Assembly (NCBI GenBank): GCA_003665825.1
Contig: QPFY01000008.1
Location: 930,001 to 994,000, forward strand
Origin: Microbotryum silenes-acaulis
Lineage: Eukaryota > Basidiomycota > Microbotryomycetes > Microbotryales > Microbotryaceae
DNA: 64,000 bases
Direction of reading: 5' to 3'
This document shows, in pieces, positions 1 to 64,000 of the stretch. Each line of letters opens with the position of its first letter. Position 1 is the first letter of the stretch. The translations under genes were made by a program, and so were the position numbers. Below the pieces are notes generated by a model, which was not told where the DNA came from, searched no databases, and was given only the letters and a program-made list of their open reading frames with translations.

Positions 1-1189
1 TTTTTCGCTCACCAGTCGATAATCGGACCAAATCTTGCGTGATGTGCCTCACCGAATCTAAAATAAAAATAAATAAAATTACAGTGGCTTAATTTAATCT
101 ACTACAACTCATAATCAAAATCAGCATCTCAGGGCTAATCTATCTACATCTATCTACAATCTATCTACAATCTATCTATCTACAAACTACTAAAAACAAC
201 TGTCGTCTACACAAAGAACGTCAAAGAACGTCAGAGAACGGGAGACAAACCACGTGGCGTGACGTCATATGCAGCTCTCGGTCCAGTGCGTCCCAGCTAG
301 CTAGCGCTGTTTCAGCATGGGTTGGCCAGCGACAGACCGTTTCGCCTAAGTTCGCCGAGGTTCCAACGTTCGCCGAGGTTCCATTTCCCATCAAAGCAGC
401 CTGGCACATGACCCTCCGCTTCCCGAAGCAGACTGAAACGACCTGTCTTGCGTGTCTACCACATCGTAGCGTAGTTCCTTCAATCATCCAGTTCCTGCCA
501 CTGCCGAAATCTATGCCAGACCTCGGGTAGTGTCGGCCAGTGCGCCAATTCCGCCGTTAGGGGCCCCGCCAGCGTGTCACGGCTTGCCGACACTGGGCTT
601 CACTCCACGACGTTCCGCGGCCTTCCGCGACATTCTATGAGCCCGGTTTAAACCGAGGCGCAGGCTTCTCCATCTTTCTCCCAGCTGCTCTTCATACCTT
701 ACCCATCGCACCTCATCCCATCGCCACCTCGAGCTCGCGACACCCGAAGGGGTCGTCGTGGAAGCTCTGCAACGAATACGGGACAAGTTTTCTCAAGAAA
801 TGGCTGCCGCATGCAGCATAGCTACGGATTCGAGTAAGTAACTTCCTGAACTGTGCTCTTGGTGTGGGATTGTTCAGGAGCTAATGGAAAACTACCAAGC
901 AGCAATTCCCTTCAACAGGTCCTCTTTGAATGTCAACCCTCGAGTTGTATCTTCACCATCAGCTGGTGACACTGCATGCGTGAGTTATCCCTTGAATGGC
1001 TGTGGAGTCTTAGATATGACGGAAAAACTGATACGAAAAAAGACATTGGACGTCAGTGACACAGCGGAAGGATTGAGCGGAAGGATTGACTTCGTACGGT
1101 TGAGAATCCGGGTCATTGGGACACTAAATGTGAGTCTTCACTGCCATTGCTACAGATGGACAACAGCAAGAATACTGATAGTTGTAACG
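1..1189. other. Gene-poor left edge with short tandem repeats
   Basis: No convincing gene. Positions 138-195 are a microsatellite built from CTATCTACAAT/CTAT units. A 15-mer beginning TTCGCCGAGG occurs twice at about 351-383. Short open frames exist on both strands but lack a good start or protein-like composition. A possible exon starting at the ATG near 800 (MAAACSIATDS, followed by a GTAAGT donor) runs into stops soon after the next plausible acceptor, so it is not called. Confidence 0.5.
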
Positions 1190-2199
1190 AATCACGCAGA
1201 AAAACAGGCTCTGGTTCCGTGGATTGCGGCTCACCATCCCGTGGCAGATCGTCAACGGCTCGGTTCGGTGGAGTGTGGAGTGACCGTCGTGTTGGCAGGT
1301 ATGTGCCAATCTTTCAAAGCAAGGCGCAGGGCAGCATGACTGACTGACCGGTTGGACTGTAACATCACAGGATCCGAAGCAATGCCTTCCCGTTATTCCA
1401 AGTCATCGCCTGCACAAATCGTCGATGCTTGCATTATGAATGCTGACTTCTGCGGGGATCTCTCTGTAAGTAGTAGTCCTTGCCTGACCTTTAGATCCTA
1501 TACTAACAACGGCACGGTGCGAGCGCAGACAAACATGCCTCTTCGGGCCGCTGCAGACCGCATGACCGAAACGGAACAGGCAAAGGCACAGGGCTTTGCA
1601 GATTGGCTCTTCGGAGTTGGAGACGGGTCAGCGAACGAAACAGAAGACTCTCGCGCTCCCACGTGAGCTTCTCCTGCCGGCGACCACGAGGAACAGCTCC
1701 GGGTTGATCAGACACGTCTATCCCGGCCTCGCGCTCGAACTGGACAATATGTTGATAGGCAAAAAAGTCGAATACTTCCGATAGCGAGCAAAATTGGCGC
1801 CCAAAAATTCGCAGGTGGATCACATCAACGACATGGTGCTCGACCTGCTGCCGGGTGACGCTCAAACGTTCTACAGCGCGGATTCGGCCGAAAACGAAGA
1901 CGAATCATTGTTCTCGATCGAGTATCTTCAGAGTCTCAACGTCACCGGGATGTCGTTGCTCCACACTCGACGCGGGTCTCGACGACGGTCTGAGCCCATC
2001 ATCGGGCTCCCAGAGAACAAAAAAGTAGTTCAGTGATGAAATGAAGGCTCTGTACATTTGATCGTCGTCGCGCGCTTCTCTCCCGACTTCAACCACTAGG
2101 CTTCCGTTCCTGAACAGTACCGCAGCTGTTGCAGCAAAGTACATCACATTGCAGCGGTTACGGTGGGAGGTGGCGCGCGGAGCGCGCCGCCGCACCTAG
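1190..2199 (+). mobile_element. Helitron remnant: decayed PIF1-like helicase and 3' terminus
   Basis: Plus-strand fragments in shifting frames resemble the helicase of eukaryotic Helitrons, in the right order: VTVVLAG (about 1275), [16 protein letters not shown] (about 1400-1450), [11 protein letters not shown] (about 1600-1632), [16 protein letters not shown] (about 1705-1755), LAPKNSQVDHINDMVL (about 1790-1840) and EYLQSLNVTGM (about 1921-1953). Frameshifts and a stop at about 1783 make it a pseudogene. The end at 2172-2199 has the classic Helitron 3' form: a GC hairpin (GGCGCGC, loop GGA, GCGCGCC), a short spacer, then CTAG at 2196-2199 followed by T. I could not find the 5' TC end or the Rep domain, so the left limit is arbitrary. 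Helicase identity is from family knowledge; the terminus is seen directly. Confidence 0.7.
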
Positions 2200-3119
2200 T
2201 TGAGAGATAAAACAGAAAATTAAATACAAATGGCTCACCTTATTAAGCCTAGGCCTCGGCTGCCCCACTCACTAAGACCTGTATTATAAGAGCCTGTTAG
2301 GCGGGCACCGGCTACGTTCTAAAACACCTTTGGGGCGCCGAAGGTCAGAGGCACCTTAGCATCCCACCTCGGCGACGGACCACGATCACTCAGCCACACC
2401 ATCTCAAACTGTGTATGTCCACGCATCGGTTTCTGTACGGCGACTCTTTGCCCCCCCTCCTTTAGCTCCATCCCAGCTACGGTTGTCGCACCACTCCGCA
2501 GTGTCATCACCGCGGCCGTGGCCCGCGTTACCACATGCGTACCTCGCTGCGCCGATGCTCAAGGCGTACTTGTTGCTCACGCATCTTCCTATTGTGCTAC
2601 AACAGGATCGCAAAGCTTGGTTCCCGGACTGCGGAGCCAGATCTGGAAGATCGCATCCGTTCATTGTCCGAAGGCGACCGGAAGCTTACCTCAGTCCGCT
2701 TCAGTGGCGGACTGGCTCAGGTCAGCTTTGGCCCGCATACCCAATCGCACGCATACCCAACAAGGTGGAGCGCTTTGATCGTTGTGAAGCGCTTTGGTCG
2801 GTGTCTGATCTTATTATATTCAAGTGAGCCATTACTTTGCTGCTGCACCTCCATTGTTGCCGCACACTCGTATTCCCCAGCGCCCAGCGCGCTAGTGTTT
2901 CATCTATGACGTCGCGCGCGTGACCACGCCGCGTGAAAGCTGCCAGTGGTGGTCGTCGGTGCCAGTACATGTGCTTGGTACTCCCCTCTCTCTTTCTCTT
3001 CTACATGTTCCTGGTCGGAGGATCCTAACTGATTTTGCCGCTTAAGCTATACTTGCCGGTTGCCCCTCGTGTGCAGATTCGCTGTCCTGGTCGTCGACGA
3101 CATCCCGAATTGCGGAATC
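2200..3119. other. Intergenic, nothing recognised
   Basis: About 0.9 kb with overlapping open frames on both strands (2411-2909) but no splice pattern, start context or motif that favours one. It probably contains the promoter of the serine-rich gene starting at 3120. Confidence 0.4.
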
Positions 3120-4276
3120 ATGAGCGCCGCACCCTCGATGATAACGGGAGCCGAGCGCATGTCTGGGACCTCGGCCAATCCGGGCAGGTCAGCTTTAGAT
3201 CCTCGATCGACCGTAGGCTCGGATAATTTGGTGTCCACCGTATCATTGATTGCTTCGTCTGGATCGGCTTCGGCTGCATCTTCAATCTCAAGAAGCGCTA
3301 ATCCGGATTCGCGATTGTTTGACCTCGCTGCTGATGTGATGACAAGCTTAGCCGACCCTACTGGCGTACCAGTGGATTCGCCCCTTATCAATCTCTCAAA
3401 CATCGAGCCAGGCGATGTTCGTCGGCAAACACCACGACAAAGGCAACCGAGTCCGGCGGCACCCTCTCGACTCGCCCCATCGTCGATGACGACGCCCAAC
3501 GATGCTTCCACCTCGGCGCCGCTCAGAGATCCATTTTACAGGGGAGATAATTTGAGTCCGCAACTGCGCAATCCATTGATGCTCCCTCGAGAGCACACGC
3601 CTGTCGTGTCGACATCTGCGCTTGCCTCACCTCGTTCCTCCCCATCCCGAAGGTCCGCCCGAGCTTTGATCGAGCCGCCAGAGTATTGTGATGCCTCCCG
3701 TGCACAAGTTGCTCCCATTCCACGCACATCTTCGAACGCGAAGATTTCGGAACGCGCTGGATGCAACGACGCCGCATCGATTGGAAGCTCGCGGTCGTGG
3801 GTACGGGACGCGGACTCTTCCAGTTTTTGCTCACGCCGATCGAGCTGTTGGAGCAGTACCGACTACGAAACCGAGGATCTTGAAGACGGTGAAGTTTACA
3901 AGCCTGGCATCGACTCTGACGTTCCTGAGTGTGAGTTCGCAAATTGTCAGGCAGTTGCAAAGTGCCCACGTACCGAAATGCCGGCAAACTCACTTCGCCC
4001 GAACTTTGTGCAGTCCTTGCCCCGGCATCGACATCCTCGTCGGCGGACAGCATCAGTAGCCAGTCCACTTCTGCAACCTCAAGTGCCTCCGATGCCTCCT
4101 CGCCGTCTCGACCAGCATCGATGGGCCGTAATCTCACGCTACGCGCTCGCGAAGCACAGACTTTCGTGCAGGCTTCTGTGCTTGCAAATGGCGCGGTTGA
4201 ACAACCGGAGGCATCGACACCCAAATTTGAGAAGACGCCGGAAGAGTGCGAACTACTTCGTGCTTTGTCGGTTTGA
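3120..4276 (+). CDS. Serine-rich protein of unknown function, 2 exons
   Basis: I do not recognise this protein. The model is exon 3120-3888 and exon 3951-4276 (364 residues). The first frame loses protein-like composition after about 3930, while another frame becomes serine-rich and ends in a natural stop at 4276. A 62-nt intron with donor GTGAAG, an internal CTGAC branch-like site and acceptor GTCAG joins them in phase. The donor is not the usual form, so the junction could be wrong. The start is the first in-frame ATG; the open frame extends upstream without one. Composition is Ser/Pro/Arg-rich with an acidic patch (TDYETEDLEDG) just before the junction, suggesting a disordered regulatory protein. 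No transmembrane segment or known domain is visible. It is convergent with PEX13, whose stop is 258 bp away. Confidence 0.5.
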
Positions 4277-4534
4277 CTGATATTAGAGTTGTTGTATCAT
4301 AGTCTGACGAGCCAGCGACGGGTGATTGCGCCTTTGTGCACGCCCGCATCACAGTCACGATATATATTTTCGCCATGGCGAAGTTCCTGGACTCGTCTAG
4401 CAATGTGTGTAACTGTTTTCCTATTTATCTTCAAGTGTTGCAACATCACTGCCCCAAAGGCATATATCCAACGAACCAGCCCAGCAGAAAGCTTTACCAA
4501 GTCACTATCCAATTCCAACAGGGTGTACTCCCCG

Positions 4535-6346
4535 TCATGAGCCTGTTGCAGCGGGTGGGGCACCGGGACGGTCCTGGCGACCGTCGCCCGATTCGATCGC
4601 TCGTGTTTTGGCTTCCACGGAGTTTTGGCCCTTGAGCGGCAATGACGTGACGTAGTTGGACGGAAAGAAGCCAATCGTTCCGTCCCTCAATCGGCCCTGC
4701 CACCAACCAGCCGTGGCTCGCTCAGCTTCAGGCGTTAGCACAGCGATGATGTCGTTCTCGCCAAAGCTCAGTTCCTCGCCGTTCAAGGCATTGTAGGGGA
4801 ATGTTGCACGGACGAAAGTCAGTGAAGATGGATCAAGCGGGCCGCCTGTGGCCAGGGGCTGGTCGGGAAGCGGGCGGCCGTATTGATCGAGCAAAGGCGG
4901 TAAAGCGCCTGGGTTGAGCGCACGTAGCCGCACTTCCTCCTCCTGCCGGGCGGTGATCATGCGCACGACCCTAGCCATGAGCCACGGCAGGCCCACAACG
5001 GTGAGCAAGAATACTATGAGGGGCTTCTTGGAGAGCTTGGGTGTCGAAGGCCCCGCAGTGGCGGTCCCGTTGACTCCACCGGTGGTGGCTTCGAACGCTC
5101 GGAAGCCCTCGGCGTTGAGGCCCTCGGGTCTAGCCGCCCGGCCTAACAATCGATCGACGAGAGACCGAACCCATCGGATGAGAGCGAAGATCGAAAGAAC
5201 TTGCCCAAGATAGTTGCTACAATGGTCACAAGGAAGATTGGCATGCGGTGAGACGTGGCTCGGATTTGTCGGTGAGGAAAAAGCTTCGGAAGTGCCCGGA
5301 AACTGACCGAATGTGCCCAAATTGTTCGGCCACACCAATCATTGCGAAGAAGCTCGAATGCGTTGCCATAAACGTGCTCTCCAGCATTTGTGCGAACCCT
5401 CCGAATGCGCCTACGATTGACTGGATGACCTGAAAAGTTGCGGCCGTGCCGCTCTCCATCCTTTGAGTCAAGCTCGCGCCGTCGGAGCCCATCATCCCCG
5501 GGGCGCCCATCCCATAACCGCCCATCCCGTACCCACCCATACCCAGGCCATAGCCGCCCATGCCCATGCCGCCCATACTGCCCATACCACCCATACCGCC
5601 CATACCGCCCATACCATACGAGCCGTACGAGCCCATGCCGCCGTACGAGCCCATGCCGTAGCTCGAACCGTAAGAGCCGAGACGCGAGTAGGACGAGCCG
5701 TAGGGTGCCGCATTAGTGCCGTAACCAGCCGCCGTACCGTACCGCGACGCGTTACCGTACTGTGGTGGAGGGTACGAAAGCAGTAATTGTGGTTTCGCAT
5801 CAGTTCTTGAGAGAGATCGGTACATTTGCCACTCGCACTCGGCCCGGAACGCTGCTCGTGCAGCTGACAATGCCGCCCGACTACTACACGAATCGAGCGC
5901 TGAGAGCAAAGACGGGACTGGTACGATTGTAGCATTTCGGCGATACCGCAGCACAACGCAGCACACAAGACTTACGGTGTTCGGGCCATAAGTAGAGCCT
6001 AAGACCGCCGCCGAGGCCGCGAGCAGAAACGGGAATGGAATGAGACCATGCAGTCAGCGGGCTAGCCAGAGCGTATGATGGGCAGATCGAGTGTGGCGGG
6101 GGCAATAAATCCAACTATATATATTGTGCACTCACCGGTAGCCATCGTAGCAGGTCGATCGGGAAGGGAGGGGGCTTCGGCCGAACCCGAGCTGGTGCCC
6201 GTGTTGGCGGCGCCGGATGAGAACGCACCGGCGGCGGACGAGGGCGTGACCGTGTTAGTGCTCGACGCATGCAGGGCCGATGCGGCCGCCTGGGGAGTTA
6301 CGCCAGCTCGTTCCCAGGGCTTGGCCGGTGCTGGTCTTGAAGCCAT
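4535..6346 (-). CDS. PEX13: Peroxin 13 (peroxisomal docking protein, SH3)
   Basis: Peroxisomal membrane component of the docking complex that receives cargo-loaded PEX5 and interacts with PEX14. Four exons on the minus strand: 6346-6136, 5998-5976 (23 nt), 5759-5308 and 5216-4535, giving 455 residues with all phases matching. The N-terminus carries the family PKPWE-like motif (APAKPWERAG). A long Tyr/Gly/Met repeat region (YGMGGYG type) follows, then the conserved block AGFGGFAQML-like segment (GAFGGFAQMLESTFMAT), a hydrophobic stretch (VFLLTVVGLPWLMARV) and a C-terminal SH3 domain (ATFPYNALNGEELSFGE ... WWQGRL ... GFFPSNYV). The last 40 residues after SH3 are polar. The start ATG at 6346 is the only sensible one. 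Divergent from NAS2, sharing a 313-bp intergenic region. Confidence 0.93.
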
Positions 6347-6659
6347 GTTGTACCGTTCCGTTGAGGAGAGAAGGGAGGGGAGGTGGGGGAACGCGGGGAC
6401 TCGGGCGACTGGGTTGGTTTGGAAAGAGTGAAGGAGGTGGAGGCGACGCCTCGGATCGGGACGTTTCAGGTCACCGAGCCCGACAGCAGGACCTAGCAGG
6501 ACCCGGGAGGCGACAGCTCGCGACAGGCCTCGACAGGCCAGCCCGAGGCTGACGAACCAAGGACCTTTTGGAAATTGGAAACTGGTCCCTCTGGCCTCAG
6601 CTTGCGTGGGGTTGGGGTTAAAGGCCGCTTATCAGTCTAACACAGGCTTATCCTCCACC

Positions 6660-7406
6660 ATGGAACTCGCACAACTGAGCTCGCAACGTGATGAGCTCAG
6701 CCTGCGAATGTCGACGTTTTCATCCATACTGGTCGCCAATGAATGCGACATGACCACCCCTCTCGTCGACCGCCAAGGCTTTCCACGCGCCGATATCGAC
6801 GTCGCTGGCGTGCGGACCGCCCGAGCCAACATCATCATGCTCCGCAATGATTTGAGCCATCTACAAACCCAAATCGAACAGCTCGTGCTCCGAGAGCTGC
6901 CTCGGCTTCATGATTCGGAATCCACGAGCGCCGGCGCCATCGATATCGTTCCTGCCACGCCCAGTCGCTCGCAAGCTTTCGCCCGAATCGACCGAGTCTT
7001 TCCCGGAGGGCCAGCGCAGGCGGCCGTAAGTGAGACGAGACGGCCTAGAGGTTGATGTACCCAAGTAGCGGTCGGTCCCTGACTCGAAGTTCGCTTGACC
7101 CGTTACCATACAGGGAATCAAGACGGATGACCTTCTGCTCCGCATTGGCGACATCGATGCGACCAATCACAACAGCCTTCAGGACGTTGCCACGCTGGTC
7201 TCGGCCTCAGAAGACGTCGCCTTGGACGTTCGGATTAGGAGAGCCAATCGCGACATTTTGCTTAGCCTGGTACCACACAAGGGTTGGGATGGTAGAGGAC
7301 TGCTCGGGTACGTTGTGCGCAGCACGCAACCTGAGGCTGTGCTAGTCCGATGCGATCTGACTCATACGAGGTAGACAGGTGCCATATCGTGCCTACCATA
7401 GGGTGA
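6660..7406 (+). CDS. NAS2: 26S proteasome assembly chaperone Nas2/PSMD9 (p27)
   Basis: Chaperone for base assembly of the 19S regulatory particle; the family binds an Rpt ATPase through a C-terminal PDZ domain. Exons 6660-7025, 7114-7307 and 7379-7406 give 195 residues. The N-terminal helical region (MELAQLSSQRDELSLRM ... LRNDLSHLQTQIE) matches the Nas2 coiled coil. The PDZ part spans exon 1 to exon 2 (RIDRVFPGGPAQAA, GIKTDDLLLRIGDID, SLVPHKGWDGRGLLG). The short last exon supplies the conserved ending CHIVP. The start was chosen at ATG 6660, preceded by CCACC, where similarity to the family begins; an upstream in-frame extension is open but lacks conserved residues. Length is close to yeast Nas2 and human PSMD9. 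Confidence 0.92.
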
Positions 7407-8914
7407 GCACGGAACGGTCACTCTTGAGGTCTGGAGCTAGTACTACAGGGTATGTAAAGCTTCCCGCGTATGTTCTTCCTTTTCGGCCCACGATTAAACT
7501 TTCCAGAATATGCGCCCGAGTCCGGACCCACCTACTACCTTCCTTGGGTCCGATCTTGCCTCTGGCCAAGCTTCAATCACTTTCCGTGGTCCGTTGAGCC
7601 TTAGAGTCCTGGAGCCCTTCATTGAGAACCGGTCAAAGGGCATGACGCTACGACTAGCAGCGAGGAGGCCACGTCGCATCTTGACGGTGACGGCGGATCC
7701 TTGTAAGCGCCGCTCGGAAGGGTTCGCGGTTTCAAGCATCCTACTTGATCTAATATGAGGCTTCGCCCGGAGATTTACTTCTCTATTCTCCGCATGAACT
7801 TCTCTTATCTGCACCTTCTCGGACTGTGCAAGGCTCGGGCGATGACTGACGAACCTGATCCTGGTGCGGCCCCCCGACTGAGTTCTCTAGATCGCATGCG
7901 TTTCTCCGACGAAAGAGCTGTTGTAATGATTATAATGCGGTTTGCGGCGACTTGACCCGACCTCGCCCAGTAGACTTTTCTGGCGTGTCTCGGCTCGATA
8001 TCGTTTGATGTTGGCAGCTAGCTCCTGTGTTTAGGCGAAGCGTGAGGTCGGTATTTGCTGGCGCTGGTTGCTCGGGTATGAACGCATGAAAGAATCCAAC
8101 GCTTTGGTGACCACCAAAATATGCTTCTTGCGCCCAATCGGCGATCAAGGGATAGGAAATCAAGCGTGGTTCATGGGACGATTCAGCAGCCGTCTCGCCG
8201 CGCTGTATGGACGGACAGGGCTCGGTCAGCCACTACGCGTGGTTCGCAAGGCAAAAAAAATGCTGGATGTCACACCAAAATTCCAGGGACGTGCTTGAGC
8301 CGATCCAACCCACCGCAAAGCCTGCTGAAATCTGCCTTGGAGTTGAGAAGGGTGGGTTCCGCCCTTTTATACTGCTCATAATGGACAAACCTTGTCTCCT
8401 CAAGTGGGAAAGCCAGAAGCTACTGGCATACTTGTCACCAAATTGATTGCTTTCGGAGGTTGAACCGCTGGCAGATTGGTCCCGTTTTACGAAAACTTTC
8501 GCCAAGATGACAGCTGGCATTGCCCCTAGGCCGAGCATCGCTTACACTGCAGTTCCGTTCCAAACGCGGTATCTACTCTGGGCGGGGATGTCCACTCATG
8601 TGACCTGGTAGCAGGAGGTAGGTACCCGCCTAGTAAATTAGATAGGTAGGTACCTCAGAATCCACTTAATGCTGGCTCCCGTGGCTCCCGTGACCCCCGT
8701 CGGTGACCGCTTATGATCGTGAGGCTTGGAATGCACGCGTCAGACCTTTGACGTCATGGGTAGCGATGCCGGCTCTTGCGCGATCGCAGTCCTCGCGTTT
8801 CTCGCCCTCCTGCTACCTCTCCCTTTGATCACCTCTTTGCCTCCCACACTACCAAAGACCAGTCACATTCCACTGACTGTTATCTGTTCACTCACCTACC
8901 CACGTGCGATCATC
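7407..8914. other. Intergenic, 1.5 kb, no gene called
   Basis: Several short frames exist but none with family motifs or linked splice sites. A run of TAGGTAGGTACC-type repeats lies at about 8617-8660 and CTCCCGTGGCTCCCGTG at about 8675-8695, probably in the promoter of the downstream gene. Confidence 0.4.
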
Positions 8915-11730
8915 ATGTCGCTCTCCAACACCTCGTTGTCGAATCTGCCGCTTTTGAACGAGTCCAACATCGAGCAGGCCGAAATGACGTTGACTTCGCT
9001 GACGCGTGCGGCGGCGGCGCTCAAGGAGGGCAAACTCCCGACCTCGCAGCAGTTTGCTACCCTCGTTCAAAAAGTGCTCAAGTCGAATCTGCTGCAACCC
9101 GAACTCGGCGCCCGCTTGACTGGCAAAGTTGGAGGCGGCAAGCTCTCCGTTCGGGGCCGTGAGCTCGTCGAGAGCGAACGCGCTGTGCTCGAAGGGCTCG
9201 TCCGAATCGTACTCGAGAAAAACTCTGACGACAAGGTCAGTCACTCTATCTCTTGGTGGGGTCGCCGTTTTCTCAAGGATACTAATGTTACTATAAATAT
9301 CTGGCGGTACTCGGCTGATCCGATCCGATCCTACTGGCCTTCTATCCTTCCGTCCCTCGAACGTCAACACGATGTGATGTGCCAAAAGATTCAACGTTTT
9401 CTGTGGTTGGCCTCGCAGGCTGACTTGGAAGTCGATGCTGATGCCGGTGAGTACCCGCAGCGACAAGTCAGAATTTTCGCAAAAGCTCTGTGTCGGGCTC
9501 CGTTGCTGTGCCGGTAGGTGTTATTTGCTCATGCCCACCTCTCACAGCCCTCCCTGACCTCCCCGTTCCTTCCGACCGAGAGATTGGTGAAGCCACTCGC
9601 GCGTTAAAGCAACTATTCACCCTTCTCCTCACCTCGTCCCAACTACGCCGCATCGTTGGTGATGTCATCAATCTCTTCAGGGATATGTTTGCCGATGCAG
9701 CGGAACAGGCTGCAGAAGCCTCCATCTGTGCTACCAAGACCTCTAAGCAAGTTGCCAAGACGGTGCGCCCCGGCGAGGAAGAGAAGGCGGAGGGCAAGGT
9801 CAACCTCAACCTCAACGGGGACGTTTCCAGCAAGCAATTGAAAAAGAAGGTCATGCGCGGAGCTGAAGACGCCAAGGATGATGCGCTCGCCTCGATCTCG
9901 AAGAGTGGACGTCAGCTCAAATCTTACGTGGACGAAAAGCTTCCTACGGATGTCAAGGATGCTTTCATCGAGCGCTTCAAGGCAGTAAGCGCCCGCGCTC
10001 TCGGATCGCCGCCGGCCGGCGCGTGCAAGAATCGCCGGACTTACTTTCATCCTGTTTCTTACCTCACTAGGTCGTAAACGAAATTCAGTCCAACCCTGAC
10101 TACGAAGAATCCCTCAACACGATTATTGGTCTCGTTCGCAAGTACGCCGCGCGCAGCAAAGATGCGCTCAAGGAAGCCGCTTCATCCGTCGAAGCCAACG
10201 TTGAGACGAACGACAAAGCCGATTCGGCAGCTTCCCTCTTCCGCGAGATCGTCGAGTCCTTTACTGGCGACTTGTTCCCAGTCTTTCAGGCCGCTGATAA
10301 GGTCGCCCGTGATCTCGAAAATGACTCCCGCATCGAGTCTCTGCTTGAGTATGCCGAATCGTTGCTTGACCGCGCCATCAACGATCCAGGTTACATCACC
10401 TCCTCGCGTGCACAGCGCCGAGCGGAGTCGCTTTATGATCAAGCACAAGAGCTCGTCAACTTGAACGCTGCATGGAAGAAGGATGCGGATAACTTTGTCG
10501 CTGAGGCGAACAAGTGTCTGCAACGCGCAGCCAATGACAAGGCACTGGTCCAGCTCGGTGATCGTTTCGAGCGTCTTGGCAAGGCCTTCACCAAGTTTAC
10601 CCAGACCGGTTTCACGCTCACCGACGCTGGGTCGATGTGGTCCGACCTCACTCAGGTCTTCTTGCCGCGCATCCTAGGCGCCCTCGAGGAGATCCCTTTG
10701 CCTCGCGTTGAGTTCACGTCGGAGGAAGTTGATCTGGTCATCGACAATGTTCGCTTCACTTCGGCTTCGTTCGTGCCCGACGCTACTCATTTCAGGAACC
10801 ACAACGAAATCTCAGTCAAGAAAGGGTGTAAGTTTGTATCACCTTGATCTGTGGTGACACCTAACTCACGCGGTCTCTGATGTTTCTCGTGACTGGTTGT
10901 TACCAACAGATGCGGCATACGCCTCCGAGTTCTCGACATCGACGACACTTTCCATCTCGGGGTTGCGTCTTCAAGCTAAGGACATCTCGTATTATCTCCA
11001 CAAGAAGACGGGTTGGCTCACTATCGAAGACTACGGCATGCTGGATATCAAAATCGGTACCGAAGGAGAAGATGACGGACTCGATGTGACACTCACCGTG
11101 AAAAACGCAGAAGAGAGCGATCGCGAGTCATTCTTCAAGATGGCCCGAGTGGAGGTTGCCGTCACTGGGTTCTCCATTTCCATCCACGATTCACAACATC
11201 CGATCCGAAACTTCTTCGCACGCCCGGCACTTCGAGGCTATATCGAGAAACAGTTTGTCAGCACTCTCGAGGAACAGATAGGGGCGATGTTCCAGCAAGC
11301 GGACCGAGTGATATATGACCTCAATCGCAAGGCGGCCGGTGCTCGCGTCGCTTCGCCTGATCCGTTGACGTTCCTTCGAGCAGTCTTTACGCCCACGAGA
11401 CCGAGTTCGATCTCCAGCGTGACCTCCACCGGCATCACCAAGGTTGGGCCCAAGGGGGAATACATCCTCGCCATCGGTGTAGAAGAGGAACTCTTGCCGG
11501 GAAAGCGCACTGGTCTCGGTCGCAAGGGCCGTGACGTCGTCGCGAAGAAGCGTGGCGCCGAAAGCCTCATGGAAGAAGGTATCAGTCAATACGAGCAAGT
11601 GCGCGATACAGTCGAAGAGGTCGGCGAGGCGATCGGCGAGGAAGCCCAGCGCATCCAGAAGGAAGCCCGTGACCAAGCCCGCAAGGAGCGTCGTGATTCC
11701 GGCTGGAAGTCGCAAGCATTCGACGTTTAA
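8915..11730 (+). CDS. Large fungal HAM1-like/DUF4449 protein
   Basis: Five exons: 8915-9235, 9389-9446, 9548-9984, 10071-10827 and 10910-11730 (797 residues, phases consistent). The N-terminal part (MSLSNTSLSNLPLL, LKEGKLPTSQQFATLVQ, SVRGRELVESERAVLEGL, IQRFLWLASQADLEVD) and the C-terminal part (DISYYLHKKTGWLTIEDYG, KMARVEVAVTGFSISIHDS) look like the widespread fungal protein with HAM1-like N and C domains (formerly DUF4449). Those proteins are thought to contain TULIP/BPI-like lipid-binding folds; this is recalled family knowledge and no function can be proved here. The middle is helical and charged. The last 100 residues are Lys/Arg/Glu-rich, with a probable coiled coil (EEVGEAIGEEAQRIQKEA). 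No signal peptide or membrane segment. The start at 8915 follows ATCATC and opens the conserved region. Confidence 0.8.
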
Positions 11731-12558
11731 ATAGGAAGAGATGGTCCGGGTATCGTCACATCAGTCTCCTGTTCTTTTCGTGAGCTCGGGTCGGTATACA
11801 TGCATTCACCGCTTGTGCCCCTGTACCCGCTTGTGAGAGTCTCTCAACGTGCTAGTAGTGCTCAACTTCGTTGTGTAAAATACACGCCAGTTGCTGAAAT
11901 GTGATACCGAATGAATCTGTGAACGCTTTATCGTTGGCCTTCACAAACAGGGAAAGGCAGGGCCAACAGGCGGTGATCTGGTGGGACGGCACGATAGCCT
12001 ATCTCGGACTCGGTTTGGCCGATATTTGAAGCACGGCATTTGTCAGTGCACTTGCCACGCTTGATGAGCTGCCTTCACGCAGGTGAGACCCTGCGAACAT
12101 TTTCCGCGTACCACGCATATTCACACTTTCCAGGTAGGAACAAGGCGTCGTCGCTATTGCATGACGTTACTTAGAGTGAAGCGAGCCTTGCGAAAGTTGC
12201 TCCCCGGGGACGCCCGCCGTCTTGACATCATCACTAGACCAAGCGGTGCTCGATCGAGATCGACCAAAGCCTAAAGTCGGTACCTCCCTGCCGAGCGTGC
12301 TGTTCGCTTTTGCATTCGTACCTGCTGTGCGAAGCCCGTGCATTTCACCGTCCTTACAGCCAACGTTAATCCGACAACATAGGAAATACCGGCCTGACAC
12401 TGCAGTGCCATTAATTTGCTAATCACCCAGCCACTGCAGCGGCGTCATTTCCGGCTCCAGCCTCTTCCCGGCGCTTCAAGCCCTTTCCGCACCCGCGAGC
12501 AGCGCGCCACACGATCGGGCACCGGCAGATCGCGGCGTGACTCTCAGTGCTATCCCCA
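11731..12558. other. Intergenic, nothing recognised
   Basis: About 0.8 kb between two plus-strand genes, with only short frames. It probably holds the 3' UTR of the DUF4449 gene and the promoter of the histidine-rich gene. Confidence 0.4.
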
Positions 12559-13594
12559 ATGACGAGTCAGAGTCCTCCTCCCTCTGCCGCTACTCCCAGG
12601 CTACTCAATCATGATCTCCAACTGAGGGTAGTCATGCTCTACTTCGATAGGCCCGAACAAGGCTTCGTTCGATCCGACGACCCGAGCAGCGTCGCACGAC
12701 ACGACCTCTCTTGGGTTGCAGACGAGCGGCGTCGCTACGAGTCTGCCCGCCGCCCGCACCAGTCAAAGCAGCGACATTCCTTCCAGTAGGGTCAACACCA
12801 CTCCCAAAAGAACTTCGTCGGTGACATTCACCCCGCCACTGCTTGACGAACCAGATCAGGTCCTCCAACGTGGGCCACGGACCGTCGAAACAGATCCGAA
12901 CGACGGTGCATCCCACTTTGGGTGCACAGGCGCGGACGTTCATCTGAATGCGCTCACCGAGAAGGCAACACACGACGTCAGGACTCTGCAGACGGTCATT
13001 CGTAAGTGATCACACAGCGATAAATATACACAACGTTGCTTACCCAACATCGGGAGCCAATCCTATCAGACGACCACAAGCATCATCACGAGACCGAGTA
13101 CGTGACAAAGCTGCGGGATCTGCACATTCATCACCACCACATTCAACACCATGTGCAACCACTCGTTGACGACTCGAGTTCGAAGGAGCAACACTACTAC
13201 CAAAGCATGCCTGTCCAAGAAAAATTTGGTACGTCTCTCTGACGTGATGAACCAAACCGTACCTGTGAAACTGAAGGAACAATATGAATGGCAACAGAGC
13301 AAAGAACCAACTCGCCAAATGATCTCGAATTGTGGGCACTGTTGAACAAGCAGCGCCATACCGAAACACAAACTTGCCATGAGCGAATCGTTATACAGAA
13401 CGGCGAACAGGTCCACGAGACGGTGCATTACCATGTGAGCGTTTCTTCTGAAACCGCGGTCCAATTGTGTTTCTTCGGAGCGCCTGATCCCACACGCAAT
13501 CATTTTCCAAAAGGTCCACAACATTATTCAGCCCGTGATTTATCGGGATAGGCCCGTCCCTTCAGTGTGTACGAGCCCAAACGTTGTTCGTTGA
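12559..13594 (+). CDS. Histidine-rich protein of unknown function, 5 exons
   Basis: Not recognised. Model: 12559-12627, 12722-13001, 13070-13228, 13298-13434 and 13514-13594, giving 241 residues with every phase matching. The first intron (donor GTAGTC) is the weakest; the others have GTAAGT, GTACGT and GTGAGC donors. The N-terminal half is polar. The C-terminal half carries a repeated His/Gln/Val pattern: HKHHHETEYV, LHIHHHHIQHHVQPLVDD, ERIVIQNGEQVHETVHYHV, HNIIQPVIYRDRPVPS. The element H-x-V/I-QPV/L recurs twice, once per exon group, suggesting an internally duplicated metal-binding or amyloid-like segment. No signal peptide or membrane helix is evident. Convergent with TAF12, 168 bp between stops. 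Intergenic or pseudogene status is unlikely given five in-phase exons. Confidence 0.6.
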
Positions 13595-13762
13595 TGCACA
13601 CCTTTAGTTGCTCACGTCTGACCGACGCCCGCACACTTATCGGGCCGCCGGGGCAGCGTCTGCATTTCGAACCAAAGCGATGCCGCCCAATTGAAGTTCG
13701 GGTTTCGAGCACAAGTTTACAGCGAGGGGTGTATGAGAAATTCAACTCGATTACATACAACA

Positions 13763-15687
13763 TTATCTCCGCTTCGTGGTGTCCCTAACCGCTGCCAGTC
13801 GGCCCGCATGCCCTGGGGGCAGATTCAGCTTGCGATTTGCGATTGTACGCGCACTATCAAGGTCAAGTTGGAAGCCCGGGATCTTGATATTGTAGCTCCT
13901 CTCAAGGTGCAGAGCAAGATCTTTGACTTCGAGTCGATCTGATTTGCGATGCTTCGCCAATTGACACGAGAAGCGGGTGATAGAATCGATGAATTCGTCC
14001 GCGATCTCCAGCAGTAACTGTATGACAAGGCAGAATGCACGGCAGGAAGAGTGGTCAATCGAAGGCTCTGCGTTGCGCCAAGTACAACGTAGCTCACATC
14101 TTCGACTTCATCGCTGAGCCTTTCCTTGGGATCGACGCTTTCCACCAGCTCCCGGATCTTGCGTTTCGACACCGTCCTACCTTTCGAATCCTCTCTCAAA
14201 TCTTGCATCACACCCCCAACCTTGCCCGATCCCTTTGAGGGATTCCCTGCGGTGGGCGTAGCTCCTCCAACCCCAGCCGGCTCGGTTGGCCCATCTTTCG
14301 TCGAAGAAGGGCCACCCACGGCGTCCGCAACAGCCTGAGGCGTGAGGCCAGGATGCTTGATGATCGCTGGTGCCGACACGCTCGGGCTGTTGGCCAGTCC
14401 GGACAACAAGGTGGGTCGAGGTGCGGTGAACGATTCAGGCGTGGGAGCCGGGATCGACAATTGAGAAGGAATCAGGTTTGCGCTCGCGTTCGACATCAAG
14501 TACGAGACGCTGACTTGGGCAGGAGGCGCGGCAGACGTGGCAGCGGAGGTACCCGTGGCGCCAGCGTTCGAAGTACTGGTGTTGATGGGGAGGGGTGCAA
14601 CAGGATTCCCTGTTGAAGCAGCGGCGATCGCGGCTTGCTGCTGCTGCTGCTGTGTCATCTGCTGGAATTGCTGCGCCTGTGCAAGAGCTTGCTGGTGCTG
14701 GATCTGAGACAATTGGCCGATCGCAGCAGAAGGGGGGGCAGCGGCTTGCCCAGCAGCGCTAGGGCCTGCAGGGCCTGGCACCGGGGGTCGTGGCTGATGG
14801 GATTGCGCCGCAGCAGCGTCTTGAGCTTGCTGTTGCTTTTTCGTAAACTTTTTGGCCGTCTTGGTGGACGGAGGTGTTGAGCCAGCAGGTGCTGAGCTCG
14901 AGCCAGCGGAAGCTGTCGGAGGGCCAGCAGTTGAGCTTCCACCAGACGGGTTTGCGGCGTCTTGCGGGAGAGGTAGAAGCTGAGCACCACCCACAGTCGG
15001 TGACTGACGGAGACCTCCCGGTGTTTGCCCTGTTTGCTGCTGCTGGCCATATTGTAGCGGAGAAGCGGTTCGGAATTGAGAATTTAGGCCATTCTGTTGA
15101 ATCTGCTGCTGCTGATGGTGTTGCTGCTGATGTTGGAGCTGCTGTTGGAGCTGCTGCTGCTGTTGCTGTTGCATTTGCAGCTCACGTTGACGCATCGCAA
15201 TCCTCTGAGCTTCTTGCATCTGGGCAACACCGCCGACGCCAATCATGCCAGGATTGCTTGGACCAGCTATCGACCCCCCAGCATTGCTCGTTTGACTGGC
15301 AGCAATCAGCAGTTTGATCACTCTCGAAAGATTGGCTCGAGCCTGGTCGAGCTCGGTCTGCATTTGGCGTCGTTGCTCGTCGGTTAAGTCATTCCTATGA
15401 GCGGCAGTTCGAGTCGCAGGATCAGTGCTGGTGCGAGAAAGAACCCGAATTGCGTAACCGACCGGCAGGTCTGTATCTACCTCTTGAGCAACTCTTCGAT
15501 GTTTTGAACACGCCGCTGTAGAGCCTGTACAGCTTGTTGCGGACTTTGACCGGCGTTTTGAGACTGTGACATATGTACATACACGGGATGTGAGCTGGAG
15601 CTCTGAGATTGCCCACGTTGACACTGGACCGGGTCCGTGTGTAGTCGTGCACAAACCTGATGTTGCTGTTGTGCTCCACCTTGCATT

Positions 15688-15719
<32 letters not shown>

Positions 15720-16633
15720 GAGTTGTTGTTGCTGCTGCTGCTTTTGTTGTTGCTGTTGTTGCTGCTGTGCGAACTGCTGCGCGAGATGCTGTTGCTGAGG
15801 CTGTGGCATTTGCTGGTAGATACTTTGTTGTGGCTGCTGTTGGTGTTGCTGCTGTTGTTGTTGTGCTGTGAGCAAATTTTCAACCAAAGGTACAGTCAGC
15901 TTTTCGGTATCTCACTCGTGCTAGCCCCGGGATCGGGTTGTAGGAACAGGGGACCCACGGTTTGATGGCCTATTTGCGGCGATCACAGCTTTGAGCAGCC
16001 CCATATGCTCGGGGGAGAGTCGGTCGCCGCGGGCCATGTTGACGAGTTGGGCGAGGAGAGGGGACTGCTGACCGCTGGGTGGATAGAGCACGCTTTGCAG
16101 ATGTTGGATCGCGGCCTGCATGTTGCCTTGCAAGTGAAGTGGATACAAGTGCGCGACTGAAGGAGACAAATTGAACCAGCCACCGAACCAGCATCAGTCT
16201 CATCATCGAGGCCAACATGTAGCGCAACCCAGTGGCGCAGAGAGCGAGACGAACTGAGAGTGGCTTCGACATTCTGAGCTTGCTGTTGATGCTGCTGCTG
16301 CTGGAACTGCTGCCCCTGCTGTTGCTGTTGCTGCTGCTGCTGCTGCTGAAGCAGCCGCTGTGCGTTGAGCATAGCTTGTTGCTGCTGCTGTAGATCCATC
16401 TGCTGGTGTTGCTGCTGTTGCTGCTGCTGCTGCTGCTGAGGCGGGGGTGCGCGCAGGGGAACGGTGATGCCATTCTGTACGAGGTAATCCTGCACGGCCT
16501 GCGAGGTCGGCTCCTGGCCCGTCGATTCGCGCGTGACACGGAGAAAGTCTTGGAGGTTCTGCAGCTGTTGCGGCGTGAGCGTGCTGGCCGGCAGTGCAGA
16601 GGCTCCGCTCCCGGGTCCCAAGCGAGGCGGCAT
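13763..16633 (-). CDS. TAF12: TFIID subunit TAF12 with long poly-Q tracts
   Basis: Histone-fold subunit of TFIID (and usually SAGA) that pairs with TAF4. The last exons encode the conserved fold: KRKIRELVESVDPKERLSDE, then LLLEIADEFIDSITRF, CQLAKHRKSDRLEVKDLALH and YNIKIPGF, diagnostic for TAF12. Model: 16633-16255, 16126-15959, 15865-15481, 15427-14098 and 14017-13763 (838 residues). The 16254-16127 intron has a poor donor (GTTCGT) and an ambiguous acceptor. The frame is open upstream of ATG 16633 to about 16753 without an ATG, so a further 5' exon is possible. Upstream of the fold are several glutamine tracts (up to about 11 pure Q), Ala/Pro/Ser-rich linkers and a conserved-looking helix (NMQAAIQHLQSVLYPP). 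Length exceeds human TAF12 several-fold, but large Q-rich TAF12 is normal in fungi. Confidence 0.88.
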
Positions 16634-17048
16634 CGTACACGCTGACCGCTGAACCGCGTCCTTGAAGGTGGGGGTCGAGCTTGGGGCTGGCGCTGGGGTT
16701 GATTGAGGTTGTACAGCGATGTTAAGCGTGCTCTGCGGCTGGGAAGACCACACCAGGGGAGGTACCTAGGGTGAGCAGGAGGCAATGCGGTCCGTCGAGC
16801 CAAGTCACACGCTGGAGCTTGCGACCTGGCCGCGCCGAGAAGGATGGCAGACACCCCGATGACAAGGCCATTACAATTCTCTGGTCGGTGGTCCCACAAG
16901 TAAAGGTCCTATCGTTCCTGCCTCAAGGGGGCTCACCTGATCTGACGGAAAGTTTACGGCACGGCACGGTCACGCGTGGACTGAGCCAGAAAGACCGCGA
17001 GTAGACCGCGAGTAGACCGCGAGTAGCTGAGTAGTAGCTGCGAGTCAA
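16634..17048. other. TAF12 upstream region with 11-bp tandem repeat
   Basis: Contains the possible 5' exon and promoter of TAF12. Three tandem copies of GACCGCGAGTA lie at about 16992-17025, followed by a degenerate GTAGCTGAGTAGTAGCTG stretch that abuts the left target duplication of the next element. Confidence 0.5.
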
Positions 17049-17056
17049 GCTAGTCA

Positions 17057-18214
17057 AGGACCCCCGAAAGCCCAGCCATAGGCGGCCCTCTAAAAACGGC
17101 CTTTTTCGAGGCAAAATGTTCAGAATTTTTCCCGGATTCTGACTGAAAATGTCCAAATATGAGGGCCGCCTAGTGTTGAATAATTTCTCAAAACTACTCT
17201 ACAAGCTGTACAATGCTCATAAATCTTTCTGCGCTACGCGTAGACTGCATTCCCGCCGCGCGCCGGCGGGAAAGGTTGCGCGCGCGCACCAAGCACCAAG
17301 AGCGCTGCCAGCACGACCGCCAACGAGCCTTTTTCCTGATGAAATGGACTCGAATAGGATCTCAGCTTTGTTTATTAACTTGGCCTTTGATGGATTTAAA
17401 TGACACTATAATCTACATCTACCTAAAAGAATGCACGACAAAATAAGGTTCACAGCCGCGCGCTATATCCTAATACCTAGAAATCTCTGGAAAAGTCGGA
17501 GGAGATGCAGTTGAGCACACTGGCTAGGCCAGTAGTGTAGGACTCATTGACCCTGAATCAGAATCAATCATGCCCACCAAATCCCCCTTGGGTGCTTTAC
17601 AGAGACACAAGGCGAGCCTTGGACTCCTGAATTGACGCCCGAAGCTCTCCGAGTGCCATTTCGGTGATCGGTTCCAAAGAATCCGACGAGAATCGGCGCC
17701 GGCGAACCCTGTGAATCTATCGACCGACTAGGAAAAGAAAGATATTTCTCGGCGAGAGAGCTTACAGATCGAAAGGAAGAAGAGGAGACGTAGCTCGACA
17801 AGTCGGCGTTCCGAGCGAGGGACGATCAAAAAAAAAACGATAAACGACTCCAATCGCAAATGTAAGGGGATGCCTTACAGGAACAGCCCCATAAGCAGCC
17901 TCTGAGTAGCTAGAACTATCAAGTTCTAGTTACGACTTGCTTTTAGCCTAGCGGTCAAGAACGACAGATTGTATTTTATGCACATCAGAGGCGCATACCG
18001 TACAGCAAATGCAGACACTAACGCGCTCCAAACGCAAACAGCGCGCCGCTGGGCCGGCTATGCCCTGCGCCTCCAGCCTCCCGCTACCCTGGTCTGCGCT
18101 TCAAAGTTCGACCGGAGGGAGGAAAATGTCCAAAAATGAGGTGAGCCTCGACCCATTTTGAGCCAAAAATGTCCAAATTTGCGGGCCGCCTCTGGCTGGG
18201 CTTTCGGGGGTCCT
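17057..18214. mobile_element. 1158-bp non-autonomous DNA transposon with 8-bp TSD
   Basis: Termini are inverted repeats: the left begins AGGACCCCCGAAAGCCCAGCC at 17057 and the right end is its reverse complement ending at 18214, with only a T/G difference in the first 30 bases. Inner subterminal copies of AAAATGTCCAAA and GGGCCGCC are shared. Both sides are flanked by the identical 8-mer GCTAGTCA (17049-17056 and 18215-18222), a target-site duplication of the size made by hAT transposases. There is no transposase frame inside; the interior holds a LINE tail (17471-17828) and a GC palindrome at about 17250-17272. It lies 154 bp upstream of the interrupted host frame at 18376. Confidence 0.85.
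17471..17828 (-). mobile_element. 5'-truncated LINE 3' end nested in the 1158-bp element
   Basis: On the minus strand this segment closely matches the end of the LINE at 46.9-52.2 kb. Shared blocks include CGATTCTCGTCGGAT, TTCAGGAGTCCAAGG, CAGGGTCAATGAGTCCT, CTCCGACTTTTCC and GATTTCTAGGTATTA, in the same order, covering the last about 50 codons of ORF2 and the 3' UTR. Similarity stops at GGTATTA in both copies, marking the common 3' end. An about 45-bp stretch absent from the full copy interrupts the match near 17705-17750. Orientation is opposite to the full-length copy. Confidence 0.85.
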
Positions 18215-18524
18215 GCTAGTCATGGGAAGCTAGCGCGCGCGGAGGTCACATACCCCCCGAAGATCGGTCAACTCAAGCTTTGATCCGAGTAGTCCGCGAA
18301 CCCCTCTTCCTCGAATGCAACCTCGTTTCGTTGACGTTGCTTTACTCCCTCCTATCACCTTATCCACCCGAAGTGATGGCTCCGGATCCTGAACCACTCC
18401 GAGCTACCCAAGGGTTCTCATAGGATCAGATCTGATCTGATCCTGATCCTAATTTTCAGGATCAGATCGATCCTGATCCTAGCTGGGCAGGATCAAGATA
18501 GGATAGATCATGCCTCGGAGAATG

Positions 18525-18600
<76 letters not shown>
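18525..18600. repeat. 76-nt pure poly(A) run
   Basis: An unbroken run of 76 A within the 5' untranslated part of the hAT element, after CGGAGAATG and before GAGGAAAGG. No duplication is apparent around it. True length is uncertain because such runs are prone to slippage in replication and sequencing. Confidence 0.9.
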
Positions 18601-18605
<5 letters not shown>

Positions 18606-18885
18606 AAGGGGGAGGCGATGTAGCGTCGTTACTTGGTAGATAGCCCTTTAACTGATACCTGCCGTTCACAAGAGCGCGCTAGGCAGGCTGACTTAGTCTG
18701 GAGAACGCGTGAGCAACGCGGGAGGCTGCCGGCTGCCGGGCGCTGTCTAGTGAGCTATCTTGACTCGTTGTGGCGCGTCTGGGTCTTCCTCACGCCATCT
18801 CATCTCGTCACAACACTGGCTCGCCCTGCTCTTCCTCACACGACCTGACAACCACCATCCCGGCTTTCACTCGAGCATCATCGTC

Positions 18886-21727
18886 ATGGCCGTCCGCCGA
18901 CCCCAAAACATTCCTTCCGCTGAGGATGACAACACTCCTACTCACTTCTCTGATGAGAAAGCCGAGTCTGCTTTCCTCAAGAAGCTCAGATACGGCAGCG
19001 CCAAGTTCCGTTGGCGCTCTCGAACTGCTGATGTCGCAAAGGCCTACCTGTTCAAGCGCAACGCGAACCTTTGGCAACATTACGACATCCACATTATCCG
19101 CAAGTTCAAGGCACCCGTCCGAGGCGAACCCGACGACGGCTTCGGCGGTAGCTTGTTCCTCCAGCCCATGTGCAAGACACGTCCGAACCAGCACGTGGTC
19201 GCCGGCGCGTACTACGAGGCTGTGACCAAGGATGGCATCAACAATTGTCTAAGGACGATGGCGAGATGCGCGGCACATTATACCGGGAAAACTGTAAGTT
19301 TGGATTTGAATGCGCCTCATGAAGTGCGATTCAAAGTGCGTCATCTGACCCGCAACCACCTCTCAGGTGCAACCATCGATCACCTCGTCCTTCTTCAACA
19401 AGATCCGCTTCGCCGCTTGCGTTGTCTTACATGTCGCAACATCCAAGGAGGCGTTCACACACTTCGATCGAGCACGCAACCCGTATTTGACGTTGGCTTT
19501 GGCGACCGCCAATGACCAGGCTTCTCTCAGTAGTAACGACACCGTGGCTCGTCATATGAAGGCCGTTCACGACGCGATGGCCGCGGAGTTTGGAGCGTTC
19601 CTCGTCAAGCGCAATCGCGGACTCCATCTGGTGCTCGATGGCTGGACTTCACCCAACTCGCTCAGCATACTCGGAGTCGTTGTCATCTACGCAGATGGAG
19701 GTGTCACACATCGCAGAGTCCTCAAATTCATCCACTGTACGTCTCGCCATACATCAGCAAAATGGGCACTCGGCGCGCACCGCTTAAAGGCGCTTAAGGA
19801 CGCTTAACAAGACGTCCTTAAGCCCCGCGTCTTGTTAAGCGTCCTTAAGCGTCCTTAAGCGGGGCTTAAACGCCTTTAAGCGGTGCGCGCCGAGTGCCCA
19901 TTTTGCTGATGTACCGGTCGAGACTTGGCCAGGATTTTGCACAAGTGCTGCGAGGACTACGGAATCTCTCATCTCATCCGATCGTTGGTGATGGATAATG
20001 CCTCAAACTGCAACACATTGGCGATTGAGTACAAAAAACTCAACACGGACTGGTACGGGCCCAAGATGCGTGTTCGATGCTTCGCCCACATCATCCAACT
20101 GGTCATGGCCGCGCTCTACTCACCTTTCAGCATGACGCCCATTCGAGTCGGTCAAGAAAAGAGGCCGAGTACCTCCTACGAGCCCCAAGCTTCTGCTACG
20201 CCAACTACAAGCGATCTCATTGCCGAGATTGAAGAAGACGACCCCTCCAACACCAACATCGCGCAGCTGGCGGAGCGTATGAACGAAGCACAAGATGCTG
20301 CTGATATCGCTCACCTCACCAGCGTCACTTCGGGCAACGAGGAATTATCTGCTCTTGTGATGGTCCAAGAGTCGACAAAGGGCGTCTTACGCCGGGCCTT
20401 TCAGTGGGCCGCGGTCGAAAGGATCAAAATTCCGGCGCGCGCACGAGGCGAAGCCGCCTCACTCATCCACGTCATTGCCGATTTTGCGCAACACGTCTCG
20501 GGATTCTTCGCTTCTGCGTTGAGTCAGCACAATTGGGCCACCGCTGTCAAAGCCCGCCCCGCTTTGAGCCGACCGTGTCAAACCGAGCTCACACGTCGGA
20601 ACGATACTCGCTGGAATTCAACCCACGAGTGCTTGACGACCTTTGTTGACTTCGAGGAAGCAGTCGAGCACTATCTCAGCAGCACTGGTACTAGTGGGCC
20701 AACCACCGACAAATACTCGCTTTCGCCAACACAATGGGCGGATGCGGCCGCGCTCGTGGCAGTCGGTGAACCGTTCAAGCAGCTCGCGGTGTCCGTTCAG
20801 GCCGGTGATCCCCAGGGCTGGAAAACCATTCGGAACTTCGAGAAGATGGAAGCCGACCTGTTTGCAATCACCATAGACCACAAGGCAGGAAGTCTTCTCA
20901 GAGTGGGTGCAAAAGCTGCTTTGTTTGTCAGTGGTAAATACTACGCCAAGGTTGGCGATGACGCGCTTCCGGCGTTTGGCTCGGTCTTCTTCCACCCGGG
21001 CCACCATCTCGAGTTCTTCCTCCGAAAAGGCACGGCCTGGGTCGAGGAAGATTGCGATGGTAAGTTGGAGGAACTGCACGAGATGTACCTGCAGGTGTAC
21101 GTGCCAGCGTACGGCTCCATCTATCCCGGATCTTCAGCACCTCAAGCCTTCGCGCCCGACGAGGAAATCTACGCGCAAAATTCCAGGTCTTTCGCGACAG
21201 CCGGTCTTGACCCTTTCCGGGTATACGCGAAGCAGGCTCGAATCTTCCATGATGATCTGGCTCAATATGGTCATAATCCGGTGATGTACTGGAAGGCCCA
21301 GCAAGGCATCCCGTCACAAGCGGCACTAGCGGAAATGGCGATCGACTTCTTGACGATCCCACCCACCGCTTGCGATGCGGAGCGAGCTTTCTCCGCGGGA
21401 CGCCGCACCATCAATCACTTGCAACATGCGACCTCACCGGAAACCCTGAACGTGAAGATGTGTCTCGGAAGCTGGGCCGACGCCAGAGATCCGCTTCATG
21501 GCTCAACGGAGGCCACAATCAGAAGGGCAACAGAAGTTCTACAGGGTATGTACCACTATCTGACATGACCTCTGTTACACAAATCTAAACTGACTATAAA
21601 ATCATGTTCGCATTTTGTAGATGTCATGCGAAACCCACCTACACCGGCGAGGGCAACGCGCGCGATCGGAGCTCATAGAAAAAGTAGTAGTGAGAATGAT
21701 GCGCTCAACACCGATAGCGACAACTAG
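18886..21727 (+). pseudogene. hAT transposase, broken by a nested foldback element
   Basis: Exons 18886-19293, 19367-21545 (interrupted at 19752-19913) and 21621-21727; without the insert they encode 843 residues in frame. Core hAT motifs are present: the first catalytic Asp in LVLDGWTSPNSL, the second in LVMDNASNCNTL, the RRNDTRWNSTHECL block, and the C-terminal dimerisation region (DFLTIPPTACDAERAFSAGR). The N-terminus (NANLWQHYDIHIIRKF, MCKTRPNQH) may be a degenerate BED finger. The 160-bp insert sits between FIHCTSRHT and GRDLARILHKCC, exactly in the conserved SHTGENLA-like motif. It adds 162 nt, so the frame is kept, but it introduces an in-frame TAA at 19805. The last intron (donor GTATGT, acceptor TTTGTAG) is phase-consistent; skipping it would end the protein at 21568. 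Confidence 0.88.
19752..19911. mobile_element. 160-bp foldback MITE inside the hAT transposase
   Basis: Almost the whole element is one inverted repeat: it starts CATCAGCAAAATGGGCACTC and ends with the reverse complement. The inner arms are built from GGCGCTTAAGGACGCTTAAC-like repeats around CAAGACGTCC. TA flanks both ends (19750-19751 and 19912-19913), consistent with a TA target duplication. Removing 160 bp plus one TA restores CAT ACC GGT across the junction and the conserved hAT motif. Confidence 0.9.
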
Positions 21728-22362
21728 TGAGGTGTAGTCATCTGTTGCCATATAAGGCAATTAAATGTCTCAGATCAAATTGATCCTTCTGGATAGGAAC
21801 AAGAAAGGATAGATCAACGCGGATTGGGAAAAAAAATAAATCGGATCTGATCCGATCCTCCGGTGATCTGATCCTATGAGAACCCTTGGAGCTACCGGCT
21901 CCACGTCTCTCGATGGCAACGGTCAAGACGCGAACTGGATCCGTCAACTCAGTCTCGAGTACTCAATCAACCTGCAAAAGACTCTGGACGAAGAGAAGGA
22001 GCCTGCCGAGCAGCAGTTGATGCAAGCCATCGGGCAATTAAGTTGGGTGTTCGGTGCCGACGAAAATCTGTCTCGGTTGCGAACGAGCGATCGCTGTACT
22101 GACTCGCGTATAGTCGATTGGCAACTGCTAGAAGCCGAGCGGAGTCGGTGAAGCCTGAAAGCTGACAGCAATTGTTAGAGCACCATAGATCTCGTTCTCT
22201 TTTAGAGTTCTGCTTGGCTCAGGAATGCAAACGCAAAGCTCGTTACACAACTTCGATGCCCTGGCAGCGGATGAGACGAGACTAGACAGACACCGTACCG
22301 CCGGAGAACAGCTTATATGGAAAGACGGAATGAACAACAATGTATTCGCAACAAAATGAATC

Positions 22363-24749
22363 CTAAACTGACAGTTGATAGAGCACGGATGTCTCCGGGT
22401 AAACACACTCACGGAACCGGGGAGTAAGAGCAAGAAGATTCGTCGCCGAGCACGAAAGATCCATGCCCTGACTGGCCAAGTCCGCCCACCCGGATAGCGC
22501 CCACCAATGCGCCCACACCGCAAAGACAATAGCGACTGTGCACCGATCCCGAAAAATATCGCTTTAGTGTCAAGGTCAAGTAAACTAAGTGCCATCCCTA
22601 CTCACCATGCCAGACCTGGTGACTCGCGAAAAAGATGTCCCAGCGCCCCGGTGCCGTGCATTCCGGAAACTGATAACCATAGAATGACAGTCCAACCAGA
22701 TAGGCGCTGACAGACAGCCCGACCGGCATAAGGTACTTGACCGTGTCGAACAAACCGTACAGAACCGCCATGTGCAAGACGGGCATGATTGCGCTGCCGC
22801 CCAATGACAAGAAGAACGCGATGCGTGCACTCTTGTACTCCCGTTCGTTGAACCATGCCTGCCAGGGAAAGACCATGCCCATGACACCAAGTGCCCCAGA
22901 AAAGACGATGTAGACCGTCGCGAGTTGAGGGCGGCAGTAGAAGCCGTAGTATTCGATTCCCATCACCGAAGCGGCGATGAGGCCCGAAATGCCAACGTAA
23001 TCGACGCACGCGGCGCCTCGGTGCCAATGATCCGTCGCACATCCGGCCATGAGATGCCAGGCCGTAGAGCACAGAAGGCACTTCATGGCGGCACCAACGA
23101 AAACGAGCGCGATTGCTGTGTCGGCCCAGTGCGAGTTCGGCAACCAATGAGGCGAGCCCGGCATGACGTAGACGAGCAGATAGACGAGTGAAAGGAAGCC
23201 AACGAAATGGGACTGAGAGTCCACCACTACGTCAGCAAACTGTTCCAAGCTGGGAACGAGCTCATGTGGCTTTCTCACATCAGTGACTCACTTGAATGTT
23301 GATGGTCTCATTGTGAATCTCAAAGGCGGATCGTAGCAAGACACCCCAGCGTTCGATCGGATAGAATCGATAGCCCGTGATGATGTGCTCGTTATTGCGC
23401 CACGGGAATGGCAGCTCTTCGTACCTCAGCAGACGCTCCTTGCCTCGTGACAATGCGGCATGGTAGAACTTGGCGGCCTCGTCGAGTGCAGCACTGCTCG
23501 ATGACGAGAGCAGCGCTGTCAGCTCGTTTGCGCCGTCCTGCAGATGCGCGACACCGGCCTGTAGGCTGTCCGAGGCCTCGTTGCGAAGGGTCCGTAGATT
23601 ATTCGACACTTTATCGAACGTTGCCGTGCCAGGTCGGTACCTCTGCAACGCTCCACCGAGACGGGTCGACTCCGCAGCAAAGTAGTCGCGCATCTCGGTC
23701 AGCACAACTGCAGGGGTCGATGGCAAGGTGGGCAGTGTGGGCATGAAGGACGACACCCGCTCGGTTGTTGAAATCGAGTTGAGCACGTGCTGCAGTGCGG
23801 CCAACTCGCTGGATACGCGTGAGAGCAAAGCTGAGGCAGAGTCTGACGCACGTTGTCGGCCATTGTCGAATCGGGCGCGGAAGTTGAGTCGGGGTAGCGA
23901 GGGGATCGGATGGTCTTCGAGGAAGTGGTCGAGTGCCTGTCGGGCCTCGGGTGAAAGTTGGAACTGCACAAGCGCGGGCGAAGTCGTGCCATCGACGTAG
24001 GTTGGAGAATTGAGCGTCGACAAGGAGGGCCACCCGCTGCGAACTGCGTTGAGAAATCGCGAGGCCTTGGTGATGAAAAGCTCGAGCGCGCTGATCTCTT
24101 GCTTGACCTGCTCCCATGTCGGCTGGCCCTTTGCCGCGAGTGCGGGGTCGACGGCAGCTCTCCGCCGCCGTGACCTGACAGCGTTCACAATGACGTCGCG
24201 CTCGGATTCGCTCAGCTCGGCCAGACACTCGATCTCGTCGTCGTAGGTCTCGAGCGCTTCGTTGTCGCGCTCGTTCTCCGTCTCGGTCTCGGTTTCGGGT
24301 TCTACGCAGCTGGAATCACCGCTGCGGCAGTCCTCTGATTCGCTTTCCGCGACATAGGCTTTGAGCAGCTGTATGTTGTGCTCGACCTGGTCGACTCGAC
24401 CGAGCACGTACTCGCGTAGAGTCCAGATGGAGCCGGACAAATCGAGCGAGGTGAGAAGGGCCGAGCCATAGTCGAGTGACGAGGCCGACGACGATGATGG
24501 TGGGCACATGGTGTGGTGCATCGACTTGGCCCTAGGTCGCAGGGTCGGGCGCTTGGATTGGTCTACGTCGGACAGTTCATCAACGGGAGGGTCGGCCGAG
24601 GTCGGTGATGAGGGGGGTGAGAGTGAGATCGCCGGCTGTGCGCGTGCACAGAACGGCGACGACAACGCCGGGCCCGAGGACGAAGCCGAAGTCGAAGGGC
24701 CCGAGGTTGAAACGCGGCTCGATCGACGCCGCCTCATTGTGCTGGACAT
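22363..24749 (-). CDS. IZH3: PAQR/ADIPOR membrane receptor, Izh3-like
   Basis: Seven-helix protein of the progestin/adipoQ receptor and hemolysin III superfamily; yeast Izh proteins affect zinc and sterol homeostasis. Exons 24749-23292, 23212-22606 and 22535-22363 give 745 residues, all in phase. The first about 450 residues are a soluble, Ser/Glu-rich extension with helical segments (acidic run ETETETENERDNEALE; RDYFAAESTRLGG-type helices), as in Izh3. The membrane part begins at ITGYRFYPIERWGVLL and EIHNETINIQ/SHFVGFL, the family E-x2-N-x3-H box split by intron 1. It includes the STAWHLMAGC segment (conserved S/H region) and GAACVDYVGISGLI, and ends with SHQVWHVAIVFAVWAHWWAL, carrying the C-terminal HxxxH-like histidines that bind metal. 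The C-terminal tail after the last helix is uncertain because a GTGAGT donor lies in it. Confidence 0.88.
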
Positions 24750-25795
24750 GGTGGAATAGCTGTGGGCACTGAGCAGAGACTATGGGATGAACAAGGGAGG
24801 AGAGTCGGATCAGCGCCGTCGATGAGCCGGAACGGTTAATGCGCATCGTCGGTCGTCATCTAATTCGAACGCCACACACACGCGCTATTACCAGGCGGGA
24901 GGCGCCGCCACCAGGCCGGGAAGCGATGCCACATGCGTCGCAGCCGACAACGGGGGCAGCAGGGGCAACAGGCGGGACACGTGAGCACGGCACAGCAGAT
25001 GGATCAAACCGGTTGATATTCTGCCGCAAACGGCACGGGGGCCTCAGCCACCCACCGCAGCCGCATCATGCGCATCCGTGGCCCGCGATTCGCAGCCGCT
25101 CCGACGGCCTCGGCCTCCACCGTACACGGCATGCAGGTTTTGTCGAATGCGGAGCAACGCACATCCGAAATTGGAATGAAGGCCCCTAGACCCAGATCGA
25201 TAGCAGCCGAGGCAGTGGCGACGTTGGCGTCGACAATCCTGAAGTCGGCGTCAACGAGTGAGTGAGAACTAACCCTGCTTCGCGGGGTCGTTGCGGCACA
25301 CTGGGTCGCAAGGGATGGGTTGTGGTAGATTCGGGGTATCGAGCCGCTACCGTTAGAATGTACACAGGGGCGGAGTTGCCGAGCCAGTGCGGTGTGGCAC
25401 CGTAGTGATTCGCAGAGACAAAAGGTTGGGCTCGGAACAAGCCGAATCTACTGGTCTCGGGGCGTCGGAGTCGGTTATGAGGCCCAGGTACCCAGGTTCC
25501 ACACCGAGTTGCCTCAATTCAGTTTTCATCGGGGGTTTATTTTGATCGCGCAAAAATTCTGGACTAATCGTTCAGCAATTGAGTAGTGTTGCGGGGTTCC
25601 CAGGTCCGCACTGGGCCCGACAAGTAGCGACAACTTGAAGTGCTCCCTACAGCCACTGGTCTCTGCCAAGTCGACCACTGTCGACCATGCTCGTGAGCTC
25701 GAGTGAATCGCCGGGCGATGGCTCGTTCACGCCCTCTACCACTCTCTCATACCGGTCCCTCGCTCGTCCCCGTCTTCCTCTGTAGCACCCAAGCC
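24750..25795. other. Divergent promoter region PAQR / IVD
   Basis: About 1.05 kb between two divergent genes. Open frames at 24839-25189 and 25392-25586 have no motif or splicing support. Confidence 0.5.
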
Positions 25796-27932
25796 ATGGC
25801 CTCCCTCCTCCCCTCGTGGACGCGCATGGCGCTTCGCACGTCGTCGCAAGCCCGCTCTCGTGCCGCTGCGGCCGCCGCCATCGCCAGACCAGCCCCAGCC
25901 GTCGGAGCCTCACGCGCCTACTCAGGTTACGGACGAGAGCTGGCCGGCTTGACCGAGGATCAGAGCGAGCTGCGGGAGTCGATTGCGAGCTTCGTTGATG
26001 CTCATGTCGCTCCCTTGGCCGACCAAACGGACAAGGTCAGTCGCACGTTGTCTCGCTCCGGATCGAGGCGGTGGCGAGGCTGTCCGACACCTGAGCTCAG
26101 CGCCCCATCCGCGGACGGGTCGGCCTGACCTGGTCGGGGTGGAGCTCATCTTTGGCTCGCTTCGGCAAACCGAGTCGACCCCCCGCTCGACTCGCGACGC
26201 GAACCGATTCATCATCAGTAACTGACTCATGTCGTCGATGTGCACAGGAGAATGCGTTCCCGATGCAGCTATGGGAAAAGTTTGGCGAGATGGGAATTCT
26301 CGGCATCACCGCACCCGAAGAGTGAGTGTCAGATTCCCTTCAGAGCAGGCCTGAACAGGCCTGAACCTGAGCATGCGAGGACCCCGGAGAGATTGACTGC
26401 ACTGCATTCGGCTTCTCCTCTCGCGAGTCCAAACCAGGGCTAACGCATGATCTAGTCCACGTGGTTCAGGTATGGTGGACTGAACAAGAGCTACCTCGAA
26501 CACGTTATTGTCATGGAAGAGGTGAGTGACGAGCGATGCTCGCCAGCGCTGCGCTCGCGCGTTGGCCCACGCCACAACCCTTCTGAAGCCTTCTGATCCC
26601 CACGGCACGATCGGGATCGCCGCCGTGCTGTCAATCGAACGCTCTCGCTGATCACACTCGCCTGGTGATGCTCACCCACCTCGCTTCTTTTCGGAGTGAC
26701 GCAGCTCTCACGCGCATCCGGCTCGATTGCACTGTCGTATGGAGCCCACTCGAATCTCTGCATCAATCAGGTCAGTCCCGTGCCTAGCTCTCCGGGTCGC
26801 ACTTCCCCTGCTGCGCCGGCTCTCGAATCTCGACGCCGTGGTACTGACCGTGCTTGGCACCCACTTGTGCCCACCTTCCCGATCATGGATAGCTCGTCCG
26901 CAATGGTAACGATGCCCAAAAGGCAAAGTACCTTCCCGACCTCATCTCGGGCAAAAAGGTCGGTTCCTTGGCCATGAGCGAACCGGGGAGTGGGTCCGAC
27001 GTCGTCAGCATGAAGCTCAAGGCCGAAAAGAAGGGGGATCGATACGTCCTCAACGGCAACAAGTTTTGGATCACCAACGGACCCGATGCGTCCACTTTGC
27101 TCGTCTACGCTAAGACCGAGCCAGACAAGGGATCCAAGGGCATCACGACATTTATTATCGAAAAGGGGATGAAAGGCTTCTCGACCCATCAGAAACTCGA
27201 CAAGTTCGGTATGCGCGGAAGCAATACGTGCGAACTCGTATTCGAAGACTGTGAAGTGCCTGAGGAGAACGTTCTCGGCCCCGTCAACGGGGGTGCCCGC
27301 GTCTTGATGTCGGGCCTCGACCTCGAACGACTGGTGCTGTCCGGTGGTCCGCTAGGCTTGATGCAAGCCGCTTTCGACGTCGCGATCCCCTACGTTCATG
27401 AACGGGAGCAGTTCGGACAGGCCGTCGGGACTTTCCAACTGATGCAGGGCAAGATCGCCGACATGTATACTAAGCTGTCGGCGACGCGAGCTTACGTCTA
27501 TGCCGTTGGGCGGGCCTGCGATGCTGGTCATGTCAGTCGACGCGACTGCGCAGGCGTCATCTTGTATTCAAGTGACCGAGCGATGGAGGTGACCCTTGAG
27601 GCGATGCAGATGTTGGGTGGCAACGGATACATTAAGTGAGTGTCTCGATCGAGATGAGCTTCGAAATTCCTCGAGCTACATCGACTGACCTCAACGACTT
27701 GGGCCTGTGACTTTTAGCGACTACCCCACGGGACGATTGGTGCGGGATGCGCAGTTGTACCGTGTGGTGAGTTTCTGGGGGAAAGCATACAAGCTCCTTT
27801 CTCTCGATGCTATAAGGGACGCAAAGAATCTGACGGAGAGCCTGATTTTCTTGACAGGGTGCCGGTACATGCGAGGTTCGACGTTTGTTGATTGGCCGAG
27901 AGTTCAATCAGGAGTTTGGGATACGTAGCTAG
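25796..27932 (+). CDS. IVD: Isovaleryl-CoA dehydrogenase, mitochondrial
   Basis: Flavoprotein of leucine breakdown: oxidises isovaleryl-CoA to 3-methylcrotonyl-CoA and passes electrons to ETF in the mitochondrial matrix. Seven exons: 25796-26035, 26248-26321, 26470-26521, 26705-26770, 26893-27635, 27718-27766 and 27858-27932 (432 residues, phases consistent). The N-terminus is Arg/Ala-rich without acids (a matrix presequence). Diagnostic blocks are [34 protein letters not shown] (flavin-binding signature), [28 protein letters not shown] with the catalytic Glu in LDLERL that distinguishes IVD from other acyl-CoA dehydrogenases, [13 protein letters not shown] and [16 protein letters not shown]. 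The start ATG 25796 lies in a GCCATGG context. It is the only leucine-catabolism gene in the window. Convergent with RPL4. Confidence 0.95.
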
Positions 27933-28358
27933 AGAGGGCCGAACCCCTGGTCTTGGATCGTCAAGAGCCGGTCGTGGTCTGGAATGTGATAAATATGCCC
28001 CAGGCGAATGAGTTACGCGAGAGTATGGTCCGTAGGCTCTTGCGCCCCCCCCAGGTCCGAGTCAAACCCGTTCGCCAGGCCACCGAGAGTGTTCTTCCTT
28101 GAAACGCTGTTCTCTGGAGTGGCAGGGGAGGAATTGTCCATAGGAAAAGAGATCGTATTTCATACGACTAAATACAGATCATCGAATTATTTCCTACCAA
28201 AGCTAGGTAGTCGACCATTCAACGACAGCGCCAAAGAACAGGCCACCATTGAAGCACCTCGCGGAAAGAATCGAAACCGCCTCATTCCCTTCCAAGGAAC
28301 ATCGCCGACTTGTCTTTTCCTTTTTCAAAATCGACATTCGGATCCAGGATCAGATCGC
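27933..28358. other. 3' intergenic between convergent IVD and RPL4
   Basis: 426 bp, no frame of interest; presumably the two 3' UTRs and terminators. Confidence 0.5.
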
Positions 28359-29581
28359 TTAAGCCGACGTCAGGTTGGCCTTCCACTCCTTGGATGCCTT
28401 GACCAGAGGTTGCTTGTGGCCCGACTTCTTGGCCTTGCCTTCTTTGGCCGACTTCTCCGCCGCGAGGGCTTGACGGATCGACGTCTTGGCGTAAGGGTTT
28501 AGGCGGAACAAGACGGCTCGGTTCTTCAGCGCGTTCTTGCGCTGGACGTTGGCGCGCTTGGTTGTGGGCGCACCGGCGGCCTTGACGACGGATTGGATTT
28601 CGCTGAAGAAGAAAAGAGGGCATAGAGCTCAGAGGGTCAGCGAAGATGCCATTTTTGGGCCTGATGGCCGAGTGAGATGATCATGAGCAAGAAGACTGAC
28701 TCGGAGTTGATGATGCGGGTGACATCGGGGTTAGTGATCTTGGAGATGGGGAGGGTGTAGCCCTTCTTAAGGGTCGAGGCTTTCTCGTAGGTGCCGAACA
28801 CCTCGTCGAGCTGGGCGAAAGCGCCCTCGGTCCAGATGACGAATCGACCCAGGTGACCTCCGGGTGCGAGTTGGAGAAGGTTGAGGCTTCGGACGTTGGC
28901 GGTCTCGACGCCGGGAATGTTGCGGAACGCCTTGACGATGCCCTTGTCCTCGTTGTAGACGATCAGGGGGCCGCGGCGTTGGCGGTGCTTGCGGTTGCGG
29001 GCCTTACCCTTACCGGCGCGGACCTTCTTGGACACGATGACCTTCGTGACGTCAGCGTGGGCGTGGAGGCCCTGGAGCGCGGCGACGGCGGCCTTGGTCT
29101 TTTGGATCGACTCGACTGACGACGAGACGACGAGGGGGATCTCGGAAACGGCCTCGATGCGGTGGCCACGGGCGAGGACGAGCGAGGGGAGAGCGGTGGC
29201 CGCGACGGCCGAGACGACGGCGAATCGCTTCTGGTTCAAGTTGACCTTGACCTGCCACTTGCGCCAGGTCTTGGTGGGCGCGAACATGCGACCGCCTCGG
29301 CACATGTTACCGAACGCAGCTTGGCCCGAACGGTGCGTTCCTCCACCACCGACACGGGGGATACGCGCGACGGCACGACCGGTTCCCCACGACTCGGCCG
29401 AGGTCTGGTGACCAGCATTCTCGGCGACGGAGTAGGCCTGGCGACGGTTCTTGGCGACCGACTTGTGGATCTGCGCCACGACGTCGTTACGGATCGGCGC
29501 GGTGAAGACGGCGGGCAAAGGGAGCGTGCTCGTCGACTCGCCTTCGAGCGAGCGCACTTGAACAACGGGACGCGAGGCCAT
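28359..29581 (-). CDS. RPL4: 60S ribosomal protein L4 (uL4)
   Basis: Large-subunit protein whose long internal loop reaches the peptide exit tunnel. Exon 29581-28701 and exon 28602-28359 give 374 residues; intron phase 2 with donor GTCAGT. Sequence blocks typical of eukaryotic uL4 are visible: [92 protein letters not shown] and the lysine-rich C-terminal tail ([16 protein letters not shown]). Length is close to yeast Rpl4 (362). Codon use is strongly biased to C/G-ending codons, as expected for high expression, which also makes several long mirror frames on the opposite strand. Confidence 0.97.
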
Positions 29582-30055
29582 GATAGAGCTGGAGAAAGGA
29601 GGAAGCCCCCATAAGAAAGCAGAGGACATGCATCAGCTTACGATCCCTGTTCGCAGTGTGCAGGTACGATGAACATGGCGCGGACAAGAGCGCTACCACA
29701 ATTTGGCTCAGCGAAGGCCAATCGCGGCTCCGCGCCAGCACGCGGGCGGTTGGCGTCGCAGCGTCAAGCTACCTTGTGTTGCCGGGCCACGCGAGTCGCA
29801 CCACGGCAACGGCAGATCGAACACAGGTGTGTGTGCACAAGTACCGTCGAGCGAAGAGGTGGAGACGAGTAGCCCCACAGTGACAGTGAACGAAGTCCAC
29901 TCTCTGCACGTCGGGCGTATTGTACACGTCGAGCTTGATCGCACCGGCGCACCGCCCGCCCCTCACGCAGCTTTTTTCCTCCGCGCAAGTTCCCGCTCGC
30001 TCGCACTCGCACCTACGTCGGCCGGCCATACCCGTTCCAACGCCAGTGACAGAAC
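29582..30055. other. Divergent promoter region of RPL4
   Basis: 474 bp upstream of RPL4 and of the small plus-strand gene at 30056. Overlapping short frames on both strands; none supported. Confidence 0.5.
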
Positions 30056-30501
30056 ATGACCCTAGTCGTCGAAGCGTCCAAGAAACGTGGCTCGGGCGGC
30101 CAAGAGACTCACAAGTTCCTGTGGTGGGGAGGGTGGGGAAAGGCGTGAGTATGGAAGCGGAGGAAATTCAGCGCTCGCCTCGAGACTGCCTCGAGGTAGT
30201 CACGACAGCCTCGCGCTCGGACCACCTCAGACCCCTCCTTAGGTGCAACCAAAAACTACTTGGCTGCACTTTGACGGCAACCAGGCAAAATTTACACGCG
30301 GATCTCGACTTGAGGTAAGACGATGCAGTAGTACGACTTCATCTTTCAATCTCTTTTTTTGCTATTAGTACTCTGACAGCCCAAGTCACCGCTCGCTCCA
30401 AGTCAATTCTTCGACCCTACATGATAGTGAAGCACGCCCCGGGTGTGCCCAGATTCTTCCATACTATCACAACTATCAACTTACCGCTTTACCCTATGTA
30501 A
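30056..30501 (+). CDS. Small protein of unknown function, 3 exons (97 aa)
   Basis: Unrecognised. ATG 30056 opens MTLVVEASKKRGSGGQ ... HKFLWWGGWGKA. A GTGAGT donor at 30145 and acceptor TTAG lead to 30243-30314. A GTAAGA donor then leads to 30369-30501 after CTATTAG, with the two junctions in phase. The last exon encodes KSILRPYMIVKHAPGVPRFF and ends LPLYPM. An alternative acceptor at 30284 in the same frame would shorten exon 2 by 42 nt. The protein is basic and Trp-rich in the middle; no clear signal or membrane helix. Three exons in phase and a position divergent from RPL4 support a real gene, but there is no family support. Confidence 0.45.
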
Positions 30502-31070
30502 GCTTTCGGCTCGAAACGGCGACGGCGGCTCCCCAGCGTTGATAGAGTCCTGTCCGATTCGCCATTTCCCGATTCGTCGAATGCCCGGTCGGCCGCAGCT
30601 ATAGCACCCACCCAAACACCATTCATTCCTGATCGACTTTCTTCAGACGCAGATACTGGTGATTTTGCCGCCATGGGCCTCGGCGGAGCCAGTCTGACGA
30701 TCTTAGGTCGATTGCCAGGGGTAGTAGACGCCTCACCCTTGTTGGCTCTTGGAGTCCGCGGTAACAACTTGAAGAGTTTCTACGCAGTTTGATCCGTTTG
30801 GCGTCGAACTAGAGGTTCAATATTATATGAATTCGAATAATGGACCATCTCGCCCCTGAGATACAAGTGAAGCGAAATAGCCAAGGGGGTAGAAGAGCCC
30901 GGGATGTCAACCCTGGTTGGAACTCTCACCGGTGAAGCGCGCGATTGGCTCCAAGCGCCGGGTGCTTGAAGCCATTCCCAAGACCAAATTTATTAGCAAT
31001 GGTTGGGTGAACACTAGCCCGGGGTCGCTCGGGTTCGCACTTAGTTCGCTCCGCAGCACGAACTCGAACC
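30502..31070. other. Intergenic; unsupported minus-strand frame
   Basis: A minus-strand open frame (30767-30489, TPRANKGEASTTPGNRPKIV) has protein-like composition but starts at TTG and has no linked exon I can defend. Otherwise this is presumably the promoter of the CCDC25 homologue. Confidence 0.35.
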
Positions 31071-32364
31071 ATGGTTTACTTCTACAGTTGCACGGCGCTT
31101 GGGGAGGGTAAAACGGTGACAATATACGCAGGCAGAGACAAAGTAAGGCTTCCCTCATACATCTGAATGTGCTTGGCCGCGAGCTGATCGTTTGGGTCGG
31201 TCCGACCGGTCGTCCGTCTTGCAGATTGAAAGTAAGCCGTGCATCTGGACAATGTCCTCCACCACACTGCTCACGATCGCATCAGCTCTAATTGATTGTT
31301 CGCAGACGAAGACCTTATACGTTATGCGCTACCGCAGGGTACGTGAGCACCTGGACGCCTCACCCGCCGGTATTCGATCACGTGTTCAAGCTGTCGACGA
31401 GCATCACTGCAATCCGCCCGACGTAGCGTTGACCAGCCACTGACGGGTCTGCTCTTACCAGCAGACGTTTGGGTCCACGTCGACAAGCTCTCCTCGCCAC
31501 ACATCTATATCCGTCTCCCCACGTGGATTCCGTCGTGGGAAGCGATCCCAAAATCGGTACTTGACGATGCCGCCCAGCTGGTGAAAGCCGGGTCGATCCA
31601 GGTGGGCTGACATGGCGCAACGAGTCGGAAACGTTGGATTCGATCACAGATCTGATGAACAACATATCCTTTACGGGTCTTTGTGAGTCAGGGTAAAAAG
31701 AAAGACAACATCACCGTGATCTATACGCCAGCGAGCAATCTTCTCAAGACCGGGGAGATGGATGTGGGGACAGGTCAGTGGTTTTCCCAAAGTCGTCACA
31801 TCACATAACAGCTCCTTCGGTGGCTCAAACGTGACAACCGAAGTCGTCGTCGTCGTCTTCTTCGTGGAGAAGGCTAAGACACTATATCACCGCACTCTTA
31901 CCTCAGTCTCGTTCAAAAACGATCGACTCGTTCGACGGGTCTACGTCGCTGAGCGCATCAACGCCATCGCCAACCGGCTGAACAAAACACGGGTTGAAAG
32001 AGTCGTCGATCATGAGGCTGATAAGATTGAAAGGGAACAGAAGGAGGCAAAGGAGAGGAGACTGGAGTCGAATGAAAGGGTACGTTGCGTGTACTGCCTT
32101 TTCGCAGGTCTAGGCATGGCGAACATCAAGCTTTGTCGCAAATTCGTTTTGACGACGCCAACTATTCGACTGACTCTTCGTTGCTGCGATTGACAGAGGA
32201 ACAGGGAGCTGGAATTAAGCCGACTGAGAAAGGCCGAGTCCGAGTCTAGGGACTATTCAAGGCTACACGAGACGAAAGCCGCGCTGAGCTACGAGGAGGA
32301 GGAAGCCGAATGGAACAGTCGCCAGAAAGATGGCGAATTTGATCCCGATGAGGATTTCATGTAG
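31071..32364 (+). CDS. CCDC25: CCDC25/Jlp2 homologue (NFACT-R/DUF814 protein)
   Basis: Seven exons: 31071-31142, 31225-31231 (7 nt), 31306-31338, 31462-31601, 31692-31773, 31907-32079 and 32197-32364 (224 residues). The order and spacing of conserved blocks match CCDC25 end to end: [91 protein letters not shown] and a terminal acidic DEDFM. The first 120 residues are the NFACT-R domain; the last 80 are a charged coiled coil. The family relates to the RNA-binding R domain of ribosome-quality-control factor NEMF/Rqc2; human CCDC25 has also been reported as a membrane DNA sensor. The 7-nt exon encodes only Ile-Glu plus one base and is required for frame continuity. Confidence 0.92.
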
Positions 32365-32580
32365 TCCTACTAAGTTGAGACCGCAACGCAAGTATATCTT
32401 TGTTCAAGCGCAAATACCACCAACCTCCGACTATGATTGCAGAGCCCAGGCCAGCATGTCCAAAATGTCGTGCAAGGGTCGGAGTTCCCCCGTGTCCCTC
32501 TCCCCCCCGAGAGGGCTTTTTATCGGCTCCCGCACGCGAGATCGACGTGCCCCACGTGCTAGCTGCTCGTCCCGAACACG

Positions 32581-33799
32581 ATGAAGCGACTTATCATACT
32601 CTATGTCGTGTCCTTTGGAGTCGCAGTCACAAGCTTCTCGCTTGCGCTCGCAGGCCTGCTGCAGCCAAAATGGTCAGTCGCAATGTGCAATATGCCTCGC
32701 GTGATGGATCGCATCGACCGTCCTCGAGTGGTAGCCAGCTCGGACGGGCTTTCGCATCGAGTCACCCGGTGTACTGAACAAGCAGCCTGGGCGACCACTG
32801 GAAGCTGTTCCACGTCAAGTTAGATGGAATGTGCGAGGCATCACGACAGCTCACAAACCCGTCTCCTCCATCGGAAGGCTGGTGCGCTGCTGGCTGCCCG
32901 CGATGACATCATCATCAGATCGGAACCGAAGAATCTCGCCCGTAGCTTATCGGGGAACTTCGTCTGCCTCGTCCTATTCCCTGTGTACAGGATCCACTTT
33001 GCTACGCCGCACAATAGTCCTCTCGAGCTGTCGACCAATTATGGACTCTTCCAGCGGTGCGACTCCTCACAGTGGACCGGCGATCGAGTCACGTGTCGAC
33101 GCTTTCCTACGCGCCGTCAAGACTGTCAGGCTCCGGGCCTGAATGCAGTAGACAAGGCGACCTTGCACTCCCTATTTCATGATCCTGCCTCGACCCCCGA
33201 GAGCACAAGTGGGTTATCCATCCGCCCGAGCGCGCTTGAGCTCCAGGCCCTTCTCGGAGCAGTCCCCGCCGACACCAACGATGCATGGGGCTTTTGCGAT
33301 AGCTGGATTAGTGCCGGGTAGGTTGAGTACACTTCCGCCTGAAGAAATCGGCGTCGGCGTGTGATGATGCACTTGAGAAGTGCTGATCCACCTCTGTGCA
33401 ACCTTTGCCGATACGCCTTTGCCATTCGGACCCATCCGACTCGGACACTTTCTCGGACGACACAGGTATTTTCAGCAGCTAAGCCTCGTGCTTGGATTCG
33501 CCGCTGTCATCGCGTGCTTTGCTGCGATCTTGACACCTCTGCACTCACGGCGCAAGCCGTACCGGTTGATCCCCTCACTCCTGTTTGGACACGGGGTCGC
33601 GCTCATCGCCTCGACCTCCCTCGTCGCACACGAGTTCAACACATCCGACCGCTTCATCTATGGCTCGAGGCTAGCACAATCCTTCATCATGAGCACTACG
33701 GCTTGGTCATTGGACGTGGTCGTGGTCGCCGCGCTCGTCTTGGTGATTGGGGTTCTCAAGGTCGGGGATGAGGGAGGCTACGAGCGGATTCAGGATTGA
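32581..33799 (+). CDS. Four-helix membrane protein, claudin/Sur7-like
   Basis: Exons 32581-32672, 32991-33317 and 33466-33799 give 250 residues, all phases matching. TM1 is LIILYVVSFGVAVTSFSLAL near the N-terminus. A loop of about 120 residues with five cysteines follows, then three helices (LVLGFAAVIACFAAIL; LIPSLLFGHGVALIASTSLV; VVVVAALVLVIGVLKV) and a short tail. The first loop has the claudin-superfamily pattern: Trp right after TM1, then YGLFQRC and a second Cys 11 residues later (VTC), as in fungal Sur7/PalI-type proteins. That relationship is inferred from topology and the motif, not from strong sequence identity. Sur7/PalI proteins work at the plasma membrane in eisosomes or pH sensing. 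Confidence 0.72.
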
Positions 33800-34168
33800 G
33801 AGGCCCATGTGATACCCGGTCCGACGTGTCGTGTTGCCTTCATGTGCTCGGTGGATTATGAGATGTGTGCAGTGTATGAAAACCATGTTTTTGTTTCTTG
33901 ATATGCTCATGCTATTTGCTGCAGATGGTGAAGCAAGAGTCTATATCAAAAGTCTCAGTCGTTGGAGGTCGTTGGTCGTGGGGCAACTCTCCCCAGGTGA
34001 CGTAGTCTGCCGGTCCCTCCTCTCTCAGGCTATCCGCACCACCTCACGCGTCGCGAGAGTCGCGACGGTCACGTTCCCCATGAGTCGTATGGATTTTCCT
34101 TTGTTAAACCCGGTCTCGAGCTGGTCTCGAGTCTTGGTACCCTCTCAAGCGTAGTGCCACTGCATTCT
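33800..34168. other. 3' intergenic after the four-helix gene
   Basis: 369 bp before the foldback element; no supported frame. Confidence 0.4.
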
Positions 34169-34320
34169 CATCAGCAACTTTGCCACTCGCGCTTTAGTGC
34201 AATTTAGTGCAATTTAGCGCACTTTAGTGCCAAAAGCGCACTTTTTGTGAAATTTGGCTCGTTTTCTATAATCTCCGGTGCGCTAAATTGCACTAAGCGC
34301 GAGTGGCAAAGTTGCTGATG
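34169..34320. mobile_element. 152-bp foldback MITE, related to the one at 19752
   Basis: Begins CATCAGCAACTTTGCCACTC and ends with the reverse complement; inverted arms extend about 40 bp, with inner repeats of AGTGCAATTT/TAGCGCAC. Termini CATCAGCAA and the nearby CACTCG are shared with the 160-bp element at 19752-19911, so both look like one family with diverged interiors. Direct flanks are CT on both sides rather than TA, so the duplication rule is uncertain. Confidence 0.82.
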
Positions 34321-35862
34321 CTCGCGCGCTACCGCTGAGCCCACCTCGATCAACTCCCAGCCGCGTCATCAGATCCTTTGATACGCTCTTCGTCGAGATC
34401 AGCGATTCATGAGCAGGCTAGTATTCCACCATTAGGTACAAATCTTGGGGGTCACGTCTGCCACATGTGAGTTGTCCTGCTACGTACGGATCCGGCCATC
34501 GACGCCACTAGGGCAGAGTCCTCTTGCCAACCTTCTGTTGCATTCCCCCTCAGTCTCATTTTGGACCACGATCTTGAGGTTCTTCTATCTAAAATTTTGG
34601 AGGATCTTGTTGGCGGAGATTTGAGTGGCCAAGGCCTCGTGCAAACCCTTAGCTAGATTCGTACCACATGGACTCGTCCTCCGGCGAAAGCTCAGTGGGA
34701 GTAACAAGTCGCTAATCGCAAGCTCTGACATAGTACCCGTAGCCGTGACATTACAGGGCATAGACGGCTGCGACTAGGGTTCTTTTCTTCAAGATCGTCG
34801 TCGAGCTGCCCCTTGTCCAGGTCCTCAATCTAGTACGTTCGTCGTTTTTGACGTCGCATCGAGACTCGTGTTCCAGCCATGGTGCCGGCTTTTACATGGT
34901 CGTGGTCTACCCCTGGGTCGCAGGGCTTTCAATTGGAGCCCTGGCCATCGAACACTGTTCTTCGGTCGACTTCGGGGTCAACTTCCCCGCTCGCGCCGGG
35001 CTGTATCTCGTCAGTGGCGTCATTGCTCGTGAGCCTTCTCGGCGCTTCTCGGGTCCAAAGTTGAGGACTTCAAGCTGAAGGAGGTGCGACCCACGCCGAC
35101 AGTCTTGGGTCACCAAACTGTTGACGCGGACCTCTTCTACCCCATCACTGCGTTGGTCTATGCTATCGCTGCAGCGTAGTGTCACTGGAGACCCCGGTGT
35201 ACATCCTGCCCATGTACGCCGAATCGGCGAGTGTTTGCCTCACACGAGCGCAGCAACGCTAAACATGAGGTTTATGGCATCTTTCACCTGCAGCAAGAGG
35301 CAAAACTTCGACGGCGGAAAAAATCAAGCTGTTCAGCAACCCCGAGTTCATCGCGTTTGATGCATGCTGGGGGGGCGTAGGTCGTAAACTTGCTTGACCA
35401 ATTCAACTTTATCAGAGGTCACAGGTTGCGCATCCTCAAAATTCGCTATGCTGCACACAGTGGACAATTAAATGACTCGAGTAATCAGATCGATCCGGGC
35501 GATTAGGTGAATTCGGGTTCCAGCAGCGCCGGCGTGCCGTCTTGTGTAAAGTAAGGAGAAGATAGGAGTATCTGAAGAAGACCAAGCCCTCCCAGCGACC
35601 GAAGCCTCGCCACTAGATAGATTGGCCCCTGGCATTTCACTCCCTCCCTCGACAAAATGTAGACCGATGTCGTCCATATCATAGCCAATGCGTAAACCTC
35701 ACTTTCGGAAAAAATCACGCAGAGCCTTTGTGCCGACGGGTCTCGATTAGCTTTGGTGAGCTTTTCAGCATGTATGGTATGCTTTCAGCACGATGCGGGG
35801 TGGAATTACGCCAAGGGTACCATAAGTGTGATCAACAAATAAGCGAAACCCAGGATCCGACA
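34321..35862. other. Gene-poor 1.5 kb, possible gene remnants
   Basis: No gene called. A plus-strand stretch at 34860-35180 has protein-like pieces (VVVYPWVAGLSIGALAIEH; PTVLGHQTVDADLFYP) in different frames without workable splice sites, so it may be a decayed gene. The rest shows nothing. Confidence 0.35.
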
Positions 35863-37014
35863 TTACGTAGAGCTCTGCGGCACTGTGGTGGTGTTGTCTC
35901 CAGCAGCCGCACTGTGGGGAAGGAAGGACAAGGAATGCTCAGTCGCGCAGGACTGTGACGCTCCGCGTTTAGATGCATGCGACTGCGAACGCGTACAAGT
36001 GACGTACGTGGGCACGATTTGACCGCCGGTCGTTGTCAGAGCAGGCCCGGTGGTAGTGATTGCCGCCGCCGGAGTCGTAGTTGCGGCCGGAGTCGTGGTT
36101 GCGACTGTCGCTGGGGTCGTTGTTATAGGAATCGTTGTCGAGGTTGTTGTGCTTGTCACCAAGGGTGTGGTAGTCGGAGCGGCGGCCGAGCTGGGAGTAG
36201 TGGTGGAAGGGGCTGCAGGAGTGGTGGTCGCTGTGGCCGAAGGGGGGGATGATGAGATGATGATTGCAGAAGAGGTAGCAGAAGGAGGGAGAGGAGACGA
36301 ACTGCTGGTGGTTGTGGGGACGATTGACCGCGTGGTTGTTGAAGAAGCAGCTGCAGTGGTGGCTGCAGGGGTCATCGAGGACGTCGCGGGCGTAGTCGCC
36401 GCCGATGCCGTGACGGTGCCAACGCTCAAACTGGTCTGTGTGACTGCGATGACAGTCGTCTGTGCCGCACTCCTTGAAGCAGCCTCATCGGCACTACTCT
36501 TGCTCGATGCACTTGCGATCGAGCTTAATCTAGCTTCGTCGCTCTGCGTCGCCGACGAGTTTTTTTTTAGTCCAACCCCAAGTCCAACGCCCAATGCGAC
36601 CCCCAACCCGACGAGAGCAAGCAGGACGAGGCCAATGATGGTCCGTTTCCGTTGCAGGAAAGGCTTGTTCTCGTCGTATCCTCCCTCCCATGCCGCCTCG
36701 TCGAGATGCGAGCCAGGTGATCGCTCGCCGCCGTGAGGCGACCAGTAGGTGCCCGAGGTAGCGGCGGCACCGACTGCGGCACCGGACGCCGTACTCAACG
36801 GCCGTTGGTAGTGGTTCGCTTCAGACATGTCGGTAGGGTGCGTCTCGTAAGTGTTGTGGGCATGTTCCGGGTAGTTGTCGGTATGGGAGAGCGGGACCGA
36901 GTTGTATGCTTGCTGCGGCTCGTAAGGGTCGTAGAATTGCTGTTGAGGTTGCGAATGGACAGGGCTCACGTTGCCATAAGCGTCCGGATATTGGTAATGG
37001 CCGGATTGAGACAT
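35863..37014 (-). CDS. Single-pass membrane protein with Ser/Thr-rich mucin-like domain
   Basis: 383 residues in one frame from ATG 37014. The cytosolic-type N-terminus (about 125 residues) is Gln/Tyr/Pro/His-rich. One strong helix follows (TIIGLVLLALVGLGVALGVG) preceded by KRKR-like basics, then a 200-residue Ser/Thr/Ala/Pro tract (repeated TTTPA, SSTTT) that would be heavily O-mannosylated. With no signal peptide and positive charge before the helix, the Ser/Thr domain should lie outside (type II or N-in orientation). This architecture is common in fungal cell-wall stress sensors and basidiomycete unknowns. The last 45 residues change character after a GTACGT (about 36010), so the true 3' end may be spliced. 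Confidence 0.7.
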   Translation of the reverse strand: MSQSGHYQYPDAYGNVSPVHSQPQQQFYDPYEPQQAYNSVPLSHTDNYPEHAHNTYETHPTDMSEANHYQRPLSTASGAAVGAAATSGTYWSPHGGERSPGSHLDEAAWEGGYDENKPFLQRKRTIIGLVLLALVGLGVALGVGLGVGLKKNSSATQSDEARLSSIASASSKSSADEAASRSAAQTTVIAVTQTSLSVGTVTASAATTPATSSMTPAATTAAASSTTTRSIVPTTTSSSSPLPPSATSSAIIISSSPPSATATTTPAAPSTTTPSSAAAPTTTPLVTSTTTSTTIPITTTPATVATTTPAATTTPAAAITTTGPALTTTGGQIVPTYVTCTRSQSHASKRGASQSCATEHSLSFLPHSAAAGDNTTTVPQSST

Positions 37015-37809
37015 CGCGAAATGAGTGCAGCAGAGTGTCCTAGGGGGTGTCCTATGTCCGTGCTCGTCTCAAAGTGGAGGCGGCTGTGCTGTGCACTGAG
37101 CGCTCCGCAATCTGAACGCCTGAGCCGCCGGCCGAAGCTCGAAGGGTCACCGGAGCGGTTGGTCGGACTCCGAAGTAGTACGCGATGGGGCGAGGGCTCG
37201 ATGAACGGCCTCGGTAGCCGGAGTTGCCGTCTGTGGATCAAGGAAGACAACAAGGGATGTGTGCTAGAGGTTTGAGCGCCAAACGTCGAGTTGTACGGTC
37301 AGAAGGGCAGGGCAGTAATTGGGCAGCAGCAGTCGGCGCTGCGATGCCTCTGCGTCCGCCAGAGCTTGCCAGAGTCTGCCAGAGTCTGCCAGAGTCTGCC
37401 AAAGTGCGCACTTCTGCACTCCGCCAGGTCCGCGAGCGCTAGACTCTGAAGTCTGCCGGATCTGCCAGGTAACAGCCAATTTGACCGTTGCGGCAGGCGA
37501 TCGCCACCTGATGGAGCTGCAGCTGCGGCAGAAGACTGCCTGGCTCGGTAATTGGAGTCTGTGGATCATATCGGAAGCTTCATAATTTGTCCCAGCACAG
37601 AAATCATTGAGACTCTTACACAAAGATGAAAAATGGGAAAACATACGTAGGCGCCGCGGCTGATAGTGCACATACTCACCCTCTACTCGCAGCTCCGGTT
37701 TCAGCGACTCGATCTCGGCGACTTCAGTGGCTTCAGCGATTCAGCTCTCAGTTCGCGCTCCGGATCCGTCCTCGCTCGCGACTTGCTCGCCCTGACCTCG
37801 GCGGATTCA
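37015..37809. other. Intergenic with 10-bp tandem repeat
   Basis: About 0.8 kb of divergent promoter space. Four tandem 10-bp units of AGAGTCTGCC (the first with one change) lie at 37361-37400. The downstream gene's frame is open from 37666, so its start could be upstream of the one chosen. Confidence 0.5.
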
Positions 37810-39777
37810 ATGTCACCCGGAATGGCGACTGTAGCACCAAATGCTTCTCTGTTGCGCTTCTCACTCGTGCCGCCGCTATCGACGTCGACCTCTCCGACGG
37901 CATGTCTCGTCGCTCGTCTAGATCTACGTCAACGGTCTACGATCGTAGAATCCGGGCTTGACCGTCTTCGGAGCACGGCGAGCTCAGCGTCTACTTCAGC
38001 AATCTTGGTGGAAGACCTGCGTTTCGCGAGCGAGCTGGGCTCGGTGGAGGTCTATAGAATTCTGGACCCTGGAAACAAGTCAGTCCTCGAGCTCCATCTG
38101 CACCAGCAAAGTGTCGCCGTCGATGATCTGTGGACTATGCCAAGCACTGCAGCGCTGACGAGTGGGCTTTGTGCGTCGATCGATCTTGCTCCCCATTCCA
38201 GAGAACCCTTTGTTTCCCTTTCGCGAATCTTTCTGGCGTGCCAGATATCTCCCATTGAGGGACTCATGCGATTCAAGCTTGTCCGGCCGACTGATTACGA
38301 TTCCAGCTTGGGTGGGATAGCGCCGTGTAAGTACCCGAACTGTACTCGAAAGGGACTGATAATTGACGCGACGCCATTCCGGGCCGCTAGTTCGAGACAT
38401 TTGGGTCCCTTTGAAACTCGCTGCGTCAATCGCGAACGAGCTGCATGTGGCCGACGAACTTTCGGCGTTGCTTGAATGGAGCACTAGAAAGGCCTTCACT
38501 GTCGAGGACAAGGAGGAGGGCGGAATCGTGCACAAGTGAGTGTTGAAAATCTCATGCTTAATTTTCACTTACCCCGGTGATTTTTGAATTTGGTGCCGGC
38601 CTCAGTTGGAAGATTCCGAGTGATCGCATTGATCCTGCTCACTACAGTACATCCACGATGCTCAGGTGAGTGAACCACTCATGGTGCCGCGGGGTATTTG
38701 ACCTAACCTGCTCCATTCGTCTTCCCCTGACACGTGTCGGTGTTTTGATGCAGCACTCGTTTCCCACGTGTTCACCTCCTTCCCTCGGGTAATCAAGTTC
38801 GAACATTGATGCCTTCTTCGCTTCCTTACAAAGCCCCGCCGGGATCCTTCCCCTCGTCCTTCGACGAGCTCTGGTCCCATAACGTCACTTGGTCAATCCA
38901 GCTGTACGAAGAATACCTCGAAGTCTTCGAAATTGAGCACGATGACTCTGTACTTGGATCCGTCTCTTCCGGCAGTTCAACAGCGAAGAAGGCCGTCGAC
39001 CGCGGTCCTCCTGATCTGACTCCGTCGTTTGTCTTCAGTTCACTCTTCACGCTGTTATCTCTGATGGACGAGCTGCCGACGGCAACGCGGAATGTGCGGC
39101 AACGGATAGGGAATTCATATGAACTTCCAAACGGGTTCAAGTTGAGCAAGGGCGACCTACTCGGAGCCACAGGATCGAGTGCCGCATCAACAAACTTGAG
39201 ATCAAAACTTGCGTTGGTTGATGCGATTTCAAGGTTGGTCGCGAGGGAATGGAGACTGAGTTTCTGCAAACGAGCTGCAGCCAAGAGGAATCACCGAAGT
39301 CAGAAACTAGGTGATGGCTCTGATAGTGACGATGGTGTTTCAGAGGATCGGGATTGGGTGGCTATGCGACACAAGGTGGACAAGATCGAAAGAGAACTGG
39401 CTGCGCTGTCAGACCGGGCGATAGGTGTCGTATCACCGCTGCGGCGGGGTGATGTCGACATAACAGCCCTTCAGGAAGGATTTCACGCTCTATCGTCACA
39501 GGTTTCGCAGCTCGAGCATGGCCTACGCATTCTGACTAGTCTGACGTCGTCTCCGAGTTCTGCATCGGCCCCTTCAGTTCCAGCGCCGCTACCGGCGCTT
39601 GAGGGGGAGGGACATGAGGCGAGTCGGACGAAGAACTCGTCCCAAAATCCCAAATCTGGTGTTGCTCCTTTGCGGCACCAAAGCAGCGAAGGTTCGGTGG
39701 GGCACGTGGTGCCGTGGCTCGTTCTCGGCGCCGTCGGAGCGTGGACTGCGTACTCCTATCTAGCAGCGGCGCTCTGA
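37810..39777 (+). CDS. Tail-anchored protein with APSES/KilA-N-like segment (Bqt4-like)
   Basis: Exons 37810-38326, 38391-38535, 38606-38665 and 38754-39777 (581 residues, phases consistent). After a polar N-terminus, exons 1-2 read RDIWVPLKLAASIANELHV followed by LSALLEW, resembling the GtWvPle.A..lA...gv...l.pl end of APSES/KilA-N domains. The next exons carry WKIPSDRIDPAHYST and STRFPRVHLLPSGNQ. A long central region is helical or acidic with a predicted coiled coil (HKVDKIERELAALSDRA; FHALSSQVSQLEHGL). The protein ends in one hydrophobic helix (VPWLVLGAVGAWTAYSYLAA), a C-terminal anchor. APSES-like fold plus tail anchor is the layout of Bqt4, the inner-nuclear-membrane telomere tether of fission yeast; this assignment is inference from layout. 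The 4-exon model itself is firm. Confidence 0.7.
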
Positions 39778-40075
39778 GCGAAGCTCCTACGCGGAGGCCC
39801 GTCCGCCATTTTGAGATGCCCACCTACAGGGGAAACAGAACCGTTCTAGCAATCAACACACATAGCTGCTTTGCTCCATGATAGTTGAAACGACGATCTT
39901 CGCGGCCACCGTTCGGGGTACTGCTCACTGTTCAGCCCAACCGCGTCTGCGCTTATGACGTAATTGACCGACCAATAAATTCGCGAGACGGAACGCCGCT
40001 AGCCTGCCGTCTGACTTTGCTTCGCTTGTCATCTTTGCAGCTCCCATCGCAACACTCACGACCCCACTAGCCACC

Positions 40076-42115
40076 ATGTTTGCCCGCCAAGCCTTGCGCA
40101 CCGCTGTTCGAGCCCGAGCCCCGTATCGATTTGCCCCTTTGGTTGTTCCCTCGGCGTCGTTCTCGAGCGCTGCTTCGCTGTCCAAGTCGTCCGTCACTCG
40201 CCGCGGAGCCAAACGTGGCATCTCGTCCACACCTGCGCTCGAAGGCGCACAAGAGCCAACTCAGTCAGTACTGACTCCAACCACAGCCAGAACGTTTGAA
40301 ACATACCCTCCGAGGTCCTCCTCCGCTGATCTAGTACTGAAATCGTTATCCTCCGGAAAATTCCATGCAGCGCTGCCGTCGACCCCGAGAGTCAGTCCTT
40401 CACCACTACTCGAGCTCGAGCTTGACGTCAGGCTCATCGTCGATGCGGGGTTTTCGGCCTGCTGTACTAATGAACCATCTCCCCTCTATCCGATCTTACT
40501 CGATTTGATCATCGCTTCCTGGCCACTCCTTCTGTAGTTGTGCACGAGTACCCGGAGGAGCACGAGTTCGTCGAGGGCGATCTCGGCCATTCCACCGACG
40601 GGCCCGAAGTCGATGTCGGCAAGCACAACCAACGAACTCTCGCGTCCTTCTCCATGACCAACAAGGTCAGCTATTCCCCACGTCTCTCATTGCTTTTACC
40701 GGTTGCAGAAGTCCTAGCTTGGTTCAACGACATCGCTCTCTTGGGCGCCTCTCATGGCCTGCCCGAGCGCGGGCAGCCGGCCCGGCCGATGATCACCACA
40801 AGAAGAAACGCAGGGCTGACCCATGCCGTGCCCTCGTTTGAGCTCACAGGTTTGCGTCATCACAGGAGCTGCTCGCGGTGTACGTACATCATGAACCGTG
40901 CAGTGGTAGAAGTAGAGCTCCTAGACGTACGTAGACCTCAACTAACACTCGGCGAGTCCCACCTCCGGTCTCTCCAGCTTGGCAACTTGTTTGCCCGAAC
41001 ATTCGCCGAATCAGGCTCCAACGCCATCGTCATCCTTGATCTGGACCAGGGTCTCGCCGAAACTGCCGCAAAGGACCTCGTCGACTGGTTCGAGGAACAC
41101 GGTCAAGCCGAAAAAGGCGAGATCTCTGCCATTGGTCTTGGATGCGACGTTGCCGACGAGAAGAACGTGCAGGATTGCTTCGCCAAGGTCGTCGAAAAGT
41201 ATGGCAGGATTGATGTCTTGGTCACAGCTGCCGGTATCGTCGGTTAGTTTGAAGCAACCTCTTGTCGCCCGGATTGACGATCTGATCTGATCTAATCGTC
41301 CGAACGATTGCGCCCCGGTTCTCAGAAAATTTCCCCGCTCAAGATTACCCTACCGAGAAGTTCCGCAAGTTGATGGCCATCAACGTCGATGGGCAAGCAA
41401 CTCTTTTGCTCTTGGTATCAGGCAATCTTGCGACTAATGCGTGTCTCTGGTGACTTGTGCAGATCCTTCTTCTGTGCTCGTGAGGCAGCCAAGGACATGA
41501 TGAGGCGAGACGGTGAGTGCCCAATCGCTGCCGGAAGCGCGCTTCTCCCGCTGATCGGCAAGTCCATCGTTATCCCATCAGCCCCCGGATCAATCGTTAT
41601 GATAGGTTCCATGTCCGGCGCTTGTGTGAACGTTCCCCAACCTCAGGCGCCTTACAACGCGTCCAAGGCGGCGGTGCGACACATGGCGTCTTCCCTCGCT
41701 GTCGAATGGGCAACACGAAACATTCGCGTTAACGTCATCTCCCCCGGGTACATGGCGACAGCTTTAACGAGGGTCATCCTCGATCGAGACCCCGTTTTGA
41801 AGGAAACGTGGGAGAACCTGACCCCGATGGGCAGAATCGGTGAACCAGAGGACCTCAAGGGTGAGCATTGCTGACGAGCACTATCTGGGAGCGAGCATGG
41901 CCGTCGTCACATCGATTGACTAGTCCGTTCCGTTCTTGTACAGGTGCCGTCATCTATCTCGCATCGGATGCTTCGGGCTTTACAACGGGCACGGACCTCC
42001 GCGTCGATGGTGGTTACACTCTTGTGCGTCATAGGCCACCCAAAGAACCCTTCGTTATCACTCTACCTCATCATTGACACTTCTCCCGATCTTTACCCTC
42101 ATGCAACAGACCTAA
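40076..42115 (+). CDS. Mitochondrial SDR, D-arabinitol dehydrogenase-like
   Basis: Classical short-chain dehydrogenase/reductase. Exons: first from ATG 40076 to a donor I could not fix (between about 40265 and 40470), then 40538-40665, 40850-40879, 40978-41242, 41326-41392, 41463-41512, 41582-41860, 41944-42023 and perhaps 42110-42115. The N-terminus ([20 protein letters not shown]) is a likely mitochondrial presequence. The cofactor site is [21 protein letters not shown]. Asp after the second strand (VILDLDQ) favours NAD. The active site is IGSMSG (Ser) and YNASKAA (Tyr-x3-Lys). The ending VDGGYTL is typical of arabinitol/xylulose-type SDRs. Intron 41393-41462 has a GC donor (GG|GCAAGC). If the last intron is not spliced, the protein ends at 42077 instead. 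Substrate assignment is tentative. Confidence 0.78.
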
Positions 42116-42409
42116 ACGTCACCCCGATTGCTTCGTCCGCCTCGAATCCTAACCTCAAGAGTACCTCGAGGTCACCAACATTTGCGTTTCCCTTACCCAA
42201 TTGAGAGATCGCGATTATCCGATCAGACTTGAATCGAAACCAAGCATACAAACCTTTGCAGAATATGAAGTCTTAAGATACAGATTTACTGCCGTGCGCG
42301 GTTACCGAGAGCCCCGGCCGGTATTTGGGGAAACTCCAGTGACGGTCATGATGTCGCTCCGACTTGGGCATTGCAGGATCAGCCTACCCGTCTACTATAA
42401 TCGACGATC

Positions 42410-43973
42410 TCAACCCGAACCTTGCACGAAAACCTCCTTCCAGACCTGTCGCAGATCTGAAAACAGAGAACGGGGGGCAAAGGGTTTCAGCATTGGTTAC
42501 TCTTTACCAGGCCAAAAAAATGTTCATCGGAACTGCAGGGCTTTTGCTCACCTGTAAACCTTCCAACCACCCTAACGCTCTGTTGGAAGTCAGACCCCGT
42601 ACCTGTCGGCGTCGTTGATGTTGCTTGCTCATCGATCCCGCCTAATTTCGGCCTCTGATCACCATGTTCATCGAACAACACACACTTGCCCCACCCCAGC
42701 GCATGAGCACCTTTGATATTCAGCGCCGAGTCATCGACGAAGTAGCATTGGTCCGGCGTCGCGTTCGCGGCGGCCAGAGCTTCTCTATAGTAAGCTGTTT
42801 GAGCCAGAGGTCACCAAATGAAAGCGTCAGTCATGGGACGGTCCCGACTTGAGGTACGACGTGGGAGAAGACTCAACCTGGTTCGGGTTTACAGGAGAAG
42901 GTGCCGGCAGTGGCGGTGTAGTCGCACGAGACGACGCCTTCGAAATATTCGGCAAGGCCGAGCAGGCGCAAAACCCTTGTGGCGTGCTGAGGAGGGCGGC
43001 GTGGAGAGGAGTTCAGTATGACCGGGTGATATCAGTGATGAAAGAAGAACTGTTTGCTTACGTTGACATAGGCTGATCAGAGAAAGGTTATGCGATGCAA
43101 ACGACACGTGCGATCAGCTCTCGAGGCCACCGAACTGCTCAGCAACTGCAGCAGAAGCGGACTGACCGTTTGTGAGGGCCCACACCCTGAATCTGGACCG
43201 ATCGATATCGCGCAACAGATGCTGCCGTTCTGGATCCGGTTTAAGAACGTTTTCCAATGGCAGCGCGGCGTCGCATTGCGCATCGTAATCGAGCGCTGAG
43301 CGGGTGAAGAGCAGAACAGATCAGAATCTTCGCAAGACGAGCTACAAAGGTGTGTACGCACGATCAACTTTGTGGTGCCGGACCAATCCTCTTATAGCGA
43401 GTCCATACTCGGTGTAGTATCGCTGTGAGCGTGGAATCGGGAAGCTGGTGACTAGTCAGCGTACGACCGAGGGGCTCGAGTGGGAAGTGGGGGTCGGCCG
43501 AGTGACGCACGTGTCGGAGTATCCTCGACTCGTCCGAGGGAATGCCGATCTTCTCAAAGTAGTCTGTGGCAGCCGGTCAAGCTCGAGCGGATCAGTACAG
43601 GAGTTGAGGATAGTTGAGCTCGACCTCAGGGCTGAGACTGACTCTCGATCTTCTCCTTCATCAGATCGTCGACGCCGGCATCCTTGGAGTCTGCACCGTC
43701 GACGGTGAGGGCAAGTCAGTCAGTCCCGAGTCCCGACTGGCACATCTGCGGCGTGTGAGTAGACTTACAGAGACAGTTATCGATGTCGAACCATATGATG
43801 GGTCTTGGATCGCGGTTGCTGGGGTCGCTGGGGTTGCTGAGGTTGTTTGGTGAGTCACCGACTGGACTCGGGTGTAGACGTGGCCGCGGTGATCCGTCGG
43901 GGTCGGTGACTAGTACTGTGCAAGCGCGTAGCGTGGGTGAAGATGAGCTCGAGGTCAGAATACGTAGAGCCAT
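42410..43973 (-). CDS. SDT1: Pyrimidine 5'-nucleotidase, HAD family (Sdt1/Phm8-like)
   Basis: HAD phosphatase expected to dephosphorylate pyrimidine nucleoside monophosphates. Nine exons on the minus strand: 43973-43769, 43690-43643, 43563-43511, 43422-43362, 43295-43167, 43072-43062 (11 nt), 42986-42878, 42794-42552 and 42456-42410, giving 301 residues with every phase matching. HAD motif I is WFDIDNCLY (Asp63 and Asp65). The cap region includes DYFEK-like NYFEKIGIP and YYTEYGLAIRGLVRHHK, motif II is in VWALTN, motif III Lys in TFSCKPEP, and motif IV is CYFVDDSALNIKGA. The C-terminus (DLRQVWKEVF) is conserved in the fungal family. The first 58 residues are a Ser/Pro-rich extension absent from yeast Sdt1, so the start may be later or another exon may exist. 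Divergent from PRMT3 over 283 bp. Confidence 0.9.
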
Positions 43974-44256
43974 GGCAAGAGATGGTGTACTTGCTCGACA
44001 TTCGTGTGCGATTATTTTATGTGGCGCGCGTACTGTCAGTTGAAGCCGAGTGTGGACTGAAGTAAAGCCGACGGTGTGGACGTCGAAGCCGGCGCCGAGC
44101 AGCGCCGAGCCGTGACGTCGATTCGCGCGCGCACGGACCCCCACGCGGACCGAGCTCCGCCTTCGCAACGAAACGGCTCGCAATCGCGGCGGCGGCGACC
44201 ATGGGCTTTCGTTTCGTTTCCCTGAAACCATCGAACGACTCGCATCTGACCCCCTC

Positions 44257-46713
<2,457 letters not shown>

Positions 46714-46901
46714 TGAGAATGCAATGTGCCATACACCATTTCACCAGTCATGTTGATCGGCGGAAGAGTGTTCGGGTGAGCGCTCGGAAGTACCTAGCTT
46801 GAACCAGGGAGTATGCAGTTGTTTAGGAACAGGGACCCATTTTTTGTAGACCCAATAATTCGATTCCAGCGGATGGTCCGTGCGAGTCGTTTTTGAGCAA
46901 C

Positions 46902-48404
46902 ATGGACAACAGCACGAACACCAACAACGCCAGCCCTGCTGCTATACCACCTCTTCGCCCTGACCCTCCCGATCCTCCCGGCCAAGCCCCCGCCACCACC
47001 ACCAAATCTTACTCCGCCGCGGTCGGCGCCCGCTCCGCTGCGAAGCACGGCAACGCCACTGCCAACGCTTCGACTGCCGTCGCCGCCCATCCCCTGATGC
47101 ACAACATCGAGAACTGTGTCATCATCAACACCCCACCCTCAACCTCGGTCGAGCAAGTCCTCCTCGCGCTCGACAAACACTACCCTGCCCTTACCGGCGC
47201 AATGCCATGCGTCATCAAGGGTCAGCGCGGCCTCCGCTTTCCCAAGGCCGCCGATCTCGACACCCTGGTTGCCAACGGCCTTACTGTTGGCAAGACTCTG
47301 TGCAAAGTCGAGAAGCTGTACAGCTCTACTAAAGGAGGTGTTGTACAATGCACCCTTACGGGCTTTTTCTCCGACCCCGAGGGCCTCCGCCTATTCGATG
47401 AGCAGATCAAGATCAATATTAGGTGTGTAATGCATCGCAAGAGTAATACCTGTTACGATTTGGATAACTAAACAGACACTGCCTATGGCACGGTCCTCCG
47501 TCGTCGCATCCAATACATTGGAAAGACGAAACACATCTCTGGGGTGTACGACTTTATCCTTGCCCTTAAGGATGTAGATGTTTTGCCCCCTGCCTCACTT
47601 TCTATTGCTCGTGACGGTGTCACTGAGCGAATCCCACTGAGGATCACCGGTGGCATGCGCCACTGCGTCTTCTGCCGTTCCGCGGCTCACGTCCGTAAGG
47701 ATTGCCCCGTCGCCCCGGCGTGCAAGTCCTGCGCGAGCACCTCGCACGCCACCCAGCACTGCCCGGGCCGTCACGCGTCGAGCCCCCAGGGTCCCCCCAC
47801 GTCACGTGCCCTGCAAGCCTCCGCCGTTACCACCGCCGCTCCCGCCGCCGGGTCCAAGTCGATCCCCGCGGCCTCCGCCCCCGACCGCACGACCAAAAAA
47901 CGTCGAGTGGAACAGGATCTGGCTACCCAGACTGAAGATCTGTCCAACAGGGCTCAGCCCGAATCTCTGTCGAAGACTGCCCGCCCCGAGTTCTCCTTCA
48001 ATTTCCCTTCCAATACTGCCACTCAAACTGCCCCCCAGCCTGCCTCCAACCAGGGAACTGCCTCTTCCCTCGTTGAAAAATCCTCCGAGTCCCCCAGCTC
48101 AGAGACCACCTCTCCATCCCCAAGCCCTCCTCCGGCCACGCCAAAGTCGATCATAACTCGATCCAAGTCGATTGCCGCCCTCTCCACGCCAGCCACTCGT
48201 GAAGCCCCTCCCACTGCGCCTGCCCTCGAAGCCTCCGAGCCGACCCCCGAGCCCTCTTCGCCCACGCCGTTGCCCTCAGCCGCGCCCAAAGCCCGACCCG
48301 ATGACGCCGACGCCGACGACGAGGCCGACGAAGAAGCCGAAGACCAAGAAGCACCTCCCAAGGACGTGGAAAACGCTATGGACCAAGATGATGAGCACAA
48401 CTAA
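46902..48404 (+). pseudogene. LINE ORF1, gag-like with two CCHC zinc knuckles
   Basis: 501 codons from ATG 46902 in one frame with a single internal TAA at 47469-47471; downstream residues (GTVLRRRIQYIGKTKHI) stay in the same frame, so only a point change is needed to explain it. An alternative is an AG-ended intron there, but no junction keeps the frame. Two knuckles follow each other: CVFCRSAAHVRKDC and CKSCASTSHATQHC (both CX2CX4HX4C). The N-terminus and C-terminal third are Ala/Pro/Ser-rich, ending in an acidic DDADADDEADEEAEDQE run. The product would bind LINE RNA. Confidence 0.85.
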
Positions 48405-51400
48405 GATCCCAAACGTGTCTTTTGTTGCTGCCAACGTGCAGTCAATCAATGAAGACCGTAAGCGTGCCTCTCTTTTCTCCACTCTCCGCTCCCATAACGC
48501 CGACGTCTTTCTCCTGAGCGAAACTGGCCGACCTTCTCCCGAAAGGGTGGCCCAGTGGACTCAGGAGTGCCAAGACTTAAAGCTCTCCGCTCTCTTCACT
48601 CCTTTCAACAACACTGCCATACTCTGGAAGAGCGACTCCGTGGTCATTACTATTGATCCCGAGTCGCCTCCCAACACTCTTCGTGCCTCTTTTTCTTTCC
48701 CGGACCGAGTCACCGACGCCACTTTTCGTGTGGGTGATTCAAAGGTCCGGGTTGTATCAATATACGCGCCTTCCTCCGACAAGCCAGACAAAAAGCGCTT
48801 CCTCTCACATCTCAGCACCGCCCTCCGACAAGTCGTGCGTGACGAACCCTCGCCGCCTGCGCTCCTAGTCGGGGGGGGACTGGAATTGTGTTGAGTCCCA
48901 ACCCCTCGATTCGGAGAACTAAAACGGAACGAATTATGGGGGTCAGGAGATGCGCGACCTTGCCACGGCCAACAATCTTTTCGACGCCTATCGGCTCCAC
49001 CATCCCAAAGGACGAGCCACGACGAATCGCTCAGCGCCCGGCACATGCCGTCGCCTTGACCGCATCTATGTCTCGCCTGATTGGGTCGACCTCTTCCATG
49101 ATCACAAAATTTGGGCTCCTGTCCTCAAATCGACGCACTCAATGGTTGTGGCACGGTTCCAAGTGCTGGGCGCAATCGACATCGGTCCGGGCAAATTCAA
49201 GCTGGGTTTGCACGTGATCGAGGGCGACGCGACCTGCGAGTACCTCACTTCCATTGTCCGCACCCTTTACAACGAAGCCCTCCTCCAGACGCCCAACGAT
49301 CCACCAGCAGCTTGGACGTCCACCAAACACCGCCTGCTGCCCGAGCTGCAGGCTCTGGCCCGGACGTTCGCTCGGTTCCGACGTGGAGGCTCGGAGCAAG
49401 AGAGGGCTGACCACTCGCGCTACGGCGCGGCGCTGCGGTCCCGCCTCGACCCATCTCTGGCGGGTCCCTCTTCCATCTTCATCCGCCTGCGCAAAGTGCG
49501 AGCATCCGACCTCATCCCTTCGCTCACGGTCAACGATGTTGTTCATTCCGACCCTGATTCGATGCTTGGAGCGGCCAACGACTACTTCGAGCGGGTCTAT
49601 GAGGACCGCCCCATCGATGACGCGGCCCTGAAGGTGAAGGCGATCATCGACGGCCTCGCTTCAACTCGCCTCTCCCCCGCGGACTCACTCAAGCTCGAGG
49701 AAGCGTACCCGTTGGAGGAGATGACAAAGGCTCAAGAGGCGTGTAAGTCGAACTCTTCGCCAGGGCCTGACGGCCTCCCGGTTGAGTTTGCGGGAACAGG
49801 AATTCGGATTCGGCACCGGACGGTGCGGAAACAAGAATCTGGTTTCGGCACCGGCCTATCGCGCTACGTGGCCGGCCACTGGCCCGATTCTTCGAAACGT
49901 CATCAACTCGATCCCCACCGAGGCCCGTCAGCCTGGACCTCTTCCCCGCAACACCGCCCACATCCATCTCATCCACAAACGCGGCGAGAGGGATCAGCTC
50001 TCGAACAAACGCCCCATATCGCTCATCAATGCGGACGAGCGCATCATCTCGCAAGCCCACAACCAGCGCCTCGCTCCCTTGCTCGAGTCCCTGATCGGCC
50101 CAACCCAACGTGGCTTTGTTCCGAACCGTTGGATCGGCACGAACATCGCTGAGGTCCAGTGTCTCATGGACCCTGGACTTCCGGGCTCAACACCCGTGTC
50201 CGGCATGCTAGCGGTGATGGACTTTGAAAAGGCTTACGATCGTCTTTCCCACGCGTTTCCCACGCGTACCTTGATGCAGTCCTCTGCGCCGTTGGCCTCG
50301 GCCCCAAAGCCCGCCAATGGTACCGAGCCACCTACACCAACCAATCCGCCTCGATCTTCCTCAACGGTTGGCTCTCGGCCGCTTTCGACGTCCTGTCGGG
50401 TGTTCGGCAAGGCGATTCTCTGGCTCCGTCTCTCTTCGTTCTGGCGATCGAGGGTTTTGCCTGTCAGATTCGATTGAGAGTTAAAGGCATCGAGATTGCG
50501 GGCCTCCAAAACATTCGAGAACTCCTCTTTGCCGACGACGCTTGTTGCGCACTCCACAACCTCTCGGACCTCGACCACCTCAATCGGGCGATCGAGCTTT
50601 ACGAACGGGCAAGTGCCAGCAAGCTCAGCAACGCCAAATCTTTCCCCTACCCCCTCGGAGCTTTTCGGGATCGGCCGATCGCCCCAGATCTCGGGACCTG
50701 GCGTCTCAGCGATTCGCAGTTTCGCTACCTTGGTATTCAGGTCGGGGTGGAGATCGCCGAGGATGCGGGCTGGGAAGATGTCAAGGCCTCGACCATCGCT
50801 CGGATACGCTCAATTCCGATGTACGATCTCCCATATGCAGCCAAGTGTTCGATCATCAACATCTACTGCTACACAAAGATCCTGTACTACAGCCGATTCC
50901 TCCCCGCCCCCAAGAGCGTTGTCAAGGAGATCGAGGAGGCCGCCATGCTCGCCATTCACGGTCGAGCTTCGGATGGTACTCAGCGACGTCCGAAGGTCTC
51001 CCGGTCGCGCCTCTGCACCCCTCTCGATCACGGCGGCTTCGGCTTGATTGATCTGCCTCGGCGTCTAGCGATCGATCACGCGAAGTGGGTCTTCCAGCTC
51101 CGGGCCCCGGACGGCTGCTTCACACGCCACCTCTTCGACATCCGCATTCGCCTCCAGGCACCGAACCAACCAACCCCTTTCACCTTGTCCAGACCGGCCC
51201 CCAACCAGCATCGTCGCCCTTGGATCTGGATCTGGTGGGCATACTTTTGCCATCCTCCCCCTAAGTGGGACCATGCGGTGAGAAAGACGAGAAAACTTAT
51301 TCCTGCACGTTGGGTCCGATACTTCGAAGCCTGGGCGTCGGTGACCACGCTCAATCCCCCGGAACTCTCCAAGAGCCAGAACCTCGAGCAATGGGCGACG

Positions 51401-52048
51401 CACGTACTCTACTTCCCAGCGGGCCACGGAATACAACTCTCGGTAAACCCGACGCTTTTTCGAGGGCCCGATGGCGAGGTGATGACGCCGCCTTCGTTCG
51501 TGAACGCGTCCAAACGCCACCAAGTCTTCATCTTCCCTCCTATCTTCCCCAAGGGACACCAGAAGGTATTCGATCTGCCTGAGCAACGTTGGAACGCTTG
51601 GTGGAAGGCTTTGCGCAAGGTTCGCCGGGTTCACTCGGACGCCGAGGATACCGGCCACCTTCTCTCCTTGGGGTCCCTCCATCCGGGCAGCCAAGTCGCC
51701 TCCCCAACCAGCCCTCACCCCAACAATCGATCTGCCTCCTGTGTGATGTGCCTCTCGGAAGCACCCGAGTGCCTGGCCCACCTCGCGGTCGGCTGCCCAT
51801 TTGCCCGGCGTCTCTGGTCTGCTCTGTCCCCGACCCCCCACCCAGTCTTTGTGGACTTTGTATGTCCGGTCGTGTCTCGCTCGGAACGTCGACTTGTCGA
51901 ACTACGAGTCCTCTTCTTTCACTCGATCTGGAAGCTCTGTCGCCGTCGCCGATTCTCGTCGGATCTTTTGGAACCGATCGCCGAAACGGACTTCGAGGGG
52001 CTTCGAGCCTCTATTCAGGAGTCCAAGGGTCGCCTAGTGTCTCTGTAA
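48388..52048 (+). pseudogene. LINE ORF2, endonuclease and reverse transcriptase, multiply broken
   Basis: Starts at ATG 48388 (a second ATG at 48391), overlapping the ORF1 stop by 17 nt, a usual re-initiation layout. The endonuclease begins VSFVAANVQSINEDRKRA with LLSETG. The RT has SSPGPDGLP, PISLINADERI, LAVM DFEKAYDR, VRQGDSLAPSLF and LLFADDACC (catalytic FADD at 50528-50539). The C-terminal zinc-binding segment starts CVMCLSEAPECLAHLAVGC. Four lesions are visible: one extra G in the 8-G run at 48871-48878 inside the endonuclease GGDWN motif, a TAA at 48920, a frame change with an imperfect 27-bp duplication at about 49790-49850, and an 11-bp tandem duplication (TTTCCCACGCG) at 50245-50266. 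The final 526 codons are intact. Confidence 0.88.
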
Positions 52049-52176
52049 GCCACCAAAGTGGGTTTTAGTGGGTATGGTTGATCCTGGTTCAGGGTCAATG
52101 AGTCCTGCACTACTGGCTTCTGCCAATGTGCGTAACAGCATTCCCTCCGACTTTTCCGAAGATTTCTAGGTATTAA

Positions 52177-52568
52177 TATAATTATGCTGTTGATGAAGTC
52201 TATCAAATAAATAAAAAAGAGTCGGAGCAATTCGGCACGGCTCGGTATGGTGCCGTCAGCTTGCGACTCAAGCTCACTTCGGGCTTGAACCTATTCTTGA
52301 ATCTATTCCAACCCACTACCCACGGCAACTCAACTGGTCGTGCACGAACAGCATTACTCGGATCCAATCTTTCCCGCTTTACCTCCAGTCACAGTGAGTT
52401 GACCTGGGACACAGCGCCTGCCACTGTCGTATGTTCGTTGCCTCGGGCTCTGACGTATGCTCATTGCCCTCGCCCCTGCTTGCCGGTCGGTCCCTCCTGT
52501 TATCAAACCGTCCTTATCCCTGGCAGCCGCACAGAGAGAAACGCTCAAACTCGTAGCTCGCTTGAAAC
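52177..52568. other. Promoter region of the DUF1748 gene
   Basis: 392 bp between the LINE 3' end and the next ATG, starting AT-rich (ATATAATTATG, AATAAATAAAAAA). No frame supported. Confidence 0.4.
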
Positions 52569-53019
52569 ATGGTTCTGGGTCGTCTAGCCCATTACACGTT
52601 CGACGTGGTTCTGCTTGCGACGGTCGCGGCCGGCGTCAAAAGGAGCACCGGATTCCAGTCAGTCCACACCATTCCTCCGTACCTACAATGCAGCTTCAAT
52701 AATGGGGCACTGACGATCGATTTCCTTCCTTATTCTTACCGCACCCGTTCATCCCCCACTCCTACTTGGGCTCCATCTACGCACGACACGCTGTTCCCCC
52801 CCACTTCCCCTTCCCCTCTGCGGCCCCCTCCTCATACCCCACCTGCCCCCCTGCAGAGTCTCGACCCGAGGTCTCCCCGAAGGCCCTGTACAACAAACGG
52901 CGGAAACGGTGCTCGGCGTCGGGGAGAAGGTGTTCGACTACACTGCCGCGCTGAGTTATTCGAGTGGGTGGTTTGAGCGCGAGTTGCCGACGGCCGCGTC
53001 GAGCTTGCCCAAGAAGTGA
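52569..53019 (+). CDS. Small DUF1748-family protein (83 aa)
   Basis: Exons 52569-52657 and 52857-53019. The N-terminus MVLGRLAHYTFDVVLLATV is the hallmark of the fungal DUF1748 family (about 75-90 residues), followed by AAGVKRSTGF and then VLGVGEKVFDY in exon 2. The phase-2 intron (donor GTCAGT, acceptor CTGCAG) is required to keep both conserved parts in frame. The N-terminal segment is hydrophobic and could insert in a membrane; members are thought to be mitochondrial, but function is not established. Confidence 0.85.
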
Positions 53020-54086
53020 AGTGGGGACGATAGGACGATCTAGGAAGGAGGCGATGTAATCAGATGGGGTGAGACGGAGAAAGATGATTATACTGTTTGG
53101 GTGTACGTGTAGCTGTAATAACTGGGCTTGCTTAATCTTGGTCGCGTCACCACTGTTGAGGACCAAGTTGGAGGAATCTTCACCACCAGAGTCCGGATGG
53201 ATAATCATGGGTAGGATGGAGCGCTGGAACTGTACGATTAGATAAGGTTTCTGGAGTCTACCCAGTTCCCGATGGACTGAATGGTCATCGTATCTTGCCA
53301 TCGACAACGACTCCGATTCGACGACTCGGAGGGCGCCGGCGTAACTGAAAGGCTTTGAACCGGTCACCCAGTATTCTGGGAAATACAGGGCCGGTTTTAT
53401 TGACATGTGACAATGTGGAGCAGAGTCTAGGTATGCGGTTGCAAAAGCCGGATCCGTTTTCCGAGCGTTTTCGTCAGACTCGGCCTGGATGGTGCTCCTG
53501 ACGATCACGGGTCACCTGACGCTGCCGCGAGACGCGGCGCGTGAGACGACGAGGCCACTCTGAACCACATCTTCCTATCACCACACCACCCACCACACCA
53601 CCCTCGGGTGGACGCATCGGATTGGGCGCACCGTTCAAGTGAGTACGCACCCATGTCATCCCACAAGCTAGCTCGTGGCGCGTGCTATCGTCGCTGCTCG
53701 AATTTCGACCTCGACTTGACCGCCGTCGACGTCGTACGAATCACGACCGATCGGCCCACCGGCCCACATCCAATTTGAACGGCCTAAATTCGATGAGGCC
53801 AGTAGCAGCAGCAGCCCGCACCACTTGTCATGAGATGATCCTCGCTGGCTGCCACGCCAAGGGCCCTTTGCCTTTGCCTCGAATGACCTCGCAGTTGCTC
53901 GGACGGGTAACCCCCACTCGATGGACCCACCCGCCTCGCCACGCCCGCACATCGCACATGACCTCGCTTGCAGATCGACTCGTGCTGGGATCACTGGACT
54001 CGCATTTCAAACCGTTACTGACCAACCTGAATGCCTGGATGTGGTCGCTCTCCTCGCAGCCTTGTCCTGCTTAGGGTTCGGGCACC
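53020..54086. other. Intergenic, nothing recognised
   Basis: About 1.07 kb. A 243-codon minus-strand frame (53508-52777) overlaps the DUF1748 gene antisense and has no motif; it is treated as chance. Probably the promoter of the 1097-residue protein. Confidence 0.4.
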
Positions 54087-57000
54087 ATGTCGATGAGCGT
54101 CTCGACCGCCTCGGCGTCACCCCCCACCCGCACCAAATCGTCCGCCTCCGTCGCGACGACGCACAAGCCCAAACGCAACAAGTCGTCGTCCTCGCTTCAC
54201 AGCGCAGGAGGGCACTACTCGATTCACCACCATGTCCAGATGCCTCAGCACGTGCGCAAGAGCTCCCATGAGTCGACCGGTGTCACGCGACCTCGTCTCA
54301 CCTCGAGTGGCTCGTCCTCCACTTCGGCCAAGAAGGCCCATTTCGGCGCAGGTCTGGGCATGATGACCTCTATATCGAATGCACCTTCCCAACCGGCGAC
54401 CAACGCGGTCGCCCAAGCCGGACCCTCAGCTCGGGCCACCGGCGCAGCTTCTCCTCAAGCGGCGCACACCGAGGCCGCGACAGAGGTGCAGCCTGACACC
54501 GAGGAGTTGGACGCTTCACCCCAGGACGAGCTCGGTGACCTCGATGATTCAAGAGCTTCACGAGACCAAAGGCCATCCGACCCGGTCGCGTCGACGCAAG
54601 AACCTGAACGAGGTCGATCCCGATCGCGCTCGATGGATCGCCGCTCTGCGCAATCGACCGAACGCCACCATGCAAACGCTCAAGGTAGGGATCGAACGTT
54701 GCCACCGGGACCTGGAGGGCGAGGAGACAGGTCCAACGGCTCTCCCAAGAGACAAAGGGCCCCTGCGGTCTCGCAGACGAGGCAAGCGCAGCCACCGGCG
54801 AAGAAGATGCAAAAGTCAGAAAACCCGTCCGATGCGGTGGGCGCCAACCAAACTCCGGCCGCGCCCATACCTACACCCGCACCCACACTTGCCCCAGCAC
54901 CGACAGTACAGGTCAAGGAGAAGCACTCGAGGGCCAAATTCAACTTTGCTGATGACGAGGATGACGGCGATGACGACGAAGAGGAAGAGAGGCAGGAAAG
55001 GAAATTCGATTACGAGCGAGCTACCGAGACCTCAGGTCAGTCTGTAACGGCCTGCTTTCAACGATCAGAGCTCTTCTCATGCTGGCTTGGATTGGCCGAT
55101 TGTAGCCGTAGCGGCGCCTCGTGTGACCACCTTCTCTGTCGAAAAGGCCGCAGCTGCGCCTCCGCCCCTTGAGTCACCTCCTTCTCCGGAGCTCCAAGCG
55201 ACGAAAGAGGTGCCCACGCGACCACCAATGCACAACAAGTCATCGTCCAACCTCTCGACCCACACCGTCCGTCCAAAGCGCAACAAGTCATCGTCATCGC
55301 TGCACTATGCCCACCACGGTCCTGGCCACCACAACGTGCAATTCGCTGGCGCAGCCAAGAAACGATCCGGCAGTTCGAGCGGGAGGGCCAAACCCGCCTT
55401 TGGTTTCGGGATGACGACACTACCTGCAGAGAACCACGATGATCGACGTGGAAGCGATGCGAGCTCGACGAAAGGAGCGGGGAGCAGCAACAGACCTACC
55501 ATTGATCGCAGGGGTAGTTCAACGAGCACTCTCGTCAATGACCGCATCGATGACCGGTCAGCAGGGGGCCGAACAGATTCGCGAGGACGGACCGAGGTGG
55601 CGAGGATTGAGCCTGATCCAAAGGCAAGTACCCCCGTACTTTCCCCGTCGACTTCCCGTTCACGGCCGAGCAAGAAACATACCGCCACCAAAGACACTCA
55701 AGAGGTGGCTGGCAGTCAATCGTCGGCCAGCGGATGGGAATCCGCTACAAATTCACCGTTTGCGATTGCAAAGACCCTCCCGTCGACAAGCTACCGGCCC
55801 GAAGCGGTTTCGGGCTTGGCCCAGGTCATGGGACGTGGCGATGAGGTGGCCGGCATCGTTGCGGACGGTGATGACGACGAGAGTGCCGACGAGGGGGCCA
55901 AAGAGAGCCGGAAGGTCGATGTCGCTCCGATGTCCCCTCCGGCTACCGGCCGGTCCACTGCTACTGAGCCTACGACTCAGTCGCCCCCCCGGAGTACCTC
56001 TCAACCAGGGCCATCCTCATCCCGGCACCCATCTGGCTCGTTCAAGGCACCTACAGCTCCCGCTACGAACACGATCGCCTTCCCAAGCACTTCGGGCGAA
56101 CCGCCTTCGCCGCCTCGGGTGCACGCGCGACCGGCAGCTGCAAACGTCCGAAAAGGTTCCAACGTCTCACTCATGTCGAACGCTTCCGCTCGCTCCGTTG
56201 CGTTGTCCTTTGCGGGGCGAATGGGCCCTCCCGCGCTCATGTTTCGCCGATCGGGGACCGCGACCGCTCCTGCCTTGGTTGATCGTGGTCACGTCGGCGC
56301 TGAATTGATAGGAACCGACGCCCCAGTAGGTTCGTTCGACAGTCGACGTCGCACGAGCGGTGGCCGGAACCCTTCCATGCCTGCAGGTCGCCAGCTCGTG
56401 ACTCATGGTCGCACGGACAGCATCAACAGCGTGCGTTCTCTTCGTGTAGCGGCCGATACGAGTCCTCAGACGAGACGCCCAGCTCCAGCCGATAGTCGGC
56501 AGAGCGCGGACGGAGGACGACGAAGCATTGGGCCTAGAACTTCGAGCGAGTACGCCTCATCGGGAAGCACCGCACTCGCTGCACTCGGCAGTATTGCCAG
56601 CCAGGCTGGCTCGACGCAGCCACCTCCGACCCCGGAGAGCTCGGGAGGGACGTTCCGGAGGAGCGCCAGCGGCTACTTCTCCTCCGCTCTCCGAGGTCTG
56701 ACGGGACTGCAAGCGCTCACCCCGCCTTTGTCACCCTCGGCCAGTTCTAGAGGCGGCCCCATGGCAGGATACGGCGCAACGACGGCCGGTTCCACGCAGC
56801 ACCCCGCTTCGACCATCGCCAAGAACAAGTCGCGTTCGACTCCGTCCCCCGCGCACTTCATCCAACCCGTCGTGTCCAAGTTCGTTGAAACGCCGCCTCC
56901 GGTGCCATCCGTGCTCTTGTCACGATCGCCCGCTCCGATGAACGCGATGGACTCTGCCGCCGCGGCCAAGCGATCCCAATCCTCGGCCAGTCTGAACGGA

Positions 57001-57450
57001 ATGGGTGCGATGTCGCGTACGCAGCAAAAGGCCTTCCTCGCTCGTGACGCCCCTTATTTTGCGTCTGGCGGGGGTGGGAACACCCTTTCAGCTGCCCATG
57101 GGAAAGACACCCAGGTCGCAGACGCTACTTTTTGGGCCTTGGCAGCGCAAATTCCGTCGGGGGCTTCTCACCCTCCATCAGTGGCATCGACGCGATCCAT
57201 GACCCCGGCGGCGGTACACTCGTCCTCGACGGCCTTAGCCAGCGACGAGATGCAGAACTGGGCCCGGAGGTTCATCGTCGAAGCCGAGCGAATTGAGCGA
57301 CAATATCGCGCCGTGGAGAAGTGGAGGGACCCTTTGGGTGAGAGCTTGGAGAGGGTCTGGACCAAGAGGACAAATGGGACGAGTGCGGGTACGGTCAGCT
57401 CGGCGATGGCCAATCCTTCGAATGGGGTCACGCGAGCAATAAGGGCATAG
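54087..57450 (+). CDS. Large disordered Ser-rich basic protein (1097 aa)
   Basis: Not recognised. Exons 54087-55035 and 55106-57450 join in phase (donor GTCAGT, acceptor TTGTAG). ATG 54087 follows CACC. Almost the whole protein is low complexity (Ser, Pro, Ala, Arg, Asp), with an acidic run just before the intron (DDEDDGDDDEEEE). A segment is duplicated on each side of the intron: HKPKRNKSSSSLHSAGGH ... AHFGAGLGMMT, and VRPKRNKSSSSLHYAHHG ... PAFGFGMTT. The C-terminal 90 residues (DEMQNWARRFIVEAERIERQ, EKWRDPLGESLERVW) are helical and the best candidate for a conserved domain. Arg-Ser-Arg-Ser and several RRxS sites suggest kinase regulation, perhaps a signalling or nuclear scaffold. Confidence 0.75.
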
Positions 57451-58097
57451 AAATTCACTTGAAGAGATATGGAGGTGCTCGTTGTAAAACTATGAGAGTA
57501 GGCGTGCTCGCCTTTGTCGTCAGCGTAACTCGGCAGAGTACCCAAATTGAGAAGAAGTTACTGAAGATCGATTACAATCCGAAACGCCCATTATAAGATT
57601 AAGAGCCTGTTGTGAGGCCGAAGAGGGATCCCAATAGAGGAGAGAGGTAAAGAAGGAGATGGCACGTCGAGCGATAACCACTCGCAGCAAAGATGAGGGG
57701 GGATACAACACGTGAATCGAAAGAACTAACGTGGTCGAAAAGGGTGGCGAGCGAGGGAGGAGATAAATGATAAGGGTAGCGGATGGGAGTTGAGGGAAAC
57801 TACTGCGTGAAAGACCGGCGCAAAGTATTGCATCGCGGTAAAACCCTATTTACACAAGAGACAGGGGAAGTTGGGAGACGAGATATCCGTGAAGGCGACG
57901 AGCTGGTCGAGTATACCGACGCGCCTAGGAGGCAGAGTGATAGGGAATCGAAGGTTTGACCGAGGTTCGATTCGGAATAGGTACAGTTCGGCTTCGAGAA
58001 GATGCGAATGGGTTGCAGGGTAGGGAAAGAGGTCCAAGTCCGCACGGCGAGGTTGTCCATCGAAAAAGAGAAAGAGAAGAGACTGCTCCATCGTTTT
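57451..58097. other. 3' intergenic between convergent genes
   Basis: 647 bp; A/G-rich stretches but no supported frame. Confidence 0.4.
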
Positions 58098-59606
58098 TCA
58101 GACTCGTGACTGCCTTCGCCGATGCCTCTGCTCGTACCCGTAGTACTCCTCATTTGTCTCCTCGGCATCGTCGACGACGTTGTCAAAGTCGGTGCCTTCA
58201 TGTTCCTCATCGCGCGAATAACGACCTCCTGCCATCGGGCCCCCTCGACCGCTTGAGTTTTCCGTCATCGTAGGCGCAAGACGCGAGGTCGCTACACCAC
58301 CCGCCATGGGTCCGGGACCATTCAGCGATCGTTGAGACGACATGGGCCCAGCGCGACCAAGACCTTGAATGTCGGCGGCAGCCACGGCGCGGCGGGAGGC
58401 GAGAGCTTGTTGACGAGCTCGGTGAGCACGGCCACCCATGTCGTTGGTGCGTTCCGTGAGAACCTGATTAGACGAACCCGTGAATGCGACAGTCAGCAAC
58501 GGAGATAGCGTAAGCACTGTTAACAGACACGAGAGGCACGTCGACTGACCTCTTGATCCAAGTAGAGCAGGATGTACCCGGCAATGCCCGAGATAACGAC
58601 GAGTTGAACGCAGGTCAATCCAAAGGTTGTGTAGGCGAGCGCGACGTCGACGTTGATGAGCGTGCAAACGGAGTCGAAATCTGCCGGCTTGGGGAAGTGG
58701 TAGTACCCGTCCCACAAACAGTTCTCGCGGCCTCGAAGATCGCATGCAAGCGCTAATGCACCCGAGATCCAAACGGCCGAGACGGCGAAGAGGGTGAGCA
58801 ATTCGATTCGAGTTTGCAAGAGAATACCGGTGAAGGTGCGCTCCTTGAACATGTATGGGAAGAAGAGCATCGGGATGTAGAGCACGCCGGGCGTGCCGAT
58901 GCCAAAGACGATAATGGCGATGAGCGACCCCCAGGAAGGTGCAATCACGTTTGGCCGCAGGGAATTGTAGTAGTGGACGACGCCGATCGCCACTCCGGCC
59001 GTGGTCAGCGATGCGAGTGAAGTCAGTCCAAATCTGCATCCGGGGAAAGGAGAAGTCATGTCAGCGCCATCACATTTTGCGTGATATTCGGGGTAGTTTC
59101 AGGTATGACTGTTGCAATGCCTGAAGATGGCCTGACTGGTGAAGCGGCTGGCGCGGCTGCTGCTGCTGTGGCGCCCGAGCGCGTGCGCGCGCTAAACGTC
59201 AGCGAGCGCTGTCGCCTGCTGTGGCTACGGCTGCGCTAGAGCCTAGCGCGCGCCCGCCGGGCTGGCCGATTTCGATTCGCCGTTCGCCGCCGACCTAGCC
59301 TAGCCGCCGCTCGCCTGCAGAAGCCCCTGCACAGTGCACAGCCCGAGCACAAACGGACGGCCCCGACCACGAGCGTACCGAGAGGAAAACCACAACTCAC
59401 AGGAGAAATCGGAGTACGCGGATGAAGGTCGGGTTGGGTGCATAGGCGCCGATATAGCGGTCCCGGGAGGACGGGTCAGCTGTTCGCCGCCGGCGGACCG
59501 GCGATGAGCTAACGCGCGCGGCGTCGTTCTCGTAGGCATACGCCTTCTCATCGTCATCGAGCAGCGTCGCGTTCTTGTTCTTCTTGCCGGTGAACTTGGA
59601 GAACAT
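58098..59606 (-). CDS. Four-helix MARVEL-like membrane protein
   Basis: Exons 59606-59401, 59033-58550 and 58463-58098 give 351 residues in phase. The N-terminal 60 residues are soluble (MFSKFTGKKNKNATLLDDDE). Helix 1 spans the first intron (FIRVLRFLL/FGLTSLASLTTAGVAIGV). Further helices are LIAIIVFGIGTPGVLYIPML, ELLTLFAVSAVWISGALALA and TTFGLTCVQLVVISGIAGYI. A loop with paired cysteines (ACDLRGRENCLWDGYY) precedes helix 4, and the 120-residue tail is polar with a poly-acidic end. Four helices with a Cys-containing second loop is the MARVEL layout seen in fungal Nce102/Fhn1 and many basidiomycete proteins; the family call is by topology. The start at 59606 is the ATG before MFSKFTGKK; the frame is open 19 codons further up. 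Confidence 0.78.
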
Positions 59607-62062
59607 GATGCTGGCTGGATATCGGTCACCAGTAGGGGTTGACTCGGTGCGGCAGGGGGGCAAGACGAATGACGGCGGTCGACGGCCTTCACTCAGAAGG
59701 TAGCGTTCAACGTGAACGGCAGGCGAGGTGAGCGAGCGACAAGCGGCGGTAGCGCAAGGGAGGGGCTACGGTGCACTCCAAATTCCAAGATGGCTTGTGT
59801 GTAGAAACACCAAGGCGTGTGTCGAATCGGCAAAGTAACGAGTGAAGGGCGGCGAATGCTGGGGAAGGAGAAAACCCGCACCTACCGCTTTGGACCGAGT
59901 GCCCGCTAGGCCCGGCTTGGCTCGGCGAACCGACTCGAACGCGGAGCACCAGGCGAGATTTCCAATCCCCGCTCACCCGGCGTCCGGCCTTTCGAGCTCC
60001 TTCGCGGGCTGCGCTTTTAATTTTCGATCGGGTTTACGTGCCTATTCCTCTTCTCGTGAGCTCTCGGCCGAGGTCCCACTTCTCAGACCAATGACCGTAT
60101 ACACCTGCAATCACATGTTCTGCGAGCTACCCATTAGCTGAAAGGAGTCGACCCGGCACAGGCTCCAACAGGGGTTCTGATCCCTCAAAAAGGGCACCAC
60201 GTGATGACCCGCGCGCGCCGTCGCCGGGACGGCCGGGGCGCCCTGACGTCGTCGACCCTGAGCTGGCCCCAGCTAAAACCTTCACAAATGACGCTAATTT
60301 GTTGACCGAGACAATGGCCCCTCTCCCCTTTCGTCCCTGGGCCATCTCAACCGTGCGAAGGCAGCCGGTCCCAAATGGACTTGGGTCTTTCGAACTCCTG
60401 GGCCGTTAGATTACTATCACATGATTTATCACGATTTATGCTGCCTCCTCTTTGCTAATCTGCACGCTCCATGTACAAAACCCATGCAGAACCCAATGCG
60501 GGGTCCCCGGTCACGTAGATGATCATCGGCTCGCCCGAGGGCGCGCTAGAAGTGGAGTTCCACGGTGATCTGGCGGGGATCCCGACCACGGTCGCACAGC
60601 ACGTGACTTGAGAAGAAAAGTGAGCGGTGTATCGGAAGCATCAAGATCACAGAGAGAAAAAACCCGTCTCCCGAGCCTCCAAGCTGTTCCAAACTTTAGT
60701 GTTCCAAACTTCAGATGTTCAGGCCACGACATTCCCTAGGGTCGAGGCGCGGGCGCTCAATTTGTGAATTTCGGAGAGAGAACTTGGGGGCCTTCTGCTG
60801 CCGTACGGCATAGAGAAGTCGCCCACTCAAGGCTGCAGAGGTGACCAGTAGCATATATCATCAAACTCGATGACACGCATTGCGGTTCGGGCTGTACTGT
60901 GCTAGTGAACTCTTATTCAGCTCCGCATGGTGAAGCGTGTGCGCGAGGCTTTCAAATCGTGCTCCGAGCGCTTACTACTCCTGTCACTACGGCCCTAAGA
61001 CGCTGGAGCTATAGGGTTAAGAGTTGGGCTCCCCGTAAGCTCAACTAAGCCCTCCCTCTGGGGGCGTCGAGCTTAGGCTCCCAGTAAACCCAACCTGATA
61101 CTGCAGCACTTCTTTCGGTGTGTCTGTGTGTTCGAGATGAATTTGCGCGGTAGCCTCGACGACATCAAGTATGGTGCAGCGTGCCAGTGGCAAACGGCAA
61201 GCGGCGGCCACACACATATCTCACCTGATGCACGAGGATGCCGGATGCAAGGTGGTCCAATGGTCCAGACCCCGCAGCCCGACATCAAACCTGACCCCTT
61301 GCACCATCATGTCGTGCAATCCTATAGCCGGTGAAAAGATTCCAGGGGCAGGGCACCTCTCTTGAACAGCGATCACCTCTTAATGAAAAACGTGATGGGA
61401 GGGCGCGTCTACATTGAAGCAGCTCGAGCCGAATCTCGACCCGCGATCGATGCATTGTCTGGAATGTTTTACCCTGTTTATCTGGGGTAATGAAGTGTCG
61501 CGAGGACATGTCGCGATCAAGCGAGATCAGGGCACCTACTTGTAAGTTCTATTGATGCAAAGTGACCTCCGGCGAGGCTCAATCATGCCAATGAAGCATC
61601 CCACACCTCGCCCGGCCGTTGTAAGTTGTTAGCCGAGGCCCGTGGGTCAGGCTGGTCAGGTTCGCTGTCCGCGCTCAGCTCGCGCTCGCGACTGGGATTA
61701 TGTGTTCGCGTCGAGCCCCAACAGCGTCGATGAGGGGAAGTACGCTATTCAAGAAAAGGATGTCGAGTAGTGAAGTATCACCGCGCTTGCTTCGCAAGGT
61801 GACCCTGGGATTGGCGCCCATCATACTGAAAACTGACAGGTTTTTGGGCAAACATCCTTTTTACGCGACTGGATGCACGAGTGGCTCGGCAGAAGCATGC
61901 TCTCGCGTCTTTTAAAAAAATGGAAGAAAGGCATTGCAATGACAAACCCATCAAATTATCTAGCGAATGCATAGACGTTTTACTACAAAGAAGGAGAGGC
62001 GAACCCTCCTTCGCTCCACCGCGCCCATCATCTGAACGCATTGTCGCTTCCTCCGGCACCGA
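59607..62062. other. 2.4-kb gene-poor region
   Basis: Only short frames on both strands, none with motif or splice support (for example 59842-60141 plus, 61128-61334 plus). No terminal repeats or target duplications were noticed. Contains the 5' region of the MARVEL-like gene and the 3' region of eIF2-gamma. Confidence 0.45.
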
Positions 62063-63999
62063 TCAATAGTCTTCCGGCAGCTCGTACTCCGTGCCTCGCC
62101 TGACACCGCCCCATCCAATCAACCGCCAGTGCTTGTCGATACGACGCGACAGGGCCACCTTCTCGCCAATTTCGGTCGCGGCGGGGGTGTTGAGCAAGAT
62201 CTTGGCCAAATCGGCCTTGACCGAGACGACGCGACCACCTTCCGAGGTCGATCCAATGTTGACCATCAAGATCTCGTTCTTGGCCAACTTTTGCACCTTG
62301 GTTTGCTTCTTGTCGTCGGTCTTTACACCGAGCAGTCGTCGCAGCAAGAAGTAGTTGATTTCGATCTCGGTGTAAATGGAGGGCAGTGAGCCCTTGGATC
62401 CAAGGACTTGGCCGACAAGTCGATCACCTCGCGTCAGCTGGGGATCAATCACTGTGATACGAGGAGGAGGTTGATGATTTATCAGCTTCTCGCGTTGAGT
62501 CGTATCGTAACCGAAATGAAAGACAACTGACAAGTTCCGACACCGATCAAGCCACCGGGGACGGCGAACTTGAGTTCGTTCTTTTCGGCGAGCAGCGTCA
62601 CGATCTTGCTCCGGATCGGCTTGCAATTGATCTTGCCATCGGCATCCTTGGAAACGACACCCGGTCGTACCTCGATCTCTTGCCCCAGCTTGAGGACACC
62701 CTTGAGCAACGAACCACCGGCAACACCACCTTTGAGGTCCTGCACCTCGGCACCGGGCTTATTGACATCGAACGATCGAATAACAATAAGCTTGGGCGAG
62801 GTTGTGAAGTCACGGACGGGGACGGGGATCTTGGTGACGATGTATTCGACCAACGCCTCGATGTTGTACCGAAGTTGAGCCGAGATGGGGACAATCGGGG
62901 CCGAGTCGGCAACCGTGCCCTTGACGAAGGTGAGGATCGATTGGTGGTGCTCGTCAGCCTGTTGTTCGCGGATGAGATCAACCTTGTTTTGCAGGACAAG
63001 GATGTGCTTGAGTTTCATGATCTCGATGGCGGCAAGATGCTCGGACGTCTGGGGTTGGGGGCAGGGTTCGTTGGCGGCAATCAGGAGTAATGCGGCGTCC
63101 ATGACGGCGGCACCGTTCAGCATGGTAGCCATGAGAATGTCGTGACCGGGGCAATCGACGAACGAGACATGTCTGCAGGGCGAAGAAGCGGACCAGGACC
63201 GGTCACGAGCGGCGCACAGTCAGCGGACTGGATCGTCGCTTCTCTCGGCCTAGCTTATCCGATCCACTCACCTCAGCAACTCCATCGTTCCACCACACCC
63301 TCTAACCTCGCACGGCGGATTGTCCTCCTTTTCTGACGAGTAAGACTTGTACGATCCTGGCCGCTCGCATTTGGGGTTTTTGCACTTGTAGATCTGCTCA
63401 GTCACAATGAGCGACCGTCAGCCTTCGAGCCCTCAGGAGGCAACCAGATCTAGATTGAATTGCATGAAAGGACTAACTTTGGCATTGGCGTAACCGAGCT
63501 TGATAGTGATGTTTCGCTCGAGCTCGTTCTTGAATCGGACGGTGTGAACCCCCGAAATTGCCTTGACCGTTTGCGATTTGCCGTGGGCGACATGTCCGAT
63601 GGTACCTGGAAAACAGATGAAGAGTTACTAGCCAGTGTCAGCCATCCATGTGGGACATGCTTGCTTGAGTAGTCATTGGTCGCAAGCCTCTCTTGAGGGA
63701 TCGGCGCAAAGTCGCATCACATCGACAAGACCGTGCCACGCTGGGCCGACCAACCTGACCCCCCCGCGCACTCGTCACCGCATAAAGCAAGCCTCTACAG
63801 TGACGATGTGTCGACAAACCAGCTCGTCATGTGGAACGGCCACTCGAGCGCAGCGCCGTGACCGCCCTGCCTTTGCCTTGCCTTGGTCGCGCCTTCAAGG
63901 ATGAAATGCAAACCTACCAATGTTGATGGTCGCCTGCTTGGAGATGACCTCGGGACTCAAAGGGTGCAGCTTGGACACGTCGACCTGCACTTCGGGCAT
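62063..63999 (-). CDS. GCD11: Translation initiation factor eIF2 gamma subunit
   Basis: GTPase subunit that carries initiator Met-tRNA to the 40S ribosome. Exons 63999-63918, 63605-63478, 63393-63272, 63172-62532 and 62451-62063 give 453 residues with all phases matching. G1 is GHVAHGKS (residues 31-38), the switch-1 region is [18 protein letters not shown], the zinc knuckle uses C74, C79, C98 and C103, G3 is DCPGHD (117-122) and G4 is NKVD (173-176). Domain II/III blocks are [39 protein letters not shown] and [17 protein letters not shown]. The ATG at 63999 gives [19 protein letters not shown] and sits one base from the window edge, so a longer N-terminus or an upstream exon cannot be excluded. 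Confidence 0.96.
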
Positions 64000-64000
64000 G

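What the first reader, a model, noticed from the sequence alone, without database searches (positions are those of the whole stretch)
18376..22151. A complete hAT element split a small host frame; undoing it gives one continuous ORF
The 8-bp duplication GAGCTACC flanks a 3480-bp hAT element. The ATG frame before it (11 codons, ending exactly at the duplication) and the 85-codon frame after it are in the same phase once one duplication is removed. The other transposon in this nest lies 154 bp upstream, so the same gene may have lost promoter and coding integrity. The host protein (about 95 residues) is unrecognised, so this may be a lineage-specific knock-out of an undescribed small gene.
Basis: partly seen in the sequence, partly recalled or inferred. 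Interest (0 to 1): 0.75.

Follow-up and report, generated by a model that had tools for sequence, protein, structure and literature searches.

The report
Jumping gene inside small smut-fungus gene
In an anther-smut fungus a recently moved transposon sits inside a small predicted gene of unknown function that two related species appear to have in one piece, but the start of that gene was not found here either, so the transposon may have landed in a gene that was already dead.

Summary
GAGCTACC (18401-18408, 21889-21896) flanks a 3480-bp hAT element with matching ends; the frames on either side are in phase. The organism is a Microbotryum, species not named. The empty site exists at protein level: MVLG_03225 (M. 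lychnidis-dioicae, 133 aa) runs through the junction (45/51 identical before it, 33/38 after); BQ2448_6187 (M. intermedium) is a second homologue, numbered next to the same HlyIII neighbour.

The gene model needs correcting. The ATG at 18376 is internal; the frame is open from 18220, and MVLG_03225 starts 85 codons before that Met. The relatives' first ~32-34 residues (first 18 identical in both) were not found in the window or this genome, although an equally long control query was. Conservation and codon signal fade near 22034, leaving the last 38 of 84 codons unsupported. The hAT is itself damaged: a 160-bp TA-target element splits its transposase, and 93 bp are missing.

Verdict: a recent, lineage-specific insertion in a genus-restricted small gene, now apparently a pseudogene. 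Whether the hAT killed it or hit a truncated remnant is undecided. Well documented, ordinary in kind.

The parts
18220..18408 (+). Host frame before the insertion (63 codons incl. the left duplication); homologous to MVLG_03225 residues 43-93 (45/51 identical) and to BQ2448_6187 (39/62)
18376..18378 (+).
18401..18408 (+). Left target-site duplication GAGCTACC
18409..21888 (+). hAT element, 3480 bp, matching terminal arms; about 99% identical to four near-full copies elsewhere in the genome
18886..21727 (+). hAT transposase gene (spliced; approximate limits read by eye), split by the nested element; C-terminal hAT dimerisation domain
19752..19911 (.). Nested near-palindromic 160-bp element with TA duplication inside the transposase frame; absent from the 5 other near-full copies compared
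21683..21684 (.). Site of 93 bp that the 5 other copies compared have and the window copy lacks (alignment-dependent position)
21889..21896 (+). Right target-site duplication GAGCTACC
21897..22034 (+). Host frame after the insertion, conserved part (to ...EQQLMQAIG); coding-like codon use
22035..22151 (+).
17057..18214 (.). Upstream 1158-bp inverted-repeat element, probably non-autonomous
17049..17056 (.). GCTAGTCA duplication, left copy (right copy 18215-18222)
22400..24749 (-). HlyIII/adiponectin-receptor-like gene (approximate limits), the neighbour; its M. intermedium orthologue is numbered next to BQ2448_6187

Best explanation
The host frame is the remaining middle part of a genus-restricted Microbotryum gene, orthologous to MVLG_03225 (M. 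lychnidis-dioicae) and BQ2448_6187 (M. intermedium). After this species split from M. lychnidis-dioicae, a hAT element, moved by a hAT transposase, inserted by cut-and-paste at GAGCTACC in the second half of the conserved coding region, duplicating the 8 bp. A second element, also with an 8-bp duplication, sits at the left edge of the surviving frame. The gene's conserved first ~32-34 codons were also not found in this genome. The gene is therefore most likely a pseudogene in this assembly. Shown: both duplications, the family of copies, a relative's protein across the empty site, the failure to find the start. Inferred: the transposition mechanism, the loss of function, and that the relatives' gene is expressed and useful. 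Not resolved: whether the hAT insertion or the loss of the start came first.
For: Matching terminal arms and exact 8-bp duplication; 9 of 11 other copies with both ends found, of 14 examined, have perfect 8-bp duplications. The window copy carries 14 private substitutions in 3210 ungapped columns against L043-L046 (0.44%), an upper bound on change since insertion, while the host frame differs from M. lychnidis-dioicae at 11 of 89 residues (about 5.8% DNA change if neutral), so the insertion is younger than the split. P0001 spans the junction; P0003 is a second homologue, one locus number from the HlyIII neighbour BQ2448_6186. No second copy was found in the genome. The conserved pieces 18220-18408 plus 21897-22034 have the codon use of the neighbouring gene: 0 of 2000 stop-free shuffles score as high, whereas 22035-22147 is at P = 0.38. 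N-terminus not found: with a same-length control query that hits at E = 2.3e-19.
Against: No DNA of a relative could be read here, so the empty site is seen only as protein, and it is one codon shorter in M. lychnidis-dioicae (ETLATG against EPLRATG). Substitutions are only weakly conservative: among stop-free neutral simulations 8% (M. lychnidis-dioicae) and 11% (M. intermedium) have as many positive-scoring changes, and 20% and 12% as high a summed score. The relatives' C-termini disagree with each other and with the window, which fits a loosely constrained or partly mis-modelled gene. No expression evidence was seen. The codon training set was a single gene, and the shuffles keep base composition only.
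Confidence: 0.85

Rival explanations
1. The hAT insertion was itself the inactivating event in a gene intact until then; the 5' exon was lost afterwards or is missing from this assembly.
For: The surviving pieces show no stop or frameshift relative to M. lychnidis-dioicae and keep coding-like codon use, so the gene died recently; the insertion is recent too.
Against: The start was not found in the genome searched, and the upstream element has a clean 8-bp duplication, so its insertion does not explain the loss.
Confidence: 0.35
2. The gene first lost its 5' exon in this lineage and the hAT landed in a remnant, with no effect of its own.
For: No trace of MVLG_03225 residues 1-43 in the flank 16000-17056: best local score 32 against a shuffle median of 30 and 95% point of 38; the flank 16640-17056 matched only itself in the genome.
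Against: The remnant shows no stop or frameshift, so little time is available between the two events.
Confidence: 0.4
3. There is no gene: MVLG_03225 and BQ2448_6187 are gene models over conserved intergenic DNA, and the hAT simply sits between genes.
For: Only two homologues, both gene predictions; weak conservative-substitution signal; disagreeing C-termini; locus tags found in no paper.
Against: First 18 residues identical in two species whose proteins are 68% identical overall, and one frame holds over 133 residues; coding-like codon use in the conserved frame.
Confidence: 0.12
4. The locus still makes a product, through a transcript that starts inside or after the hAT.
For: The downstream frame is open through the right end of the element (ORF 21867-22151).
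Against: It would keep only 38 of the 133 residues of MVLG_03225, without the most conserved part.
Confidence: 0.04

Closest known systems
hAT superfamily DNA transposons (Hermes, solved structures 6dww, 2bw3, 4d1q, 8edg)
   Same: 8-bp target duplication, short terminal inverted repeats, C-terminal hAT dimerisation domain
   Different: Sequence match to Hermes-type chains is weak (E 0.0056-0.014); the window copy's transposase frame is interrupted
MVLG_03225 of M. lychnidis-dioicae and BQ2448_6187 of M. intermedium (uncharacterised proteins)
   Same: Same frame on both sides of the insertion site; same HlyIII neighbour
   Different: Uninterrupted, with a conserved N-terminus not found in this genome; C-termini differ
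TE accumulation in Microbotryum genomes (PMC10502011, PMC4469406)
   Same: [quoted passage not shown] lychnidis-dioicae
   Different: A term search of both main texts gave no 'hAT'; the locus tag MVLG_03225 is in no paper held

Membership tests
hAT superfamily transposon | 8-bp target-site duplication | tested here: met
   Window copy exact; 9 of 11 other copies with both ends found, of 14 examined
hAT superfamily transposon | Terminal inverted repeats | tested here: met
   25-nt arms, 100% complementary, one base of each being flank
hAT superfamily transposon | Transposase with hAT C-terminal dimerisation domain | tested here: met
   PF05699, 31.3 bits against a cut-off of 21.4; Hermes-type chains E 0.0056-0.014, no stretch significant on its own
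hAT superfamily transposon | RNase-H-like DDE catalytic residues (recalled) | not tested
   Not located
hAT superfamily transposon | Intact transposase frame in this copy (autonomy, not membership) | tested here: not met
   Frame interrupted by a nested 160-bp element that the 5 other copies compared lack
MVLG_03225/BQ2448_6187 orthologue group | Sequence similarity on both sides of the insertion | tested here: met
   45/51 and 33/38 to MVLG_03225; 39/62 to BQ2448_6187 upstream, 40/73 with gaps downstream
MVLG_03225/BQ2448_6187 orthologue group | Same genomic neighbour (HlyIII gene) | tested here: met
   BQ2448_6186 and 6187 have adjacent numbers and contigs of the same length, 1203898; MVLG_03225 and the HlyIII protein are on contigs of the same length, 228092. 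Gene order itself was not read
MVLG_03225/BQ2448_6187 orthologue group | Conserved N-terminus | tested here: not met
   Not found in window or genome (control)
Second hAT-type element (17057-18214) | 8-bp duplication in its family | tested here: inconclusive
   13 loci examined, two of them (L029, L062) one copy; both ends found in 8: perfect in 4 (window copy included), 7 of 8 bases in 2, 6 of 8 in L032, no match in L036. No transposase looked for

The most novel reading that the evidence does not exclude
The locus is a newly described genus-restricted Microbotryum gene whose loss in this lineage, by loss of its 5' part and two transposon insertions within about 200 bp, was favoured or at least tolerated for a reason tied to this species' biology (for example a change of host plant).
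Probability: 0.1. Interest if true: 0.4.

Novelty: new member of a known kind. Interest (0 to 1): 0.22.

Why it matters
It is a clean example of a fresh DNA-transposon insertion read from sequence alone and then confirmed by a relative's protein across the empty site. It also flags a small gene shared by at least two Microbotryum species and degraded in a third, a candidate for a test of lineage-specific gene loss. Beyond that it is routine transposon biology.

Tried and rejected
Rejected: 18376 as the start codon (the relatives' frame continues upstream). Rejected as unproved: my own predicted intron at 22148-22205 with a second exon to 22359; its splice signals look good by eye, but neither relative's annotated C-terminus supports it and codon use there is not coding-like. 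That exon would also end next to the 3' end of the HlyIII gene on the other strand.

Rejected: the upstream element as remover of the 5' exon, because its duplication is clean. Not supported: the mating-type chromosome as the reason for the TE nest; the pheromone receptor match lies on C6 and homeodomain matches on C10 and C6, none on C8, although contigs need not be whole chromosomes.

Led nowhere: Pfam, PDB sequence and profile searches with the host protein and its homologues (one PDB chain at E = 0.83); structure prediction of BQ2448_6187 from two sequences (mean pLDDT 34; not taken to a fold search); paper searches for the two locus tags; tRNA scan.

Full report
What was claimed. A 3480-bp hAT element flanked by GAGCTACC splits a small host frame; removing it gives a continuous ORF; the gene is undescribed and possibly a lineage-specific knock-out.

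The element. The duplication is exact at 18401-18408 and 21889-21896, and the terminal arms are perfectly complementary over 25 nt, one base of each being flank. The ORF 19910-21565 carries the hAT dimerisation domain (PF05699, 31.3 bits, cut-off 21.4) and finds Hermes-type transposases weakly in the PDB (E 0.0056-0.014). The genome search listed 142 matching pieces, the window's own included (40 of 179 first-look candidates scored, so a lower bound): near-full copies, and many short copies that keep mainly the ends. Of 14 other loci that I examined, both ends were found in 11 and 9 of those have perfect 8-bp duplications; L049 and L054 do not, and in L047, L048 and L055 one end was not found; six of the short copies with both ends measure 621-717 bp and a seventh, L049, 878 bp. 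The window copy is 98.9-99.1% identical to L043-L046 and 97.4% to L047; it has 14 private substitutions in 3210 ungapped columns compared with L043-L046. The element is therefore recent.

It is complete only at its ends. Relative to the 5 other near-full copies compared, it carries an extra 162 bp at 19750 (a 160-bp near-palindrome, 19752-19911, plus a TA duplication) inside the transposase frame and lacks 93 bp at 21683/21684. The palindrome has further copies at other sites in the genome. The longest frame of the window copy is 552 codons; in 4 of the 5 other copies it is longer (613-690), in L046 shorter (509).

The host frame. The piece after the insertion found one protein at E <= 1 among 29 scored candidates from 5.8 billion sequences: MVLG_03225 of M. 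lychnidis-dioicae, 133 aa, E = 5.7e-10. That protein also contains the piece before the insertion: 45 of 51 residues identical upstream, 33 of 38 downstream, with one codon fewer at the junction. Searching with MVLG_03225 at E <= 10 brought one more homologue, BQ2448_6187 of M. intermedium, 191 aa, 68% identical over the 133 residues. No second copy was found in the window's genome. The neighbour on the right, an HlyIII-family gene, has its M. intermedium orthologue at BQ2448_6186, and its M. lychnidis-dioicae orthologue lies on a contig of the same length as that of MVLG_03225. The window ORF of that neighbour is 97% identical to M. lychnidis-dioicae and 87% to M. intermedium. So the organism is a Microbotryum closer to M. 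lychnidis-dioicae than to M. intermedium; I could not name the species.

Corrections to the gene model. That ATG is residue 86 of MVLG_03225, and M. intermedium has no Met there. After the insertion, agreement with MVLG_03225 ends at its last residue (window about 22010) and with BQ2448_6187 at QAIG (22034); beyond this the M. intermedium model shows only scattered similarity with a 14-residue gap, and one of its words (SIGNC) matches the window in another frame. Codon use, trained on the HlyIII gene only, agrees: 18220-18408 plus 21897-22034 score 14.3, above all of 2000 stop-free and 5000 plain shuffles, whereas 22035-22147 is at P = 0.38.

The missing start. Both relatives begin MLGNCNDPSLAYYYLPNI, identical over 18 residues. 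The window has no such sequence, and neither a 42-residue query nor two degenerate DNA patterns found it in the genome (the single one-mismatch hit is matched by one in the reversed-pattern control). An equally long query from the surviving part hits at E = 2.3e-19, so the empty answer is informative, although the assembly (88 contigs, completeness not given) may have gaps and an exon split by introns could escape. The surviving frame starts beside an 1158-bp inverted-repeat element (17057-18214) whose own duplication GCTAGTCA is clean, so that insertion does not explain the loss. In that element's family the 8-bp duplication is perfect in 4 of 8 loci with both ends found, of 13 loci examined.

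Is it a gene? For: homologues in two species, the identical start, one frame held over 133 residues, codon use. Against: substitutions are only weakly conservative (6 of 11 positive-scoring against M. lychnidis-dioicae, 11 of 25 against M. intermedium; stop-free neutral simulations reach this in 8% and 11%, and the summed score in 20% and 12%), the C-termini disagree, and nothing is known about expression. The M. lychnidis-dioicae gene set was built with the help of RNA-seq (PMC4469406, passages), but whether this gene has such support was not seen. I put the gene at about 0.88 (a judgement).

Order of events. The hAT insertion is younger than the split from M. lychnidis-dioicae (at most 0.44% private change, against 11 of 89 residues in the host frame, which would need about 5.8% DNA change if neutral). 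The frame shows no stop or shift, so the gene died recently by whatever means. Whether the hAT or the 5' loss came first cannot be told from one genome.

Literature. PMC10502011 (passages, section 6) reports TIR elements at 0.42% of base pairs on average in most Microbotryum genomes and none in M. intermedium. [quoted passage not shown] The word hAT occurs in neither main text. Searches for both locus tags found no paper. The searches joining Microbotryum with hAT, MITE, insertion and pseudogene were seen as listings only (20 of 33, 13 of 13, 20 of 25 and 12 of 810 papers); no listed title is about this locus.

Verdict.

Noticed in passing
window 17057-18214 and C8:900424-901624 (L029, L062): The upstream 1158-bp element has a copy about 45 kb away on the same contig, 99.6% identical over 1135 bases, suggesting a recent local hop.
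   Followed up: partly
window 19752-19911; L057-L061: A 160-bp near-palindrome with TA duplication, inserted in the hAT transposase frame and present at other sites in the genome.
   Followed up: partly
L048 (C9:1133130-1136470): A rearranged hAT copy with transposase segments in both orientations and the same palindromic element near its left end.
   Followed up: no
window 18525-18600: A run of about 75 A inside the hAT copy; the 5 other copies compared are 47-69 bases shorter there; may be slippage or an assembly feature.
   Followed up: no
window 16994-17026: Short tandem repeat (GACCGCGAGTA, about three units, by eye) just left of the upstream element, where the relatives' 5' exon might be expected.
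   Followed up: no
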